Assembly (NCBI GenBank): GCA_017656305.1
Contig: JACDOG010000006.1
Coordinates: forward strand, 62,001 to 126,000
Direction of reading: 5' to 3'
Length of the DNA stretch: 64,000 nt
Source of the DNA: Thermoanaerobacteraceae bacterium
GTDB lineage: Bacteria > Bacillota > JADQBR01
In this document: positions 1-64,000 of the stretch, one piece after another
Layout of the letters: every line of letters starts with the position of its first letter
How positions within the stretch are numbered: the first letter of the stretch is position 1
The notes under the pieces: generated by a model
The model's input: the letters and a program-made list of their open reading frames with translations, nothing else
Told to the model about the DNA's origin: nothing
Database searches by the model: none
Program-made: the position numbers and the translations under genes

Positions 1-531
1 GGTGCGGCTATCAAGCTGGTGACCCCTAACCAACCCGTTGTCATTCAGGAGACCCAGGGCAAAATGGATACTGCCGACGGGCAGCCTGCTGAAAGGGATA
101 AGGAAATAGCTATTCACGTGGTAGGTGCTGTCAAATACCCGGGTGTCTATTACCTGCAGTCGGGAAACCGGGTAATAGATGCTGTCAATCTTGCCAAGCC
201 CCTGCCCGAAGCGGATATCAATCGCCTGCCCCTGGCAAAAAAGGTTGTTGACGGTCAGACTATCCAGGTTCCCCGTATAGGCGATAACTTTGGTGAGAGT
301 GCGCAAACTGCGGGAAAGGATGCTAAGCAGCCGGAATCGGGTAAAATAAGTATTAATAATGCCAACCAGAAACAACTGGAAACTCTCCCGGGAATAGGGG
401 AGGTCTATGCAAAGCGGATTATTGAATATCGGGAAACTCATGGAGGCTTTAAAACATTGGAAGAGCTGAAAGAGGTTTCCGGTATTGGTGACAAGACCTT
501 TGAAAAATTGAAGGATTTGATAACTCTTTAA
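1..531 (+). CDS. comEA: ComEA-like DNA-binding competence protein, 5' end cut by window edge
   Basis: Membrane-anchored DNA receptor for natural transformation: it binds incoming double-stranded DNA at the cell surface and hands it to the ComEC channel. The frame is open from base 1, so the true start and N-terminal membrane anchor lie outside the window; the GTG at 19 is probably internal. What is visible is an SLBB-type domain (residues about 38-95, with IHVVGAVKYPGVYYL) and a C-terminal pair of helix-hairpin-helix motifs (LPGIGEVYAKRIIEYRE and VSGIGDKTFEKL). The linker is hydrophilic. comEC follows after one small gene, the usual comE arrangement. Confidence 0.9.
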   Translation, partial: GAAIKLVTPNQPVVIQETQGKMDTADGQPAERDKEIAIHVVGAVKYPGVYYLQSGNRVIDAVNLAKPLPEADINRLPLAKKVVDGQTIQVPRIGDNFGESAQTAGKDAKQPESGKISINNANQKQLETLPGIGEVYAKRIIEYRETHGGFKTLEELKEVSGIGDKTFEKLKDLITL

Positions 532-564
532 TTGACTTACCACTTGCATGGAGGTGTTAAATTT

Positions 565-870
565 ATGGCAGTAGCTGAAGTAACGGTGGTTCCCATCGGT
601 ACGGCAAGTCCTTCAATCAGCAAGTATGTGGCGGAATGTCACAAAGTACTGGAGCAAGCCGAGGGCATTAAGTACCAGCTGACGCCCATGGGGACTATCA
701 TTGAGGGAGATGTGGACGATATTCTGGCAGTGGTCAGGAAAATGCATGAAGTTCCCTTTGACAGGGGGGCACAGCGAGTATCCACAACATTGAAAATAGA
801 CGAAAGACGAGACAAGGAACTGACCATGTCCGGGAAAGTGGAGTCCGTGGAGCAAAAGCTGCGCAAATAA
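565..870 (+). CDS. MTH1187/YqgV-family thiamine-binding-like protein
   Basis: A 101-residue protein of the UPF0045 family (B. subtilis YqgV, Methanothermobacter MTH1187), small ferredoxin-like folds reported to bind thiamine or related ligands. The ATG at 565 is chosen because GGAGGTG lies at 550-556 with good spacing; the longer frame from 532 has no ribosome-binding site. Family features seen are the start [11 protein letters not shown], the helix with [11 protein letters not shown], and the strand with [13 protein letters not shown]. It sits between comEA and comEC with short gaps, so it is probably cotranscribed, although no link to competence is known. Confidence 0.85.
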
Positions 871-883
871 GTGCCGGGAAAGT

Positions 884-3223
884 GTGGTTGGCGTGATAGA
901 GCGGCGTCCGTTGGTTTTTGCTGCTGGTTGCATGTTGCTGGGAATGGCATTGGCCCCACTGGCAGATGTAAAATTTTTGGCCGTGGGGCTGGCCTTGATT
1001 CTGCTCCCGGCAGTTTATCCAATACAAAAATATCTAAAAATTTCACTTGTCCAGGTCAGCATGCTACTGGGCTTTTTTGTTATAGGCTTATTATGGGTGC
1101 AGCTGGCCCTGCATACCAGCCCGGTTACCAGCAGTTTTGCTGGCCAGAAAGTGACTCTGATGGGAAAGGTAATTAAGAGCACGGAATACGATAACCGTGA
1201 TGAGATAGTTCTCAAAGCCGGTCAACTGCAAGCTGCGGGCACGCGCATATTGCTGAATGAAAAAGTGCTGGTAGTTTTTTACAACCGGCGCCGGGCCTAT
1301 TTACCTGGTGACCGAGTAAAAGTTACCGGAAAAGTGATCTTGCCGACAAGCGGTGGCAATATCGGCGAATTCAATTACCGCGCGTACCTGCGTCGGCAGG
1401 GGATTTTCAGCCGGCTTGTGGCAGAGGACAGTGAATTGATGCAAACCGGTGGGTTTTCTTTCAGCCGTGTCACAGCCATGTTTAAGCGGCAGACCGTAAA
1501 TAATTTTTTCCGGGTCCTGACCGGGAAACAGGCGGCGGTTGTCACAGGTGTGCTGCTGGGTGATAAGCAATATCTTGAGCGCAAACATGAAGAACTTTAT
1601 AAAGACCTGGGAGTAATGCATGTCTTTGCGGTCAGCGGCATGCATGTGGGGTTTGTGGCTTCCGCGATACTGGGTCTGTGTCATGTAATGCGGCTGCCCG
1701 GTGCCCCCCGTTTTTTCCTGACTGTTTGTGGACTGGTTCTCTATGCCGGGCTGGCCGGGTTCAGTGCTTCCGTGGTCCGGGCCACCATTATGACAGCTGT
1801 CGGGTTGGGTGCCTATTTCGTGGACCGGCGCAAGGATTTTTATAACGCGCTGGCCCTTGCTGCATTGGCCTGGCTGGTATGGCATCCTCTAGCGTTGTTT
1901 GATGCCGGGTTTCAGCTTTCGTTTGCTGCTGCCTTCAGCATCTACTATCTGTATCCCCTTGGAGACAGGCTGCTTTCCTTCCTGCCGTCCTGGCGCGGCG
2001 TCATTATTGTACCCCTGGCAGCACAGGTGGGCCTGCTGCCCCTGCTGGCGTACCATTTCGGTTCCGTATCTCCGCTGGGCCTGCTGGCAAACATACCAGT
2101 GGTTTTTGCGGCGGGAATTATTGTGCTGCTGGGATTGGTTGTTTTAATGGCTCAATTCATTTTTTGGCCTGTGGCCGAGCTGCTGCTGTACAGCCTGGGT
2201 TTGCTGGTGACGGTCATTAATACATACCTTTCGCTGCTGGGGCAGCTGCCGCTGGCGGTGGTGTATGTAAAAATGCCCTCGCTTATTACCATACTAGTTT
2301 ATTATGCTGCCTTAATTTTTGTTCGGGAAAGCCTGGTGGGAAATGTTACCTGGCTGTCCAAATGGAAGCAGCTGCCGGCGGCTAAACTGGCTTTCGCGGT
2401 TTTAGCAGCCATATTGCTAATGGCAAACATGTTTCCCCAATCCCGGCTGCAGGTAGTCTTTTTAGATGTGGGGCAGGGAGATGCGGCATTAATAACGATG
2501 CCTGGGGGTAAACATGTGCTGGTAGATGCTGCGGGAGGCGGTTATGGAGATTTTGAGGTAGGTAGAGATAGACTGGTGCCGGCATTACAGCGCCTGGGTG
2601 TCAGAAAAATTGATTTGTTTATTAACAGTCACCCTGACCGGGACCATGTAGGCGGGATTTTTGCAGTTGTTGCTGCCTTACCTATAGAATTGGCGGTGCT
2701 ACCACCTATTACTGATGCGACAGAAGAGGAATATAAGCCCATATTAGACTTGTTTCGCGAGAAGAATATCCCGTACCGCCATCTGGCAAGAGGAGATAGC
2801 ATAAGACTTTCCCGGGAGGAACTTTTGATCGTGCTTAACCCGCCGGACCCAGTGCCTGGCGGCTGGGATGATAATGACCAGTCGCTTGTAGTGATGCTTG
2901 TTTACAAACACCACCGGTTCTTATTTACCGGTGATATTGAGCAGGAAGCTATTAGTTTCCTGCTCTCCAGTAACATGAATTTAGCTGCATCTGTGGTAAA
3001 AGTTCCCCACCACGGCAGCGCCGGGTCATTCGCTGAAGCATTTTACCGGCAGGTCAACCCGAAAATTGCTGTTATCTCTGTGGGACGCAACAATTTCGGC
3101 CACCCGGCTTCCTCGGTGTTGTCATATTTTAAAAAACGCGGCATAGACGTGTACCGTACCGATAAACACGGGGCGATAACCGTAACTAGTGACGGGAACC
3201 GACTGTGGGTCAGAACGCAATAA
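884..3223 (+). CDS. comEC: ComEC/Rec2 DNA uptake channel with metallo-beta-lactamase domain
   Basis: A 779-residue polytopic membrane protein that forms the channel carrying single-stranded DNA into the cell during transformation. The order is an N-terminal DUF4131 region with two membrane helices and an OB-like segment (about 1-190), a multi-helix competence domain (about 210-510, with VFAVSGMHVGFVASAI), and a C-terminal metallo-beta-lactamase domain. The last begins at DVGQGDAALI (about 527) and has the metal-binding motif SHPDRDHVGG (about 582), so the nuclease-like site looks intact. The start is GTG at 884; GTG at 893 is an alternative. Length is normal for the full three-domain form. 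Confidence 0.95.
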   Translation: MVGVIERRPLVFAAGCMLLGMALAPLADVKFLAVGLALILLPAVYPIQKYLKISLVQVSMLLGFFVIGLLWVQLALHTSPVTSSFAGQKVTLMGKVIKSTEYDNRDEIVLKAGQLQAAGTRILLNEKVLVVFYNRRRAYLPGDRVKVTGKVILPTSGGNIGEFNYRAYLRRQGIFSRLVAEDSELMQTGGFSFSRVTAMFKRQTVNNFFRVLTGKQAAVVTGVLLGDKQYLERKHEELYKDLGVMHVFAVSGMHVGFVASAILGLCHVMRLPGAPRFFLTVCGLVLYAGLAGFSASVVRATIMTAVGLGAYFVDRRKDFYNALALAALAWLVWHPLALFDAGFQLSFAAAFSIYYLYPLGDRLLSFLPSWRGVIIVPLAAQVGLLPLLAYHFGSVSPLGLLANIPVVFAAGIIVLLGLVVLMAQFIFWPVAELLLYSLGLLVTVINTYLSLLGQLPLAVVYVKMPSLITILVYYAALIFVRESLVGNVTWLSKWKQLPAAKLAFAVLAAILLMANMFPQSRLQVVFLDVGQGDAALITMPGGKHVLVDAAGGGYGDFEVGRDRLVPALQRLGVRKIDLFINSHPDRDHVGGIFAVVAALPIELAVLPPITDATEEEYKPILDLFREKNIPYRHLARGDSIRLSREELLIVLNPPDPVPGGWDDNDQSLVVMLVYKHHRFLFTGDIEQEAISFLLSSNMNLAASVVKVPHHGSAGSFAEAFYRQVNPKIAVISVGRNNFGHPASSVLSYFKKRGIDVYRTDKHGAITVTSDGNRLWVRTQ

Positions 3224-3285
3224 AGCGGGCTGGAGAGACGGGCCAACGTGTCTGCGGCCTATTGATTACTAAGTCCTGCCGTAAT

Positions 3286-3435
3286 ATGTTAAATAGCACC
3301 GTGATTTTCCAAGCAGGGAACGATAACTTGCCGTTTAAGTTGTCAAGTGATGAATTGCTGGATATTATTGAAATTTTGCTGATGGTATTACTGGTGTTGA
3401 CCGAGTTGGAGAAGTTACAGGGGGCGGATGTTTAA
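3286..3435 (+). CDS. small hypothetical protein, 49 aa
   Basis: A possible small gene just after comEC. The in-frame ATG at 3286 gives 49 residues with a hydrophobic leucine-rich helix (DELLDIIEILLMVLLVLTEL) and an acidic tail. No clear Shine-Dalgarno sequence precedes it, and a longer in-frame GTG start at 3205 would overlap comEC. I do not recognise the family. It could be a small amphipathic or membrane protein, or not a gene. Confidence 0.4.
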   Translation: MLNSTVIFQAGNDNLPFKLSSDELLDIIEILLMVLLVLTELEKLQGADV

Positions 3436-3555
3436 TTCAGTACGATTAAATAAAATATTATTTTAGAGAAGTAATTTTTTTGGTTTAGCAGGAAATTTAA
3501 ATTAACCGGAGAATATAGAGTAATAATAATGAATATTATTAAGGAGGTACCAGGA

Positions 3556-3663
3556 ATGGCTGTTTACGTCTGCAAGGAATGCGGTAATGAGCGCGAAGCC
3601 CGCTGCAAGCCGAGAAAATGCCACGAGTGCGGTGCTCAAGGTTCATACGAGAAAAAAGAATAA
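3556..3663 (+). CDS. RCKP-type rubredoxin-like zinc ribbon protein, 35 aa
   Basis: A very small gene with a strong ribosome-binding site (AAGGAGG at 3541-3547). It encodes 35 residues with two CxxC knuckles (CKECG and CHECG) around the signature RCKPRKC, typical of stand-alone RCKP-type rubredoxin-like domains in Clostridia. The four cysteines should bind zinc or iron. No partner is evident: it stands alone in front of its own terminator. Its role is unknown. Confidence 0.8.
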   Translation: MAVYVCKECGNEREARCKPRKCHECGAQGSYEKKE

Positions 3664-3672
3664 TAGAAAATT

Positions 3673-3714
3673 AGGTTACTGGCGCAAGTTTTTAAAGGTC
3701 AGTAACCTTTTTTG
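3673..3714 (+). terminator. rho-independent terminator after zinc ribbon gene
   Basis: The inverted repeat AGGTTACTG / CAGTAACCT (3673-3681 and 3700-3708) is followed by a run of T. It ends the small zinc ribbon transcript. Confidence 0.8.
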
Positions 3715-3767
3715 TTGAATAGATTCTTGTATTTGCAACAGAAATTCGCAATAAGGAGTTGTTTGGC

Positions 3768-4628
3768 GTGTTGAGGACCAATCAAGACAAGCTGGTAGTT
3801 CAGTCGGTGCAGGGGGAAATACAGCATCCCAGGGCGGTGCAACTGTACCAGGTAAGCAGTGAAGGCATAGCGCGTGTTTTGCCGTCCACAGGCGGTATCA
3901 CGTATAATGTGAAGCTCGGAGACCCGGCTTTTGGCTGGGCCGGTGATCATATAGAGCCGGGGGTAACCATCAGAAATGCCGATGAAAAGGAAAACCTGGC
4001 CCTAAACCTGCTGTCGTGCATCGGAAACGAGGCACGGGTGATAACCGGTGACGCCAAGGGGGCAAAAGGCTATGTTACCGGAGGTCACAGCGGCGTGGAG
4101 CATGTTATTGTATCCTTTACAGAGGAGGACCTGGAAAAGATGGCGCCAGGTGACAAGATACTGGTCAAAGCCTGCGGCCAGGGACTGGAGCTGCTCGATT
4201 ACCCGCAGATTAAAGTAATGAACATAGACCCCACCCTGTTTTTGCAATTGGGGATAAAGGAGGAGCATGGTAAAATTAAAATTCCGGTTGTGGCGGAAGT
4301 ACCGCCGTACCTGATGGGTTCGGGTATTGGCTCACCAACTGCCTATAAAGGTGATTACGATATTATGACTGCCGACAAGGATGCTATTATCCAAAACGGT
4401 TTGGACAAGTTGAGATTTGGCGATTTGGTACTGCTCAGGGACTGCGATAACACCTTCGGTAGGGGTTATTTAAAAGGAGCGGTCAGTGTGGGTGTTGTGA
4501 TTCATAGCGACTGTGTCAAACTGGGGCACGGGCCGGGAATTACTATTATTGCTACTTGCAAGGAAAGCCTGATAGAAGGAATTTACCGTTCCGATGCCAA
4601 CATAGCCAACTATTTATCAATTGAATAA
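3768..4628 (+). CDS. DUF4438 domain-containing protein
   Basis: A 286-residue protein that I recognise as the DUF4438 family found in Clostridia and other anaerobes; no function is established. The GTG at 3768 is preferred because AAGGAG at 3753-3758 lies 9 bases upstream; the TTG at 3759 directly abuts that site. The sequence is soluble-looking, rich in glycine turns, with conserved-looking stretches GNEARVITGDAKGAKGYVTG and GHGPGITIIATC and no membrane segment. Upstream is a terminator, so it starts its own unit. Confidence 0.75.
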   Translation: MLRTNQDKLVVQSVQGEIQHPRAVQLYQVSSEGIARVLPSTGGITYNVKLGDPAFGWAGDHIEPGVTIRNADEKENLALNLLSCIGNEARVITGDAKGAKGYVTGGHSGVEHVIVSFTEEDLEKMAPGDKILVKACGQGLELLDYPQIKVMNIDPTLFLQLGIKEEHGKIKIPVVAEVPPYLMGSGIGSPTAYKGDYDIMTADKDAIIQNGLDKLRFGDLVLLRDCDNTFGRGYLKGAVSVGVVIHSDCVKLGHGPGITIIATCKESLIEGIYRSDANIANYLSIE

Positions 4629-4702
4629 AGCCTGGGGAACCCGGGGGAGTTAAATCCGTCTATTTTAAAAAGGCTTTTTTACCTTTTATATTAATTATAT
4701 TA

Positions 4703-4876
4703 ATGCTGCAGATACTGTTTTTACTGCTGCCCGGGCTGGTGGCCGGCGGTATCCTGGCTTTCATCTTCCAAAGCATCCTAGCATTTTTTTCGGGTATAGT
4801 GCTGGCCAACTGGGTGACTGTGGCGGTTTTGCTTGTATTGAATAACCTGATTTATGACCGGTTGGAGTGGCGATAA
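4703..4876 (+). CDS. small hydrophobic membrane protein, 57 aa
   Basis: A short frame between DUF4438 and holA. It encodes about 57 residues with two predicted membrane helices (roughly 2-25 and 27-49) and a charged tail ending YDRLEWR. No good Shine-Dalgarno sequence precedes the ATG, and the frame stays open upstream to 4625 without another standard start. It could be a genuine small membrane protein with a non-standard start or a degraded gene. I do not recognise a family. Confidence 0.45.
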   Translation: MLQILFLLLPGLVAGGILAFIFQSILAFFSGIVLANWVTVAVLLVLNNLIYDRLEWR

Positions 4877-4902
4877 TTACAGTTTAGGGGAAGTGATTGC
4901 TG

Positions 4903-5925
4903 GTGAGCAGTTATGTCAAGGTTTTGCAAAGCGTGGAGCAGGGAAACATTGACTCCCTTTACTTGCTTTACGGGGAAGAAACATTTTTGCAGGAAACTTT
5001 AATCAGTAGACTGAAAGAAAAAATTCTTGCTTCCGGAGCAAAAGATTTTAACTACGATGTCATGGACGGGCGAGAGGCTTCCGTGGCTTCCATTTTGGCC
5101 AGTGCCGAGACCCTGCCGGTACTGGCGGACAGGCGGCTGGTACTGGTGAAGAATGCTCTGTTTTTTTCGGCCAATAAAAGCAGCCAACTGGGGTCTGAAG
5201 CGGTCGAACAACTGGTGGGGTATTTCAGCCGGCCCAATCCCAGTACCTGTTTGGTTTTTACGTTGAATGGCAATATTGACAACCGGAAAAAAATTGTTAA
5301 GGAATTTAAAAAGCACGGGGTGGTGCTGCCGTTAAACAAGCTGCGCGGCAATGCTTTGACCCGGTGGGTAAAGGAAATGTTTGCAAAGCAGGGTAAGGAT
5401 ATTGAACGAGATGCACTGGCGCTGCTGCTGATGGCCAGTAATGACCTGACTATTCTGGATAAGGAAATTACCAAACTGAGCATCTATGCCGGCGAGGACA
5501 AGCGAATTACCAGACCAATGGTGGAAGAGTGCCTGAGCCAGACCGTACAGGGTGATATTTTTAAACTGGTGGATGCCATGGGTGAGCGCCGTTCCGATGA
5601 AGCCCTGAGGAGAATAAGGGAAATGCTTTTGATAGGTGAAAAGCCCATGCAGCTGCTGGTGATGATTGGCCGCCAGTTTCGCCTGCTTCTGCAGACCAAA
5701 GTTTTGCTCAAGCAGGGGTATTCAGTGAAGCAAGTAGGTGAAAAGACCGGTATTCACCCCATGGTGCTCCCCAAGATTATCAAGCAGAGCAAGAACTTTA
5801 CCGAAGAGGAACTGGAGCAGGCTATTATGGATGTGGCTGCCATAGACAGACATTTTAAACAGGGTTATCGAGATTTGCCGCGAGAGTTGGAGCTGTTAAC
5901 CTTCAAGGTTTGCGGCAATAAATAA
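4903..5925 (+). CDS. holA: DNA polymerase III subunit delta
   Basis: The delta subunit of the clamp loader, which opens the sliding clamp ring during loading. The GTG at 4903 lies 9 bases after GGGGAAG; a TTG at 4897 is closer and less well spaced. The 340-residue product has the N-terminal P-loop-like fold (SLYLLYGEETFLQE), the middle segment DRRLVLVKNALFF, the lid helices (LDKEITKLSIYAG) and the C-terminal collar helices. Length is normal. It is convergent with rpsT, as in many Firmicutes. Confidence 0.93.
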   Translation: MSSYVKVLQSVEQGNIDSLYLLYGEETFLQETLISRLKEKILASGAKDFNYDVMDGREASVASILASAETLPVLADRRLVLVKNALFFSANKSSQLGSEAVEQLVGYFSRPNPSTCLVFTLNGNIDNRKKIVKEFKKHGVVLPLNKLRGNALTRWVKEMFAKQGKDIERDALALLLMASNDLTILDKEITKLSIYAGEDKRITRPMVEECLSQTVQGDIFKLVDAMGERRSDEALRRIREMLLIGEKPMQLLVMIGRQFRLLLQTKVLLKQGYSVKQVGEKTGIHPMVLPKIIKQSKNFTEEELEQAIMDVAAIDRHFKQGYRDLPRELELLTFKVCGNK

Positions 5926-5949
5926 AACACGCCTGCCGTCTGGCAGGCG
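5917..5949 (-). terminator. terminator of rpsT
   Basis: An 8-bp stem, CGCCTGCC / GGCAGGCG (5930-5949), lies between the convergent holA and rpsT. The T-rich tail is on the minus strand (GTGTTTTATTTATT after the stem), so it chiefly terminates rpsT. Confidence 0.7.
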
Positions 5950-5974
5950 CTTACTATTTCATTAAGAAGCTTCA

Positions 5975-6247
5975 TTAAGAAGCCTTAAAAGCTTGGTTGA
6001 ACTGCCGGTTTAACTGAGACTTCTTGCGCGCTGCTTTATTTTTGTGGAATATACCTTTTTGAGCAGCCTTGTCTACCTTTTTAATGGCGTTAACCAAAGC
6101 AGCCTCCGCTTTTTCCTTACTGCCTGTTTCCAAAGCTTCCTGGAAGCGTCTGATTGCAGTCTTTACAGAGGACTTAATCCTACGATTGCGTTCTGTGCGG
6201 ATCTGGGTAATTTTCACGCGTTTTTTTGCGGATTTAATGTTCGGCAT
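5975..6247 (-). CDS. rpsT: 30S ribosomal protein S20
   Basis: A 90-residue basic helical protein that binds 16S rRNA early in small-subunit assembly. It starts MPNIKSAKKRVKITQIRTER, the S20 signature, and is preceded on the minus strand by GAGGAGGTGAG. It is the only core gene on the minus strand between 0 and 47 kb, transcribed from its own promoter. Length is normal. Confidence 0.97.
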   Translation of the reverse strand: MPNIKSAKKRVKITQIRTERNRRIKSSVKTAIRRFQEALETGSKEKAEAALVNAIKKVDKAAQKGIFHKNKAARKKSQLNRQFNQAFKAS

Positions 6248-6335
6248 GGGCTCACCTCCTCAGCGCAAAGGTAAAATCTTGATCTATGTTACCGGCGTAA
6301 CAGTATCTTTTGTTGTATTACATAAAGCAACATAC

Positions 6336-6364
6336 ATTGTACCATGTTTGCGCCAAGAAAGCAA
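6336..6364 (-). promoter_or_regulatory. sigma-A promoter of rpsT
   Basis: On the minus strand TTGCTT (6364-6359) and TACAAT (6341-6336) are separated by exactly 17 bases, leaving a leader of roughly 80 bases before the rpsT start. S20 is autoregulated in other bacteria, so the leader could be a translational control site (inference). Confidence 0.65.
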
Positions 6365-6467
6365 CAGCTGGTTTTTTTGTATAGTTTTTTAATTTAATGG
6401 GAAAACTTTTCGTAAAGCATGTGTTCACATGGTGAACGTTTTTGCATTTAGAAAGGAGGGCGGTAAC

Positions 6468-6806
6468 ATGGCTAGCTGGTTGGGAACTATTGTTCGCTTC
6501 ATTGTATCCGGCCTGGTAGTGTTTTTGGTCAGCTGGTTTTTACCGGGATTTCAAGTGGCCGGTTTCACGGGAGCGATTATTGCCGCGGTGGTTATTACTG
6601 TTCTTGGTTACTTAATCGAGAGTTTGCTTGGCGGAAAATTGTCACCGCAGTCCCGCGGGATAGTCGGTTTTTTATCTTCCGCCGTGGTGATTTATGTGGC
6701 ACAGTTTATTATTCCCAATTATCTGTCTGTTTCCATACTGGGTGCTCTGCTAGCAGCACTGGTAATAGGTATCATTGATGCGTTCGTACCTACCGAATTG
6801 CGCTAA
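6468..6806 (+). CDS. phage holin family IV / YvlD-like membrane protein
   Basis: A 112-residue membrane protein with four predicted helices, of the Phage_holin_4_2 (YvlD-like) family, which is common in bacterial chromosomes and usually not phage-derived. The ATG at 6468 follows AAAGGAGGG with good spacing. Typical features are the helix start IVRFIVSGLVVFLVSWFLPG and the second half with RGIVGFLSSAVVIYVAQFIIP. No phage genes are nearby. Function is unknown; relatives have been linked to envelope stress. Confidence 0.8.
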   Translation: MASWLGTIVRFIVSGLVVFLVSWFLPGFQVAGFTGAIIAAVVITVLGYLIESLLGGKLSPQSRGIVGFLSSAVVIYVAQFIIPNYLSVSILGALLAALVIGIIDAFVPTELR

Positions 6807-6833
6807 TAGCCTGATGCCTGTTTACAATTTGGA

Positions 6834-6875
6834 AACCAGGTGCAGGAAGGGATTTTATGCGCCTGGTTATTTTTT
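6834..6875 (+). terminator. rho-independent terminator
   Basis: AACCAGGTGC (6834-6843) pairs with GCGCCTGGTT (6859-6868) and is followed by a T run, ending the holin-family transcript. Confidence 0.75.
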
Positions 6876-7003
6876 CGGGCCGGGGAAATTGCTTTGGGCG
6901 AAATAGGTTATAAACAGTGGGACAAGTGCATAGAATGTAGTTATCATTGAGAGTATTCGGTAAAGCTGCGGACTCAACTTGAGGAAAGGTGGGCAGCAGC
7001 ATT

Positions 7004-8110
7004 ATGCGCAGACGTCCGGTTGTAATCAGTATCTTTACCTACGGTCACAGGAGCCGTAAGAGGCGAAAAGGCATTGTTTTGGCGGTGTTATTGCTGCTGG
7101 TTTGCCTGGCAGCGGTATCTTTCTCATTTAAAGGAAATTTCCGGGAAGCTGTGCCGGTGTTTGCCGCAGCCGAGGAGGGGCAGGGGCAGTTTTTAAACCT
7201 GCTGAAGCGGTTAGGTTTTGTCCGGCGTACGCCGGATATCATTGACCAGATCATCCCGTTTGGAGCGTTCGCCGCTGACCGGTCCCATGATACCGAAGAA
7301 TTGCTGACCTTTGACGGGGTGATCAACAACTGGGTGCAGTTTATCACCCGAATGGAACCGGGCCGCATCCAAAGTATTTTGGATTCCCAACTGGTGGGCC
7401 TGGCGGAAGCGGCCAATTTTGAAAAGGAAGCCCAGACGCTGCCGCCGCTGCCTCCCAGAGAAGAATTATCGACTGCTGCCCCGGCCTGGGATTTACCCCG
7501 TGACAAGGTTTTGGTAGGCATTTACACCTCTCATAATGCCGAGACCTATAAACCAACAGACGGTGTGGAACGATTGCCGGGGGAAAACGGGGGTGTCAGC
7601 AAAGTGGCAAAAGTTCTGAGCGAAACACTAGAAAAGGAATACGGGATTGCCACAGCCTTTTCCGACACCATTCATGATTACCCCCGGTGGGGAGCGTCAT
7701 ACGGCAACTCCGAAAAAACGGCAAAAAAGATGCTGCAGAAGTACCCGTCCATAGAAGTGTTGATAGACGTACACCGGGATGCCGGTATCGGCAAGCGGAA
7801 AACTACTGTTATCCAGGGGAAAAGAGCAGCCAGAATACTGGTGATTGTGGGTACGGACAAACGCTGGGAGCATCCTAACTGGCGCGAGAACCTGGCCTTT
7901 GCCAACAGGTTGGCAGCAGCAATGGAAAAGCTCTATCCTGGTCTGGCCGACGGGGTGAGAGCCCAGAGCGGGCGTTACAACCAGCACCTGCATTCCCACG
8001 CCATTTTGGTGGAAATCGGCAGTGTGGAAAACTCGCTTGAAGAAGCACAAACCAGCGCCAGGCTATTTGCCGGCGTGCTGGCAGAAGTGCTGAATCGGGA
8101 GAGAAGATAA
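7004..8110 (+). CDS. spoIIP: stage II sporulation protein P, peptidoglycan amidase/endopeptidase
   Basis: Part of the SpoIID-SpoIIM-SpoIIP machine that thins septal peptidoglycan and drives engulfment of the forespore. The 368-residue form from ATG 7004 (an upstream GTG at 6989 is possible) has a positively charged start and one membrane helix (about 20-42), then an extracytoplasmic region. The catalytic amidase domain spans roughly 160-365, with the zinc-site motifs SHNAETYKP (about 176), DVHRDAG (about 255) and VEIGSVENSLEEA (about 335). It shows that the organism sporulates. It is normally under sigma-E control; I did not find a convincing sigma-E promoter. Confidence 0.93.
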   Translation: MRRRPVVISIFTYGHRSRKRRKGIVLAVLLLLVCLAAVSFSFKGNFREAVPVFAAAEEGQGQFLNLLKRLGFVRRTPDIIDQIIPFGAFAADRSHDTEELLTFDGVINNWVQFITRMEPGRIQSILDSQLVGLAEAANFEKEAQTLPPLPPREELSTAAPAWDLPRDKVLVGIYTSHNAETYKPTDGVERLPGENGGVSKVAKVLSETLEKEYGIATAFSDTIHDYPRWGASYGNSEKTAKKMLQKYPSIEVLIDVHRDAGIGKRKTTVIQGKRAARILVIVGTDKRWEHPNWRENLAFANRLAAAMEKLYPGLADGVRAQSGRYNQHLHSHAILVEIGSVENSLEEAQTSARLFAGVLAEVLNRERR

Positions 8111-8197
8111 AGAAAAGGAAAGGGCAGCCGTGAGCTGTCCTTTCATGTATGGAAAAAAATTCATTGGGCAATGGTAAAAATGGAGGTGTTTTGTCAG

Positions 8198-8575
8198 GTG
8201 CGAAAAAAATTACTGGTAATTATTTTGCTGAGTATTATAGTGATTACAGCTTTGAATAAAGTTGCCTACGAGCTGCAGCAGGTTACCGCTGAGACTTCGG
8301 GGAGCGTGCTGAAAGTTGGTTGGGCTCCCGGGCAGGTTACCGTTCTGGTCATGGAAACCAGGTATCGGCTGGCTTTGTCTCCTGAAGCAAAAGGCCTTTT
8401 ACAGCGCTTTCTTGCCGGGGGAAAAGAGCTTTATGCAGGCATTAAATTTGCTGCCGGGGAAATGCCGCAACTGCTGCGGGAACTGGTCAGCTATTTAAGA
8501 AGGGAACTGGGAAAATACGTGACGCAGGCTGATTCTGTTATGTTTCTAGACCTTATGCTTTGGAAGATGATATAA
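8198..8575 (+). CDS. hypothetical membrane-anchored protein, 125 aa
   Basis: The GTG at 8198 lies 9 bases after GGAGGTG. The product has an N-terminal membrane helix (KKLLVIILLSIIVITAL) followed by about 95 residues that are partly helical and mixed in charge. I do not recognise it. It sits between spoIIP and murJ, so an envelope or sporulation role is possible from context only. Confidence 0.6.
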   Translation: MRKKLLVIILLSIIVITALNKVAYELQQVTAETSGSVLKVGWAPGQVTVLVMETRYRLALSPEAKGLLQRFLAGGKELYAGIKFAAGEMPQLLRELVSYLRRELGKYVTQADSVMFLDLMLWKMI

Positions 8576-8620
8576 TAGGTTCGTGGTATTTTGACACTGG
8601 TGTAGAAACGAGGGTATGTT

Positions 8621-10198
8621 ATGGCGCAGCAAAAAGGTAGTGTAGTCAAAGCAGCCGGCATGATTATGGTTGCTATGGTGATATCACGCATCCTTGGGTA
8701 TCTCAGGGATGTAATTATTTATGCTCAGTTTGGTCAGAACAGAATTACTGATGCGTATAACGCTGCATTTTCCATTCCCGACTTTTTGTACATGCTCCTG
8801 GTGGGAGGCGCGCTGAGCTCGGCCTTTATCCCCGTGTTCAGCAGCCTGGTAGCCAGGAAGCAGGAAGAGGAAGCTTGGCGGGTGGCCAGCATTCTCTTAA
8901 ATGTAATTTTGGTTTTACTGGTAGTGGGCATTACTATCGGCGTTGTTTTTACGCCCCAGTTGATTTACCTGCTGGTACCGGGCTTTAAAGGTGACAGCTT
9001 CACGTTAACAGTTGCCTTAACCCGCATAATGTTTGCCCAGGCTTTTTTTATGGCGCTTAACGGTATTGCCACAGGCATTTTAAACTCCTACAAGCATTTC
9101 TTCTCACCGGCGCTGGGTTCCGTTCTCTACAACCTGGCCATTATTATTGTGGGCCTTATTTTATCCCCATATTTTGGGATTGCTGGTTTTTCCATCGGGG
9201 TTGTCGTCGGTGCCATGATTAATTTCGGTGTACAGGTGCCGGTGCTGCTGCGCCTGGGATTGAAATACCGCTTCAGTTTTGACGTCAGAAATGTTCATGT
9301 GAGAAAAATTGCTTCGCTGATGCTGCCGGTGTTGGTCGGTCTGTCAGTTACTCATTTTAACCTGTTTGTTAGCCAGAATTTGGCCAGTACACTGCCGCCG
9401 GGAATAGTGGCGGCACTAAAAGCAGGCCAGCGGTTGATGCAGCTGCCTATCGGCATTTTTGGCATTGCCGTGGCAGTGGCCGTGTTTCCCACTTTGACTT
9501 CTCACGCAGCTTTGGATGAGATACAGGAATTCAAGCGCACCATGTCCCTGGGAATGCGTTCGGTAATTTTTCTGACATTGCCTGCTGCCGCGGGTTTAGT
9601 GGCGCTGCGGATTCCCATCATCCGTTTTCTCTACGAATGGGGGCTTTTTACCCACCAGGATACGTTGGACATTGCAGAGGCGCTGCTTTATTATTCCTTG
9701 GGCGTGTTTGCCTATTCTGCTATTCAGGTGCTTAACCGCTCCTTTTACGCCCTGCACGATACCCGCACTCCGGTCACAACGGGAGTTATCACGATCATTT
9801 TAAATATTGTGCTTAACTTTATCCTGATTAAACCCATGCAGCATGGCGGACTAGCCCTGGCTTACTCCATTGCCGGTATTTTCAACATGCTCCTTCTGCT
9901 GGGTATTCTTCGGAAAAAGATTGGCGCCATCAATGGCAGGCAGATGGTGTCCTCCTTCAGCATTAGCCTCTTATCTTCATTAATCATGGCCGGCGTAAGC
10001 TACTACACCGCCCTTTACCTGGAACGGGTTTTGGACCTCAGTATTAAGTTCAACCAGGGTTTGCAGGTAACTGCAGCAGTGACTGTCGGTGCCGGCGTTT
10101 ATGGCCTTTTGGCCCTGCTCTTCAAACAGGAAGAGGCGCGGCTGGTGGTGGACATCTTTAAACGGCGTTTTGCCCGGCGTAGGGCCAGGGCCGGTTGA
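8621..10198 (+). CDS. murJ: lipid II flippase MurJ (MviN family)
   Basis: Flips the undecaprenyl-linked peptidoglycan precursor lipid II across the cytoplasmic membrane. The 525 residues contain about 14 hydrophobic helices, the usual number, and start MAQQKGSVVKAAGMIMVAMV, with the family hallmark RILGYLRDVIIYAQFG at about 24-39. The MviN motif region NGIATGILNSYKHFFSPALG is present. The ATG at 8621 follows GAGGG. The gene ends where the lepA promoter begins. Confidence 0.93.
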   Translation: MAQQKGSVVKAAGMIMVAMVISRILGYLRDVIIYAQFGQNRITDAYNAAFSIPDFLYMLLVGGALSSAFIPVFSSLVARKQEEEAWRVASILLNVILVLLVVGITIGVVFTPQLIYLLVPGFKGDSFTLTVALTRIMFAQAFFMALNGIATGILNSYKHFFSPALGSVLYNLAIIIVGLILSPYFGIAGFSIGVVVGAMINFGVQVPVLLRLGLKYRFSFDVRNVHVRKIASLMLPVLVGLSVTHFNLFVSQNLASTLPPGIVAALKAGQRLMQLPIGIFGIAVAVAVFPTLTSHAALDEIQEFKRTMSLGMRSVIFLTLPAAAGLVALRIPIIRFLYEWGLFTHQDTLDIAEALLYYSLGVFAYSAIQVLNRSFYALHDTRTPVTTGVITIILNIVLNFILIKPMQHGGLALAYSIAGIFNMLLLLGILRKKIGAINGRQMVSSFSISLLSSLIMAGVSYYTALYLERVLDLSIKFNQGLQVTAAVTVGAGVYGLLALLFKQEEARLVVDIFKRRFARRRARAG

Positions 10199-10223
10199 TT
10201 GGCCCTGGTGCAGGTGCTATAAT
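10195..10223 (+). promoter_or_regulatory. sigma-A promoter in front of lepA
   Basis: TTGATT (10195-10200) and a perfect TATAAT (10218-10223) are separated by 17 bases. The -35 box overlaps the murJ stop codon, so lepA-hemW has its own promoter. Confidence 0.75.
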
Positions 10224-10292
10224 ATTACAAGTTAAGCAAGTGTCAAAGCGTTGGATTCCTTTTAATAAATTTTCGGTACGAGGGGTACTGTC

Positions 10293-12095
10293 ATGGTAAA
10301 GAAACAGGAAAAAATAAGAAATTTTAGCATCATAGCCCATATAGATCACGGTAAATCCACCCTGGCCGACCGGCTGCTAGAATATACTGGGGCTTTAAGT
10401 GATAGAGAAATGGCCGACCAGGTTCTGGACCAGATGGACCTGGAACGGGAGCGGGGCATCACTATTAAATTGCAGGCCGTGCGCCTCATGTACCGGGCTG
10501 ATGATGGTGAGGAATACCAGCTGAACCTTATTGATACTCCCGGTCACGTGGACTTTTCCTACGAGGTTTCCCGGAGTTTGGCAGCCTGTGAAGGAGCGCT
10601 TCTGGTTGTGGACGCTGCCCAGGGGATTCAGGCACAGACTTTGGCCAACGTCTACCTGGCCATGGAGCAGGATTTGGAAATCATTCCCGTTATCAATAAG
10701 ATAGACCTGCCCAATGCGGACCCGGAGCGTGTAACCCGGGAATTGGAGGACGTGATTGGGATTGACCCTGAAGAAGTGATTTTGGCTTCTGCCAAGACCG
10801 GTGCAGGCACCAAGGAAATTCTTGAAGCCATTGTCAAGCGGATACCCACTCCGTCTTCCGGAGTTGACAGGCCGCTGCGGGCGTTGATTTTTGATTCGCT
10901 GTACGATTCCTATCGGGGCGCCATTCCCTATATCAGGGTGGTGGACGGCAGCATCGAAAAAGGCATGGAGATTGAAATGATGTCCAGCGGCAGAACCTTT
11001 GAGGTCAATGAAGTGGGCATTTTCACCCCGACGCCCAAGGCTGTTGACCGGTTGGAAGCCGGGGAAGTGGGTTTTTTGGCTGCTAGTATCAAGAACGTCA
11101 AGGATACGCGGGTGGGAGATACCATTACTGCGGCGGCAAACCGGGCGGAAAAACCGCTGCCCGGTTACCGCAAGGCGACACCCATGGTGTACTGCGGCCT
11201 ATTTCCGGTGGATAATGCTGATTATGAAGACTTGCGTGATGCTCTGGAGCGGCTGCAATTAAACGATGCTTCCCTGGTGTTTGAGCCGGAAAATTCTGCC
11301 GCTTTGGGTTTCGGTTTTCGCTGCGGTTTTTTGGGCCTGCTGCACATGGAGATTGTTCAGGAACGGTTGGAACGCGAGTACAAGATTGACCTGATTACGA
11401 CTGCGCCCAACGTAATTTTTAAGGTAAAGAAAAAGGACGGCACGGTGATTGATATTGATAATCCCACCAACATGCCGCCTGCGGGAGAGGTGGAAGCCAT
11501 AGCAGAGCCTTTTGTCAAGGCCACCATTATGGTTCCCGGCGATTATGTGGGCCCAGTGATGGAGCTGTGCCAGGAAAAACGCGGTCAGTATGAAAAGATG
11601 GAGTATCTTTCCGAACAGCGGGTGATGCTCACATATGCCCTACCTTTGAGTGAAATTATCTTTGATTTCTTCGACCAACTGAAATCCAGGACCCGGGGCT
11701 ATGCTTCGCTGGATTACGAGTTGGCAGGGTACCGGGAAACCGACCTGGTGAAGTTGGACATTCTGATAAACGGAGAAATTGTGGATGCCCTGTCCACCAT
11801 CGTGCACCGGGACAAGGCATATCACCAGGGGCGCAAGCTTGCCAGCAAGCTCAAAGAACTGATACCCCGGCAGATGTTTGAAGTGCCCATTCAGGCTGCC
11901 ATAGGCAACAAGGTGATTGCCAGGGTAAATATCAAGGCACTGCGCAAGAATGTGCTGGATAAATGCTACGGTGGCGATGTTACCCGTAAGCGCAAGCTGC
12001 TGGAGAAACAAAAAGAAGGTAAAAAGCGGATGAAGCAAGTGGGCAAGGTGGAAATTCCCCAGGAAGCTTTTATGGCGGTGTTGAGCATAGATTAA
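10293..12095 (+). CDS. lepA: elongation factor 4 (LepA)
   Basis: A translational GTPase that acts on stalled or unusually positioned ribosomes. All GTP-binding motifs are present: AHIDHGKST (about 15-23), DTPGHVDF (about 80) and NKID (about 134). The C-terminal domain characteristic of LepA is seen at the end ([19 protein letters not shown], and a tail with [20 protein letters not shown]). The 600-residue length is standard. hemW follows after about 60 bases, as in most Firmicutes. Confidence 0.97.
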
Positions 12096-12159
12096 CGGAC
12101 TGGTAGTATCAAACGGGTGATACAGGCATAAAATGATACTGTGGGAAGGAGACGAAGTT

Positions 12160-13299
12160 ATGGGTATTGGACTTTATGTCCACATTCCTTTTTGTACGGA
12201 CAAGTGCAGTTACTGCGATTTCGTTTCTTTCCCTTTTCACATGTCAGAGGTTGGTCTTGAAGAATATTTCTGGGCACTGGGAAAAGAGGTTGAACTAATT
12301 TGCCGCCGGTACGGGCTGCTTGCCGTGGATACCGTTTATATCGGCGGGGGTACTCCCAGTGCTGTGCCCGATTGCTTTCTGGCTGATATTTTTAAACGGC
12401 TGGAGCATTTTTGCCAGCTGTCCGGTGCCGCTGAGATTACCGTGGAGGCCAACCCGGAGACATTGACTCGGGAAAAGCTCAAGGCTTATCGTAAACTGGG
12501 AGTAAACCGCCTGTCCCTAGGGGCACAGGCCTGCTCGCCGGAACTGCTGGAAGAGATGGGGCGTCGGCATTCCTGGGAGGATGTGGTGCGGGCAGTTACT
12601 GCAGCTCGCGAAGCAGGCTTTGCCAACCTAGGGTTGGACCTGATTTATGGCCTACCCGGGCAGTCACTGGCGGGCTGGCAGGAAGTTATGGAAAAAGCGG
12701 TGGCGTTAAAACCGGAACACCTGTCTGCATATGGACTCAAATTGTCGGCCGATTCCCGCTGGGGACGCCTGCTTGAGCAGGGACGGCTTTCCCTGCCCGG
12801 GGAGGATACACAGGCTGATATGTACGCCTGGACGCGTAGATATATGAAGGAAGCGGGCTACCGGCACTACGAGATTTCCAATTTTGCACGGCCGGGCTAT
12901 CAGACGCGGCACAATTTAATCTACTGGCGCAACCAACCGTATATCGGCATCGGCGCCTCAGCAGCTTCATTTTACAACCACCGCCGCTGGACAAATACGG
13001 GCCGCCTTGAGGATTACACTGCTTCGCTCCAGGCTGACGGGCTGCCGCAGGAGGAAGTGATTGACCTGAGTGTGGAGGATGAAATGGCTGAAACCATGAT
13101 TATGGGTCTGCGTCTGGTGGAGGAAGGGGTGTCCCTAACCGCTTTTGCAAGGCGCTTTCGCCGGTCCGTTTTTCAAGTATACGGCAGGCAGGTGGAACAG
13201 CTGGTGAAAATGGGTCTATTGAAGAAAACGGAAGGGCGGCTGGTGCTCACGGATATTGCCCTGCCCATAGCCAATCTGGTGTTCCGGGAGTTCGTGTAG
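12160..13299 (+). CDS. hemW: radical SAM heme chaperone HemW (HemN-like)
   Basis: A radical SAM protein related to oxygen-independent coproporphyrinogen oxidase, now regarded as a heme chaperone. The ATG at 12160 follows GGAAGGAGA; the earlier ATG at 12133 lacks such a site. The iron-sulfur motif is C12-x3-C16-x2-C19 (FCTDKCSYCDF). HemW lacks the extra cysteine of true HemN next to this motif (F follows here), which supports HemW. Heme handling is relevant here because an octaheme cytochrome is encoded at 51.9 kb. Length 379 is normal. Confidence 0.92.
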   Translation: MGIGLYVHIPFCTDKCSYCDFVSFPFHMSEVGLEEYFWALGKEVELICRRYGLLAVDTVYIGGGTPSAVPDCFLADIFKRLEHFCQLSGAAEITVEANPETLTREKLKAYRKLGVNRLSLGAQACSPELLEEMGRRHSWEDVVRAVTAAREAGFANLGLDLIYGLPGQSLAGWQEVMEKAVALKPEHLSAYGLKLSADSRWGRLLEQGRLSLPGEDTQADMYAWTRRYMKEAGYRHYEISNFARPGYQTRHNLIYWRNQPYIGIGASAASFYNHRRWTNTGRLEDYTASLQADGLPQEEVIDLSVEDEMAETMIMGLRLVEEGVSLTAFARRFRRSVFQVYGRQVEQLVKMGLLKKTEGRLVLTDIALPIANLVFREFV

Positions 13300-13314
13300 C
13301 GCCGGTAATTTCTC

Positions 13315-13343
13315 TTGACAAACATGGGACTAAGTGATATTTT
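13315..13343 (+). promoter_or_regulatory. sigma-A promoter of the hrcA-dnaK operon
   Basis: A perfect TTGACA (13315-13320), 17-base spacer and TATTTT (13338-13343). The predicted start of transcription falls a few bases before or within the CIRCE operator immediately downstream. Confidence 0.9.
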
Positions 13344-13356
13344 TTAGGTGTAAAAC

Positions 13357-13382
13357 TAGCACTCGGTAAGCTAGAGTGCTAA
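13357..13382 (+). promoter_or_regulatory. CIRCE operator bound by HrcA
   Basis: TAGCACTC (13357-13364), nine bases, then GAGTGCTAA (13374-13382). It matches the CIRCE consensus TTAGCACTC-N9-GAGTGCTAA with a single difference at the first base of the left arm. Placed between the promoter and hrcA, it implies autorepression of the whole heat-shock operon. Confidence 0.97.
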
Positions 13383-13397
13383 CAAGTGGGTGAGAGT

Positions 13398-14429
13398 ATG
13401 CGCATGGACCAGCGTAAAAAGAAGATACTTGAGGCCATTATCAAAAGCTACATTGAAACGGCTGAACCGGTAGGTTCGCGGACGATTGCGCGGAAGTATG
13501 ACTTGGGTGTCAGTCCGGCCACCATTCGGAACGAGATGGCCGATTTGGAGGAACTGGGTCTGATTGAACAGCCGCATACGTCCGCAGGTAGGGTGCCGTC
13601 CGACTACGGCTACCGTTACTATGTGGACTGCTTGATGGAGGAATACCAGCTGAGTCCTGAGGAAATAGCTTTCGTCAAGCAGCGGTATGCGGAAAAGGTG
13701 GAACAAATTGAGGAAGTGCTCGAACGTACGGGAAAACTCCTGTCCAGTATTACTAACTACGTGGCACTGGTATCAGGACCGCAGGTGAAGGCGAACCACC
13801 TAAAGTACGTGCGCCTGCTATCCCTGTCTTCCGGTAAAGCTTTACTGGTGACGGTATTTCGCGGCGGGCTGGTCCAGCATCGCGCAATAGATATCCCAGC
13901 AGAATTTACCCTCGGTGACTTGGAACGGATTAGCAATGTCTTGAACCATAATCTTCAGGAATACACGCTACAGCAGCTCAAGGAAGAAACCCTGGTGGAG
14001 ATTTGCCAGGAAGTGATAAAGGAAAAACTGCTGGTAAGAAAAATTGCTGCCATCCTGGCCCGTTATTTGACCGACAGCGATGACCGCGGCCATGTTTACC
14101 TGGGTGGAACTCTCAATATCTTAAGTCAGCCGGAATTTCGCGATGTGGAAAAAGTACGGCTGCTGCTTCACAGCCTGGAACAGGAACAAATTATTTGGGA
14201 ACTGCTGGACAGTAAGGAAGGCGAAGGATTAACAATTAAAATAGGTGGAGAAAATAAGCAAGAGGGAATTGATCAGTGCAGCGTCATCACTGCCACATAC
14301 CATATCAACGGTGAGGTTGCGGGCACTATCGGTCTGCTGGGACCAACGAGGATGATGTATCCCAAAGCGGTATCTCTGGTCAAACTGGTGACAGATAATC
14401 TGTCCGAGGTATTGAAAAAATATTATTAA
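13398..14429 (+). CDS. hrcA: heat-inducible transcription repressor HrcA
   Basis: Repressor of class I heat-shock genes; it binds CIRCE and is kept active by GroEL. The product is about 343 residues with an N-terminal winged helix (RKKKILEAIIKSYIETAEPV, then SPATIRNEMADLEELGLIEQ) and a GAF-like dimerisation domain (about 95-340). The start could be ATG 13398 or ATG 13404; the latter is better spaced from GGTGAG. It is first in the operon, just after its own operator. Confidence 0.96.
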   Translation: MRMDQRKKKILEAIIKSYIETAEPVGSRTIARKYDLGVSPATIRNEMADLEELGLIEQPHTSAGRVPSDYGYRYYVDCLMEEYQLSPEEIAFVKQRYAEKVEQIEEVLERTGKLLSSITNYVALVSGPQVKANHLKYVRLLSLSSGKALLVTVFRGGLVQHRAIDIPAEFTLGDLERISNVLNHNLQEYTLQQLKEETLVEICQEVIKEKLLVRKIAAILARYLTDSDDRGHVYLGGTLNILSQPEFRDVEKVRLLLHSLEQEQIIWELLDSKEGEGLTIKIGGENKQEGIDQCSVITATYHINGEVAGTIGLLGPTRMMYPKAVSLVKLVTDNLSEVLKKYY

Positions 14430-14442
14430 ACTTCCTGCTTGG

Positions 14443-14517
14443 GCGATGTGCGAGAAAGGAAGGAAGTGCGAGTGCTTCGCGGGGTGCTTTTATGGCACCT
14501 TATCCTGCGCACATCGC
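14443..14517. repeat. long inverted repeat in the hrcA-grpE gap
   Basis: GCGATGTGCG (14443-14452) pairs perfectly with CGCACATCGC (14508-14517). A smaller stem (GGTGC / GCACC) lies inside, and copies of AAGTGCGA/TCGCACTT offer alternative pairing. There is no T run after the outer stem. It could be an RNA processing or attenuation structure that adjusts hrcA relative to grpE-dnaK. Confidence 0.5.
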
Positions 14518-14564
14518 ACTTCTTATGTGTTTTAAAGTAATTAGGTGTTAGAGAGGTGATTTCG

Positions 14565-15305
14565 TTGTTGAAAGAGGAAGAAAAGGCTCAGAAGGAGGAA
14601 ATGCAGCAGCCAGAGGAACAGGAGAAAAGCACCGTACATAATTTAGAAAACGAAGAAACAAAAGATATAAATGAAGAAGAAAAAGCCGGGAAAAAGGAAG
14701 TAGAAGCAGGCACAACGGAAGAGGAGGACGCGGATGCCGGGGCTGCAGCAGAAACTGATACCGTGGAGGAAAGTGTGCCGGAAGAGGAACAGGGTGAGGA
14801 ATGCTCTGAAACAAAACGGGAGGAAACAGGTGCAGCGGAGGAAATTGGCAGGCTGAAAGTAGAACTGGAAAAGCTGGTGGCGGAAAAGGAGGATTTGACC
14901 AACAGACTGCTCCGCCTGCAGGCAGATTTTGATAATTTCCGCAAGCGTTCGCGGAAAGAACAGGAAGAATTCGCCAAGTATGCTTCTCAGAATTTAATTG
15001 AGAAACTGTTGCCTGTATTGGATAATTTTGGAAGAGCCTTGGAGGCGGGCGATGACAATGCCCGGTCCTTTAAGGACGGGGTAGAGATGATATACAAACA
15101 GCTACTGGGCATCCTGGAGCAGGAAGGCTTAAAACCCATTGAAGCGGAAAACCAGCCTTTTGACCCTAACTTTCACGAGGCGGTAATGCAGGTAGAGACT
15201 GATGAATATCCTGATAATACTGTTGTTGAGGAATTGCAGAAAGGATACCGGTTAAAAAATAAAGTTATCCGTCCCGCTATGGTGAAAGTGGCCAAAAATA
15301 ATTAA
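14565..15305 (+). CDS. grpE: nucleotide exchange factor GrpE
   Basis: Dimeric exchange factor that releases ADP from DnaK. The start is probably TTG 14565 or 14568, spaced from GAGAGGTGAT; the upstream GTG at 14556 overlaps that site. The first 85 residues are a very acidic, low-complexity extension rich in Glu. The long helix follows (about 95-160) and then the C-terminal beta-wing domain with the motif NPNFHEAV-like FDPNFHEAVMQVE. The acidic extension makes it longer (246) than most homologues (about 190-200). Confidence 0.95.
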   Translation: MLKEEEKAQKEEMQQPEEQEKSTVHNLENEETKDINEEEKAGKKEVEAGTTEEEDADAGAAAETDTVEESVPEEEQGEECSETKREETGAAEEIGRLKVELEKLVAEKEDLTNRLLRLQADFDNFRKRSRKEQEEFAKYASQNLIEKLLPVLDNFGRALEAGDDNARSFKDGVEMIYKQLLGILEQEGLKPIEAENQPFDPNFHEAVMQVETDEYPDNTVVEELQKGYRLKNKVIRPAMVKVAKNN

Positions 15306-15330
15306 ACAACTTTACAGGAGGTAGATAACC

Positions 15331-17172
15331 ATGGGTAAAGTCATTGGAATTGACTTGGGTACCACAAACTCGTGTATGGCCGTCATGGAAGGTGGAGAAG
15401 CGGTCGTTATTCCTAACGCAGAGGGAAACCGGACAACTCCGTCCGTAGTTGCCTTTACCAAAGAAGGGGAAAGACTGGTAGGCCAGGTGGCCAAACGCCA
15501 GGCCATTACCAACCCGGACCGGACAATCGCATCAATTAAAAGACACATGGGTACGGACTACAAAGTCACTATTGATGATAAATCCTACACCCCTCAGGAA
15601 ATATCTGCCATGATTCTGCAGAAGCTGAAGCGGGATGCCGAAGCCTACCTGGGCGAGGAAGTGACCCAGGCGGTAATTACTGTTCCGGCATACTTTACTG
15701 ACAGCCAGCGTCAGGCTACCAAGGATGCTGGAAAGATTGCCGGTTTGGAAGTGCTGCGGATTATTAACGAGCCTACAGCTGCTTCTTTGGCTTACGGTTT
15801 GGATAAGGAAGAGGACCAGACAATCCTGGTCTATGACCTGGGGGGCGGTACGTTTGACGTTTCCATTCTGGAGCTGGGCGACGGCGTTTTTGAAGTGAAG
15901 GCTACCAGCGGTAACAACCGCCTGGGTGGTGACGACTTTGACCAGCGCATCATAGATTACTTGATTGCCGAGTTCAAGAAATCTCACGGTGTGGACCTGT
16001 CTCAGGATAAGATGGCTTTACAGCGCTTGAAGGAAGCTGCGGAAAAAGCGAAGCACGAGCTGTCCAGCGTTACTTCCACCAATATCAACTTGCCGTTTAT
16101 TACAGCTACCCAGGAAGGACCGCAGCACCTGGATATTACTCTGACCAGAGCCAAGTTTGAAGAATTGACTGCCGACCTGGTGGAAAAAACTATGGGCCCC
16201 ACCCGCCAGGCCTTGTCCGATGCGGGACTCAGCCCCAGCGACATTGATAAGGTAATACTGGTTGGCGGTTCCACAAGAATACCGGCCGTTCAGGAAGCTA
16301 TCAGGAAAGAGCTCGGTAAGGAACCCCATAAGGGAGTCAATCCGGACGAGGTTGTTGCCCTGGGTGCTGCCATTCAAGCCGGAGTACTGGCCGGTGAAGT
16401 GAAAGACGTTTTGCTGCTGGACGTAACGCCGCTAACACTGGGTATTGAAACCCTGGGTGGCGTATTTACGCCGTTGATTGAGCGCAATACCACTATTCCG
16501 ACTTCCAAGAGCAAGATATTCTCCACTGCGGCAGACAATCAGACTACGGTTGATATTCACGTGCTGCAGGGCGAAAGAAAGATGGCCAGGGATAACAAGA
16601 CTCTGGGCCGTTTCCAGTTGACCGGTATTCCGCCGGCACCGCGGGGAGTACCGCAAATTGAGGTTACTTTCGATATAGATGCCAACGGTATCGTTCATGT
16701 AACTGCTAAGGACCTGGGAACCGGCAAATCCCAGGATATCACCATCAAGTCCTCCAGCGGTCTCAGTGACGAAGAAATCGAACGCATGGTCAAAGAAGCG
16801 GAGAAGTATGCTGAAGAGGATGAGAAGCGCAAGGAAAAAGCGGAGACCAAGAACAAGGCGGATTCCTTGTTGTATCAGTCTGAGAGAACCCTCAAGGATC
16901 TGGGCGACAAGATAGATGCAGCGGACAAGGAAAACGTGGAAAAAGCCCAGAAAGAATTAAGAGAAGCTCTGGCTTCCGACAACGTGGAGGAAATCAAAGC
17001 CAAGATCGATGCTTTATCTGAAGCCCTGTTCAAGATATCGTCCAAGGTTTACGAGCAGGCGCAGGCCCAGACTGCAGGTCAGCAGCAGGGAGAGGCAGCC
17101 GGCCAGCAGGATAAGGCGGATGACAACGTAGTTGACGCTGATTTCAAAGAAGTGGACAATGACGAGAAATAA
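15331..17172 (+). CDS. dnaK: molecular chaperone DnaK (Hsp70)
   Basis: ATP-driven chaperone, 613 residues, Gram-positive form lacking the segment of about 24 residues in the ATPase domain found in Gram-negative homologues. It starts [18 protein letters not shown], with the ATPase phosphate motif [16 protein letters not shown] and the adenosine motif [13 protein letters not shown]. The substrate domain has the hydrophobic linker [19 protein letters not shown]. The C-terminus is a Gln/Ala-rich tail ending [16 protein letters not shown] 15331 follows an AGGAGGT site. Confidence 0.98.
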
Positions 17173-17181
17173 TTACTGAAA

Positions 17182-17207
17182 TGGGGACAGGGGGCACCCT
17201 TGTCCCA
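17182..17207 (+). repeat. hairpin between dnaK and dnaJ
   Basis: GGGACA(GG)GGG CA CCC(T)TGTCCC-type stem-loop followed by TTATTT. A second partial TTGTCCCAA copy follows at about 17230. It may be a weak terminator that lowers dnaJ relative to dnaK, or an intergenic repeat family. Confidence 0.45.
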
Positions 17208-17267
17208 TTATTTCCGATTGGGAGAAGTTTTGTCCCAACTATGGCGTAAATGCAAGAGGGGGTTTCT

Positions 17268-18404
17268 ATGTCCAAAAGAGATTACTACGAGGTGCTGGGT
17301 GTTTCTAGGGACGCCAGCCAGGAAGAAATAAAAAAAGCATATCGGAAATTGGCCCGCAAGTATCACCCCGACGTCAACCCCGGAGATAAAGAAGCGGAAA
17401 AGCGGTTTAAGGAAATCAAGGAAGCGTATGAGGTACTGTCCAACAGTGAAAAGAGGGCCCGTTACGACCAATTCGGTCATGCCGGTATGGGCGATGAAGG
17501 TGGTTTTGGCGGTTTTGGCGGCGCGCATGACTTTGGCGGCTTTGAAGATATCTTTGACATGTTTTTTGGTGGTGGCTTCGGCGGCAGCCGTGCGCAGCGG
17601 CACCAGGGACCGCAGCGGGGTGCTGATCTGAAGACCGAATTGGAGATAACCTTTGAAGAAGCCGCCTTCGGTGCGGAGAAGGAAATTACGGTGCCGCGTT
17701 TGGAAACCTGCCGCCAGTGCGGCGGCAGCGGCGCTCAGCCGGGTACCCATCCGGAAACATGTCCCGTTTGTCACGGTACCGGCCAGATCAGAATCAGCCC
17801 AAAAACCCCCTTTGGTATGTTTCAAACTGTTAAAACGTGCCATAACTGTCATGGTGAGGGAACGGTTATTAAGACGCCGTGCCGCGAGTGCGGCGGTAAA
17901 GGGCGTGTGCGCCGGGAAAGGAAGATTGAGGTTAAAGTGCCCCCGGGAGTGGACACAGGCTCGCGCTTGCGCGTGGCTGCCGGTGGTGAGAGTGGCATTA
18001 ACGGTGGCCCGCCGGGAGACCTGTACGTGTTTATCAAGGTGAAACCGCACAGGCACTTTAAGCGGGACGGCAACAACGTGATTTACGAGTTGCCCATCAC
18101 GTTTACCCAGGCCGCCCTGGGCTGTGATATCGAGGTGCCCACACTGGACGGGAAAATTACCTTTACCATTCCTGAGGGTACCCAGACGGGGACAACCTTC
18201 CGGCTCAGGGGAAAGGGAATTCCCAAGCTGCAGGGCTACGGTCGCGGTGACCAGCTTGTAAAGGTAGAGGTTATCACGCCTACCAACCTGACGGAAAAGC
18301 AGAAGCAACTGTTGAGAGAGTTTGACAAAACCTGTACCAAGAAAAATCACCAGCCCAAGGAAAAAAGCTTCTTTAAAAAGGTTAAGGATGCCTTCATGGG
18401 ATAA
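17268..18404 (+). CDS. dnaJ: molecular chaperone DnaJ (Hsp40)
   Basis: Co-chaperone that stimulates DnaK ATPase and delivers clients. The ATG at 17268 follows GAGGGGG. The J domain is residues 1-70 with the catalytic HPD at 33-35. A Gly/Phe-rich region follows (about 73-110). The zinc region has four repeats: [24 protein letters not shown] and CRECGGKG. The C-terminal substrate domain is complete. Length 378 is normal. prmA follows 20 bases on. Confidence 0.98.
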
Positions 18405-18424
18405 TAAAAGAAAAGGAGTCTGCT

Positions 18425-19357
18425 ATGGAGTGGCAAGAAATTTCCGTTACCACAACTGAAACTGCCATGGAAGCGGTGGCCGACATCTTTTACAAGGTGG
18501 GAGCAGCCGGTGTCGTTATCGAAGACCCGCGGGTAATTGACGCCTACCTGAAAGAAAAAAAGTGGGATTACTATGAGCTGCCGCTGGAAAGCCTGGAAGC
18601 AGAGTCTGTTGTGGTAAAAGGGTATTTGCCCGTTGACGAACGGCTGCCCAGGCTCCTGGCTACCATCAGGGAGTCTTTAGATAAGCTGCAGCAGTATTTT
18701 GATGACTATCGGGCGGAAATTACCCTGGAAAAGGTCAGGGAACAGGACTGGGCAAATGCATGGAAAGCTTATTACAAACCAATTAAAGTATCGGAGCGCA
18801 TTGTTATCAAACCCACGTGGGAGCACTACCGGCCGGGAGAAGACGAGATAATTATTGAACTGGACCCGGGGATGGCCTTTGGCACTGGTACTCACCCCAC
18901 CACCGTTATGTGCATTCGGGCTCTGGAAAAATACCTGGTTGAAGGCCAAAAGGTTATAGATGTGGGAACCGGTTCTGCCGTCCTGGCCATTACCGCTGCC
19001 AAACTTGGTGCCGGTCGGGTCCTGGCTTTGGATTTGGATCCCCTGGCGGTCAAGGTGGCAGCTTCCAATGTGGCTCTCAATAAGGTCGATGATGTAGTCC
19101 GGGTATCACCGGGGAATCTCTTAATTGGTATTGAGGAACAAGCGGATTTGATTGTGGCCAACATTATTGCCGACATTATTTTGGATTTAAGTTCCCAGGT
19201 GCGGGAACACTTAACCGGTGGTGGGGTATTTATAGCATCGGGAATCATAGAACAGCGGTATGACGAAGTGCGAAACCATCTCCGAGCTTTGAAGTTGGAC
19301 GTTTTGGAAACGCTAAATGAAGATGACTGGGTGGCCGTAGTAGCGCGAAAGGTGTGA
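18425..19357 (+). CDS. prmA: ribosomal protein L11 methyltransferase
   Basis: SAM-dependent enzyme that trimethylates lysines of ribosomal protein L11. The N-terminal substrate-recognition domain is at about 1-100; the Rossmann methyltransferase domain follows with motif I VIDVGTGSAVLAITAAKLGA (about 178-197) and LDLDPLAVKVA. Motif IV is VANIIADIILDL in place of the common NILA-type sequence. 310 residues is normal. The gene sits in the heat-shock operon downstream of dnaJ, a conserved Firmicutes arrangement. Confidence 0.94.
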   Translation: MEWQEISVTTTETAMEAVADIFYKVGAAGVVIEDPRVIDAYLKEKKWDYYELPLESLEAESVVVKGYLPVDERLPRLLATIRESLDKLQQYFDDYRAEITLEKVREQDWANAWKAYYKPIKVSERIVIKPTWEHYRPGEDEIIIELDPGMAFGTGTHPTTVMCIRALEKYLVEGQKVIDVGTGSAVLAITAAKLGAGRVLALDLDPLAVKVAASNVALNKVDDVVRVSPGNLLIGIEEQADLIVANIIADIILDLSSQVREHLTGGGVFIASGIIEQRYDEVRNHLRALKLDVLETLNEDDWVAVVARKV

Positions 19358-19363
19358 TCTGTC

Positions 19364-20116
19364 ATGCACCAGTTTTTTGTACCGGAAGTGGGAAAAATCG
19401 GGGCCAGGATCAGGATAGCCGGTGAAGAAGCACACCACCTGGTAAATGTCCTGCGTTTGGAAACAGGTGACCTGGTAGCGATTGCTGACAGCAGCGGCAA
19501 GCGCTTTTTGGCAGCCCTGGAGGAAATGACCAGGGAGGAAGTTACCGCTTATCTGGAACGGGAGTTGCCTTCCGGGGAGCCGCCGCTGAAATTAACCCTG
19601 CTGCAGGGAGTTGCCAAGGGCGATAAGTTTGATTTTATTATCCAGAAAACAACGGAACTGGGTATTAGCGCCATTATTCCCGTGCAGGCACAGCGTAGTG
19701 TGGCGAAAATCAAGCCGGAAAGAGCAGCCAAACGATTGCAGCGGTGGCAGCGCATAGCCAAGGAGGCAGCGAAACAGTGCGGCCGGGCCCGGGTTCCGGA
19801 AATAGAGGAGCCCGCTACCCTGGAGCGGGCATTACAGTCGTTACCCGGGGATACGTCTATCATGATTCCCTGGGAAGATGAAAAGACTGTTAGTATCGGT
19901 GAGGCATTGAGGAAACATGACTTTTCCCGTAATATTGCGCTGGTAATCGGCCCCGAAGGAGGGCTGACTGCTGAAGAGGTGGCACTGGCCGTGAGCTTTG
20001 GCGCCATCCCGGTAAGTCTGGGTCAGCGCATTTTGCGTACGGAAACGGCGGCAATTGCTGCCGTTGCCATAGTCATGTACCAACTGGGTGATTTGGGAGG
20101 ACAAGCATGTGGTTAA
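19364..20116 (+). CDS. rsmE: 16S rRNA (uracil(1498)-N(3))-methyltransferase
   Basis: SPOUT-class methyltransferase that modifies U1498 of 16S rRNA. The N-terminal PUA-like domain is residues 1-70. The C-terminal trefoil-knot has the SAM-binding motifs VIGPEGGLTAEEV and SLGQRILRTETAAIAA. It follows prmA by 6 bases and overlaps mtaB by 8 bases, so translation is probably coupled. Length 250 is normal. Confidence 0.95.
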   Translation: MHQFFVPEVGKIGARIRIAGEEAHHLVNVLRLETGDLVAIADSSGKRFLAALEEMTREEVTAYLERELPSGEPPLKLTLLQGVAKGDKFDFIIQKTTELGISAIIPVQAQRSVAKIKPERAAKRLQRWQRIAKEAAKQCGRARVPEIEEPATLERALQSLPGDTSIMIPWEDEKTVSIGEALRKHDFSRNIALVIGPEGGLTAEEVALAVSFGAIPVSLGQRILRTETAAIAAVAIVMYQLGDLGGQACG

Positions 20117-21422
20117 ACGGGCAGCTGTTTACACACTAGGCTGTAAGGTGAACCAGCATGAAGGAGAAGCGATCAAGCAGCTTTTTCGCGATGCCGGTTA
20201 CGAGATTGTGCCTTTTAACGAATGTGCCGATGTTTATGTAATACATACGTGTACTGTTACTCACCTGGGAGATAGGAAGTCCCGGCAGATGATTCGCCGT
20301 GCCGTCCGGCGGAATGAGGAGGCCATTGTGGCGGTGACCGGCTGCTATGCCCAGACTTCTCCCGGTGAGATTTTGGATATTGACGGTGTTGACCTGGTTA
20401 TCGGCACCAAGGAACGCAACCGTATTGTCGAACTGGTGGAACAAGCGCGCAAGGGAGTCGGGGTAAGCCGGGTGCACCCGAGAAAAGAGATCAATGAGTT
20501 TGAGGACCTGCCTTTTACGGAAACCTCCACGGTGCGGGCTTTTTTAAAAATTCAGGAGGGTTGCGACCAGTTTTGCACCTACTGCATAGTGCCTTATGCC
20601 CGGGGGCCGGTGCGCAGCAGGCCGCTGGCGGAAACGGTTGCTGCCGTGAAGCAGCTGGTGCGCCGGGGGTACAAGGAGATTGTACTCACCGGCATTCATA
20701 TCGGCGCTTACGGGCGGGACACCGGGGAGTATGACCTCAATACCCTGCTGCAGGAACTGGTGAAAGTGGCAGGGCTGCAGCGGTTGCGCGTTAGCTCTGT
20801 TGACCCCAACGAGATCACACCTGACCTGCTGGAGACACTTACCCGGGAATCGCTGATCTGCCCGCACTATCACATTCCCCTGCAGAGCGGTTCCGATACG
20901 GTGCTTAAGGCTATGCGCAGGCCTTACGATACTGAATTTTACCGGCGACTGGTCAGGGATATCCGGGCTGTGCGGCCGCAGGCCGCCATTACCACCGATG
21001 TCATGGTAGGATTTCCGGGCGAGACTGACGAACAGTTTCAGGAGACGGCGGCTTTTATTGAGGAAATAGGGTTTGCTGACCTCCACGTTTTTAAGTATTC
21101 TCCTCGAAAAGGAACTCCTGCAGCCCGGTTTCCCAACCAGGTAGATGCCCGGGTTAAAGAGGTGCGCAGCAAGACAATTATAGAACTGGGGAAGAAGCTG
21201 TGGCGACAGTATGCGGAACAGTTTGTGGAACAGTCGGTAGAGGTGCTGGTGGAGCAGGAGAGCGACGACGGCTGGCGGGAGGGACACACGGGCAATTACC
21301 TGAAAGTGAGGTTTCAGGATGATGAGGAAAAGCTCCGTGGTGAGCTGGTAACTGTTATTCCCTATGGAGTAAATGACGGTTATCTTTTAGCCCGGCGAAA
21401 GACCCTCTATGTCAAGAGGTAA
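20109..21422 (+). CDS. mtaB: tRNA t6A37 methylthiotransferase MtaB
   Basis: Radical SAM enzyme that adds a methylthio group to t6A37 of tRNAs decoding ANN codons. The GTG at 20109 is favoured (GGGAGG 8 bases upstream). The N-terminal methylthiotransferase domain has its three cluster cysteines in TLGCKVN (about 12), HTCTVTH (about 46) and VTGCYAQ (about 80). The radical SAM motif is GCDQFCTYCIVPYARG (about 151-166). A C-terminal TRAM domain completes the 437 residues. It ends the heat-shock operon. Confidence 0.95.
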   Translation: MVKRAAVYTLGCKVNQHEGEAIKQLFRDAGYEIVPFNECADVYVIHTCTVTHLGDRKSRQMIRRAVRRNEEAIVAVTGCYAQTSPGEILDIDGVDLVIGTKERNRIVELVEQARKGVGVSRVHPRKEINEFEDLPFTETSTVRAFLKIQEGCDQFCTYCIVPYARGPVRSRPLAETVAAVKQLVRRGYKEIVLTGIHIGAYGRDTGEYDLNTLLQELVKVAGLQRLRVSSVDPNEITPDLLETLTRESLICPHYHIPLQSGSDTVLKAMRRPYDTEFYRRLVRDIRAVRPQAAITTDVMVGFPGETDEQFQETAAFIEEIGFADLHVFKYSPRKGTPAARFPNQVDARVKEVRSKTIIELGKKLWRQYAEQFVEQSVEVLVEQESDDGWREGHTGNYLKVRFQDDEEKLRGELVTVIPYGVNDGYLLARRKTLYVKR

Positions 21423-21543
21423 AAGCTAAGCCATGAAGCTAATTTAGTGATGATGCTTTGTTACAAGTAAGCAGCAAATATGTAATAACCTGGGAGATGG
21501 ATGACAGCGGTGCTTGAAGCACGAGCCCTCTATTGACCATAAC

Positions 21544-21590
21544 CGACTACAGCTTTGTTTCGGGAAAGACAACTCTTTCGAAAGCAGTCG
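21544..21590 (+). other. predicted stem-loop in the mtaB-HIT gap
   Basis: CGACT(ACA)GCTTT at 21544-21556 can pair with AAAGCAGTCG at 21581-21590, with GAAAG/CTTTC inside. A second overlapping inverted repeat (TTTCGGGAAA 21558-21567 with TTTCCCGAAA 21614-21623) could form a competing structure. No known riboswitch motif was recognised. The rest of the gap from 21423 to 21710 holds no gene I can support. Confidence 0.35.
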
Positions 21591-21710
21591 AACTGGCCAG
21601 GAGGTGAAAGTTTTTTCCCGAAATATTTGCCTTTCTTAATTCACTACGGTGGCAAGAAGGGGTTTCCTTCTGCCTATAAACTACTTTTAACAGATAAGGA
21701 GGTGTAAGTG

Positions 21711-22058
21711 ATGAGTGACTGCATTTTCTGTAAGATTGTCAACAAGGAAATCCCTGCAGAAATTGTTTACGAAGATGACCAGGTCATGGCTTTTAAGGAC
21801 ATCAACCCGGTTACTCCCGTACACATCCTGCTGATACCGAAGAAGCACATTAGCGACCTGACAGCCATTACGGAAGAGGACAAGGAACTGATCGGCCAAA
21901 TACACATTGCAGCTGTGAAAGTAGCGGAAAAAATGGGAGTAGCGGAAGATGGTTTCCGTTTGGTAAATAACTGTAAGGAGCACGGGGGACAGGTGGTCTT
22001 TCACCTGCATTTTCACCTGCTGGGCGGAAAACACCTGGGCACCAAGCCTCCCGCGTAG
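21711..22058 (+). CDS. HIT family (HINT-type) nucleotide-binding protein
   Basis: Small purine nucleotide phosphoramidase of the histidine triad superfamily. The ATG at 21711 is well spaced from AAGGAGGTG. The 115-residue protein has CIFCKIVNKEIPAEIVYEDD at its start and the catalytic triad motif HLHFHLLGG (H-x-H-x-H) near residue 100. A cysteine pair (C4, C7) at the N-terminus is usual in this clade and may bind zinc. HIT genes next to rpsU and yqeY are common in Clostridia. Confidence 0.95.
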   Translation: MSDCIFCKIVNKEIPAEIVYEDDQVMAFKDINPVTPVHILLIPKKHISDLTAITEEDKELIGQIHIAAVKVAEKMGVAEDGFRLVNNCKEHGGQVVFHLHFHLLGGKHLGTKPPA

Positions 22059-22059
22059 C

Positions 22060-22088
22060 TTGACGTACATTTGAGCCTGTAGTATAAT
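22060..22088 (+). promoter_or_regulatory. sigma-A promoter of rpsU-yqeY
   Basis: TTGACG (22060-22065), 17 bases, TATAAT (22083-22088). It begins right after the HIT stop codon and drives rpsU. Confidence 0.85.
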
Positions 22089-22163
22089 ATTGCAATAGGT
22101 GTGAGTGTTAGAAAAGTTTGGCACTCCCCGCAAGCGCGTCGGTAGCGGAGGGAGGGAGAACGG

Positions 22164-22340
22164 TTGGGTGAAGTACGGGTTAGAAAGAACGAATCCCTGG
22201 ACAGTGCTCTGAGACGCTTTAAAAAATCTTGCGCAAAATCTGGCGTACTGAAGGAAGCTCGTAGAAGAGAGCATTATGAAAAGCCCAGTGACAGGCGTAA
22301 GAAAAAAGAAGCGGCAAGAAAAAAACGCAAGTTCAGATAG
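22164..22340 (+). CDS. rpsU: 30S ribosomal protein S21
   Basis: A 58-residue, strongly basic small-subunit protein. It starts at TTG 22164 after GGAGGGAGA and reads [20 protein letters not shown], the S21 signature, ending in a Lys/Arg-rich tail ([15 protein letters not shown]). S21 is positioned near the anti-Shine-Dalgarno end of 16S rRNA. yqeY follows 13 bases later. Confidence 0.96.
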
Positions 22341-22353
22341 GAGGGCGTAGGAT

Positions 22354-22803
22354 ATGGCCCTGCTGGAACAACTGCAAGCCGATGTGAAGGCCGCCATGAA
22401 AGCCCGTGAAGCCGGAAAGTTACGGCTGCGAGTACTGCGCATGGTTATGGCGGCTGTTAAGAATAAGCAGATTGAAACAAAAAAGGAATTAACCGACGAG
22501 GATATTCTGGACGTAATTGCCAAGGAAGTGAAGACGCGTCGCGAGTCCCTGGCTGAATTTGAAAAGGCCGGGCGTGACAGCGAGGTTAAGCAGTTACGTC
22601 AGGAAATAGATATACTCTCGGAATATTTGCCTGAACAGTTAAGTGAAGAGGAACTGCGCCGGCTGGTAAAGGAAGTTATTGCCGAAGTTGGCGCTGACAG
22701 TATGAAGGATATGGGAAAGGTCATGGGAGCTATTATACCCAAAGTAAAGGGCAAGGCAGATGGCAAGCTGGTTAACCAAATTGTTAGGGAAATTCTTTCA
22801 TGA
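22354..22803 (+). CDS. yqeY: GatB/YqeY domain-containing protein
   Basis: A 149-residue helical protein related to the C-terminal tail of amidotransferase subunit GatB. It has the family start LLEQLQADVKAAMKARE and the C-terminal motif MGKVMGAIIPKVKGKADGKL. The role is unproven; a tRNA-related function is assumed because of GatB. rpsU-yqeY is a widely conserved pair. Confidence 0.94.
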   Translation: MALLEQLQADVKAAMKAREAGKLRLRVLRMVMAAVKNKQIETKKELTDEDILDVIAKEVKTRRESLAEFEKAGRDSEVKQLRQEIDILSEYLPEQLSEEELRRLVKEVIAEVGADSMKDMGKVMGAIIPKVKGKADGKLVNQIVREILS

Positions 22804-22810
22804 TTCTTCA

Positions 22811-22842
22811 AGTCTGGCATAATTATTATGCTGGACTTTTTT
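22811..22842 (+). terminator. rho-independent terminator of rpsU-yqeY
   Basis: AGTCTGGCAT (22811-22820) pairs over its full length, with two G-T pairs, with ATGCTGGACT (22828-22837), followed by TTTTT. Confidence 0.85.
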
Positions 22843-22904
22843 ATTATGATGTGTGGAACTTTTACCAGCAAATACGGGTCTATTATTTATAACGAGGGGG
22901 TGAG

Positions 22905-24206
22905 TTGTTGAGAAGGTGGGTTTTGCTACTTTTACTTGCTCTTTTTATAATGCTTCCCGTCCTGCCGGTGCAGGCGGCTCAGGGCACTGTCTATGTAATT
23001 CCCGTCCATAGTGTGATTAGCGACGGGCTGGCGCAGCAGGTTGCGCGAGGCGTAAGGGAAGCGGAACAAATGGGTGCCCGGGCCATACTGCTGGAAATTG
23101 ACACGCCCGGCGGTGCCATCAATGCTGCTATAAAAATCAGTAATATATTGACCGGTACCGGTCTGGATACCATCAGTTTTATTAAAGGCGACGCGCTGTC
23201 TGCCGGGGCCTTGATTACCTTCTCCACTGATAGGATTGCCATGGCGCCGGGCAGTACCATAGGAGCGGCGGAGCCGCGCCGGGGTACGGAAAAGGCCGGT
23301 GAAAAAGTCGTGTCCGCCTGGACCGCCAAACTGCGTGATGTGGCAGAAATGCACGGGCGCGACGGGAATGTCGCTGCTGCCATGAGCGATGCGGACATAG
23401 AGATTCCCGACCTGGTGGCAAAAGGAAAGCTGCTGACGTTGACTTCCAGGCAGGCTGTTGCCCTGGGAATGGCTGACACAATCAAGAATAGCCGGGAGGA
23501 AGTGCTGGACTTTTTCGGTTACCCGGAGGCCCGGGTGGTTGTCCAGTCCGGGTCGGCAGCCGAGCAGCTGGCAAGATGGGTTACCCACCCGTTTGTCAGC
23601 CCGGTACTGTTAATGCTTGGCGTTGCCGGACTGGTGCTAGAACTGTTTACCGTCGGTTTTGGTATTGCCGGTTCCGTAGGGCTTCTGGCAATGGCCCTGT
23701 TTTTTGGCGGCCATTACCTGGCCGGGGTGTCCGGGTGGGAGGCAATTTTACTGTTTTTTGTGGGCATAATACTGGTAGCCCTGGAAGTACTGGTAATTCC
23801 CGGTTTTGGCATTGCGGGCATCGGCGGTCTGGCCCTGATGCTGTTGAGCATCATCCTGGCTTCTACCAATGTTACCCAGGCTTTTATTTCCCTACTGGTG
23901 GCCCTGCTCGGTACTGCGCTGCTGCTGTTAGTCAGCATACGCTTTTTACCCACCAGAACATGGTGGCGCAATCTAATTTTGGGGGAAAAACAGGACCGGG
24001 GTACGGGTTACTTGGCAACCAGCGAAAGCAATCGGCATTACCTGGGCAAGACGGGTACGGCACTAAGTCCGCTGCGGCCTTCCGGAACTGCGGAATTTGA
24101 TGGCGAGCCGGTGGATGTAGTTTCCGACCAGGGGTATATCCCCCAAGGGACCCAGGTGAAAGTGGTCAAGGTAGAGGGCCGGCGTATCGTGGTCCGGAAG
24201 GTTTGA
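22905..24206 (+). CDS. NfeD-family membrane-bound serine protease
   Basis: A ClpP-class membrane protease of the long NfeD type, usually paired with a flotillin-like partner. The 433 residues have a signal peptide (about 1-24, ending VQAAQG). The protease domain contains the nucleophile motif GDALSAGALITFS and the downstream lysine region GTEKAGEKVV. Four to five membrane helices follow (about 228-345), then a C-terminal OB-fold domain (about 375-433, with GKTGTALSPLRPSG). Start TTG 22905 or TTG 22908. The flotillin gene is 32 bases downstream, supporting a joint membrane-quality role. Confidence 0.9.
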   Translation: MLRRWVLLLLLALFIMLPVLPVQAAQGTVYVIPVHSVISDGLAQQVARGVREAEQMGARAILLEIDTPGGAINAAIKISNILTGTGLDTISFIKGDALSAGALITFSTDRIAMAPGSTIGAAEPRRGTEKAGEKVVSAWTAKLRDVAEMHGRDGNVAAAMSDADIEIPDLVAKGKLLTLTSRQAVALGMADTIKNSREEVLDFFGYPEARVVVQSGSAAEQLARWVTHPFVSPVLLMLGVAGLVLELFTVGFGIAGSVGLLAMALFFGGHYLAGVSGWEAILLFFVGIILVALEVLVIPGFGIAGIGGLALMLLSIILASTNVTQAFISLLVALLGTALLLLVSIRFLPTRTWWRNLILGEKQDRGTGYLATSESNRHYLGKTGTALSPLRPSGTAEFDGEPVDVVSDQGYIPQGTQVKVVKVEGRRIVVRKV

Positions 24207-24238
24207 TATCAGGATAAAAACTAGTGAGGAGGTAGCTA

Positions 24239-25231
24239 ATGATTACCGCATTAATTCCGTTAATGATTTTAGGTCTCATAATACTGGGTGTTCTTTTGTT
24301 ATTTGCCTTTATTCCCGTGGGGCTGTGGATATCTGCCCTGGCGTCCGGGGTCAAGGTTGGCTTGATAACTCTGGTCGGGATGCGCCTGAGAAGGGTACCG
24401 CCGGCCAAGATCGTACACCCGCTGATTAAGGCGGTTAAGGCCGGGCTGGATTTGGACACGGCAAAACTGGAGGCGCACTACCTTGCAGGCGGTAACGTTG
24501 ACCGGGTGGTAGATGCGCTGATTGCCGCCGAGCGTGCCGGAATTGAACTGAGCTTTACCCGGGCTGCGGCCATTGACCTGGCCGGGCGGGACGTCAAGGA
24601 AGCGGTAACCGTATCCGTTACTCCGAAAGTTATTGAAACGCCGATAGTTGCAGCCATGGCCAAGGACGGCATTCAGGTCAAGGCAACCGCCCGGGTAACG
24701 GTACGGGCCAATATTGAACGTCTGGTGGGCGGCGCCGGCGAGGAAACCATTATCGCCCGGGTCGGTGAAGGCATCGTGACTACCATCGGCAGCTCCGAAA
24801 GTCATAAGGAAGTGCTGGAAAACCCGGATAAAATTTCTCAAAACGTATTGGCCAAGGGACTGGATGCCGGAACTGCTTTTGAAATCCTGTCCATTGATAT
24901 TGCCGATGTGGACGTAGGTAAGAATATCGGTGCACAACTGCAAATGGACCAGGCTGAGGCTGATAAGAACATTGCCCAGGCCAAGGCGGAAGAACGCCGT
25001 GCCATGGCCGTGGCCCGCGAGCAGGAAATGAGGGCCAAAGTACAGGAAATGCGTGCCAAAGTTGTGGAAGCGGAGGCTGAAGTACCCAAGGCAATGGCTG
25101 AAGCAATGCGGGCCGGGAATATGGGTGTCATGGATTATTTCAACATGAAAAATATCCAGGCAGATACGGGCATGCGCGATGCCATTTCCCAGTTAACGGG
25201 TAAAAAAGAAACTTCTGACGACCAGGAGTAG
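24239..25231 (+). CDS. floA: flotillin-like protein FloA
   Basis: Scaffold protein of bacterial membrane microdomains (B. subtilis YqfA). It has an N-terminal membrane segment (about 5-35), then an SPFH-like domain, ending in an Ala/Glu-rich helix ([20 protein letters not shown]) and the conserved tail with [19 protein letters not shown]. 330 residues is standard. ATG 24239 follows GAGGAGG. The NfeD-floA pair matches yqeZ-yqfA of B. subtilis. Confidence 0.95.
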
Positions 25232-25242
25232 GGGGCATTAAA

Positions 25243-25713
25243 TTGGACCTGCTACTGATAATATTTATTATAGCATTTATAGTATTTAAGTCCTTGGCGG
25301 AAAGCTGGCAACAGCAGCAGAAACGTGAGCGGCGCCGTCGGCTGCATCCCCTGGACCAGCAGCGGGAAACAGTTTTTAAGAAGCAGGCTGAACCTATAGG
25401 GCCAGAATCCAAAAAGCAACAACCAATTTTAATTCCGGAGGAGACCGAGGCCAAGCTGGCTGCAGAAAAGCCGTTTCAAAAGGAACCGTTTGCGCTGGAA
25501 AAGATTGGATTGTCTGAAGGCGCGTATATTGGGGAAGGAAAGATAATAGAACAGCCTAAAACAAAAGAGAGAAAAACTGTCATCCAATTAGATAAGACAG
25601 ATAAGCGCCCAGGCAAAGAAATATCAGTGGAGGATATCTTCCAGGAAGGCAATGTTTTAACTGCCTTTATATTATCCGAAATATTGCAACCGCCCAGGGC
25701 TTTTAGAAAATAG
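25243..25713 (+). CDS. hypothetical protein with N-terminal membrane helix, 156 aa
   Basis: It begins at TTG 25243, seven bases after AGGGGG and 11 bases after floA, so it belongs to the same operon. An N-terminal hydrophobic helix (LLLIIFIIAFIVFKSLA) is followed by a charged, Gln/Arg/Lys-rich low-complexity segment (about 24-110). The C-terminal stretch SVEDIFQEGNVLTAFILSEI looks structured and may be an interaction motif. I do not recognise the family; context suggests a membrane-microdomain accessory protein. Confidence 0.65.
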   Translation: MDLLLIIFIIAFIVFKSLAESWQQQQKRERRRRLHPLDQQRETVFKKQAEPIGPESKKQQPILIPEETEAKLAAEKPFQKEPFALEKIGLSEGAYIGEGKIIEQPKTKERKTVIQLDKTDKRPGKEISVEDIFQEGNVLTAFILSEILQPPRAFRK

Positions 25714-25736
25714 CATACCACGGATAAAAGTAAAGC

Positions 25737-25788
25737 AATTAGGATAGTCTTCATAGGATTTTTATGAGGTACTATCCTAATTTTTTTT
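25737..25788 (+). terminator. rho-independent terminator of the nfeD-floA operon
   Basis: AATTAGGATAGT (25737-25748) and ACTATCCTAATT (25771-25782) form a 12-bp stem followed by an uninterrupted T run. Confidence 0.9.
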
Positions 25789-25858
25789 ACAATCAGGAAG
25801 TTTGGTATTCTCCTTTTTGGGAGTAGAGGTGCTTATCCTTTTTTAGTTGAATTTTGCT

Positions 25859-25982
25859 CCTGAATGGATGATGGTTTACCTGCTACTACTCAGGCCTGCT
25901 TACCGGTAAACGGTGGCGGCTTTCTTCGCTATTTCGAAGCTTGATTTCAGGTAATTGGACCTCGGGGAATGAGGTCTTTTTT
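25859..25982 (+). ncRNA. candidate structured RNA upstream of yqfC, class not recognised
   Basis: Between two terminators lies a region that folds as a closed multibranch element. The outer stem is CCTGAA (25859-25864) with TTCAGG (25946-25951), the inner stem GTTTACC (25874-25880) with GGTAAAC (25905-25911), and a third hairpin CTTCG/CGAAG (25924-25928 and 25935-25939). It is followed immediately by a terminator hairpin (GACCTC 25958-25963 / GAGGTC 25971-25976 with T run). An aptamer followed by a terminator is how leader riboswitches look, but no riboswitch signature I know is present, so it may be a small RNA. Confidence 0.4.
25958..25982 (+). terminator. rho-independent terminator about 90 bp before yqfC
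   Basis: GACCTC / GAGGTC stem with an eight-base loop and six T. It lies upstream of the gene yqfC and follows no coding sequence, so it either ends a small RNA or attenuates yqfC. Confidence 0.7.
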
Positions 25983-26070
25983 CATGTTTAGTATCCCGCA
26001 CGTCGGCTTGTCATGAAAGCTTCAGCCTGTGCATAAATATTGTTATTAAGCATGGAGAGGGGGTAGAGTA

Positions 26071-26373
26071 GTGGCAAACAGAATCAAGCAGCGGTTAAAC
26101 GCCGGTAAAAATAAATTGAAATATAACTTTGCTCATATGCTGGAGCTACCCAAGGAAGTGATACTGGACTTGCCCAAAATCACCCTGGTGGGAACGCTGC
26201 AGCTGCAGCTGGAGAACCACCGGGGAATTATAGAATTCAGTGAAGAACAGGTGCGCATCAACACCAAGGAGGGTGTTTTGGTGATTACCGGAGAGCAGTT
26301 TTTTTTGCGTAATATCACGGAACAGGAAATTGTCCTGGATGGAAAAATAAAAGCTCTATCCTATCAGAAGTAG
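26071..26373 (+). CDS. yqfC: sporulation protein YqfC
   Basis: A 100-residue protein of the YabP/YqfC family, made in the mother cell during sporulation. It starts at GTG 26071 after GGAGAGGGGG. Family features are LELPKEVILDLPKITLVGTL and the C-terminal ITGEQFFLRNITEQEIVLDG. yqfD follows 13 bases later, the conserved sigma-E-controlled pair of B. subtilis. Confidence 0.93.
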   Translation: MANRIKQRLNAGKNKLKYNFAHMLELPKEVILDLPKITLVGTLQLQLENHRGIIEFSEEQVRINTKEGVLVITGEQFFLRNITEQEIVLDGKIKALSYQK

Positions 26374-26386
26374 GGGGTAGCCGCTG

Positions 26387-27637
26387 GTGCTGATAAGAAA
26401 ACTGTGGGCGTACTTTTGGGGATACGTGGTAATCCTGGTTGAGGGCCGCTGGTTGGAGCGATTTCTCAATTTGGCCCTGACAAGAAATATACTGTTTTGG
26501 GATGTTGCCTACAAGGGTAAAAACAGGTTACTGATGAAGGTCACTGTCAACGGTTTTATACCGCTGCGGCATGTTGCCCGGAAGACCGGCAGCCGCATGC
26601 GTATCCAGAGTAAACACGGCCTGCCCTTTTTGTGGATGAAAGTGAAAAAGCGCAAAATGCTGGCGGCAGGGCTGATTTTCTTTGTGGTGGCAATTTATTT
26701 TTTTTCTTCATTTGTCTGGTTTGTGGAACTGGTCCCCAAAGAAGAACTCAAGTATCTCACTGAAGAACGGATTATGGAGGAAATTTGTGCCTTGGGCTTG
26801 CGGCCGGGCGTGCCCCGGTGGAATGTGGACCTGCGGACAATGGAAAAAGAACTGGCAGTTCGCCTGCCTGAGCTGTCATGGGTGGGAATAACGCTGCAGG
26901 GCACCAAAGCTCAGGTAGAAGTTGTGGAGAAAACGCTCCCGCCGGACGACAAGGACGAAAAGACTCCTGCCCATGTCGTGGCGGCAAAGGATGGTATTAT
27001 TGACGAGATACTGGTTATTGCCGGTGAAGGCCGGGTAGAGGAAGGAGATGCGGTAACGGCGGGGCAGGTGCTGATTTCGGGAATTATCTACCCCCGGCAG
27101 GCGGAAGATACGGACCAGGACCGGCAGCAGGAACAGGAGACACGATTGCAGCAGCCCCGGTACGTACATGCCGAGGGTGTGGTAAAAGCGCGGGTATGGT
27201 ACCAGGCAGTAGGAGAAGCGGATATAGTGGAAAGAGGCCGGCGCAGGACCGGTGCCAGGGTGCACCGCATAAGTATCAAACTTGGCAACAAGGAAATAAT
27301 CATAAGAGGACCCAAAAATTCTCCCTACGAGTATTATGAAGTGGTGCGGCAGGTGAAAAACCTCCCCCAGTGGAGGAATTTCCGGCTGCCTGTCGAAGTT
27401 ATTACTAGTACTTACCATGAAGTGGAAAAGTACCGGGTAAACAGGGGTGTCAAGGGGGCGGAACAGCTGGCAGTCAGGAGAGCCAGCGAAAAAATTAAGA
27501 AACAGCTGCCCGCTGAAGCCAAGGTGCTGAGCAAACGCGTGGAGAGACTTGATGAGGGCAGTAAGCGTACCGTGAAAATGCGTGTCATCTATGAAATACA
27601 AGAGGACATCGGCAAAACCATGCTGCTGCAGGAATAG
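26387..27637 (+). CDS. yqfD: sporulation protein YqfD
   Basis: A 416-residue membrane protein required for efficient sporulation in B. subtilis, also grouped with stage IV proteins. It has an N-terminal cytoplasmic part, one membrane helix at about 89-108 (LAAGLIFFVVAIYFFSSFVW), and a large extracytoplasmic C-terminal region containing POTRA-like repeats (about 110-200). GTG 26387 is chosen after TAGGGGGTAG. The Gln/Glu-rich stretch near residue 250 is an ordinary linker. Confidence 0.92.
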   Translation: MLIRKLWAYFWGYVVILVEGRWLERFLNLALTRNILFWDVAYKGKNRLLMKVTVNGFIPLRHVARKTGSRMRIQSKHGLPFLWMKVKKRKMLAAGLIFFVVAIYFFSSFVWFVELVPKEELKYLTEERIMEEICALGLRPGVPRWNVDLRTMEKELAVRLPELSWVGITLQGTKAQVEVVEKTLPPDDKDEKTPAHVVAAKDGIIDEILVIAGEGRVEEGDAVTAGQVLISGIIYPRQAEDTDQDRQQEQETRLQQPRYVHAEGVVKARVWYQAVGEADIVERGRRRTGARVHRISIKLGNKEIIIRGPKNSPYEYYEVVRQVKNLPQWRNFRLPVEVITSTYHEVEKYRVNRGVKGAEQLAVRRASEKIKKQLPAEAKVLSKRVERLDEGSKRTVKMRVIYEIQEDIGKTMLLQE

Positions 27638-27762
27638 GAAAGTACTGGTAACAGTGGTTTACTATTGAGAAGATTACCCTATGAGGATATAATATATGAA
27701 GGTATAATATATGTCGTTGCAGATGATTTTATATATTGAGGTTAAAGACTGGAGGTTTTTGC

Positions 27763-28758
27763 TTGGCAGATTTGCAGCAAGTCAAACTGACCATTGATGA
27801 TAATTCCACTGCGGCAAAACTGTTTGGAAAATATGATGAAAATCTCAAGGTTATTGAGGAAAACTGTGAAGCCAAGATAGTGGCACGGGGTAATGAAATT
27901 TTGATTACCGGCACCCCGGAAATGGTGGATAATGCTGTTGCCCTGTTTGGCCAACTGATAAAAATCGTGGAAAGTGGGACATTGATAGACGTGGGGACTA
28001 TCAACTATATGGCAAAAATGCTGCAGAAAACAAAAGAGGGGAAGCAGCCCCAATTGCAACAGAAAGGCAAACGTGTGGAACTGGCAGATACCCTGTCCGA
28101 GATTATTTACGTCACTTCCAGGGGCAAGCAGATTAAACCCAAGACTGCCGGGCAGAAGGATTATATAACCGCAATCAAGAGCCATGACATCGTATTTGGC
28201 ATTGGGCCGGCAGGTACGGGGAAAACTTATCTGGCAGTAGTGATGGCTGTCAGAGCGTTGCGCAATAAAGAGGTACAGCGCATTATCCTGGCCCGGCCGG
28301 CGGTGGAGGCCGGGGAAAAACTGGGCTTTCTGCCCGGTGACCTGCAGGAAAAGGTAAATCCTTACCTGCGGCCGCTGTATGACGGCTTGTACGATGTTTT
28401 GGGCCGGGAAATTGCCCAAAAGTACATGGAGAAAAATATCATAGAGATAGCTCCGCTGGCATACATGCGGGGACGGACGCTGGAAGATTCGTTTATCATT
28501 TTGGATGAGGCGCAGAATACCACTTCTGAACAGATGAAAATGTTTTTGACCCGTATTGGTACAGGCTCCAAAGTGGTGATTACCGGCGATATCACCCAGA
28601 TTGATTTGCCCAAGGGTGCTTATTCCGGGCTGGTTGAAGCACAAAATGTCCTGTCCGGTGTTGAAGGGATAGCGTTTCACTATTTAACAGAAGTTGATGT
28701 TGTGCGCCACCCCTTAGTGCAGAAAATCATTCAGGCTTATGCGGAGAAGCAAAGATAG
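27763..28758 (+). CDS. phoH: PhoH family ATPase
   Basis: A cytoplasmic ATPase of the PhoH/YbeZ family, in most bacteria coupled with ybeY and linked to RNA metabolism. The TTG at 27763 follows GGAGGT by six bases; the upstream in-frame TTG at 27736 is not supported. The N-terminal KH-like region is about 5-75. The ATPase domain has the Walker A motif GPAGTGKTYLAVV (about 148-160) and Walker B FIILDEAQNTT. Length 331 is usual. Confidence 0.94.
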   Translation: MADLQQVKLTIDDNSTAAKLFGKYDENLKVIEENCEAKIVARGNEILITGTPEMVDNAVALFGQLIKIVESGTLIDVGTINYMAKMLQKTKEGKQPQLQQKGKRVELADTLSEIIYVTSRGKQIKPKTAGQKDYITAIKSHDIVFGIGPAGTGKTYLAVVMAVRALRNKEVQRIILARPAVEAGEKLGFLPGDLQEKVNPYLRPLYDGLYDVLGREIAQKYMEKNIIEIAPLAYMRGRTLEDSFIILDEAQNTTSEQMKMFLTRIGTGSKVVITGDITQIDLPKGAYSGLVEAQNVLSGVEGIAFHYLTEVDVVRHPLVQKIIQAYAEKQR

Positions 28759-28770
28759 GGGAGAATATTT

Positions 28771-30954
28771 ATGGTACGGTGGAAATTTTGGAAAAAAAAC
28801 TTTCTTTTTCCTATGATCAGACTGTATCGCCACATTACTGCCCGCCGGGTAATTTGGGGGGCTGTATTTTTTATATTAACCGCTTTAATTTTAGGTATCA
28901 ATTATGTACCGGAGAAGGTTTCTCTGGAAGAGGGACAACCCAGTCCCAAAAACTTTATTGCTCCGAAAAGCATAGTCTTCCAAAGCCAGGTGCTGACTGA
29001 AAAAGCCCGGGAAGAGGCGGCTGATCAGGTTACGCGTGATTACCGGGTGGATAAGACGGTGCTGGAAGAAATAGATGCAACCATCGATGAGGTGTTTAAC
29101 AATCTCATCCGGGCCAAAAGGGAAACTCTTCAGGAAGGGGCTGCGGCTGTTCCGCGCCAGAAATTGCAGGCCGTCATGGGTTTCGAGATTAGTGACCAAA
29201 TTGCCCGGGCAGTAAACGAGAATTCTGAAGATACCCTGGAGGAAGTAGCCGGCAAGTTGAAGTCCATTGTTCATCGCTACATGGCGGACGGCATCCAGCA
29301 GGAAGCCATACCCGCTACCAGAGATAAAATCATGCAGGCAGTTCACGAGCTGTCCATTGACAAAAACCTGCAGGTGCTGGCTGCTGCCATAGTGGAGCAT
29401 TTGGAACTACGGGCAAACCTGATTTACGACCATGAATCCACTATGAAGAAACGGGCTGAAGCACGCAAGAACGTGGCTCCCGTGGTGGTAACCATCAGGA
29501 AAAACCAAAAGATTGTCGGTAAGGGAGACATTGTGAAGGCAGAGGATATCGAGGCGTTACAGCACCTTGGACTGCTGCGCACCAAGTCGCCTTATTCCAG
29601 CCTGGCCGGGCTGATGCTGTTCATCCTTGTAATTTACGGTCTGGTGGGAATTTACCTGTTTATCTACCGGCGGGAAATATATGATACTGACCGTTACTTT
29701 AACCTGCTCGGCTTATTAATTGTGACGGTTCTGTTAATTGGCCGGGCAGTGACTTCCATTTCCATTACCGATCGGGCGGAAATAGCTGTCCTGGTGGGTT
29801 ACCTGGTACCGGTTGCAGCCGGTTCCATGCTAATTTCCATCCTGCTGGATAATAAGTTAGCCATTTTTATCACCGTTGTCATGAGCATCTTTGTCGGTAT
29901 GATTATCGGCGGTGAAATGCAGTATGCCGTGGTGGCTTTCATTGGCGGTATTGTCAGCGTGTTCAGTGTTTCGAAACTCAGCCAGCGCAGTGACCTGGCC
30001 AAGGCAAGCATCTATATTATGATTGCCAACGTGCTGGCCATTATCAGTTTTGGCTTGATCAATAAGAGTTCTGTTCTGGCCCTTTCAGTGGGCAGTGCCC
30101 TGGGAGCGGCCAATGGCATCCTGTCATCAGTGCTGACCATCGGTTTGCTGCCCTTTTTGGAGTCTGTCTTTGGCATTACCACGTCGGTACGCTTGTTGGA
30201 GCTGTCCAACCCCAATCACCCGCTGCTGAAGAGACTGCTACTGGAAGCGCCCGGCACCTACCACCATGCCATCCTGGTGGGTAATATGGCCGAGGCAGCA
30301 GCCGATGCAGTTGGTGCGGACAGCCTGCTGGCCCGAGTGGGGGCATATTATCACGATATCGGTAAGCTAAAACGACCGTATTTCTTTATCGAAAACCAGC
30401 TGACACCGGACAACCCGCATGACAAGCTGGCGCCTACGCTGAGTACGCTGATCATCACCTCCCATATCAAGGACGGTGTGGAACTGGCCCAGCAGTACGG
30501 ATTGCCCGATGTAATTCGCGACATTATTGAGCAGCATCACGGAACCAGCTTGATAACTTATTTCTACCATAAAGCTTGTAAGGATTGTGAAGGAGAGGAA
30601 GAAAATACCGTTAGCCAGGAGGACTTTCGTTACGAGACGCCTAAGCCCAAGACCAAGGAAGCTGCCATAGTAATGCTGGCTGACAGCGTTGAGGCGGGAG
30701 TTCGGGCAATGCAGAAGCCGAATCCCGGCAGGATAGAAGGATTTGTACGCAAGGTAATCAAGGAGAAACTGGAAGACGGTCAGCTTGAAGAATGTGACCT
30801 AACCTTTAGGGAATTGGATATCATTGCCCATTCTTTTGTGCAGATTCTTAATGGAATTTTTCACTCGCGAGTAGAATACCCTGATAGTGTACTCAAGGAG
30901 ATGGAAAGGAGAAATTCCAAGGATGGAGGTCAGCATTCACAATCAGCAGGATAA
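28771..30954 (+). CDS. pgpH: 7TM-HD family cyclic-di-AMP phosphodiesterase-like protein (PgpH/YqfF)
   Basis: A 727-residue membrane protein of the HDIG family that hydrolyses cyclic di-AMP in Listeria (PgpH). The order is a short cytoplasmic start, one membrane helix (about 28-48), a large extracellular 7TM-HD domain (about 50-270), seven further helices (about 275-480) and a cytoplasmic HD domain with the metal motif YYHDIGKLKRP (about 526) and EQHHGTSLITYFY. It overlaps ybeY by 32 bases. The phoH-pgpH-ybeY-dgkA order is conserved across Firmicutes. Confidence 0.93.
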   Translation: MVRWKFWKKNFLFPMIRLYRHITARRVIWGAVFFILTALILGINYVPEKVSLEEGQPSPKNFIAPKSIVFQSQVLTEKAREEAADQVTRDYRVDKTVLEEIDATIDEVFNNLIRAKRETLQEGAAAVPRQKLQAVMGFEISDQIARAVNENSEDTLEEVAGKLKSIVHRYMADGIQQEAIPATRDKIMQAVHELSIDKNLQVLAAAIVEHLELRANLIYDHESTMKKRAEARKNVAPVVVTIRKNQKIVGKGDIVKAEDIEALQHLGLLRTKSPYSSLAGLMLFILVIYGLVGIYLFIYRREIYDTDRYFNLLGLLIVTVLLIGRAVTSISITDRAEIAVLVGYLVPVAAGSMLISILLDNKLAIFITVVMSIFVGMIIGGEMQYAVVAFIGGIVSVFSVSKLSQRSDLAKASIYIMIANVLAIISFGLINKSSVLALSVGSALGAANGILSSVLTIGLLPFLESVFGITTSVRLLELSNPNHPLLKRLLLEAPGTYHHAILVGNMAEAAADAVGADSLLARVGAYYHDIGKLKRPYFFIENQLTPDNPHDKLAPTLSTLIITSHIKDGVELAQQYGLPDVIRDIIEQHHGTSLITYFYHKACKDCEGEEENTVSQEDFRYETPKPKTKEAAIVMLADSVEAGVRAMQKPNPGRIEGFVRKVIKEKLEDGQLEECDLTFRELDIIAHSFVQILNGIFHSRVEYPDSVLKEMERRNSKDGGQHSQSAG

Positions 30955-31390
30955 GATTGTCTGGCAGGACAGGTGGCAGGACTTGCTGGAGCGAGTAGCC
31001 CGGCAGGTGGCAGAACAGGAGCAGCTGGATCCCCGGGCGGAACTCAGTATAATTCTGGTGGATAATGAAATTATTAAAGATATAAACAGCAGGTATCGCG
31101 GTATTGATGCACCGACGGATGTAATTTCCTTTGCCCTCAATGATCAGTCGGAAGAAGAGGTGCCCCTGCATCCCGGTGCCGACTGGATGCTGGGGGACAT
31201 TTATATATCTGTGGAAAAGGCAAGGGAACAGTCCGAGGAATACGGGCATAGCTTTGAGAGAGAACTGGCCTTTTTAGCGGTTCACGGCATATTACACCTG
31301 CTGGGATATAACCATGATACGGAACAAAAGAGAAAGGGAATGCGTCTAAAAGAAGAAGGTGTCCTTGCGGCCTTAAACCTGGTGAGGTAG
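30923..31390 (+). CDS. ybeY: endoribonuclease / rRNA maturation factor YbeY
   Basis: Metal-dependent RNase involved in 16S rRNA 3' maturation and ribosome quality control. ATG 30923 lies inside the 3' end of pgpH, so the two are translationally linked. The catalytic zinc motif HGILHLLGYNHDTE (three His) is at about 120-133, with YRGIDAPTDVISFAL upstream. 155 residues is normal. Confidence 0.95.
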   Translation: MEVSIHNQQDKIVWQDRWQDLLERVARQVAEQEQLDPRAELSIILVDNEIIKDINSRYRGIDAPTDVISFALNDQSEEEVPLHPGADWMLGDIYISVEKAREQSEEYGHSFERELAFLAVHGILHLLGYNHDTEQKRKGMRLKEEGVLAALNLVR

Positions 31391-31398
31391 TGATAGTG

Positions 31399-31785
31399 AT
31401 GAAACACAAGGGACGCCGCCCCTTTGGGCTCAGTTTTCGGGATGCCTGGGCGGGAATCAGGCATGCGGTAAAGACGGAACGGAACATGCGCATTCACGTG
31501 GTGGCAGCCGTTTGTGTGCTGGCAGCTGCCTGCCTGCTGGACATTTCACGCGGTGAATGGTTGGTCTTGCTGCTGACCATCAGCCTGGTGCTGGTGGCGG
31601 AGCTGCTGAATACGGCAATTGAGGCGGCAGTGGACCTGTACACCTCCAGCTATCACCCGCTGGCCGAAATCGCCAAAAATACGGCTGCTGGTGCGGTGCT
31701 GCTGGTGGCTGTCAATGCGGTAGTCGTAGGTGGCCTGATTTTTTATGATAAAATAGTGTTGATACTAAAGCGTCTGTTTTTTTAG
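31399..31785 (+). CDS. dgkA: diacylglycerol kinase family protein (undecaprenol kinase type)
   Basis: Small integral-membrane kinase; in Gram-positive bacteria it phosphorylates undecaprenol, recycling the cell-wall lipid carrier. Three membrane helices are seen (about 33-48, 52-70, 95-118), with the catalytic motif AELLNTAIEAAVDL. The start is uncertain: GTG 31390 overlaps the ybeY stop, GTG 31396 and ATG 31399 follow; the last is used. Length 128 is typical. Confidence 0.92.
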   Translation: MKHKGRRPFGLSFRDAWAGIRHAVKTERNMRIHVVAAVCVLAAACLLDISRGEWLVLLLTISLVLVAELLNTAIEAAVDLYTSSYHPLAEIAKNTAAGAVLLVAVNAVVVGGLIFYDKIVLILKRLFF

Positions 31786-31849
31786 TAACCGGTACTGCAG
31801 TGCTTACGTTTTTGTTTCGGCTTTTGTTTAGGAAGTGAGGTGGCTCTTT

Positions 31850-32890
31850 GTGCGCAGACAAACCGTATCAAGTAATATACTCCCTGTGGCGCTGCTGCTG
31901 ATGCTGGTAGTGCTGCTGTTCAATTCGGTACTTTTGGCCAGAACGGCAGGTTATATTCAGTTTCCTGGGGAAATGAGCCGCCTGGAGGTGGCACGCCAGG
32001 GAGCCAACATACTGGTACAGTACTGCGAACAGCAGGCAGCCGAGGCCGGAGTGCTGAACAATTCGGCGGTTAGAGATATTTTGGCCCAGTTTAAGTTTGA
32101 AATAGACCGGGCAAATACTCCCGAGGACATAGCCAAACTGGAGACCAAGTACAGCAGAAATGTCCATGACGTGATTCAAAGGGAACAGGATGCCAAGCGC
32201 CGGGAAACGGTTTTGGCCCTGTTAAGCCAGGATCCTGGACTATCTCAGTTTCAAGGAAAAACCACCATCAGTATTTATTCTGGGGATGATGGGGAGGTAA
32301 TCATAGACGACCCCACTGGACGTTTAAGCAGCAAGACCGTTGAGCAAATTAAGAGCCACCCGCTGTTAAAGGGGACCTGGCCCATGATTGAATTTGAAGT
32401 CAATAACGGCAAGGTTTCTCTGATCACGGCACGGTCGCTGTTGGACCGGTTGAAAATGCGTGAAGATGAAGTGGCTAACTTGCGCAACAAGCTGCAGGAG
32501 GTTAATGTCAAGGCCGGTTTTGCCGAAATGTCAGGCTCGGGAATTATTATTGAACTGTATGATTCCCAGGACGGCTACAGTTCGGTGGATATTGTGCACG
32601 ACCGGGACGTTCGGGACGTGGTGAACGAGTTGTTTTCCGCTGGTGCTTCCGGTGTGGCCGTAGGCAATCAGCGGTTGATAGCTACTTCTTCCATCCGCTG
32701 CGCCGGTCCCATCATTCTGGTGAACCAGCAGCCAATTGCCGTTAATCCCATAGTGATTAAGGCGGTTGGTGATCCCAAAGTATTGGCCAGCAGTTTGGAC
32801 ATCATTCGCAAGGAGCTTGAAGAGTTCGGCATTCAGTTTATTATCACGCCCAGTGAGGAGGTTGTGCTGCCGCCTTATAAGGAAAAGTAG
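31850..32890 (+). CDS. DUF881 domain-containing membrane-anchored protein
   Basis: A 346-residue protein with one N-terminal membrane helix (ILPVALLLMLVVLLFNSVLL) and a predominantly soluble outer part. The C-terminal half (about 190-345) carries the DUF881 domain, with a coiled coil before it (MREDEVANLRNKLQEV) and GSGIIIELYDSQDGYSSVDIV and VGNQRLIATSSIRCAGPIIL. DUF881 proteins are found with cell-division genes in Gram-positives, but no function is settled. GTG 31850 is best spaced from GTGAGGTGG. Confidence 0.78.
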   Translation: MRRQTVSSNILPVALLLMLVVLLFNSVLLARTAGYIQFPGEMSRLEVARQGANILVQYCEQQAAEAGVLNNSAVRDILAQFKFEIDRANTPEDIAKLETKYSRNVHDVIQREQDAKRRETVLALLSQDPGLSQFQGKTTISIYSGDDGEVIIDDPTGRLSSKTVEQIKSHPLLKGTWPMIEFEVNNGKVSLITARSLLDRLKMREDEVANLRNKLQEVNVKAGFAEMSGSGIIIELYDSQDGYSSVDIVHDRDVRDVVNELFSAGASGVAVGNQRLIATSSIRCAGPIILVNQQPIAVNPIVIKAVGDPKVLASSLDIIRKELEEFGIQFIITPSEEVVLPPYKEK

Positions 32891-32950
32891 CAGGGCTGGT
32901 GGTAGCGGGAGCAGCTCAATGATGTACAGCCATCATGGGGGGATGGAAAT

Positions 32951-34066
32951 ATGAAAAACTGGTTCAGGAGAAATGCATTATATGTAATATTATTTGCAGT
33001 GGCCATTTTCGCGGGTTTTGGTACCTATTATTACATCAGCAGTACCCTGGAGGAACAGGTGCCGCCTGTGGGAATTAACCAGGATGAGGAGGAAAAGATA
33101 ACCGATGTAACTGACGGTTCTCCGGCCGGGTCGGAGGAAAAGGAGAAGAAAGAAACGGAAGAAGCGGAAGTTTCTACACTGCGCTGTCCCATTGACGGTG
33201 CCGTGCTGGAGGAACTGCCGCAGCACCGTCCCCTGGCTGTCATGATCGGCAACTCGGTTGATGCCCGGCCGGTTGTGGGTGTTTCAGAAGCGGATTTGGT
33301 CTACGAGGCACTGGTGGAAGGAGGTATTACCCGTCTGATGGCGGTTTATTATCACGGTGAGGCGGGTAAAATTGGTTCTATCCGCAGTGCGCGACCTTAT
33401 TTCGTCACACTGGCCCAGGATACGGGTGCCGTTTATGTTCACGTGGGACAAAGCCCGCAGGCAGAGGCTTTCTTTAAAAAATACAATATTGACCACCTGA
33501 ATGAAATTCCTATTACTGAAGGGTTTTGGCGGACCAAAGACCGGGTGCCGCCTCATAATCTGTTCAGCAGTACGGATAACCTGCACCGACTGGCGGAAAA
33601 ATTTGATATGGACTGGACGGTACAGGTGGCGGGATTGCCCCTGGAAACGGAAAAACCGGTCATTACCGATGACCTGAGACAAAGTCCGGAGATTATTATC
33701 TATTACCCGCAGCAGTACAGCCAGGTGAAATATGTCTACCGGAAGGACACCGGGGATTACTTGAGATACATGGGTGGTAAGCCCTACATTGACGGCAGTA
33801 CCAATTTGCAGATCAGAGCGAAGAATATTGTCGTGCAGTATGTAGATACTAAAGTTATTGACGGTGAAGGACGCCTGTCCATGAAGGTAATAGGCAGCGG
33901 TGATGCCCTGGTCTTTAGGGACGGCATTGCCTATGAAGCCAGGTGGGAAAAGACCGGTCTGCACGAGCCCACGAAATTTACTACCGTTAACGGGGAAGAA
34001 ATAAAATTTGCACCGGGACAGACCTGGATTCAACTGGTACCCACGGGTACCAGGGTAGACTACTAG
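32951..34066 (+). CDS. DUF3048 domain-containing protein (YerB-like)
   Basis: A 371-residue exported protein. A single membrane helix (about 11-29) is followed by an acidic, low-complexity linker (about 35-75). The N-terminal DUF3048 domain has RPLAVMIGNSVDARPVVGVS and GGITRLMAVYYHGEAGKIGS; the C-terminal part ends FAPGQTWIQLVPTGTRVDY. B. subtilis YerB is a lipoprotein of this family, but no lipobox cysteine is seen here, so it is membrane-anchored instead. Function is unknown. Confidence 0.85.
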   Translation: MKNWFRRNALYVILFAVAIFAGFGTYYYISSTLEEQVPPVGINQDEEEKITDVTDGSPAGSEEKEKKETEEAEVSTLRCPIDGAVLEELPQHRPLAVMIGNSVDARPVVGVSEADLVYEALVEGGITRLMAVYYHGEAGKIGSIRSARPYFVTLAQDTGAVYVHVGQSPQAEAFFKKYNIDHLNEIPITEGFWRTKDRVPPHNLFSSTDNLHRLAEKFDMDWTVQVAGLPLETEKPVITDDLRQSPEIIIYYPQQYSQVKYVYRKDTGDYLRYMGGKPYIDGSTNLQIRAKNIVVQYVDTKVIDGEGRLSMKVIGSGDALVFRDGIAYEARWEKTGLHEPTKFTTVNGEEIKFAPGQTWIQLVPTGTRVDY

Positions 34067-34084
34067 TAAACCGGTAGACTATGA

Positions 34085-34480
<396 letters not shown>

Positions 34481-34539
34481 TTTGAGTGGCTTGTGGAAAA
34501 AAATGTGTGCAGGGAAACGCGTAACAGGGGGTGTTCAGT

Positions 34540-35442
34540 GTGGTAGAGAAATTTCGTTCTGGTTTTGTCAGCATTATCGGCCGGCCCAATGCTGGGAAAT
34601 CAACACTGCTCAATCAAATAATCGGTCAAAAAATATCCATTATGTCGGAAAAGCCTCAGACCACCCGCAATAAGATCCAGGGTGTGTGGACTACGGAAAA
34701 AGCTCAGGTGATATTTATTGACACACCGGGAATTCACAAGCCCAAGCATGCTTTGGGCGAGTACATGGTTAAAGCGGCTACCGGCAGTCTGGCGCATATG
34801 GACCTGATTTTATACATGGTAGATGTATCCTTGCCCTGGGGACCGGGAGAGGATTATATAGTTAACCTGCTCAAGGAAATAGACACGCCTGTGTTCTTTG
34901 TGGCCAACAAAATTGACCTGGTAGAGCGTGATGACTTGCTGGCCTTCTTGGCGGAAGCAGAAAAGAAGCACGATTTTGCAGAGTTTGTACCCATTTCCGC
35001 CACCGAAGCGGATAATCTGGATACCCTGAAGGAACTGATTATTACATACCTGCCGGAAGGTCCGCGCTACTATCCTGAAGATGTGATTACCGACCAGCCG
35101 GAACGGTTTCTCGTGTCTGAACTGATACGTGAAAAAGTGCTGTTTTTAACGCGCGAAGAAGTACCCCATTCCATAGCGGTAGTGGTTGAGGAAATGCGCC
35201 GGCGTTCGGAAAACCTGGTCTACGTCAACGCGGTGATTTATGTGGAAAGAGATTCGCAGAAAGGCATCTTAATCGGCAGAAACGGTGCCATGCTGAAACA
35301 GATCGGGAAGCTGGCCAGGGAAGATATTCAGACCCTGCTGGGCAGTAAAATTTACCTGGACCTGTGGGTTAAGGTGAAAAAAGGATGGCGCAAGAACGTG
35401 GCCATGCTGAAAAATTTTGGTTACGACCCCAAGCAGGAATAG
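34540..35442 (+). CDS. era: GTPase Era
   Basis: GTPase that binds the 3' end of 16S rRNA and helps assemble the 30S subunit. G1 is GRPNAGKST (about 14-22), G3 DTPGIHK, G4 NKID; the C-terminal KH domain includes GILIGRNGAMLKQIGKLAR. GTG 34540 follows AGGGGGTG. The 300-residue length is normal. Confidence 0.97.
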   Translation: MVEKFRSGFVSIIGRPNAGKSTLLNQIIGQKISIMSEKPQTTRNKIQGVWTTEKAQVIFIDTPGIHKPKHALGEYMVKAATGSLAHMDLILYMVDVSLPWGPGEDYIVNLLKEIDTPVFFVANKIDLVERDDLLAFLAEAEKKHDFAEFVPISATEADNLDTLKELIITYLPEGPRYYPEDVITDQPERFLVSELIREKVLFLTREEVPHSIAVVVEEMRRRSENLVYVNAVIYVERDSQKGILIGRNGAMLKQIGKLAREDIQTLLGSKIYLDLWVKVKKGWRKNVAMLKNFGYDPKQE

Positions 35443-35535
35443 GGTATTTGGTATCAATCACCTAGTATGCATTGCTTGCGCGAAGGGGAAATTTATAATT
35501 GTCATTATTAATTTGACTCACAGGAGGGATTACCC

Positions 35536-35673
35536 ATGCGTAAAAGCGATGCATTCTGGGATATATTCAGAGCCACCGGTTATATCGGTGCTTATTTAAT
35601 ATATAGAGATTATAAAAGACGAGAGCTGCAGGAGGAATTGAAAGGCGAGGATAACCTGATTTTGGAAGGATGA
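35536..35673 (+). CDS. yqzL: YqzL-family small protein, 45 aa
   Basis: A short gene between era and recO with a clear AGGAGGG site. The product reads MRKSDAFWDIFRATGYIGAY and ends in a charged tail. The FW..F..TG.I.AYL pattern and the position between era and recO match YqzL of B. subtilis. Function is unknown. Confidence 0.85.
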   Translation: MRKSDAFWDIFRATGYIGAYLIYRDYKRRELQEELKGEDNLILEG

Positions 35674-35679
35674 GCCTAA

Positions 35680-36426
35680 GTGAGATACTGGAAGACCGAG
35701 GGAGTGGTCTTAAAAAACCGGGATTATAAAGAAGCGGACAAGCTGCTGACCATTTACACGCCGGAGGGGAAGGTATCGGCCATTGCCAAGGGCGTGCGTA
35801 AGCTCAAGAGTAAAATGCGCGGCGGCACACAGCTTTTTACCCACTCCCAGTTTGTCTTCTATCGCGGTCGTTCCCTGGCTACGGTTACGCAATGTGAGGT
35901 CCTCCATCCTTTTACCGCGCTGCGGAACGATTTGAATCGTTTTGCCTGTGCGGCCTACATGGCGGAACTAACGACGGAACTGGTACCGGAAGGAGAACCC
36001 AACAAAGAACTGTTTTACCTGTTGTTGACCTGCCTGCATTTGCTGCAGAACTACCCTCCAGGGCTGGTAACCAGGCTGTTTGAAATCAGGATTATCAACC
36101 TGCTGGGCTATGCTCCCGAACTGGAGAGGTGCCTGAGCTGCGGCCGGGAGGTGCAGGACAAGATACAATTCAGCCTGGACCAGGGAGGTATTTTGTGCCC
36201 GCACTGCGGCAAAGGACAAAAACTTTCCGTAAACATAAGCAGGGGGGCGCTGGCCAGCTTGAAGGCGCTGGGCTCCATGGATTTGGACAAGTGCTGCCGC
36301 CTGAAGCTTTCTGCGGCCCATGAAAGGGAACTGTCGGTGCTCCTGGGAAGGTATATCGAACTGCGGTTGGAAAAACCGCTGCGCACGCGGGAGTTTTTAA
36401 GTTTAATGAACAATTCCGCGGAATAA
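35680..36426 (+). CDS. recO: DNA repair protein RecO
   Basis: Loads RecA on SSB-coated DNA with RecR in the RecFOR pathway. The 248-residue protein has an N-terminal OB fold (RYWKTEGVVLKNRDYKEADK), a helical domain, and a zinc finger (CLSCGREV at about 149 and CPHCGKG at about 177). GTG 35680 follows the yqzL stop by 6 bases, with GGAAGGA as ribosome-binding site. Confidence 0.95.
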   Translation: MRYWKTEGVVLKNRDYKEADKLLTIYTPEGKVSAIAKGVRKLKSKMRGGTQLFTHSQFVFYRGRSLATVTQCEVLHPFTALRNDLNRFACAAYMAELTTELVPEGEPNKELFYLLLTCLHLLQNYPPGLVTRLFEIRIINLLGYAPELERCLSCGREVQDKIQFSLDQGGILCPHCGKGQKLSVNISRGALASLKALGSMDLDKCCRLKLSAAHERELSVLLGRYIELRLEKPLRTREFLSLMNNSAE

Positions 36427-36471
36427 ATATATACTGAGAAGAAAACAATACCCTTAAGGAGGGTGAAAACT

Positions 36472-36891
36472 ATGGACGAATTAACCAAGATAGACCAGAT
36501 CAGGCAGCGCATGGACGTTTCTTACAAGGAGGCCAAAGAAGCGCTAGATATCGCTGACGGTGATGTGGTACAGGCCATTATCTACCTGGAGGAAAAACAG
36601 TCGCAGTGGGACAAAAAATTTGAGGAACAGGGCGGCAAAATAATTAGACAGGTTAAGGAAATAATTCGCAAGGGCAACGTCACCAAGGTGAAAATCAAGA
36701 AAGATGGAAAAACTGTTGCGGAAATTCCGGCAAACGTCGGTGTTGTCGGTTTAGTAGGTATCCTGGCCAGCCCGCCCCTGGCAATCCTTGCCGGCGTGGG
36801 TACTGTTGCCGCCGTGGCGAACAAGTATACCCTGGAAATTATCCGGCCCGACGGAACTACCGAGGAACAACCTCTGGACCTGGTGGAATAG
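36472..36891 (+). CDS. DUF4342 domain-containing protein with UBA-like helix bundle
   Basis: 139 residues. The N-terminal 45 residues look like a UBA/TS-N-type three-helix bundle (IDQIRQRMDVSYKEAKEALD), as in translation factor Ts. The remainder is the DUF4342 domain, with a basic beta region (GNVTKVKIKKDGKTVAEIP) and a hydrophobic Gly/Ala-rich segment (LVGILASPPLAILAGVGTVA) that may contact membrane. ATG 36472 follows AAGGAGGG. No function is established. Confidence 0.8.
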   Translation: MDELTKIDQIRQRMDVSYKEAKEALDIADGDVVQAIIYLEEKQSQWDKKFEEQGGKIIRQVKEIIRKGNVTKVKIKKDGKTVAEIPANVGVVGLVGILASPPLAILAGVGTVAAVANKYTLEIIRPDGTTEEQPLDLVE

Positions 36892-36993
36892 CACGACGGC
36901 AATAACTCGTTTGTTTAGACTAGAAGAAAGAAGTCAGAAGACAGAAGCATGAGTCAGACACCCATGCCGCAATGCGGTACTTCTCTACAGATA

Positions 36994-37022
36994 TTGACTT
37001 TTTGCGGCTAATTTGCTAAAGT
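36994..37022 (+). promoter_or_regulatory. sigma-A promoter of glyQS
   Basis: TTGACT (36994-36999), 17 bases and TAAAGT (37017-37022). Transcription would start shortly before the T-box leader. Between the DUF4342 gene and this site lies a purine-rich stretch (about 36919-36950) with repeated AGAAG units and no gene. Confidence 0.6.
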
Positions 37023-37039
37023 TATAAAAAAAATACGGT

Positions 37040-37266
37040 AGGCAATGAGGAAGAGGTTGTACTCCGAGGCCTAAAAGCGAGCCGGGGATGGTGAAAGCCC
37101 GGCAGTGTGAGTGCAATGGCGCTTCCAAGCCGCAGGAGGAACGTGTGAACCGACCGGGTTCACATCAGTAAAACCTGCACGCTATCTTGAGTGGGCCGAA
37201 AGGTCAACCAGGGTGGAACCGCGGGAATGACTCCCGTCCCTGATACTAAGGGGCAGGGAGTTTTTT
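37040..37266 (+). promoter_or_regulatory. glycine T-box leader of glyQS
   Basis: Riboswitch that senses uncharged tRNA-Gly. Stem I is closed by GGAAG (37048-37052) and CTTCC (37122-37126); the specifier codon is GGC at 37118-37120. The T-box sequence AGGGTGGAACCGCG is at 37210-37223; its TGGA can pair with the UCCA end of tRNA-Gly. The terminator (ACTCCC/GGGAGT with inner GTCCC/GGGGC, about 37230-37259, then T run) competes with the antiterminator. Uncharged tRNA-Gly should allow readthrough into glyQ. Confidence 0.95.
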
Positions 37267-37302
37267 GATTTTTACATATTGAGGACGAAGGAGGTTGACC
37301 CA

Positions 37303-38235
37303 ATGAATTTTCAGGAACTGATTCTAGCTCTTAACCAGTACTGGGGTGAACAGGGCTGTATCATTCAGCAGCCCTACGATTTGGAAAAAGGTGCCGGGAC
37401 CATGCATCCGGCCACGTTTTTGCGGGCACTGGGACCGGAACCCTGGAACGTGGCCTACGTGGAACCATCCCGCCGCCCCACGGACGGGCGTTACGGGGAA
37501 AACCCCAACCGCCTGCAGCATTACTACCAGTACCAGGTAGTACTCAAGCCTTCTCCGGACAATGTTCAGGAGTTGTACCTGGCCAGCCTGGAGAGCATTG
37601 GCATTGACCCCAAAAAGCACGATATTCGCTTTGTGGAAGATAACTGGGAATCCCCCACCCTGGGTGCCTGGGGTCTAGGCTGGGAAGTTTGGCTGGACGG
37701 AATGGAGATTACGCAGTTTACTTATTTCCAGCAGTGCGGCGGTATCGACTGCTACCCGGTATGTGCGGAGATTACTTACGGGATTGAGCGCCTGGCCATG
37801 TTTATTCAGAAGAAGGACAGCGTGTTTGAGATTGAGTGGGTGGACGGTGTCACTTACGGTGATGTTCATCACCAGGCGGAAGTGGATTACTCTCACTACA
37901 ATTTTGAAGTTGCCAACACCGACATGCTCTTTTCTCTGTTTGACAGTTACGAACAGGAGGCGCTGGCGGTAATCGAAAAAGGCCTGGTACAGCCGGCGTA
38001 TGATTACGTGCTGAAATGCTCGCACACCTTTAACCTGCTGGATGCTCGAGGGGCAATCAGCGTTACGGAGCGGACAAGCTACATTGCGCGGGTGCGCAAC
38101 CTGGCACGGGTTTGTGCCAGGGCCTACGTGGAGCAGCGGGAAAAACTGAATTACCCGCTGTTGAAGGACCCCGAACTGCGGAAAGAGTTGGGCCTGGACC
38201 AAAAACCGGGAAAGGAGGCGCGGCAGGATGGCTAA
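37303..38235 (+). CDS. glyQ: glycine--tRNA ligase alpha subunit
   Basis: Catalytic class II subunit of the tetrameric bacterial glycyl-tRNA synthetase. ATG 37303 follows GAAGGAGG. It reads [18 protein letters not shown] at the start, with the class II motif region [19 protein letters not shown] and motif 3-like [16 protein letters not shown]. 310 residues is normal. It overlaps glyS by 8 bases. Confidence 0.98.
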
Positions 38236-40291
38236 GGATTTGCTGTTGGAAATAGGTACGGAAGAGATACCGGCCAGATTTATGAACAATGCCCTGGAAC
38301 AGCTAAAGACCAAAACGGAGACCGAACTGCAGGAAAACCGCCTGGAATATGAGACCGTGGCAACCTATGGTACGCCCCGCCGCCTGGCTGTTGTGGTCAG
38401 CGGACTGGCCGAAAAACAGGCCGACCTGGTCACGGAGGTCAAAGGACCGTCCAAAAAGGTTGCTTTCGATGAGGAGGGTAACCCTACCAAGGCGGTCCAG
38501 GGTTTTGCCAGGGGGCAGGGAGTAGATGTTGCCGATTTGATAGTCAGGGAGACGGACAACGGGGAGTACGTCTTTGCCGTGGTGAAGGATGACGGCCGCT
38601 CTGCCAGTGAGATCCTGCCCTCCCTGCTGAAGTCTATTGTTTTATCCCTTAACTTCCCCAAGCCCATGCGCTGGGGTTACCAGAAAATGCGCTTTGCCAG
38701 ACCCATCCGCTGGCTGGTGGCGCTGTTCGGCAGCGACGTGGTGAATTTTGAGATAGCCGGAGTGACATCCGGCAGGGAAAGCCGGGGACACCGGTTTTTA
38801 TGTGAGGAAAATGTGGTACTGGAGCATGCTGGCGAGTACTTAAAGAAGCTGGAAGAAGCTTATGTTATAGTAGACCAGAACCGGCGGCGTGAGGAAATCT
38901 GGCGGCAGATACGGGAACTGGCGCGGGCACAAGGGGGGATGGTGGAGGAAAATCCGGAACTTCTTGAAGAAGTGACGTATCTTCTGGAATACCCCACTGC
39001 CCTGTGCGGTACCTTTGAGGAAAAATACCTAAAACTGCCCGATGAGGTGCTCATCACACCTATGCAGGAGCACCAGCGCTATTTCCCCGTAAAAGATGCC
39101 CGGGGCAACTTGTTAAACAAGTTTATCACGGTGCGCAACGGGACTTCCGAGTATATCGACATTGTTACTGCCGGTAATGAAAAGGTGCTGAAGGCTCGTT
39201 TGGCTGATGCTGAGTTTTTCTACCAGGAAGATATCAAGCAGCCGCTGGAAACCAAAGTAGAGACGCTGAAAAACGTAGTATTTCAGGAGAAACTGGGTAC
39301 CATCTATGAAAAGGTGGAAAGAATCAAAGAGCTAACAGCTTATTTGAGCGACCTGCTGGCCCCGGAATACAAGGAGGCTGCCTTGCGGACGGCACACCTG
39401 TCCAAGGCTGACCTGGAAACGCACATGGTCTATGAGTTCCCGGAACTGCAGGGCATTATGGGCGGGTATTATGCTGCCCATGACGGTGAACCGGAGCTGG
39501 TCTGGCGGGGCATCAGGGAGCACTGGCAGCCCAGGTTTGCCGGTGACGCAGTTCCCGAGACCGTCACGGGCACGCTGGTCAGCATTGCCGATAAGATAGA
39601 TACTATTGTGGGCTGCTTCGGCATCGGTATTCAGCCCACCGGTTCCCAGGACCCGTACGCGCTGCGCCGCCAGGCTCAGGGTATCTGCCAGATTATCCTG
39701 CAGAAACAGTTTGCACTGTCCCTCAGGGAACTGGTTGAAAGAGCTTTCGCTCTTTATGACGGCAAACTGACTGAGAGTAAGGAAACAGTTACAGATAATG
39801 TACTGCAGTTCTTCAAACAAAGGATAGAAACAATCTTCCAGGATATGGGTATCAGCTATGATACGGTGGATGCGGTGCTGGCTGCCGGCTGGGATAAACC
39901 TCTGGATGCGCTGCAGCGGGCGCAGGCCCTGGAAAAGTTCCGTCGGGAGGAGCAGTTTGAAGCCCTGTCCACGGCCTTCAAGCGTGCCAGCAACCTGGCG
40001 GAAAAAGCTGGGACAGGTACCGATGTTGATGAAAGTCTCTTCCAGGAAGAGGTTGAAAGGAAGCTCTGGCAGGCAGTGGCCCGTGTGGAAGAAAAGTTGG
40101 AGCGCAGCGGCGATTACTACCAAATGCTGCAGGAGATTGCCTCGCTGCGCCAGCCCGTTGACGATTTCTTTGAGCAGGTAATGGTAATGGCGGAAGATGA
40201 GCGTATTCGAGAAAACCGCCTGGCACTGCTAAAGCATGTTCGCAACCTGGTAGTCGAGAAAACCGGGATTAAATTGGATTTGGTAAGCTAA
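38228..40291 (+). CDS. glyS: glycine--tRNA ligase beta subunit
   Basis: The tRNA-binding subunit of glycyl-tRNA synthetase, 687 residues. It starts [19 protein letters not shown], has an HD-like domain ([20 protein letters not shown]) and a C-terminal anticodon-binding DALR-type domain with the tail [12 protein letters not shown]-like ending. Translation is coupled to glyQ through the overlap. Confidence 0.97.
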
Positions 40292-40315
40292 AAATGCAAC
40301 GTATATGAATTTTTG

Positions 40316-40518
40316 GACCGATGTTACCGCTTGTCGTCATGAGACTTGCGCAGCGCAGCAAGGACTTCCACTCGGCTTCCGGCGGGTGTGCGGCATATTC
40401 GTCTTCCTGATTCAGCTGCCGCCTCGCGACCTCCTGTCGCTCGCCTTACCTCCAGCCTCGTGGTTGTCTCGTGCTGCTACCTGCTTGGTCAAAATCTTTC
40501 TGCGCGGTAACATCGGTC
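40316..40518. mobile_element. MITE-like element with 15-bp terminal inverted repeats
   Basis: GACCGATGTTACCGC (40316-40330) and its exact reverse complement (40504-40518) bound a segment of 203 bp in the gap between glyS and the ccpN-like gene. The interior is GC-rich and pyrimidine-biased on the plus strand, unlike the AT-rich flanks, and has no convincing gene. A T5 run occurs on both sides and might be a target duplication, but that is weak. It could instead be a degraded repeat or a very long hairpin. Confidence 0.45.
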
Positions 40519-40700
40519 TTTTTATTGCTGCCGTTTCGGTACTGTGAATATAAACAAGGCCTGAATGATATTATATTTTAAGGGCATATTAATGAATTTT
40601 TCCGTCACGCGGAAGGAGATTCATTCTCAATATAGTATATAATAAATTATGCAAATTGATAATTAGTATAACATATTTAATTAATTTATTTGGGAAGGTG

Positions 40701-41348
40701 GTGGCACTTATCCGGCTAACCCCACGTCAGGAGAAAATCATCGAAATAGTCAAAGGGTCAGGGCCAATCACCAGTGAGCAGATAGCAAAGCAGTTAAACC
40801 TCACCCGGGCAACCTTGCGACCTGACTTAGCCATATTAACCATGTCCGGTATTTTGGATGCGAGACCACGGGTGGGTTATTTTTATACCGGTAAGACGGC
40901 CAATGCCGTACTGGCGGAAGAAATCAGACGCTTCCGCGTGAAGGATATAAAATCGGTGCCGGTAGTAATTAAGGAAGAGACCTCTGTATATGATGCTATC
41001 GTGACCATGTTTATCGAAGATGTCGGCACCCTGATAGTGGTCAGTGAAGGTGGTTTTCTTGAGGGTGTGGTGTCCCGAAAAGACCTGCTGAAGGTAACCA
41101 TCGGGCAAAATGACCCGAAACAGGTGCCGGTAGGTGTGGCTATGACCCGCATGCCCAATATTGTTACCACGACCCTGGAGGAAACGGTTTTTATGGCAGC
41201 GCAAAAAATCATTGAGCACCAGGTGGACGCGCTGCCAGTGGTACGCAAGTTTGTCAAGGAAGATGGTAAGGAAAAACTGGAAGTGGTTGGGCGTATTACC
41301 AAGACCAATATAACCCAGCTGTTTGTGGAACTAGGTGAAGGAAAATAG
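40701..41348 (+). CDS. ccpN: CcpN-like transcriptional repressor (HTH plus two CBS domains)
   Basis: A 215-residue regulator: winged helix at about 1-65 (RLTPRQEKIIEIVKGSGPIT, then TRATLRPDLAILTMSGILDA) and two CBS domains (about 80-140 and 145-215) that would bind adenine nucleotides. In B. subtilis CcpN (YqzB) represses gluconeogenic genes and lies between glyS and yqfL, exactly as here. GTG 40701 is likely, though GGGAAGG is only 2 bases away; an upstream start is possible. Confidence 0.9.
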   Translation: MALIRLTPRQEKIIEIVKGSGPITSEQIAKQLNLTRATLRPDLAILTMSGILDARPRVGYFYTGKTANAVLAEEIRRFRVKDIKSVPVVIKEETSVYDAIVTMFIEDVGTLIVVSEGGFLEGVVSRKDLLKVTIGQNDPKQVPVGVAMTRMPNIVTTTLEETVFMAAQKIIEHQVDALPVVRKFVKEDGKEKLEVVGRITKTNITQLFVELGEGK

Positions 41349-41408
41349 GAAAAAGTTTGCCGTAACATCCATTTAGAAGTGAGGTGAAGTCTTATTTCCG
41401 TCAACGAT

Positions 41409-42218
41409 TTGCCCGTCATTTATGTTGTGTCTGATTCTCTCGGTGAAACAGCAGAGTTTGTTGCCAGGGCAGCAGCCAGCCAGTTTGATTCGGGACAGAT
41501 GGAGATACGCCGGGTACCCTATGTAGCAGACAGGGAACACATTGCTGAAATTGTGGAGGAAGCCAGCGGTTTTAAGTCCATTGTCGCCTACACCATTGTG
41601 GTGCCGGAATTGAAAGAAGAGTTATTGTGTCTGTGCGCGCGGTACAACATACCGGCGGTGGACATACTGGGGCCCATGATTCAAGCAATATCGCAGCTCA
41701 CTGACATCTCACCCAAAATGGAACCGGGTCTGCTGAGAAAGCTGGACGAACAGTACTTCCGCAAGGTGGAAGCCATTGAGTTTGCCGTGAAATATGACGA
41801 TGGCAAGGATCCGCGGGGACTGGCTTCCGCCGATGTGGTGCTGATCGGTGTCTCTCGTACTTCCAAGACGCCGGTCAGTATGTATTTGGCCCACAAGCGC
41901 ATTAAGGCGGCCAATGTTCCCCTGGTTCCCGAAGTGGCTCCACCCGATGAACTGTTTAAGATATCACCGAAAAAGATTTTTGGGCTGACTATTAGCCCGC
42001 AATTATTAAACGAGATACGTACGGAAAGATTAAAATCGCTGGGATTGACCGCTAATGCCGACTATGCCAATATGGAACGCATCCTGAAAGAACTGGACTA
42101 TGCGGAGAAAATCATGAAACGCTTAAAATGTCCCATTATTGACGTTACCAATAGAGCTGTTGAAGAAACTGCCAGTACAATTTTAGAAATCTATTACAAG
42201 GGGGAGCGTTATGTCTAA
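41409..42218 (+). CDS. ppsR: pyruvate, phosphate dikinase regulatory protein (PDRP/YqfL)
   Basis: Bifunctional serine/threonine kinase-phosphorylase of the DUF299 family that inactivates its target dikinase by ADP-dependent phosphorylation and reactivates it with phosphate. It begins [17 protein letters not shown] and has the P-loop [15 protein letters not shown] (about 146-160). The TTG at 41409 has no ribosome-binding site; an ATT at 41394 is spaced 7 bases from GAGGTG and would add SVNDL-type residues. It overlaps ppdK, its presumed substrate, by 8 bases. Confidence 0.93.
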
Positions 42219-44847
42219 GAAATACGTTTACTTATTTAGCGAAGGCTCGGCGGACATGAAACCTTTGTTGGGTGGTAAGGGGGCAAACCTGGCGGAGATG
42301 ACCAAAATCGGCCTGCCGGTGCCCCCGGGTTTAACCATTACTACCGAGGCATGCAACCAGTACTTTGCCGAGGGGCGGAAGTTTCCCGAGGGAATGGAGG
42401 AGCAGCTTAACGAAAAACTGGCACAGGTGGAGGAGGCGGTAGGGAAGAAATTTGGCGACCCGTCCAACCCGCTGCTGGTTTCCGTGCGTTCTGGCGCTGT
42501 GATCTCCATGCCGGGGATGATGGATACCATTCTCAATCTGGGCTTAAATGACGAGACGGTTAAAGCCGTGGCGGAAGCTTCCGGCGACGAGCGTTTTGCC
42601 CTGGACTGCTACCGCCGTTTTATCCAGATGTTCGGCGACGTGGTTCTGGGTATCGAACACTTTAACTTTGAACAGGTACTGGATAAGTATAAGGAAAAGC
42701 AGGGCATCCAATTTGATTACCAGCTGACGCCGGAAAGTCTCAACGGCATTATCGAGGAATATAAGACCATTGTCAAACGCAAGGCCGGGCGGGAGTTCCC
42801 GCAGGACCCGTTTGAACAACTGAATATGGCCGTGCGGGCAGTCTTTGATTCGTGGAATAACCAGCGGGCCATCGTTTACCGACAGATTAACAAAATTCCC
42901 GATGATTTGGGTACGGCGGTTAACGTGCAGACCATGGTATTCGGCAATATGGGAGATGACTGCGGTACCGGTGTGGCATTTACCCGCAATCCTTCCACCG
43001 GTGAGAAGGAACTGTATGGCGAGTACCTGCTGAACGCCCAGGGTGAAGACGTGGTGGCCGGTATTCGCACGCCCCAGTCCATATCCAAACTGCAGGAGGA
43101 ACTGCCCCATGTTTTTGAGCAGTTTGTAGAAACCTGCAACTTGCTTGAAAAACATTACAAAGACATGCAGGACATTGAGTTTACCATTGAACGGGGCAAG
43201 CTATACATGTTGCAGACCCGGACCGGCAAGCGTACGGCCAGCGCCGCCATCAAGATTGCGGTGGATATGGTCAATGAAGGGCTTATTGATAAGAAGACGG
43301 CCCTGAAACGGGTTGAGCCCGGGCAGCTGGACCAGCTGCTGCACCGCCGCATTGACCCCGAGGCCAAGCTGGATGTCATTGCCAAAGGTCTTCCCGCTTC
43401 ACCGGGAGCTGCTTCGGGCATGGTTGTTTTCGATGCTGACGAGGCGGAACGCTTGAGTGAAGAAGGGAAAAAAGTACTTCTGGTACGTACGGAAACCACG
43501 CCCGATGATATACACGGTATTGTCGGCGCCCAGGGTGTCCTGACCAGCCGCGGTGGGATGACCAGTCATGCGGCAGTGGTGGCCCGAGGCATGGGCAAGC
43601 CCTGTGTCTGTGGCTGCGAAGGTATTAAGATTGATTACAATGCCGAGAAGTTTACCACTCAGGACGGTGTGGTAATCAAGAAGGGTGAGATCATTTCGAT
43701 TGACGGTGCTACCGGTGAGGTGATTAGGGGCGAAGTGCCCATGATTGACCCCGAGCTGAGCGACGAGTTTCAAACGCTGCTGGAGTGGGCCAACGAGGTG
43801 CGCCAGCTGGGTGTTAGGGCCAACGCCGATACCCCGGAAGATGCACAGAAGGCCAGAGATTTTGGCGCGGAAGGTATCGGCCTCTGCCGTACTGAGCACA
43901 TGTTTATGGCGCAGGACCGCCTGCCTATTGTTCAGGAGATGATTCTTGCGGACAATGCGGAGAAACGGCAGCAGGCTCTGGATAAACTGCTGCCCATGCA
44001 GCAGGAAGACTTTTACGGTATTTTAAAGGCGATGAACGGCTACCCGGTGACCATTCGCCTGCTGGACCCGCCGTTGCACGAGTTCTTACCCAATATAGAA
44101 GAACTGCTGGTTGAAATTACTAAATTAAAATATGAAGGTAAGGAAGCTGAGCTGGAGGAAAAAGAAGCGCTGCTCAGCCAGGTGCGCAGTCTTTCCGAAT
44201 TCAACCCCATGCTGGGACACAGGGGCTGCCGTCTTGGTATTACCTTCCCGGAAGTGTACGCCATGCAGGCCAGGGCCATCTTCCAGGCTGTGGTGCGGCT
44301 GACCAAGGAAGGTTATGATGTCAAGCCGGAAGTAGAAATCCCCCTGGTTGGTCATGTTAACGAGCTGAAACTTCTCAGAAAGCTCATTGTGGATGTTGCC
44401 GAGCAGATCAAGGAAGAAACGGGAGTGGACTTCGACTACGAAGTGGGTACCATGATCGAAGTGCCGCGGGCCTGTGCCACTGCAGGAGAAATAGCCAAAG
44501 AGGCTGACTTCTTCTCCTTCGGTACCAATGACCTGACACAAACCACCTTCGGTTTCAGCCGTGACGATGCCGAAGGCAAGTTTTTGCACCATTATGTCAA
44601 AGAAAAGATACTTACCGACAACCCGTTTATCGTACTGGATAGGGAAGGTGTCGGTAAGTTGATGGAAATGGCTGTAAAACAGGCCCGGGAAACAAAACCG
44701 GATTTGACCATAGGCATCTGCGGCGAGCACGGTGGAGACCCCAGCTCCATCGAATTCTGCCAGCAGATCGGTCTGGATTTCGTCAGCTGCTCACCCTTTA
44801 GGGTGCCCATCGCCCGGCTGGCAGCAGCCCAGGCGGTGCTGGAGTAA
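42211..44847 (+). CDS. ppdK: pyruvate, phosphate dikinase
   Basis: Interconverts pyruvate, ATP and phosphate with phosphoenolpyruvate, AMP and pyrophosphate, an energy-saving link between glycolysis and gluconeogenesis in anaerobes. 878 residues, with the N-terminal ATP-grasp domain ([20 protein letters not shown]), the swivelling phosphohistidine domain ([20 protein letters not shown], His about 453, with the regulatory Thr two residues before it) and the TIM barrel PEP domain ([16 protein letters not shown]). It is complete and directly downstream of its regulator. Confidence 0.98.
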
Positions 44848-44853
44848 GCATGA

Positions 44854-44887
44854 GGCCATGCAGACCCGAGTCTGCATGGCCTTTTTT
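44854..44887 (+). terminator. strong rho-independent terminator of ppdK
   Basis: A perfect 12-bp stem, GGCCATGCAGAC / GTCTGCATGGCC, with loop CCGA and six T. The intron-like sequence begins immediately after the T run. Confidence 0.95.
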
Positions 44888-44888
44888 G

Positions 44889-45120
44889 GTTCACCCGGCA
44901 TATCAGCCGAGCTGATGGGTTGAAAGATACCCTGTTACTTAACCAGCGGGAAGACGACCCGCAGGCAAGGGCGTCACTGGCAACGGTGGGGTCTGAAGGA
45001 AGCCGAAGGGAGAACTTGGAACATAGCGCAAGCGAACCGAAGTTGGTCAGACAGGTGGGTAACCCTGCAAAAAGTGGAAAAGCCCAAACAAGTGGAGACA
45101 TAAGGGAGATTGAAAAAAGG
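44889..45120 (+). mobile_element. 5' remnant of a class C group II intron (domain I), ORF-less
   Basis: The sequence starts GTTCACCCGGCATA at 44889, like the GTGYGCCCGGCAT start of class C introns. It contains the domain I core GGTCTGAAGGAAGC (44990-45003) preceded by GCAAGGGCGTC (44967-44977) and GGCAACGGTGG; these match, from memory, the corresponding core of the Oceanobacillus iheyensis intron. No maturase gene and no domain V follow, so this is a truncated remnant. The end is approximate. Insertion directly after a terminator hairpin is the known target preference of class C introns. Confidence 0.6.
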
Positions 45121-45160
45121 CTAAGATTTGCCATTGAGGGAGGAACCATTATTTGCTTTC

Positions 45161-45169
45161 TGGTATAAT
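45161..45169 (+). promoter_or_regulatory. extended -10 promoter upstream of the flavodoxin gene
   Basis: TGGTATAAT is an extended -10 element (TG-n-TATAAT) with no good -35 box. It lies about 65 bp before the flavodoxin-family gene. Confidence 0.5.
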
Positions 45170-45233
45170 ATATACCTGTAGCGTCTGATAAGTATTATTA
45201 ATATCAAATAGTTTTTTTGAGGAGGGGAAGCAG

Positions 45234-45833
45234 ATGTTGATAGTAGGGCTGAACGGCAGCCCACAGAAAAAGGGCAATACGGTGACTCTGTTAAAGGAGG
45301 CTTTGGCGGAAGCAGAGAAGATGGGTGCGGAGACTGAGCTGATTCATGTAGCCGAGGTGCTCAAGGACCAAAAAATCCCTTTCTGCTATAACTGCAGCGT
45401 CCCGTGTACCGGAAAGTGCTTTGCGGGTACTGCCCTGGGGGAAGCTTACGAAACAATGGCACGGAGTGACGGGATTCTCATGGGGAGTCCGGTTTACTTC
45501 GGCACCGTTTCCGGCCAGTTGAAAGCTTTTTGGGACAAAACAAGGGTCCTGAGAAAGGAGAAGAAGCTCCTGAACGTGGTAGGCGGCGCGCTGGCCACCG
45601 GTGCGGCCCGGTTTGGCGGTCAGGAAACTACCCTGAAAGCTTTATTTGACATGATGCTTGTCCAGGGGATGACCATTGTTGGCGACGGTTACATAGAAGA
45701 CGACTGCGGGCATCAGGGAGCCTGCGCACAAAAACCCGCCGGCGAAGATGACTTCGCTTTGTCCCGGGCGCGAATCCTGGCCCGCCGTGTGGTGCAGGTG
45801 GCGGAGGCCACAAAAGCACTGCGCAACAGGTAG
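45234..45833 (+). CDS. flavodoxin-family NAD(P)H-dependent FMN reductase / iron-sulfur flavoprotein-like
   Basis: A 199-residue flavodoxin-fold protein. The FMN phosphate loop is GLNGSPQKKGNTVTLL (about 5-20) and the second FMN loop GSPVYFGTVSGQLKAFWDK (about 83-101). Four cysteines cluster at C51, C54, C58 and C62 (CYNCSVPCTGKC), a spacing seen in iron-sulfur flavoproteins and related reductases; a cluster is possible but not proved. ATG 45234 follows GAGGAGGGG. It is a single-gene unit ended by a terminator. Confidence 0.85.
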   Translation: MLIVGLNGSPQKKGNTVTLLKEALAEAEKMGAETELIHVAEVLKDQKIPFCYNCSVPCTGKCFAGTALGEAYETMARSDGILMGSPVYFGTVSGQLKAFWDKTRVLRKEKKLLNVVGGALATGAARFGGQETTLKALFDMMLVQGMTIVGDGYIEDDCGHQGACAQKPAGEDDFALSRARILARRVVQVAEATKALRNR

Positions 45834-45836
45834 TTG

Positions 45837-45864
45837 AGGCCCCTTTTTAGGGGTCTTTTTTTTT
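45837..45864 (+). terminator. rho-independent terminator of flavodoxin gene
   Basis: A stem GCCCC / GGGGT(C) with loop TTTTTA is followed by nine T. Confidence 0.8.
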
Positions 45865-45996
45865 ATGCAAAAAAATGTTTTGGCTTCGGTTCGTTACTGA
45901 CAAAATAAAATTCCCGAAAATAAATTATTGTAAGAAGCAATATTCTTGTGTTTCCCGCCAGTATCGGAAAATAAAGCCTGTAAAAGGAGGATAGTT

Positions 45997-46695
45997 ATGT
46001 CTAAGAAGTTTTTCAAGAGTTTCCAGGCAAGGCAGAACGGGGTAGAGCCTGGGCCGTGCCTGCCGGAGGGGTGCCCGCCGCCGACGGAGATAGTCTGCAT
46101 CAAGACCAAGAAGGTGTACCAGGAGTGCAAGCAGCTGGAAACCGATGAAGATGGCAAGGCGTTTGAGGTGGAGCTCAAAAACATCAAGGTTCCTGATGGA
46201 GCGGTGACCGTGGAATGCGTGCGCATCGACCCGTCCTTTAAAAGCTGCGACATGTGCAACCCTGGCAAAGAGTGCTGCTGCGAGATATTGCCGCCGGACC
46301 AGGTGAAATTTAATTTCCCGAAAAAAATTGAGTTTAGCATTACCGTTGAGTTCTTTGATAGCAGCGGCAACAGCCTGGGCTTCGGGACAGGGAAGGCTAA
46401 ACTTGATAAGCTGCCCAAAAGCAAGATAGTACGCCTGTCCCGCGCGGGAGAGCCGCGCATGCAGTGTGAGGTGGATATGTTCTTTGACTGTCTCTTGTGC
46501 TTCCTGGTACCGGATGAAACTCCGAAAGTACACTGCTGTATCAACGTGCTGCTGGTTTTCAAGCTGTTTGCTGAGGTACAGTTGATGGTGCCGGCATACG
46601 GCTTCTGCCCGCAGCCGCCCGAGTGCCAGGACCAGGTGGCAGGCGAGTGCCCGCCGGCGGTGCAGACCTGGCCGCCTTACCCGCTGCAGGAGTAA
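45997..46695 (+). CDS. cysteine-rich protein, tandem paralogue 1 (232 aa), family not recognised
   Basis: ATG 45997 follows AAAGGAGGA. The product has 18 cysteines in 232 residues, including C-C-C at about 98-100 (GKECCCEILPP) and paired C in HCCINVLL. There is no signal peptide. Three regions can be seen: a proline/cysteine N-terminus (PCLPEGCPPPTEIVC), a middle that looks beta-rich (KIEFSITVEFFDSSGNSLGF), and a C-terminus with FDCLLCFLVP and YGFCPQPPEC. The next gene is a near copy. Cysteine content and absence of a signal peptide would suit a spore-coat or metal-binding protein, but that is a guess. Confidence 0.8.
   Translation: MSKKFFKSFQARQNGVEPGPCLPEGCPPPTEIVCIKTKKVYQECKQLETDEDGKAFEVELKNIKVPDGAVTVECVRIDPSFKSCDMCNPGKECCCEILPPDQVKFNFPKKIEFSITVEFFDSSGNSLGFGTGKAKLDKLPKSKIVRLSRAGEPRMQCEVDMFFDCLLCFLVPDETPKVHCCINVLLVFKLFAEVQLMVPAYGFCPQPPECQDQVAGECPPAVQTWPPYPLQE
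46024..46491 (+). repeat. duplicated block, copy A (468 bp)
   Basis: Matches 46980-47447 with only two differences by eye (one changes Leu to Pro, one is silent). Flanking DNA on both sides differs, so the boundaries are sharp. Confidence 0.9.
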
Positions 46696-46958
46696 CCGGT
46701 TGTACCAATGTAGCGGTTTTAAGTTAGTAATCTGGCCAACAGAGCTACGGGCCAAGACGTGGGGATGAGTAAATTTTTTTAAAATTTTCTATTGTAGTGC
46801 GAAAGGTCTGTAACTGCAGGAGTTGCGGGCTTTTGGCTTCGCTTTAATCCTGTCAGGTATTGTTGCAAGTTAATAAGTTATACTGACAGCGCTACACGTA
46901 ACCAGTATTACAAGCCGAAAAAATTCGGCAGCAAGTAAAAAAAGGAGGAGGATAATTA

Positions 46959-47777
46959 ATGTTGGATGACAGAAATTTTCAGGCAAGGCAGAACGGGGTA
47001 GAGCCTGGGCCGTGCCCGCCGGAGGGGTGTCCGCCGCCGACGGAGATAGTCTGCATCAAGACCAAGAAGGTGTACCAGGAGTGCAAGCAGCTGGAAACCG
47101 ATGAAGATGGCAAGGCGTTTGAGGTGGAGCTCAAAAACATCAAGGTTCCTGATGGAGCGGTGACCGTGGAATGCGTGCGCATCGACCCGTCCTTTAAAAG
47201 CTGCGACATGTGCAACCCTGGCAAAGAGTGCTGCTGCGAGATATTGCCGCCGGACCAGGTGAAATTTAATTTCCCGAAAAAAATTGAGTTTAGCATTACC
47301 GTTGAGTTCTTTGATAGCAGCGGCAACAGCCTGGGCTTCGGGACAGGGAAGGCTAAACTTGATAAGCTGCCCAAAAGCAAGATAGTACGCCTGTCCCGCG
47401 CGGGAGAGCCGCGCATGCAGTGTGAGGTGGATATGTTCTTTGACTGTTTGCTGTGCTTCCTGAAACCGGGTGATGGTTCGAATGATGATGATAATGATAA
47501 TGATGATGATAATGATTCGAAAGGTTATGATTCGAAAGATGATGATTTGAAAGATGATGTTTCGAAAGGTAATGATTCGAATGATGATGATTCGAAAGCG
47601 AAAGTACACTGCTGTATCAACGTGCTGCTGGTTTTCAAGCTGTTTGCTGAGGTACAGTTGATGGTGCCGGCATACGGCTTCTGCCCGCAGCCGCCCGAGT
47701 GCGAGGACCAGGTGTTAGGTGAGTGTCCGCCGGCGGTGCAGACCTGGCCGCCTTACCCGCCGCAGCTGTTGAAGTAG
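46959..47777 (+). CDS. cysteine-rich protein, tandem paralogue 2 with acidic repeat insert (272 aa)
   Basis: ATG 46959 follows AAAGGAGGAGG. It is nearly identical to paralogue 1 from its residue 8 onward, with the same 18 cysteines. The first residues differ (MLDDRNF in place of MSKKFFKSF). An insert of about 45 residues follows FDCLLCFLKPGDG: an Asp/Asn-rich run and then six pentapeptides of the type x-Asp-Ser-Lys-x, before the shared C-terminus resumes at KVHCCINVLL. The family is not recognised. Upstream, 46696-46958 holds small inverted repeats but no gene. Confidence 0.8.
   Translation: MLDDRNFQARQNGVEPGPCPPEGCPPPTEIVCIKTKKVYQECKQLETDEDGKAFEVELKNIKVPDGAVTVECVRIDPSFKSCDMCNPGKECCCEILPPDQVKFNFPKKIEFSITVEFFDSSGNSLGFGTGKAKLDKLPKSKIVRLSRAGEPRMQCEVDMFFDCLLCFLKPGDGSNDDDNDNDDDNDSKGYDSKDDDLKDDVSKGNDSNDDDSKAKVHCCINVLLVFKLFAEVQLMVPAYGFCPQPPECEDQVLGECPPAVQTWPPYPPQLLK
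46980..47447 (+). repeat. duplicated block, copy B (468 bp)
   Basis: Counterpart of 46024-46491 at an offset of 956 bp. A second shared block covers the 3' ends of the two genes (from the codons for KVHCCINVLL on). Confidence 0.9.
47511..47600 (+). repeat. six tandem 15-bp units encoding x-D-S-K-x
   Basis: Exactly six 15-bp units with core GATTCGAAA, encoding NDSKG, YDSKD, DDLKD, DVSKG, NDSND and DDSKA. They are preceded by 36 bases of GAT/AAT codons. In-frame units allow length change without frameshift. Confidence 0.9.
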
Positions 47778-47800
47778 GAACAATAGCAACGTAAATATGA

Positions 47801-47835
47801 AAAAGACCGGTACCCGTTCGGGTAGCGGTCTTTAA
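47801..47835. terminator. bidirectional terminator
   Basis: An extended stem AAAGACCG-TACCC / GGGTA-CGGTCTTT lies between the convergent cysteine-rich gene and the CAP gene; it is A-rich at the left and T-rich at the right, so it can work in both directions. Confidence 0.85.
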
Positions 47836-47838
47836 AAT

Positions 47839-48597
47839 TTATCTTTGGACAAAGATTACCGTTACCATAATTCCGCCGCCTGGCCGCTTCTTGATTCCTA
47901 CTCCTGCATGGGTGTAAGAACGCAGTAGCAGGTGGGCCTGATGAATGGAGCTTCCCATGTACAGTTCCAGCGCCCGGTCAACTGTGGAGGTTTTTGCCAA
48001 AATGTCTCCGGCCATTCTGTACTTGACGCCGGCAGCATCCAGCATGTTGTTTACCCTGCCGTAGGTTGGTGACTTGTGCGCAAAATAGTTGTTGTCAATC
48101 ATATCCTGACTTTTCAGTCTGGCAATTTCTGTAATGGCCATATCCAGCTTGACGGCAGGAATACCTCTCCTGGTACGTTCCCTGTTGATCAGTTCCAGCA
48201 TACGCTGTTCTTGGGCAGTCAATCCAGCGCTGTTGTTGTCCGGTTTTTCTGGAGCCGGTTCGGGTGTTGGCTCGGGTGAGGCTGGTTGGCTGCCGTAATA
48301 TTTTTCATACCATGCTTTGCTTAACCAGCCGGTGCTTGTCCCGCTGTTCGGTTCGGATGTTTGCTCGTTTTGACCGGGAGTGTTATCCGGGGTCGGTTCC
48401 GGCTGCGGTGCCGGTTCGGGCTCCGGAGCCGGCTCAGGCTGTGGGGCAGGTTCCGGCGTTGGCTCGGGCTGCTGGGACTGGTAATACCGGGCATACCATT
48501 CTGGAGAGAGCCAGCCGATGGCAAATGCAGTACTGCTAAAACAGAACATTGTCAGAGTAACAACTAGAACAGTTACAAGTGATAATCTTGCTTTCAT
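47839..48597 (-). CDS. secreted CAP-domain protein with duplicated GWLSxxWYxxYY motif
   Basis: 252 residues. A signal peptide (1-26, ending SSTAFA) is followed by the first motif GWLSPEWYARYYQSQ (28-42), a Pro/Glu repeat linker (44-75), the second motif GWLSKAWYEKYYGSQ (90-104), another Pro/Glu linker, and a CAP (SCP/PR1-like, YkwD-type) domain from about 125 to the end. CAP residues seen include INRERTRRGIPAV, NNYFAHKSPTYGRV and the C-terminal HAGVGIKK. The protein should be outside the cell; relatives occur in sporulation and surface functions. ATG follows GAAGGGGG on the minus strand. Confidence 0.9.
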   Translation of the reverse strand: MKARLSLVTVLVVTLTMFCFSSTAFAIGWLSPEWYARYYQSQQPEPTPEPAPQPEPAPEPEPAPQPEPTPDNTPGQNEQTSEPNSGTSTGWLSKAWYEKYYGSQPASPEPTPEPAPEKPDNNSAGLTAQEQRMLELINRERTRRGIPAVKLDMAITEIARLKSQDMIDNNYFAHKSPTYGRVNNMLDAAGVKYRMAGDILAKTSTVDRALELYMGSSIHQAHLLLRSYTHAGVGIKKRPGGGIMVTVIFVQR

Positions 48598-48778
48598 GCT
48601 TGTCCCCCTTCAACATAGGTGTAGAAAGTGCATCTCATAGTTTATTATATCTAGTGAAGGGGACACAAACAAAACCAATCCCTGCTTTTCAAGAGGGATT
48701 GGGGTAAAATGACTCCTGCAATGTCGCCAGTACGGGGTCAAGGCAAAATTATCACCTGTGTGGGCAAATATGGCAATT

Positions 48779-50374
48779 TCATTCTGCCTTGAGAAAGGAA
48801 CTGACTATCTGTTTTACCAGGCCCGCATTTCTTTTGCCGGTTTCTGCGTCAGTATTGCGGCGCTCTTTTTCTTCCTCAATGTAATCGTGCAGCAAGGTTT
48901 TGTAACTATCCAACAGGTTTCTGAGCTTATCCAATTCTCCTGCCAGCTGCTGGATTTTCTGCTCCATTTCCTGCAGACGGCTGTTATTTTCGATGACCTG
49001 TTTGAGACTTTCTGCTTCAAGGGTGTCCAGTTTGTTATCCAGCTTGTCGCTGATGTTGGTGATAGCCCTGCTGTTAACGACTACCTTTTCTTCCAGGTGA
49101 CTCATAAACTGCTTGATACTGTCCAGTTCGGCTGCTGTATCGTTGATTTGCCTAGCCTGTTTCTTGACGGTGTCGCCTAGCTGCTGTGTCGTCAGCCGCA
49201 CGTCCTCCATGGCAAAGGTAAGTTTATACAGGCGGGTGTCAGACTGGACCTGCTGGAGATTTTTCGGGACCAGGGCTTTGGGATTATGCATTCTCAGCAA
49301 GGCCTTGCTGTCTTCCGTGGAGGTTTCTGGGGCCTCCGGTTCCTTTAGCGACCTGGTGGCGTAGGTATATGCTGCCAGCAGTACCAGCTGGGGACTGGTG
49401 GCGGAAAAGGTCCGCACCAGGTCTAACGGCTCCTGCTTCAACTTACTGCCCATTTGATAGTTGAGCTTCATAAAGTCCTTGAACTGACCTTCTTTTTCCG
49501 GATTGCTCCAGGTATCGCCCCAGTCTGAGGAGGTACTGTAGTAGATGCCGTCAATTTGCTGCCACATGGTAATCAGCCGGTTGTTGCTGTTGAGCAGGAT
49601 GGGTGAGAAGGCATTGGCCTGGGACGGCGAAACAACTTGTTCCTTGCCCCAGCCGCCGACCAACCAGCCTCCCGGGCGGAAACGCCGGTAGTATACCCGG
49701 AGATGCATGCCGTCCGATTTCAACCAGACCAGGTGCAGGTTGTTGTACCGGTCGGATAAAATGCAGGGGTCCAGTTTATTGCTTGACTGCTGTTTTGTCA
49801 GCAGGTACCTGTACTGCCAGCTGTTTGTGCTGGGGTCAAAAGCGTAGTGGCACAGCTGGTAGTTGTCGCCGTCAATTTCCTGGGCAACCAGGTGAATCCG
49901 GCCGTTGGTACCGGAGTTTATCACCGCGTTGCCGCAGGGTTCGCCGAGGGTGTTGATTATTGCTGGTTTCGACCACTGTCCTGCGTACTTATACTGGTGG
50001 ACAAGAACCTTTGCCTTTTCTGTTTTGGATAGATATGTTACGTGGACGCAGCCGGCGGATACGGCCAGCATGAGGTTGCTGGTGCTGTTGGGGTTGCGCG
50101 GAAACAGCTGGACTTCTTTTGACCAGCGGCTGCCGTCCCAGAAGCAGTAGTTAAATATCCCTGTACTATCCTCCGCGATTAAATGAATGGTATCGTTGTC
50201 TCCCAGTGCCAGTGAATACTCTTCCCGAAAATCGGTTACCAGCACTTCCTCATCCGACCAGACGGCGGTGTCTGGGTCGTACTTTTTGATACATAAATGT
50301 CCCCGGGCATTCTTGTATAAATTCCAGATAAAATCACCATGGGCAAAAGTCAGTAAGGGGTTGTGCGGAGCCAC
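48779..50374 (-). CDS. propeller-like N-terminal domain plus C-terminal coiled coil, hypothetical, 531 aa
   Basis: GTG 50374 starts directly after the stop of the upstream gene, with AAGGAGG inside that gene's last codons, so translation is coupled. Residues 1-300 contain repeated strand patterns with Trp and Asp (LYKNARGHLCIKKYDPDTAVW, truncated here; WDGSRWSKEVQLF; LHLVWLKSDG; SSDWGDTWSNP), resembling sialidase/BNR-type beta-propellers. Residues about 395-505 are a long coiled coil (LDKLRNLLDSYKTLLHDYIE and heptads before it). No signal peptide or membrane segment is seen. Function is unknown; it could be a spore-associated or structural protein. Confidence 0.75.
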   Translation of the reverse strand: MAPHNPLLTFAHGDFIWNLYKNARGHLCIKKYDPDTAVWSDEEVLVTDFREEYSLALGDNDTIHLIAEDSTGIFNYCFWDGSRWSKEVQLFPRNPNSTSNLMLAVSAGCVHVTYLSKTEKAKVLVHQYKYAGQWSKPAIINTLGEPCGNAVINSGTNGRIHLVAQEIDGDNYQLCHYAFDPSTNSWQYRYLLTKQQSSNKLDPCILSDRYNNLHLVWLKSDGMHLRVYYRRFRPGGWLVGGWGKEQVVSPSQANAFSPILLNSNNRLITMWQQIDGIYYSTSSDWGDTWSNPEKEGQFKDFMKLNYQMGSKLKQEPLDLVRTFSATSPQLVLLAAYTYATRSLKEPEAPETSTEDSKALLRMHNPKALVPKNLQQVQSDTRLYKLTFAMEDVRLTTQQLGDTVKKQARQINDTAAELDSIKQFMSHLEEKVVVNSRAITNISDKLDNKLDTLEAESLKQVIENNSRLQEMEQKIQQLAGELDKLRNLLDSYKTLLHDYIEEEKERRNTDAETGKRNAGLVKQIVSSFLKAE

Positions 50375-50695
50375 TTATTTAACCTCCTTTTGCTTGCTGT
50401 CCGCTATTTCCTTCGCGACGGACCGGATACATTCCTCGGGCGGCCATGAGTAGTTGCATTCCTTGTCGCATTTGAGACACTGGCGCAGGATTGAAGGTTT
50501 GGTCCAGTAACCGGACTTGGTGGCATTAAATGCTGAGCGAGCCTTGCCTTTGGCAGTCTTTGGTCCCGTACTTTTGAGGGCATTTTGGGCACTGCGCTGT
50601 TTACCTTCTGCTGTTCGGGGGCCGGTGGATTTTTTGGCGTTGCGCCGGTTGGCTTCCAGCTTTGCCTTGGATATGGGTTTCTTTTTTTTAGTCAT
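50375..50695 (-). CDS. small basic protein with repeated NAxKSTGPxTAxGKxRSA motif, 106 aa
   Basis: ATG at 50695 lies downstream of GGGGAGG. The N-terminal half is Lys-rich and contains two tandem copies of a motif of about 19 residues, NAKKSTGPRTAEGKQRSAQ and NALKSTGPKTAKGKARSAF, then a third start NATKSG. The C-terminal half has four cysteines in C-x2-C-x3-C and a later C (CLKCDKECNYSWPPEEC), possibly a zinc site. The motif is seen in many uncharacterised bacterial proteins; nucleic-acid binding is plausible from charge. It is coupled to the gene downstream. Confidence 0.75.
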   Translation of the reverse strand: MTKKKKPISKAKLEANRRNAKKSTGPRTAEGKQRSAQNALKSTGPKTAKGKARSAFNATKSGYWTKPSILRQCLKCDKECNYSWPPEECIRSVAKEIADSKQKEVK

Positions 50696-50946
50696 TATTT
50701 TTTCTATCCTCCCCAATCTATTATTGAAGCTAGGACATTTGGCTACGATTCTTGCAAAAATACTGAGGTATAGTCAGTATAGTTTGCTACCGGGGATAAT
50801 GTGACAGAAAAAGCCCATCATCTCCCTGGTAAATTATGGCAGAAAAAACTCCCCGGGCGGAGAGAGAAGTTTTTGGCAACAGATAAATTGACGCAATGGT
50901 AAATAACAAAAAAAGTCCTGTTTACAGGCTTAAGGGGGTTGAGGCA

Positions 50947-51154
50947 ATGCACGAAGATCATGGCAGGGCAGGATGTGAAGAATGTCAAATCTGCGGGAAA
51001 AAGGAAGCAAAACTGGTCTGCACCTATGTGCTGGATGAGAAGGGCAATAAGAAGACAGATTGTTAGTGCGTCTGTGACGCGTGCCGCGAAAAACTGGAGA
51101 AAGGTGTGCACGAGTTCTATGGAAATGATAGCCGACATGGAAAAACGGCAGTAA
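50947..51154 (+). pseudogene. small zinc-finger-like gene interrupted by in-frame TAG
   Basis: ATG 50947 opens a frame with cysteine knuckles (CEECQICGKKEAKLVC, then KKTDC) that stops at TAG 51064-51066. The same frame continues with CVCDACREKLEKGVHEFYG, which is clearly the rest of the zinc-binding domain, and would then run into the terminator. The stop at 51152-51154 lies in another frame and gives a natural end (ADMEKRQ). So the locus looks like a gene with a nonsense mutation plus a frameshift. A 39-residue product is still possible. Confidence 0.55.
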
Positions 51155-51199
51155 AAGGTAGGTCGCCGGCAAATTTCTGGGACCTACCTTCTTTTTTTT
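51155..51199 (+). terminator. rho-independent terminator
   Basis: AAGGTAGGTC (51155-51164) and GACCTACCTT (51181-51190) form a 10-bp stem, followed by eight T. Confidence 0.9.
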
Positions 51200-51225
51200 A
51201 GTATCTGAAGCAAGTCCAGATGAAT

Positions 51226-51720
51226 TTAGCCATCGATGCGCTTCAGCTTCTGTGTGAGACGCAGAAATTCCTCCTTATCATTGTTATCCAGAGCCGCATC
51301 TATTTCCTGCATTATTTCCTCACGGGCCAGCTTTTGCCAAATGGCCTGCAGGCTTTTTACCATTTCGTCGTTTACTTCACTGTCCTCAGCCACCAGTTCC
51401 GGAATGGCTGGCCGCTCGGGATAGGACAGGCAGAGATACAATTTCTTTTTTTCCGGCAAATGAAGCAAGGCTTCGAAGGCGTCTTCCGGGTCGCTGTAAT
51501 AGAGGCCGTTAACACGGCAGATAAACGGGAAGGTAGAAGTACCCCTGGCCGAGACCAGAATGGAATTTTTCTTACCGAAAATATCATTAACAAATACTAC
51601 CTGGTTCAGCAGGTGCGGGGTACGGCTTAAATTTAACAGTAGCCTGGCGGCTTTGGCCTTCTTGAGGCGAAAGTTAAGGAACCAGTGAATATAGTCTTTT
51701 TTCTGTTTTACCGAATTCAT
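51226..51720 (-). CDS. YpiB-like protein (UPF0302) with IDEAL domain
   Basis: A 164-residue protein. The N-terminal part has the YpiB pattern KKDYIHWFLNFRLKKAKAAR and NQVVFVND, followed by a beta-rich domain (FICRVNGLYYSDPEDAFEAL). The C-terminus carries an IDEAL-type motif (IDAALDNNDKEEFLRLTQKL). ATG 51720 follows AAGGTGG. In B. subtilis ypiB is next to the menaquinol:cytochrome c oxidoreductase genes; here it diverges from a cytochrome gene, which may be coincidence. Function is unknown. Confidence 0.75.
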   Translation of the reverse strand: MNSVKQKKDYIHWFLNFRLKKAKAARLLLNLSRTPHLLNQVVFVNDIFGKKNSILVSARGTSTFPFICRVNGLYYSDPEDAFEALLHLPEKKKLYLCLSYPERPAIPELVAEDSEVNDEMVKSLQAIWQKLAREEIMQEIDAALDNNDKEEFLRLTQKLKRIDG

Positions 51721-51871
51721 CTTGAGCCCACCTTTTTCTGTTTCCAAGGAGATATGTATCAACCTACTTTATTAGAGGCAAATTGGCGTTTTCCTTTCGG
51801 TAATGATTGGTATGATAGTATAGGCCTAACAGCGGCTGCCCATAATAAATTAGTAGAAAGGAGGCAGAATA

Positions 51872-53248
51872 TTGATTGAAAGAAAAATAGGTTTTATGGC
51901 GCTTATCTTGTTTCTGGCAGCCTTGGCCGTACCGGTAATTGCCCTAGCGCAGGAGCCAGGTGCTGCGGGCAGTACTGTCAGCAGCAAGGTGCAAATTGCC
52001 CAGGCTGCCGAGCAGGGTGAAACGGACTGCCTGCAGTGTCACGAAACCCGCATTTCCGCTATTTACCGGGAATGGAAGGAAAGCAGGCATGCCGACGCGG
52101 GAGTGGGGTGCGACAGCTGTCACCGGGTGCAGCAGGGTGACCCGGGGGCGGTAAAGCATTTTGATGGCAGCTATATTACTCCCGTGGTGTCACCCAAGGT
52201 GTGTGCCCGGTGCCATGAAAAGGAAGTGACAGAGTTTAACCAGAGCCTGCACGTGCAGGCGGCAACCTTTGTCAAGGATTTTACCGCCGGGAAGCCGGAA
52301 GAGGACGACGTGTTGGGCTATAAGGTGGAAGGGCTCACGGCGCCCATCAGGGGTTGCGAACAGTGCCACGGTACCAAGGTGGAGATGAGTAAGGACGGGA
52401 AGCTTAAGCCCCTGACTTGGCCCAACATCGGTGTGGGTAGGATCAATCCCGACGGCAGCAAAGGCAGTTGCAGCGTCTGCCACACGCGGCATGCTTTTTC
52501 TGTGGAAGAGGCTCGCAGGCCGGAAAACTGCGGCACCTGCCACCTGGGTCCCGACCATCCTCAGGAGGAAATATATTTTGAATCCAAACACGGGAAGATA
52601 TACCAGGCGGAAGGCGACACCTGGAACTGGGATGCACCGGCAGAGGAGTGGGACCTGGATGATTTCCGGGCACCCACCTGCGCCACCTGTCACATGTCCG
52701 GTCTGGGTGATAACGAGGTGACCCACAATGTCAGCGACCGGCTGTCTTGGGAGCTGGAACGGCCGTTAACCGAGAAAACGAAAAACTGGCAGGAGAAACG
52801 GCAGAAAATGCAGGCGGTCTGTAAGGAGTGCCACTCCACTTCCTGGGTGGAAAACTTTTACGTGCAGGCCGATGAAGCTGTGAAACTGTATAACGAGCGG
52901 TACTATAACCCCTCTGTTGAACTGTACGAATCGCTCAAGGCGCAAAACCTGATCAGCAAGGACAAGTTTGACGAGCCCATTGATTTTCTCTTTTTTGAAC
53001 TGTGGCATCACGAGGGGCGCCGGGCCCGCATGGGTGCTTTCATGAACGGACCGGACTACGTGCAGTGGCACGGGTTTTATGACCTGGCGAAAACGAAAAT
53101 GGAACTGAAAAACATGGCTGAAGAAATCAAGGGGATGCACACCGGCACTACTACCGTGTCCAAGGTGACGGCCAACATCTCCTGGGTGGCCCTGGCCGTT
53201 GCGGTGCTGGCCCTGCTGGCCGGTGGCGTGGCCCTGCTTCGTAAATGA
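51872..53248 (+). CDS. octaheme c-type cytochrome, hydroxylamine oxidoreductase-like, membrane-anchored
   Basis: 458 residues from TTG 51872 (AAAGGAGG 7 bases upstream). A signal peptide (about 1-26) is followed by exactly eight CxxCH heme-binding motifs at residues 53, 80, 111, 162, 200, 220, 270 and 317. A region after the last heme, WHHEGRRARMGAFMNGPDY to QWHG (378-400), resembles the conserved C-terminal part of HAO-family octaheme proteins. A C-terminal membrane helix (about 436-455) with a short basic tail anchors it on the outer face of the membrane. It could reduce nitrite or another nitrogen or sulfur compound, or pass electrons outward. It is transcribed alone; no NrfH/NapC-type quinol partner is adjacent. 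Confidence 0.88.
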   Translation: MIERKIGFMALILFLAALAVPVIALAQEPGAAGSTVSSKVQIAQAAEQGETDCLQCHETRISAIYREWKESRHADAGVGCDSCHRVQQGDPGAVKHFDGSYITPVVSPKVCARCHEKEVTEFNQSLHVQAATFVKDFTAGKPEEDDVLGYKVEGLTAPIRGCEQCHGTKVEMSKDGKLKPLTWPNIGVGRINPDGSKGSCSVCHTRHAFSVEEARRPENCGTCHLGPDHPQEEIYFESKHGKIYQAEGDTWNWDAPAEEWDLDDFRAPTCATCHMSGLGDNEVTHNVSDRLSWELERPLTEKTKNWQEKRQKMQAVCKECHSTSWVENFYVQADEAVKLYNERYYNPSVELYESLKAQNLISKDKFDEPIDFLFFELWHHEGRRARMGAFMNGPDYVQWHGFYDLAKTKMELKNMAEEIKGMHTGTTTVSKVTANISWVALAVAVLALLAGGVALLRK

Positions 53249-53283
53249 CCTGCGTAACGTCTTTACTCAAAGGACTGACTGTG

Positions 53284-53317
53284 AAGGTTGAGGGGAAGCT
53301 TTTCCTCAACCTTTTTT
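53284..53317 (+). terminator. rho-independent terminator of the octaheme cytochrome gene
   Basis: AAGGTTGAGG (53284-53293) / CCTCAACCTT (53304-53313) then T run. Between here and 53560 the DNA is AT-rich and holds no gene I can support. Confidence 0.92.
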
Positions 53318-53560
53318 ATATCTGAATGTACCACCAAAAATTTCCGGTGCGCGGATTGGAAAGAGTGCAGACTCCGAATTTACCAGATAAGTTTTTTGGG
53401 CTTAAAAAACAACTTTTATTGAAAATGAATTGGTTATAAACGAGTCTAAGGTTATTTCTTTGTTAAATTTCTTGGCTAATCGAACAAGCTCTTAAAGGGA
53501 AAAACTTGCGGAGGGCGAATGTTCAATGTAGTACGGAAAAAGTACGAGGGGTGAGTAACT

Positions 53561-54547
53561 GTGGATATAAGACGGCAGACGGAGCAGTGGGAGAGGCAGC
53601 ACCTGTCACCGCTGGCCGCCTTTAGCGATGCCACCAGGGGACGGCAGCGGGAGGAAGAACCCTGCCCGGTACGGACAGCCTTTCAGCGGGACAGGGACCG
53701 CATTATTCACGCCAAGGCGTTCAGGCGCCTGAAACACAAGACCCAGGTATTTATTGCTCCGGAAGGAGACCATTTTCGCACCAGGTTAACTCACACCCTG
53801 GAAGTGGCCCAGATAGCCCGAACTATTGCCAGAGCACTGCGGCTGAACGAGGACCTGACGGAAGCCATTGCCCTGGGGCATGATTTAGGGCATACTCCTT
53901 TTGGACATGCAGGAGAAAAAGCACTTAATGAAGTCTATCCTGACGGCTTTAAACACAACCATCAGAGTTTGCGGGTAGTGGAGGAGTTGGAGCAGGGTAC
54001 CGGTTTAAATTTAACCTGGGAGGTACGTGATGGCATTCTGCGGCATACCGGCACGGAACTGCCGAAAACACTGGAAGGGCAGATTGTGAGAATAGCGGAC
54101 CGCATCGCCTATATTAACCATGATATTGACGACGCGGTGCGGGCAGGGGTGATTACTGAAGAGCAACTTCCGCAAAACTGTATCAGGATACTGGGGAGGC
54201 ACCGCCGGGAGCGCATCAATACCATGGTTATGGACATGATTCAGAGCAGCTGGAACAAGGAGCGCATTTCCATGAGTGAAGAGGTATGGAGCGCTATGGA
54301 CGAGCTGCGCGACTTTTTGTTTGCCAACGTCTACATTGGGTCCAGTGCCAAGACGGAAGAGCATAAAGCTATTCGCCTGGTCAAGGATATATATAATTTT
54401 TATGTGGAGCACCCGGAGTACCTGCCTCCGGGCTGGGAGAACGGCGGGGTGGAACGGGCTGCGTGCGATTACATTGCAGGTATGACCGACCGGTTTGCCA
54501 TCAACCAGTACCAGGAACTGTTTGTACCTAAGGCATATCATCTGTAA
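53561..54547 (+). CDS. dgt: deoxyguanosinetriphosphate triphosphohydrolase-like protein
   Basis: HD-domain dNTP triphosphohydrolase, removing triphosphate from dNTPs and so tuning the dNTP pool. GTG 53561 follows GAGGGGTGAG. The HD motifs are complete: RTRLTHTLEVAQIARTIARA and ALGHDLGHTPFGHAGE (metal-binding H and D). 328 residues matches the short (type 2) family. Upstream of dnaG-rpoD, a common Clostridia arrangement. Confidence 0.94.
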   Translation: MDIRRQTEQWERQHLSPLAAFSDATRGRQREEEPCPVRTAFQRDRDRIIHAKAFRRLKHKTQVFIAPEGDHFRTRLTHTLEVAQIARTIARALRLNEDLTEAIALGHDLGHTPFGHAGEKALNEVYPDGFKHNHQSLRVVEELEQGTGLNLTWEVRDGILRHTGTELPKTLEGQIVRIADRIAYINHDIDDAVRAGVITEEQLPQNCIRILGRHRRERINTMVMDMIQSSWNKERISMSEEVWSAMDELRDFLFANVYIGSSAKTEEHKAIRLVKDIYNFYVEHPEYLPPGWENGGVERAACDYIAGMTDRFAINQYQELFVPKAYHL

Positions 54548-54564
54548 AACGATTAAGCCAAAAA

Positions 54565-54640
54565 AGAAGCAGCATTACTCTCTTCGCGGTCAGGCTATTC
54601 AGGAACTGACTAGGTCCCTGACAGGAGTAATGCTGCTTCT
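54565..54640. repeat. long inverted repeat downstream of dgt
   Basis: AGAAGCAGCATTACT (54565-54579) is the exact reverse complement of 54626-54640. Inside, GTCAGG (54590-54595) pairs with CCTGAC (54617-54622). The folded hairpin spans 76 nt. It begins 18 bases after the dgt stop and has no clear T run, so it may be a terminator, an mRNA stabiliser or a small mobile remnant. Confidence 0.7.
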
Positions 54641-54824
54641 ATTTATATGTTGCCACAATATCATCATAATATACGTAAAAATAAAAAGAGGTGAAACCGG
54701 AAACGGTTCCACCGAAAATATTTAAAAGGGAGGTTTTTGAAGAATGAAGAAGTTGCCGAAACTTCTATAATAAAGTATATCATGAACTGATATAATAATC
54801 ATGTAGGAATTATTGGCATATTCT

Positions 54825-54941
54825 TTAGGGTTTGTTTTTGAGAAACGGCTGCAGCAAAGGTAATAAAATACCTGTGTATACTACATAAGCTGTACTGCCC
54901 AAAATCATAATCAACAGTAACAGTGCTACCATCTTGCCCAT
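54825..54941 (-). CDS. small single-span membrane protein, 38 aa
   Basis: On the minus strand, TGAGGTGA is followed six bases later by ATG and a 38-residue frame: a hydrophobic helix (VALLLLIMILGSTAYVVYTG) and a tail ending FLKNKP. The good ribosome-binding site and ideal helix support it as a real gene, but I do not recognise a family. The rest of the 54.6-55.1 kb gap has a small hairpin (GGTGAAACCG/CGGTTCCACC, 54691-54714) and nothing else supportable. Confidence 0.6.
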   Translation of the reverse strand: MGKMVALLLLIMILGSTAYVVYTGILLPLLQPFLKNKP

Positions 54942-55116
54942 AAAATCACCTCATAAATAGTGTTGCTTATGTCTGCGGTTTTATACTTGTTATTTACGCC
55001 GTGGGCCAAATTTAAAAAAATGCCTGCAAAAAATTTGCAGAAACATGTCGAATATGGCAGGGGAATACTGATAAAAGAGCGAACAAATTAATATCAGGTC
55101 AAAGGTGGATTTGACA

Positions 55117-55566
55117 TTGCGTAAAATTATCGTAGACGGTGATGCCTGTCCGGCTGTCATCAAACAGGAAATTGTGGATATTGCCGGGAATTATGATATT
55201 CCCGTGGTGTTTGTAGTCAGTATCTCCCATGACATATGGCCGGCCGGGGCGGAAGTGGTCCGGGTGGATAACCTGCCGGAAGCCGTGGACATGGCGGTAG
55301 CCAACAGGGTAAGCGGTGGTGATATAGTGGTCACTCAGGACTACGGTTTGGCCGCGCTGGTATTGGCCAAAGGGGCCCGCTGTCTGTCACCCAGGGGGCT
55401 TGTTTACACGGAAGAAAACATTGACGGCCTGCTGTTCCGGCGGCATTTATCCGCGGTACAGCGGCGCAGCGGCAGGGCCAGAATCAAGGGACCGCGGGCT
55501 TTTTCCAAAGCTGACTGCAGAAATTTTTCGCACAAACTGCGCCAGCTCATTGAGATTGGTTATTAA
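55117..55566 (+). CDS. YaiI/YqxD family protein (UPF0178, DUF188)
   Basis: A 149-residue PIN-like-fold family of unknown function. It reads RKIIVDGDACPAVIKQEIV at the start and has VTQDYGLAALVLAKGARCLS and the C-terminal block FSKADCRNFSHKL. TTG 55117 is chosen because AAAGGTGG is 9 bases upstream. The position just before dnaG-sigA matches yqxD in B. subtilis. Confidence 0.92.
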   Translation: MRKIIVDGDACPAVIKQEIVDIAGNYDIPVVFVVSISHDIWPAGAEVVRVDNLPEAVDMAVANRVSGGDIVVTQDYGLAALVLAKGARCLSPRGLVYTEENIDGLLFRRHLSAVQRRSGRARIKGPRAFSKADCRNFSHKLRQLIEIGY

Positions 55567-55625
55567 AAAGCAGGAATTTGGTCTCTTTTTCACGAATTGT
55601 AATAATGGTATAGATTTTGGTATAA

Positions 55626-57464
55626 GTGGTGGTATTGGTGCCGGGGTATATACCGGAACACATCATATCCGACATAAGTGACAGCATAGATATAGTATCA
55701 GTTATTGGTGATTACGTCCCCCTGAAGCGGGTGGGAAGAAATTACGTGGGGCTCTGTCCGTTTCACAGCGAGAAGACACCTTCCTTTACCGTGAGCCCGG
55801 ATAAGCAGATGTGGTACTGCTTTGGTTGTGGTGAGGGTGGAAATGTTTATACATTTTTAATGAAGCATTTGAACCTGACTTTTCCGGAAGCGGTATCCCA
55901 GCTGGCCGAGGCAGCAGGGATAACCCTTCCCGAAGAAGAAACCAGGGACCCGCAGGAAGCTGCCAGGCAGAGCCTGCGGCAGAGGCTTTTTGAAATCAAC
56001 CGGCTGGCAGCCCGGTGGTACTATGCCAACCTCAGGAACCTACCTGAGGCGGAACCGGCGCGGGAGTATTTGCGCCAGCGAGGTCTGAGCGAAAAGATCC
56101 AGAGCTATTTCGGCCTCGGGTATGCCCCGGACGGCTGGGACGGTTTGTTAAAACACCTGACCCGGCAGGGTTACAAGGAGGAGGATATTGCTCAGGCAGG
56201 TCTGATCTTAAAAAGAAAGGATAACAGTGGATACTATGACCGCTTTCGCGGAAGAATTATGTTCCCGATTCTGGACCACCAGGGAAGGGTGATGGCATTT
56301 GGTGGTCGTGTGGTCGGGGATGGCGAGCCCAAATACCTCAATTCCCCGGAGACACCGGTGTTTCACAAGGGACGCAGTGTCTACGGGCTGAACTGGGCAG
56401 CCGGCAGTATTCGCAGGAAAAACCGGGTTATTGTGGTTGAAGGATATATGGACGTCATTTCCGCGCACCGGTTTGGCGTCACCAACGCCGTTGCCTCCCT
56501 GGGAACGGCTTTCACCAGTGACCAGGGGCGGCTGCTTATGCGGTACAGCGAGAACATCAGCATTGCTTACGACGCCGATACCGCCGGTGCCAAAGCTACG
56601 CTTAGAGGATTGAATATACTGCAGAGCCTGGGTGCCAGGGTACGCGTGGCGCAGCTGCCCCAGGGCATGGACCCGGATGATTACCTGCGGCGCCACGGGC
56701 AGGCGGCCTTTGAACAGCTGGTGGGCAAACAGTCCCTGTCATTGATGGAGTATAAACTAGAGCATGCTTTGACAGAATATGATTCCGGCACCATTGAAGG
56801 AAAAGCGGCCATTGTCCGTTCCCTGTTGCCGGATCTTGCCGGCCTGAAAAGTGCCGTGGAACGGGAGGAATACATGCGCCTGATAGCCAGCAGGCTGGAT
56901 TTGTCAGAAGAAGCTGTTTTCGCGGAATTTAATGCATATTTGAGAAATAGCGAAAAATCAAGAGTAAAAAAGGATAAAATAGGTAAAAATAGGTATAATA
57001 ACAGTGTTGTTGTTCAAAAAGGGCCGCCAGTACGCGCCAGCCTGGAAAGAGAGCTGTTGCACCAGGTGTTGCTGGAACCGCAGCGTGCCAAGGCTATCCA
57101 GCGGGTAATTTCTCTGGATGGTTTTCAGGACGAGGGAGTTGTTGAAGTGCTGCGGGTAATACTAAAAGAGGGACCGGAACGGGAATTTGACTGGTCCCAG
57201 CTCATGCAGAAGCTGAGTGAAGCAGGACAGAAAGCGGTTGCTCACGTCATGGTAGCCGATGAAAATAGATTGGATGATTTTGAGCACTTGCTGGAGAAGA
57301 TGTACCTGTTCCAGCTGGATAACCAGTTAAGCGCGCTGGAGGAGGATCTGGACAGGCTGGAACAAAATCCCAATTATGAGGAAATTCAAAAATTCCTACT
57401 AAAGAGCTTTGTTTTCTGGCAGGAAAATGACTTTTTACAAAGAATAAGTATCAAGCGGTACTAA
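55626..57464 (+). CDS. dnaG: DNA primase
   Basis: Makes RNA primers for lagging-strand synthesis. The CHC2 zinc finger has C44, H47, C65 and C68 (LCPFHSEK and YCFGCGEGG). The TOPRIM domain contains [17 protein letters not shown] (about 268-284) and the acidic pair in AYDADTAG. The C-terminal DnaB-binding region follows (about 470-612). The start is uncertain: GTG 55626, 55629 or 55638; the ribosome-binding site is weak. rpoD follows after 22 bases. Confidence 0.96.
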
Positions 57465-57486
57465 CCCGAGAAAGGGGGTAAGAGAG

Positions 57487-58572
57487 ATGAAAGACGAGTT
57501 GCTGCAAAAAGAAAACGTCAAACAGCTGGTTGAACAAGGCAAAAAGCGTGGCGTCTTAACCTATGCAGAAATCATGGATGCCCTTCAAGGTATAGAACTC
57601 ACCCCCGAGCAGATTGATGAATTTTACGAGTATCTAAATAAACAGGGTGTAGAAGTACTGCCGGAAGAGGGAATAGCACCGGGAAAAGAGATTGACGGCG
57701 AAGGAGAGGAACTGGATTTAGATCTCTCTGTACCCGAAGGAGTAGGCATCGATGATCCGGTTCGGATGTACCTGAAGGAAATCGGACGTATACCGCTGCT
57801 GACGGCAGAGGAAGAGGTAGAACTGGCCAAGCGCATGGAACAGGGCGATGAAGAGGCCAAACGCAAGCTGGCTGAGGCTAACCTCCGTCTGGTGGTTAGC
57901 ATAGCCAAGCGGTACGTGGGCCGTGGGATGCTCTTTTTAGACTTGATACAGGAAGGTAACCTGGGTTTGATTAAAGCGGTAGAAAAGTTCGATTACCGTA
58001 AAGGTTATAAATTCAGTACCTATGCCACCTGGTGGATTCGCCAGGCCATTACTAGGGCTATTGCCGACCAGGCAAGAACTATTCGTATTCCGGTGCATAT
58101 GGTGGAAACCATCAACAAGTTAATCAGGGTTTCCCGGCAGCTGCTGCAAGAATACGGCAGGGAACCAACACCCGAGGAGATTGCCAAGGAAATGGGTCTC
58201 CCGGAAGAACGCGTCCGGGAAATCATGAAGATTGCTCAGGAACCTGTATCCTTAGAGACGCCAATTGGGGAAGAAGAGGACAGCCACCTTGGAGACTTTA
58301 TAGAGGATGAGGACGCTCCGGCGCCGGCTGAAAAGGCCTCATTTACTCTTTTGAAGGAGCAGCTGGAAGAAGTACTGGATACCCTGACGGAAAGAGAAGA
58401 GAAAGTACTACGGTTGAGATTTGGTTTGGATGATGGCCGGTCGCGTACTCTGGAAGAGGTGGGTAAGGAATTTAACGTGACTCGTGAGCGTATCCGGCAG
58501 ATTGAGGCTAAGGCGTTGCGCAAACTACGTCATCCCAGCCGCAGCAAGAAACTAAAAGATTATTTGGAATAA
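57487..58572 (+). CDS. rpoD: RNA polymerase primary sigma factor (sigma-A/RpoD)
   Basis: Housekeeping sigma factor, 361 residues, the compact Firmicutes form. Region 1.1 is short (1-75). Regions 1.2-2 include [39 protein letters not shown] and [14 protein letters not shown] (-10 recognition). Region 4.2 has [20 protein letters not shown], recognising the -35 box. It recognises the TTGACA/TATAAT promoters seen across the window. dnaG-rpoD is the conserved macromolecular synthesis operon. Confidence 0.98.
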
Positions 58573-58579
58573 ATTACTG

Positions 58580-58608
58580 TTGACCAACTGCCCCATTTGT
58601 TTTATAAT
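58580..58608 (+). promoter_or_regulatory. sigma-A promoter of tRNA-Asn
   Basis: TTGACC (58580-58585), 17 bases, TATAAT (58603-58608); the tRNA starts 19 bases after. Confidence 0.85.
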
Positions 58609-58626
58609 AATTTCTGGCACCAGCGC

Positions 58627-58701
58627 TCCTCGGTAGCTCAATGGTAGAGCATTCGGCTGTTAACCGAAGGGTTGCAGGTTCGAGTCCTGCCCGGGGAGCC
58701 A
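58627..58701 (+). tRNA. tRNA-Asn (anticodon GTT)
   Basis: Cloverleaf: acceptor TCCTCGG pairs with CCGGGGA, D arm GCTC-GAGC, anticodon loop CTGTTAA (GTT), T arm GCAGG-TTCGAGT-CCTGC; CCA is encoded. Confidence 0.96.
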
Positions 58702-58757
58702 ATTTATTTTGTTTTTTTCTGCCAAAAAAACTTCTTTGCTGAAAGCAGTAAAAGCTT

Positions 58758-58786
58758 TTGCATTTTTGGCAGAGATTCGGTATAAT
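58758..58786 (+). promoter_or_regulatory. sigma-A promoter of the tRNA Met-Glu-Val cluster
   Basis: TTGCAT (58758-58763), 17 bases, TATAAT (58781-58786), ending 18 bases before the CAT-anticodon tRNA. Confidence 0.85.
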
Positions 58787-58804
58787 AGTAAGGCACCACT
58801 TTTT

Positions 58805-58879
58805 GGGCCCATAGCTCAGCGGTAGAGCTACCGGCTCATAACCGGTTGGTCCCAGGTTCGATCCCTGGTGGGCCCACCA
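58805..58879 (+). tRNA. tRNA-Met (anticodon CAT)
   Basis: Acceptor GGGCCCA/TGGGCCC, anticodon stem ACCGG/CCGGT with loop CTCATAA, T loop TTCGATC, encoded CCA. CAT can also belong to tRNA-Ile2, in which the C is changed to lysidine by TilS; I cannot separate the two with confidence. It is not an initiator, as the start of the acceptor stem is paired. Confidence 0.88.
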
Positions 58880-58893
58880 TATTTCACAGATGG

Positions 58894-58969
58894 GGCCCGT
58901 TGGTCAAGTGGTCTAAGACACCGGCCTTTCACGCCGGTAACAGGGGTTCGAATCCCCTACGGGTCACCA
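58894..58969 (+). tRNA. tRNA-Glu (anticodon TTC)
   Basis: Acceptor GGCCCGT/ACGGGTC (one G-T pair), anticodon stem CCGGC/GCCGG with loop CTTTCAC (TTC), T arm GGGGT/CCCCT-type with loop TCGAATC, encoded CCA. Confidence 0.95.
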
Positions 58970-58972
58970 TTT

Positions 58973-59048
58973 GGGCGATTAGCTCAGCTGGGAGAGCACC
59001 TGCCTTACAAGCAGGGGGTCGCAAGTTCGAGCCTTGCATCGCCCACCA
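58973..59048 (+). tRNA. tRNA-Val (anticodon TAC)
   Basis: Acceptor GGGCGAT/ATCGCCC, anticodon stem CCTGC/GCAGG with loop CTTACAA (TAC), T arm GCAAG/CTTGC, encoded CCA. Only three bases separate it from tRNA-Glu. Confidence 0.96.
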
Positions 59049-59085
59049 AAGAACTCACCTTAGCCAAAGGTGAGTTCTTTTTTTG
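59049..59085 (+). terminator. rho-independent terminator of the tRNA cluster
   Basis: A 13-bp perfect stem (AAGAACTCACCTT / AAGGTGAGTTCTT) with an AGCCA loop and a T run, starting directly after the CCA of tRNA-Val. Confidence 0.95.
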
Positions 59086-59164
59086 AAAAAATTTCGCCGT
59101 TGTTAAAGGAAATTGTCTTATCTGGATATAATATTGTAGATAGAGCACTTGCGGGGGAAATCTG

Positions 59165-59866
59165 ATGAAACTTTCGCAGCGGCTGGCAGCAGTAGCAGCA
59201 TACGTTCCACCGGGAAGCACGGTGGCCGATATCGGCACCGACCATGCCTACCTTCCGGTGTACCTGGTAAACGAGGGAATTGCTCCTCAAGTCATAGCAA
59301 CGGATGTACACCGGAAACCCTATGAAAGCGCCCGGGAAACCGTTGCGGCTTACCGTTTGCAGGACAGGATTTCCGTTCGGCTGGGTGACGGCCTGAAAAC
59401 CCTGCAGCCCGGTGAAGCGGGCACTATCGTCATTGCCGGCATGGGCGGGAAGAATATGGTGCAGATATTCCGGCGGTCGCCGGAAGTGCTGGAAACAGCC
59501 GGGCGCCTGATACTGCAGCCCATGACCCATGTGGAAACGGTGCGACAGTGGCTGTGGGCAAACGGCTGGTACCTGCTGGATGAGGACCTGGTGGCGGAGG
59601 ACGGCCACCTGTACGAAATACTGGTAGCGGCCCGGGGAGAGGAAACACCCGTCGACCCGGAGATCGGGCCGAGACTGTTGGAAAAGCGCCACCCGCTGTT
59701 GAAAAAATTGCTGGTGGAAAAGGAAAAGCATTACCTGAATATACTGGAAGGTATAAAGCAGAGCACGAACCCAGAAACTAAAGGCAAGGCTGGACAAATC
59801 AGGGAAAAACTATCAAAAATACAGAGGGTGAAACAATGGTTAGCTGCGAAACAGTCTACAAGGTAA
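59165..59866 (+). CDS. trmK: tRNA (adenine(22)-N(1))-methyltransferase TrmK
   Basis: SAM-dependent enzyme that methylates A22 of tRNAs in Gram-positive bacteria. It reads KLSQRLAAVAAYVPPGSTVA with SAM motif I ADIGTDHAYLPVYLV (about 20-34) and IAGMGGKNMVQIF, which is motif IV. The C-terminal helical region (about 170-233) is typical. It overlaps the next gene by 31 bases. trmK-yqfO downstream of sigA is conserved in B. subtilis. Confidence 0.95.
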   Translation: MKLSQRLAAVAAYVPPGSTVADIGTDHAYLPVYLVNEGIAPQVIATDVHRKPYESARETVAAYRLQDRISVRLGDGLKTLQPGEAGTIVIAGMGGKNMVQIFRRSPEVLETAGRLILQPMTHVETVRQWLWANGWYLLDEDLVAEDGHLYEILVAARGEETPVDPEIGPRLLEKRHPLLKKLLVEKEKHYLNILEGIKQSTNPETKGKAGQIREKLSKIQRVKQWLAAKQSTR

Positions 59867-60945
59867 TAGAAGAAATGGCACCGCTTGAAAGAGCGGAAAA
59901 ATGGGATAATGTCGGCCTGCAGATCGGCGAACCGGAGGCACCTGTGCAAAAGGTTCTGGTTACTCTGGATATAACCGAGCAGGTGGTGGATGAAGCTGTT
60001 TTTGAAAAGGCGGATCTAATAGTTTCCCATCACCCGTTCATATTCGATTCTGTAAAAAAGATTCGCTTTGACGAACCCAAAGGAAGGATGATTAAAAAGC
60101 TTATCTGCAACAACATAATGGTTTACGTGGCACATACCAACCTGGACAAGGCGGATGAAGGCGTCAACCACTACCTGGCCCAGTGCCTGGGACTGAAGGA
60201 TACCAGGGTGTTGGCACCGAGCGGCAGCGAAAAGCTGTACAAACTGGTGGTATTTGTGCCCCAGGATTACATAGACCAGGTGCGCACGGCTATTGGCGAC
60301 GCCGGTGCCGGGTGGATCGGCAATTATTCGCACTGCACTTTTCGGACACCCGGGCAGGGTACCTTTAAACCCCTGGAGGGTGCCGACCCGTTTATCGGTG
60401 AAGTGGGAGACCTGGAACAGGTGGAGGAGTACCGCCTGGAAACCATCGTACCGGCGGCAAAGCTGAAACCGGTCTTGAAGGCCATGTTTGACAGCCACCC
60501 GTACGAGGAAGTGGCCTATGACCTGTACCCGCTGGCCAACAAGGGAAAGGAATATGGCCTGGGCAGAATAGGTTCGCTGCCGGAATTTGAGACCCTGGAG
60601 GCCTTTGCGTTGAAGGTTAAGCAGGTTCTGGGCACGGATCAGGTCGGCGTTGTGGGCGATATCCAGCGGCCCATTTCCAAAGTAGCCGTCTGCGGAGGGG
60701 CTGGTGCGTCAATGGTGGACAGTGCCCTGAAACACGGTGCCGAAGTGCTGCTTACCGGGGACATCAAATTCCACCAGGCGCAGGAAGCTTTGGCCAGGGG
60801 ACTGGCTGTGGTGGATGCGGGCCACTATGCTACCGAACGGGTTATTGTCCCGGTTGTGGCACGCCGACTGCAGGAAAAGCTTGCCGACAAAAAAGTGGAA
60901 ATTATACTGTCTACTGAAAATACAAATCCCTGGCAGTACTTATAG
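59836..60945 (+). CDS. yqfO: Nif3-like dinuclear metal center hexameric protein (YqfO)
   Basis: 369 residues: the long Nif3 form with a PII-like insertion (about 125-240) between the two halves of the metal-binding domain. Metal ligands are seen in SHHPFIFDS (about 59-62), HTNLDKADEGVN and, at the C-terminus, VDAGHYATERVIVP. Biochemical role is unsettled; GTP cyclohydrolase-like and regulatory roles have been suggested. ATG 59836 lies within the 3' end of trmK after GAGGGTG. Confidence 0.94.
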   Translation: MVSCETVYKVIEEMAPLERAEKWDNVGLQIGEPEAPVQKVLVTLDITEQVVDEAVFEKADLIVSHHPFIFDSVKKIRFDEPKGRMIKKLICNNIMVYVAHTNLDKADEGVNHYLAQCLGLKDTRVLAPSGSEKLYKLVVFVPQDYIDQVRTAIGDAGAGWIGNYSHCTFRTPGQGTFKPLEGADPFIGEVGDLEQVEEYRLETIVPAAKLKPVLKAMFDSHPYEEVAYDLYPLANKGKEYGLGRIGSLPEFETLEAFALKVKQVLGTDQVGVVGDIQRPISKVAVCGGAGASMVDSALKHGAEVLLTGDIKFHQAQEALARGLAVVDAGHYATERVIVPVVARRLQEKLADKKVEIILSTENTNPWQYL

Positions 60946-60978
60946 ATAGGAAACGTCTGCTTTCCTATCTATTTTTTT
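60942..60978 (+). terminator. rho-independent terminator of trmK-yqfO
   Basis: ATAGATAGGAAA (60942-60953) and TTTCCTATCTAT (60961-60972) form a 12-bp stem followed by a T run; the stem includes the yqfO stop codon. Confidence 0.9.
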
Positions 60979-61006
60979 ATATTCAAATTTGGAAAGGAGG
61001 CCCAAA

Positions 61007-61720
61007 ATGCGGGATCTGGAGAGACTGTGGCAGGCACAAAATTTAAAAATAAAGCATAAACAGTTAAAAGAAAAGGCCAGACGGGAGTCAAACTTGCCCC
61101 TGCTGAAAAAGGAAAAGGCAGCACTGGAAGCACGCCTCAGGGAATACAAGCTGAGGAAAAATCGCCTGCAGTCGCTGGAAAAAGAGGTGAAAGCCAGGGA
61201 ACTGGACTGTGAGGAGTTGAGCGCCAAACTGGAAACCTTGACCCGGCAGCTGTACGACGACGAGCACAACAATTCCAAGGAACTGCAGGGCATCGAGCAA
61301 AAAATCCGCATGACCAAAGAGGAACTGTCCCAATGCGAGGAAGCGGTGCTAAACCTTATCCAGGACCAGGAAGAATTGACGGCGGTTCTCAGGCAGGAAA
61401 AAGAGGCAATCGGGCGGGACAAAAAGGACTATGAGGAGCGTGTCCGGCAGTACCAAAGCTGGAAAGAAAGCATTAACAATGAACTGGCCCAAATTGAAGC
61501 TCAGTACCGGCAGTTATTTGATGAAATTGACCCGGAGCTGAAAGAAATATATAATAGGAAAAGCAAGTTACTGGGCGATACCGTAGTTGCCGTGGTGGAA
61601 AATGCCACCTGCAGCGGCTGCCGCCTGGATATTTCTCCTGTGGTACTGAAGGTGATAAAAAAACAGAACCTGTCATACTGCGAAAACTGCGGCCGGCTGC
61701 TGCTTTACAGAGAAGACTGA
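61007..61720 (+). CDS. zinc ribbon coiled-coil protein (C4-type, DUF164-like)
   Basis: 237 residues. A very long coiled coil covers about 1-180 (for example LKKEKAALEARLREYKLRKN), and a C4 zinc ribbon ends the protein (CSGCRLD at about 202 and YCENCGRLL). Proteins of this shape (CT398/HP0958 type) bind RNA or partner proteins such as the flagellar sigma factor; the role here is unknown. ATG 61007 follows GAAAGGAGG. The next feature is RNase P RNA, and this neighbour relation is common in Clostridia. Confidence 0.88.
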   Translation: MRDLERLWQAQNLKIKHKQLKEKARRESNLPLLKKEKAALEARLREYKLRKNRLQSLEKEVKARELDCEELSAKLETLTRQLYDDEHNNSKELQGIEQKIRMTKEELSQCEEAVLNLIQDQEELTAVLRQEKEAIGRDKKDYEERVRQYQSWKESINNELAQIEAQYRQLFDEIDPELKEIYNRKSKLLGDTVVAVVENATCSGCRLDISPVVLKVIKKQNLSYCENCGRLLLYRED

Positions 61721-61741
61721 CAGCAATGGAAACCATTACTA

Positions 61742-61770
61742 TTGCAATTCCTGCTGAAACCTGTTATACT
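61742..61770 (+). promoter_or_regulatory. sigma-A promoter of rnpB
   Basis: TTGCAA (61742-61747), 17 bases, TATACT (61765-61770). The initial transcript would carry a 5' leader of about 45 nt before the mature RNA. Confidence 0.75.
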
Positions 61771-61821
61771 ATACATCCGCGCCATTAGCGGTAGGTACTT
61801 GGGTTAAAAAATAAATAAGGC

Positions 61822-62244
61822 AATTGAGTAAACCAAATAGTCGCGGGCACAGTGCCGCAAGGCCGTGCCTGAGGAAAGTCCGAGCTCCGCAGGGCAGGGT
61901 GCCGGATAACGTCCGGTGGAGGTGACTCTAAGGAAAGTGCCACAGAAAACAAACCGCCCGGCACTCAGCAAGGTGAATAGCGGCTATTACTATTGAACTG
62001 CATGTCTTCAGAAGACCTTCTATTTACCGTGCTGAGTGCCGGGTAAGGGTGAAACGGTGAGGTAAGAGCTCACCAGCAGCTAGGCGACTAGCTGGCTTGG
62101 TAAACCCCACCCGGAGCAAGACCTAATAGGGGGGCGTTAACGTGGCCCGCGTTGTCCCCGGGTAGGTCGCTTGAGGTGCCAGGCAACTGGCATCCCAGAC
62201 AGATGACTATTCACGACAGAACTCGGCTTACGGTTTGCTCAATT
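61822..62244 (+). ncRNA. rnpB: RNase P RNA
   Basis: Catalytic RNA that removes 5' leaders from pre-tRNAs. Helix P1 is closed by AATTGAGTAAACC (61822-61834) and GGTTTGCTCAATT (62232-62244). Universally conserved segments are seen: GAGGAAAGTCCGAGCTCC (CR-I), AGAAAACAAACCGCC, GGTAAGGGTGAAACGGTGAG with GTAAGAGCTCACC, and near the 3' end AGACAGATGACTATTC and ACAGAACTCGGCTTAC. Length about 423 nt. The fold seems closer to ancestral type A than to the type B of Bacillus, but I have not modelled it. Confidence 0.97.
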
Positions 62245-62254
62245 GTCTTTATGC

Positions 62255-62295
62255 AAGGTGATGAATATTTATGCATATTCATCACCTTAATTTTT
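62255..62295 (+). terminator. rho-independent terminator of rnpB
   Basis: A 13-bp stem (AAGGTGATGAATA / TATTCATCACCTT, 62255-62267 and 62276-62288) followed by AATTTTT. From 62296 to 62584 the DNA is AT-rich and contains no other feature I can support. Confidence 0.92.
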
Positions 62296-62584
62296 GCCTC
62301 AAAACAGTCGTGTAAATGGCTTATATGGGTAGCCGAGAACTTATGTAGGAGAACAGACCTTTGAGGACATACTCCTGTTGCATGCATAATTATTATATCT
62401 CAAGACTGGGGTATAACAGAAAGTTAAAAGGATTTACAGACTTTGTGTAGAATTAATTTCCATAGACAAAAATTGACTTTTAGATAAAATTATTCCAAAA
62501 TTGTTTCTGTTTCTGTTCTAAGCCTATTCTTATTGACCAAGAGCATACAGGTGAACAGGACTTAAAAAGGGGAGGAAAGTCAAA

Positions 62585-63931
62585 TTGGACAGAATGTCTC
62601 TCCCTGTTCTATTGTTTATTTCATTACCGGAAGCAATGCTGGTAGGTGTGATTGGTTTATTAATTTTGTGTTTTAAACCAACTCTAAAGGAAATAACTTT
62701 AATAGGCATTCTCCAGGCTATTTGCAGTTTATTCATTCGCTCGTTACCACTGGCTTTCGGTGTACATTCTTTACTGCAAATTATTGCCTTTTCCCTGATA
62801 ATATGTTTCGTATTGTTAATTCCTTACAAATTCAGCGTATTGGCGGCATTACTGGGTTTAAGTATTTATGGAAGTGTAGAGGCTGTATCCGCACCGTTTA
62901 TACTTACCTTAACCGGACTGTCTCTGGCATCAGTTTTAGATAATGTCTGGCTGCGACTGGCTTTTTTTCTGCCTGAAGCTCTGATTTTGGTTATTATAAT
63001 TCTGTTAATCCGACGCTTAAATCTGAGGTTACCCGAGCACTGGTTAGAGTTAATGGGAGCTAATAAATTCTATGTGAATAAATACGTTCCATTGATAAGC
63101 TTATTTTTAATTCAATTTGTTTTGATGATAGTATTTTATCTGTCAAACTTTCTTGAGAAAAATTCACTATCAAATATAGGAACTATTACTTCTGATCCCT
63201 TCATACTAATTTTAATAATTGCGTTATTATCAATTATTTCAATCTTCATAATGAAACGGATTATATCTCTGCTTCAAGATGAAATTGAGACCAGAACTCA
63301 ATTGGATTCTCTTCGCCATGTAGAGGAATTAATACGTACCATCCGTATGCAGCGCCATAATTTTAACCATGATCTGCAAGTAGTTTATGGCTTGCTTCAA
63401 GTAGAGGCTTTCCAAGAGGCAAAGGACTATATTAAAAAAAGCATGGAAGAAATTGCAATCACTTCAGAATTAATAAAGACGGATAACCTGGTAATTACAA
63501 CGTTGTTGCAGACCAAGGCAGGCCTGGCGGAAGGCAAGAAAATAAATTTTAAAGTAGATGTGAAAACGAGCCTTCGGAAATTACCGTTGAAATTAAGAGA
63601 TCTGAATATAATTCTCGGGAATTTGATAGACAATGCTCTTGAAGCAGCCGAAGGGATGCCTTTGGATCAAAGAAAGGTAGAGGTGGAACTCTCAGAAGAC
63701 TTAAATGGCTATGTTATTGAGGTCAAAAACTATGGCCCGCCAATAAAGCCGGAGTTAATTGAAAAAATTTTCGATCCGGGGTTTTCTACCAAAGGTGAAG
63801 ACAGGGGTATGGGACTCTATAGTGTTAAAAAGCTCGTACAGAAGTATAACGGCGACATACAAGTAACCAGCAACTCAAGCTGTACCAGTTTTACGGTTCA
63901 TATACCTTACAAAAGTGGCTCAGGAAGGTGA
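62585..63931 (+). CDS. AgrC-like GHKL sensor histidine kinase with Spo0B-type phosphoacceptor
   Basis: 448 residues from TTG 62585 (GGGGAGG upstream). The N-terminal half has six or seven membrane helices (about 5-235) with almost no extracellular loops, as in AgrC-type peptide sensors. The dimerisation region has RMQRHNFNHDLQVVYGLLQ (about 254-272), the Spo0B/AgrC-type phosphohistidine motif. The ATPase domain has the N box GNLIDNALEAAEG (about 344) and G boxes KIFDPGFSTKGEDRGMGLYS. AT-rich codon use differs from the core genes upstream. It is followed within two bases by another gene. Confidence 0.87.
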   Translation: MDRMSLPVLLFISLPEAMLVGVIGLLILCFKPTLKEITLIGILQAICSLFIRSLPLAFGVHSLLQIIAFSLIICFVLLIPYKFSVLAALLGLSIYGSVEAVSAPFILTLTGLSLASVLDNVWLRLAFFLPEALILVIIILLIRRLNLRLPEHWLELMGANKFYVNKYVPLISLFLIQFVLMIVFYLSNFLEKNSLSNIGTITSDPFILILIIALLSIISIFIMKRIISLLQDEIETRTQLDSLRHVEELIRTIRMQRHNFNHDLQVVYGLLQVEAFQEAKDYIKKSMEEIAITSELIKTDNLVITTLLQTKAGLAEGKKINFKVDVKTSLRKLPLKLRDLNIILGNLIDNALEAAEGMPLDQRKVEVELSEDLNGYVIEVKNYGPPIKPELIEKIFDPGFSTKGEDRGMGLYSVKKLVQKYNGDIQVTSNSSCTSFTVHIPYKSGSGR

Positions 63932-63932
63932 A

Positions 63933-64000
63933 ATGGTGGTCGATTTAAAGAATACTGCTTCAGGCATTGCCCGATATTTGGCCCGCGAGTTAGACCTTGA
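63933..64000 (+). CDS. start of a gene, possibly AgrB-like peptide processing protease (partial)
   Basis: ATG 63933 lies 1 base after the kinase stop and uses GGAAGGTGA inside the kinase 3' end as ribosome-binding site. Only 22 full codons are visible (DLKNTASGIARYLARELDL). The pattern of a short amphipathic helix with I/L-A-x-Y-L-x-x-E/K-L resembles AgrB N-termini, and agrB next to agrC is expected, but the length is too short to be sure. Confidence 0.35.
   Translation, partial: MVVDLKNTASGIARYLARELDL

Follow-up and report, generated by a model that had tools for sequence, protein, structure and literature searches.

We conclude that the two tandem genes analysed here probably encode structural tiles, made in the cytosol and crosslinked by disulfides, for the outer layer of the spore (its outer coat or exosporium), a reading to which we assign a probability of roughly 0.7. 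The genes lie in a 64,000-nucleotide stretch of DNA from a Thermoanaerobacteraceae bacterium, referred to as the window. A structural role in outer spore layers is very likely for the family as a whole, and by analogy the chance that its members form lattice tiles like those of CsxA is about even. The window proteins belong to a known kind of protein, of which they form a new branch that is as yet uncatalogued.

A tandem pair with a near-identical core

Each of the two genes (Table 1) has its own AGGAGG-type ribosome site. An earlier note, made from the sequence alone, had described adjacent genes with 468 bp in common, two differences between them, and distinct N-termini, flanks and one internal segment. 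This description holds in full: exactly two bases differ in the alignment of the blocks, T46061C (Leu22Pro) and the silent C46074T, and the scores of HMM and BLAST searches exclude chance by a wide margin as a cause of this likeness. The copies are unrelated upstream and in their opening 8–9 codons, with 82% identity over the first 20 codons, the 3′ parts (46523–46689 and 47599–47765) are 96% identical with 6–7 differences, and the internal segment is the insert of copy 2. The same note's count of 18 cysteines per protein, including a CCC run (residues 93–95) and a CC run (180–181), was reproduced for both proteins, and inspection by eye shows no hydrophobic N-terminus in either copy, in agreement with the claimed lack of a signal peptide. 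A family search of the source genome found no third paralogue.

Table 1. Features of the gene pair and its surroundings, in window positions; coordinates of the copy 1 and copy 2 ORFs include the stop codon
Feature	Coordinates	Strand	Remarks
Terminator-like hairpin	45836..45857	+	Upstream of copy 1; closes FMN reductase gene
Promoter-like element of copy 1, CTGAC-N17-AATAAATTA	45897..45927	+	Sigma-K-like, one base off -10 consensus
Copy 1, putative Cys-rich spore outer-layer protein	45997..46695	+	232 aa, 18 Cys; ORF with AGGAGG; family HMM member
Near-identical block, copy 1	46024..46491	+	2 differences in 468 bp
Promoter-like element of copy 2, CTGTC-N17-AATAAGTTA	46850..46880	+	Sole exact CTGTC match in genome
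Copy 2, same family	46959..47777	+	272 aa, 18 Cys, acidic insert; ORF with AGGAGG; family HMM member
Near-identical block, copy 2	46980..47447	+	Counterpart of 46024..46491
Asp-rich insert of copy 2	47463..47600	+	46 aa, 19 Asp; 15-nt repeats; site of length variation in other members
YkwD/CAP-domain protein	47839..48597	-	Conserved neighbour, 13/24 loci
BNR-like beta-propeller and coiled-coil protein	48779..50374	-	Conserved neighbour, 13/24 loci; 531 aa

Conversion or recent duplication

The earlier note had proposed either a very recent copy or gene conversion, which our data support, and the two are not separable with certainty. When copies were compared across related genomes, a check that the note had proposed, we found that the window copies are sisters in the tree (support 100/99), far from any relative, and that tandem copies are also sisters in three other genomes (G002, 92/90; G300 and G387, 100/99 each); thus such pairs arose or were homogenised several times. 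The other tandem pairs have 71–83% nucleotide identity, and near-identity is confined to the window pair. Sister placement and the repeated origin of pairs in further lineages suit a very recent tandem duplication without conversion, its ends having diverged or been acquired at breakpoints, which would be compatible with a role as spore tiles and which we rate somewhat below an even chance. It accounts less well for the uneven spread of differences (2/468 in the central block versus 6/167 in the tail, Fisher p = 0.005), for the unrelated 5′ flanks with their separate promoters, and for the tandem pair in equal gene order in G002, which suggests an older pair, although the tree does not show orthology to the window pair. 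The mosaic of a 99.6% identical block inside ends of 82–96% identity favours partial conversion, and a recent duplication with intragenic breakpoints would fit almost as well.

Both copies are very probably real rather than a product of assembly: an assembler error, whether a spurious second copy of a repeat or a false levelling of two copies, is scarcely credible even in a draft genome of 62 contigs with a 468-bp repeat longer than short reads, given that the flanks of each copy are unique, that each has a separate, conserved promoter element, that the 46-residue insert is present in one copy only, that two differences are kept, and that tandem pairs occur in other genomes, including the related single-contig G002 with its equal gene order.

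Family distribution and conserved features

The earlier designation of an unrecognised family stands for the window proteins, for which sequence searches returned no Pfam, NCBIfam or PDB match, and falls for the superfamily, where intermediates reach NF052457 (see below). The HMM and structure search that the note had proposed for the 232-aa protein yielded a family profile and, in part, an empty result. The 26 closest members likewise match no entry of Pfam, NCBIfam or PDB, and searches of these databases with single proteins and with profiles A1, A3 and A4 gave nothing meaningful for the clostridial branch; a match to OB_cyt-4 (E 0.017, below the cut-off) was attributed to chance. AlphaFold models of four input sequences, whole and trimmed, were weak (pLDDT 59–62, pTM 0.49–0.53), and Foldseek returned no meaningful match from these low-confidence models, with GFP-like barrels discarded at TM scores of about 0.2 or less.

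A single-protein search found homologues in all three genomes of the class. Across the phylum, a profile recovered them in 122 of 399 sampled genomes, and a wider profile in 138 of 395. In hhalign comparisons with A1, subfamilies A3 and A4 gave probabilities of 99.8 and 99.7, respectively. A mobile-element origin was rejected, as searches of viral contigs, phages and plasmids with the window protein and the A1, A3 and A4 sets found no family member, and no Rfam elements were found near the two genes.

Conservation among the 26 members is concentrated at the ends of the protein (mean 0.74 for residues 18–46 and 0.70 for 180–232) versus 0.32–0.36 in the middle, and six cysteines are invariant (44, 95, 165, 181, 210 and 218 in copy 1 numbering). 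The insert of copy 2 (rich in Asp, Ser, Asn and Lys; pI 4.05) sits in the loop that joins the CxxCF motif to the CC motif, and no other aligned member has an acidic loop. Because the length of this loop varies (8–24 residues in the other members measured) and one protein, L098, carries about 130 extra residues at this point of the profile, the alignment suggests that the loop is exposed and permissive.

Relation to the BMQ_0737 family

Profile comparisons indicate that the family is homologous at the superfamily level, via intermediates, to the BMQ_0737 family of morphogenetic spore coat proteins (NCBIfam NF052457, curated cut-off 71 bits). Intermediates are needed because the window proteins, like every A1 member, have no match to NF052457 at E<=0.1 and because the 26-member HMM by itself fails on L149 (E 1.5), a full NF052457 member from G268 at 240 bits and the only one above the cut-off among the proteins with scores shown. 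The gap is bridged from both sides: nine of the 37 members of the wider A5 set match NF052457 (best 4.6e-11), L149 matches the A5 HMM at about 1e-11 to 1e-10, and L150 from G023, which belongs to neither profile, matches both the 26-member HMM (2e-10) and NF052457 (5e-14). As the window proteins fail the cut-off of that model, we do not class them as members of the BMQ_0737 family.

Association with sporulation

The spore marker spoIVA is present in 120 of the 122 family-positive genomes versus 216 of 277 negatives (p = 9e-9, a guide only, because related species are not independent). The two family-positive genomes that lack it are 80% and 90% complete, and all 16 genomes gained by the wider profile are spoIVA-positive.

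A strict sigma-K motif (AC-N15-18-CATANNNTA) was found upstream of 13 of 33 family genes, compared with a mean of 0.44 and a maximum of 3 in shuffled sequences. Among 240 other ORFs from these loci, 12 had it (p = 2e-7). Promoters for sigma-E, sigma-G and sigma-A showed no enrichment upstream of family genes. These motif statistics point to late mother-cell expression of the family. Neither window copy is preceded by the strict motif. By eye, the upstream regions of both copies and of three genes from two family-level relatives share CTGNC-N17-AATANNNTR. Within the window, CTGNC-N17-MATANNNTA occurs twice, once ahead of each copy, and the exact CTGTC-N17-AATANNNTA has a single occurrence in the genome. 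We infer that the CTGNC-N17 element is a lineage variant of the sigma-K promoter.

Gene neighbourhood

Neighbours were counted at 24 loci, picked non-randomly from good matches after one false match had been taken out. The two recurrent neighbours follow the pair on the opposite strand (Table 1). The YkwD/CAP-domain protein has Pro-Glu-rich repeats and two WLSxxWYxxYYxSQ units, and CAP genes recur beside family genes, also at L150 in G023. The propeller/coiled-coil protein has no family above the cut-off and is probably an unnamed spore protein. Gene order in G002 equals that of the window (the two copies, then ykwD and the propeller gene), and further along this genome carries a SipL/SPOCS-domain gene cluster and a third family gene. 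The small repeated genes beside this third copy were considered as pilins and rejected; they encode SipL/SPOCS-domain proteins.

Clusters of such genes adjoin family genes in both G001 and G002 (L033:12229–16000, L034:23–7162 and L032:8357–14785) and include a 1274-aa Ig-repeat protein with a C-terminal SPOCS domain. The SPOCS domain (SipL/SPOCS, PF12673) is absent from the family proteins; in G002, SPOCS proteins are their neighbours. Abutting the propeller gene in the window (50375–50716, minus strand) is a gene for a 113-aa protein with repeated STGPRTAEGK/STGPKTAKGK motifs, a homologue of which lies in G002 (L034), next to the third family gene. At 51872–53248 (plus strand) we also noted a multihaem c-type cytochrome related to hydrazine dehydrogenase and multi-haem cytochromes (PF13447; NF052343 below cut-off).

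Fusions to other modules

The family domain also occurs within larger proteins. In the 1050-aa L106 (G346) it spans residues 547–726 (E 1.3e-19, hhalign probability 98), following DUF4183 and DUF11 and preceding two further DUF4183 domains. The F-ENA anchor F-Anchor-3 is reported to carry a 'CsxA-like domain' (PMC11952670), and by elimination the family domain of L106 is probably that domain. Other fusions join it to a PF13229 right-handed beta-helix (L087–L090) and to a YNCE propeller (L078, L086). In the beta-helix proteins L087, L088, L089 and L090 the family domain is C-terminal, an arrangement unmentioned in the available portions of the literature cited here.

A Priestia megaterium plasmid protein annotated as an S-Ena type appendage (L155:1235–2134) contains a CISATKVFDW motif and an Ena domain followed by a BMQ_0737-like stretch, which resembles L149 (34.6% identity, E 6e-10); possibly, an Ena domain has here been inserted into a spore-coat domain. 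Three short DUF4183 pilus anchors (L108:2708–4102, L109:1997–3349 and L110:1769–3127) have weak scores to the family domain, and the order of segments in their N-terminal region (C-terminal half, then a CIxVxKVYDxC motif) is suggestive of a circular permutation. What the fusions and relatives would have in common is a module that anchors surface structures in the outer spore layer.

Proposed role and alternatives

The coat or exosporium role that the earlier note had raised gains weight from the restriction to spore formers, the sigma-K promoters, the homology to BMQ_0737 through intermediates and the presence of the domain in an exosporium pilus anchor. In the scheme that we consider best, sigma-K-type promoters would drive transcription of the genes at a late stage in the mother cell (for the window copies, presumably through the elements whose -10 differs from the consensus by one base), and the proteins, which by eye have no signal peptide, would be synthesised in the mother-cell cytosol. 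Assembly on the forespore surface would proceed via the Cys-rich N-terminal (18–46) and C-terminal (180–232) segments, with a variable, putatively all-beta core between them, and disulfides would then lock the assembled subunits, as described for CsxA. The domain may serve as a socket that builds F-ENA pilus anchors, beta-helix and beta-propeller modules into the layer, the fusions themselves being observed. Copy 2 would display its acidic loop, so that one layer may mix plain and decorated subunits, and the 468-bp block would be held alike by conversion or be recently duplicated.

An appendage function, in which the proteins polymerise into Ena- or F-ENA-like fibres or tether them instead of tiling a sheet, is unlikely. 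The family domain is indeed present in F-ENA-type anchors and a BMQ_0737-like stretch in the Priestia Ena-domain protein, but family members match neither Enas (PF13157) nor DUF4183 (PF13799), the window genome encodes no DUF4183 protein, and the stand-alone members have no fibre domain. Metal binding or storage, which the earlier note had also suggested, found no supporting sign and is very improbable: 18 cysteines and a 46-residue loop with 19 Asp could bind cations, but the cysteines are fixed and dispersed (six invariant ones flank beta strands) with no metallothionein-like CxC arrays, NF052457 and the CsxA-like anchor domain, both relatives, have structural roles, and the acidic loop is found in no other aligned member.

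The family has a member in about one third of the genomes sampled from the phylum, and no Pfam or NCBIfam model detects the clostridial branch. If the proteins are indeed tiles of the outer spore layer, a main outer-layer protein could be named for many anaerobic spore formers with unstudied surfaces, exosporium proteins of Bacilli and Clostridia previously thought unrelated in sequence would be tied together, and the recombinant proteins could be used to probe lattice formation through disulfide links under the reducing conditions of the cytosol. More tentatively, and with some doubt on our part, CsxA-like proteins, BMQ_0737-like proteins and the window family might all belong to one superfamily of domains that lock by disulfides at the spore surface and that have gone uncatalogued in most Clostridia. 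It would be a general socket for fixing pili, beta-helices and propellers into the outer spore lattice, and in this organism conversion would keep the two tiles alike apart from the acidic loop that one of them displays.

Comparison with known systems

One of the known systems nearest to the window proteins is BMQ_0737 of Priestia megaterium. Its GFP fusion is among the outermost spore proteins (PMC4656864); a place in the outer spore layer and a need for the protein in the integrity of that layer are known for BMQ_0737 only, from that paper and the title of a 2014 paper cited there. The two families, both from spore formers, are homologous over most of the domain through L150, L149 and the A3 subfamily and share an N-terminal CIxxxKVYD motif; they differ in that the window proteins are below detection with NF052457 and that the Bacilli-type L149 does not have the clostridial Cys pattern (CPPPTEIVCIK...ECK, VQLxVPxYGFCPxPPEC, WPPYPPQ).

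CsxA, the exosporium lattice protein of Clostridium sporogenes, is likewise a Cys-rich protein of the clostridial spore surface. On spores and in E. coli it assembles into hexagonal arrays that are stable to heat and linked by disulfides (PMC7333573), and it has 299 aa and 25 Cys (PMC4942563), compared with 232 and 272 aa and 18 Cys in the window proteins. We do not class these as CsxA, because the likeness lies in domain architecture (L106 matches the F-Anchor-3 make-up) and not in a direct sequence comparison. PMC7333573 also describes a highly conserved ORF divergent from csxA, to which the propeller gene, often divergent from the family gene, can be likened by arrangement only.

ExsY and CotY of Bacillus have an analogous role as Cys-rich proteins that self-assemble into exosporium or coat arrays, an analogy with no sequence match, and the appendage proteins P29a and P29b of Clostridium taeniosporum resemble the window pair in their arrangement as paired paralogues. 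S-Ena appendage proteins are also Cys-containing, disulfide-stabilised and located on the spore surface, but are built from a different domain (PF13157), to which family members have no Pfam match. The F-ENA anchors of the DUF4183-DUF11, F-Anchor-3 type hold the family domain itself, as in L106, within large multidomain proteins with DUF4183, whereas the window proteins consist of this domain standing alone.
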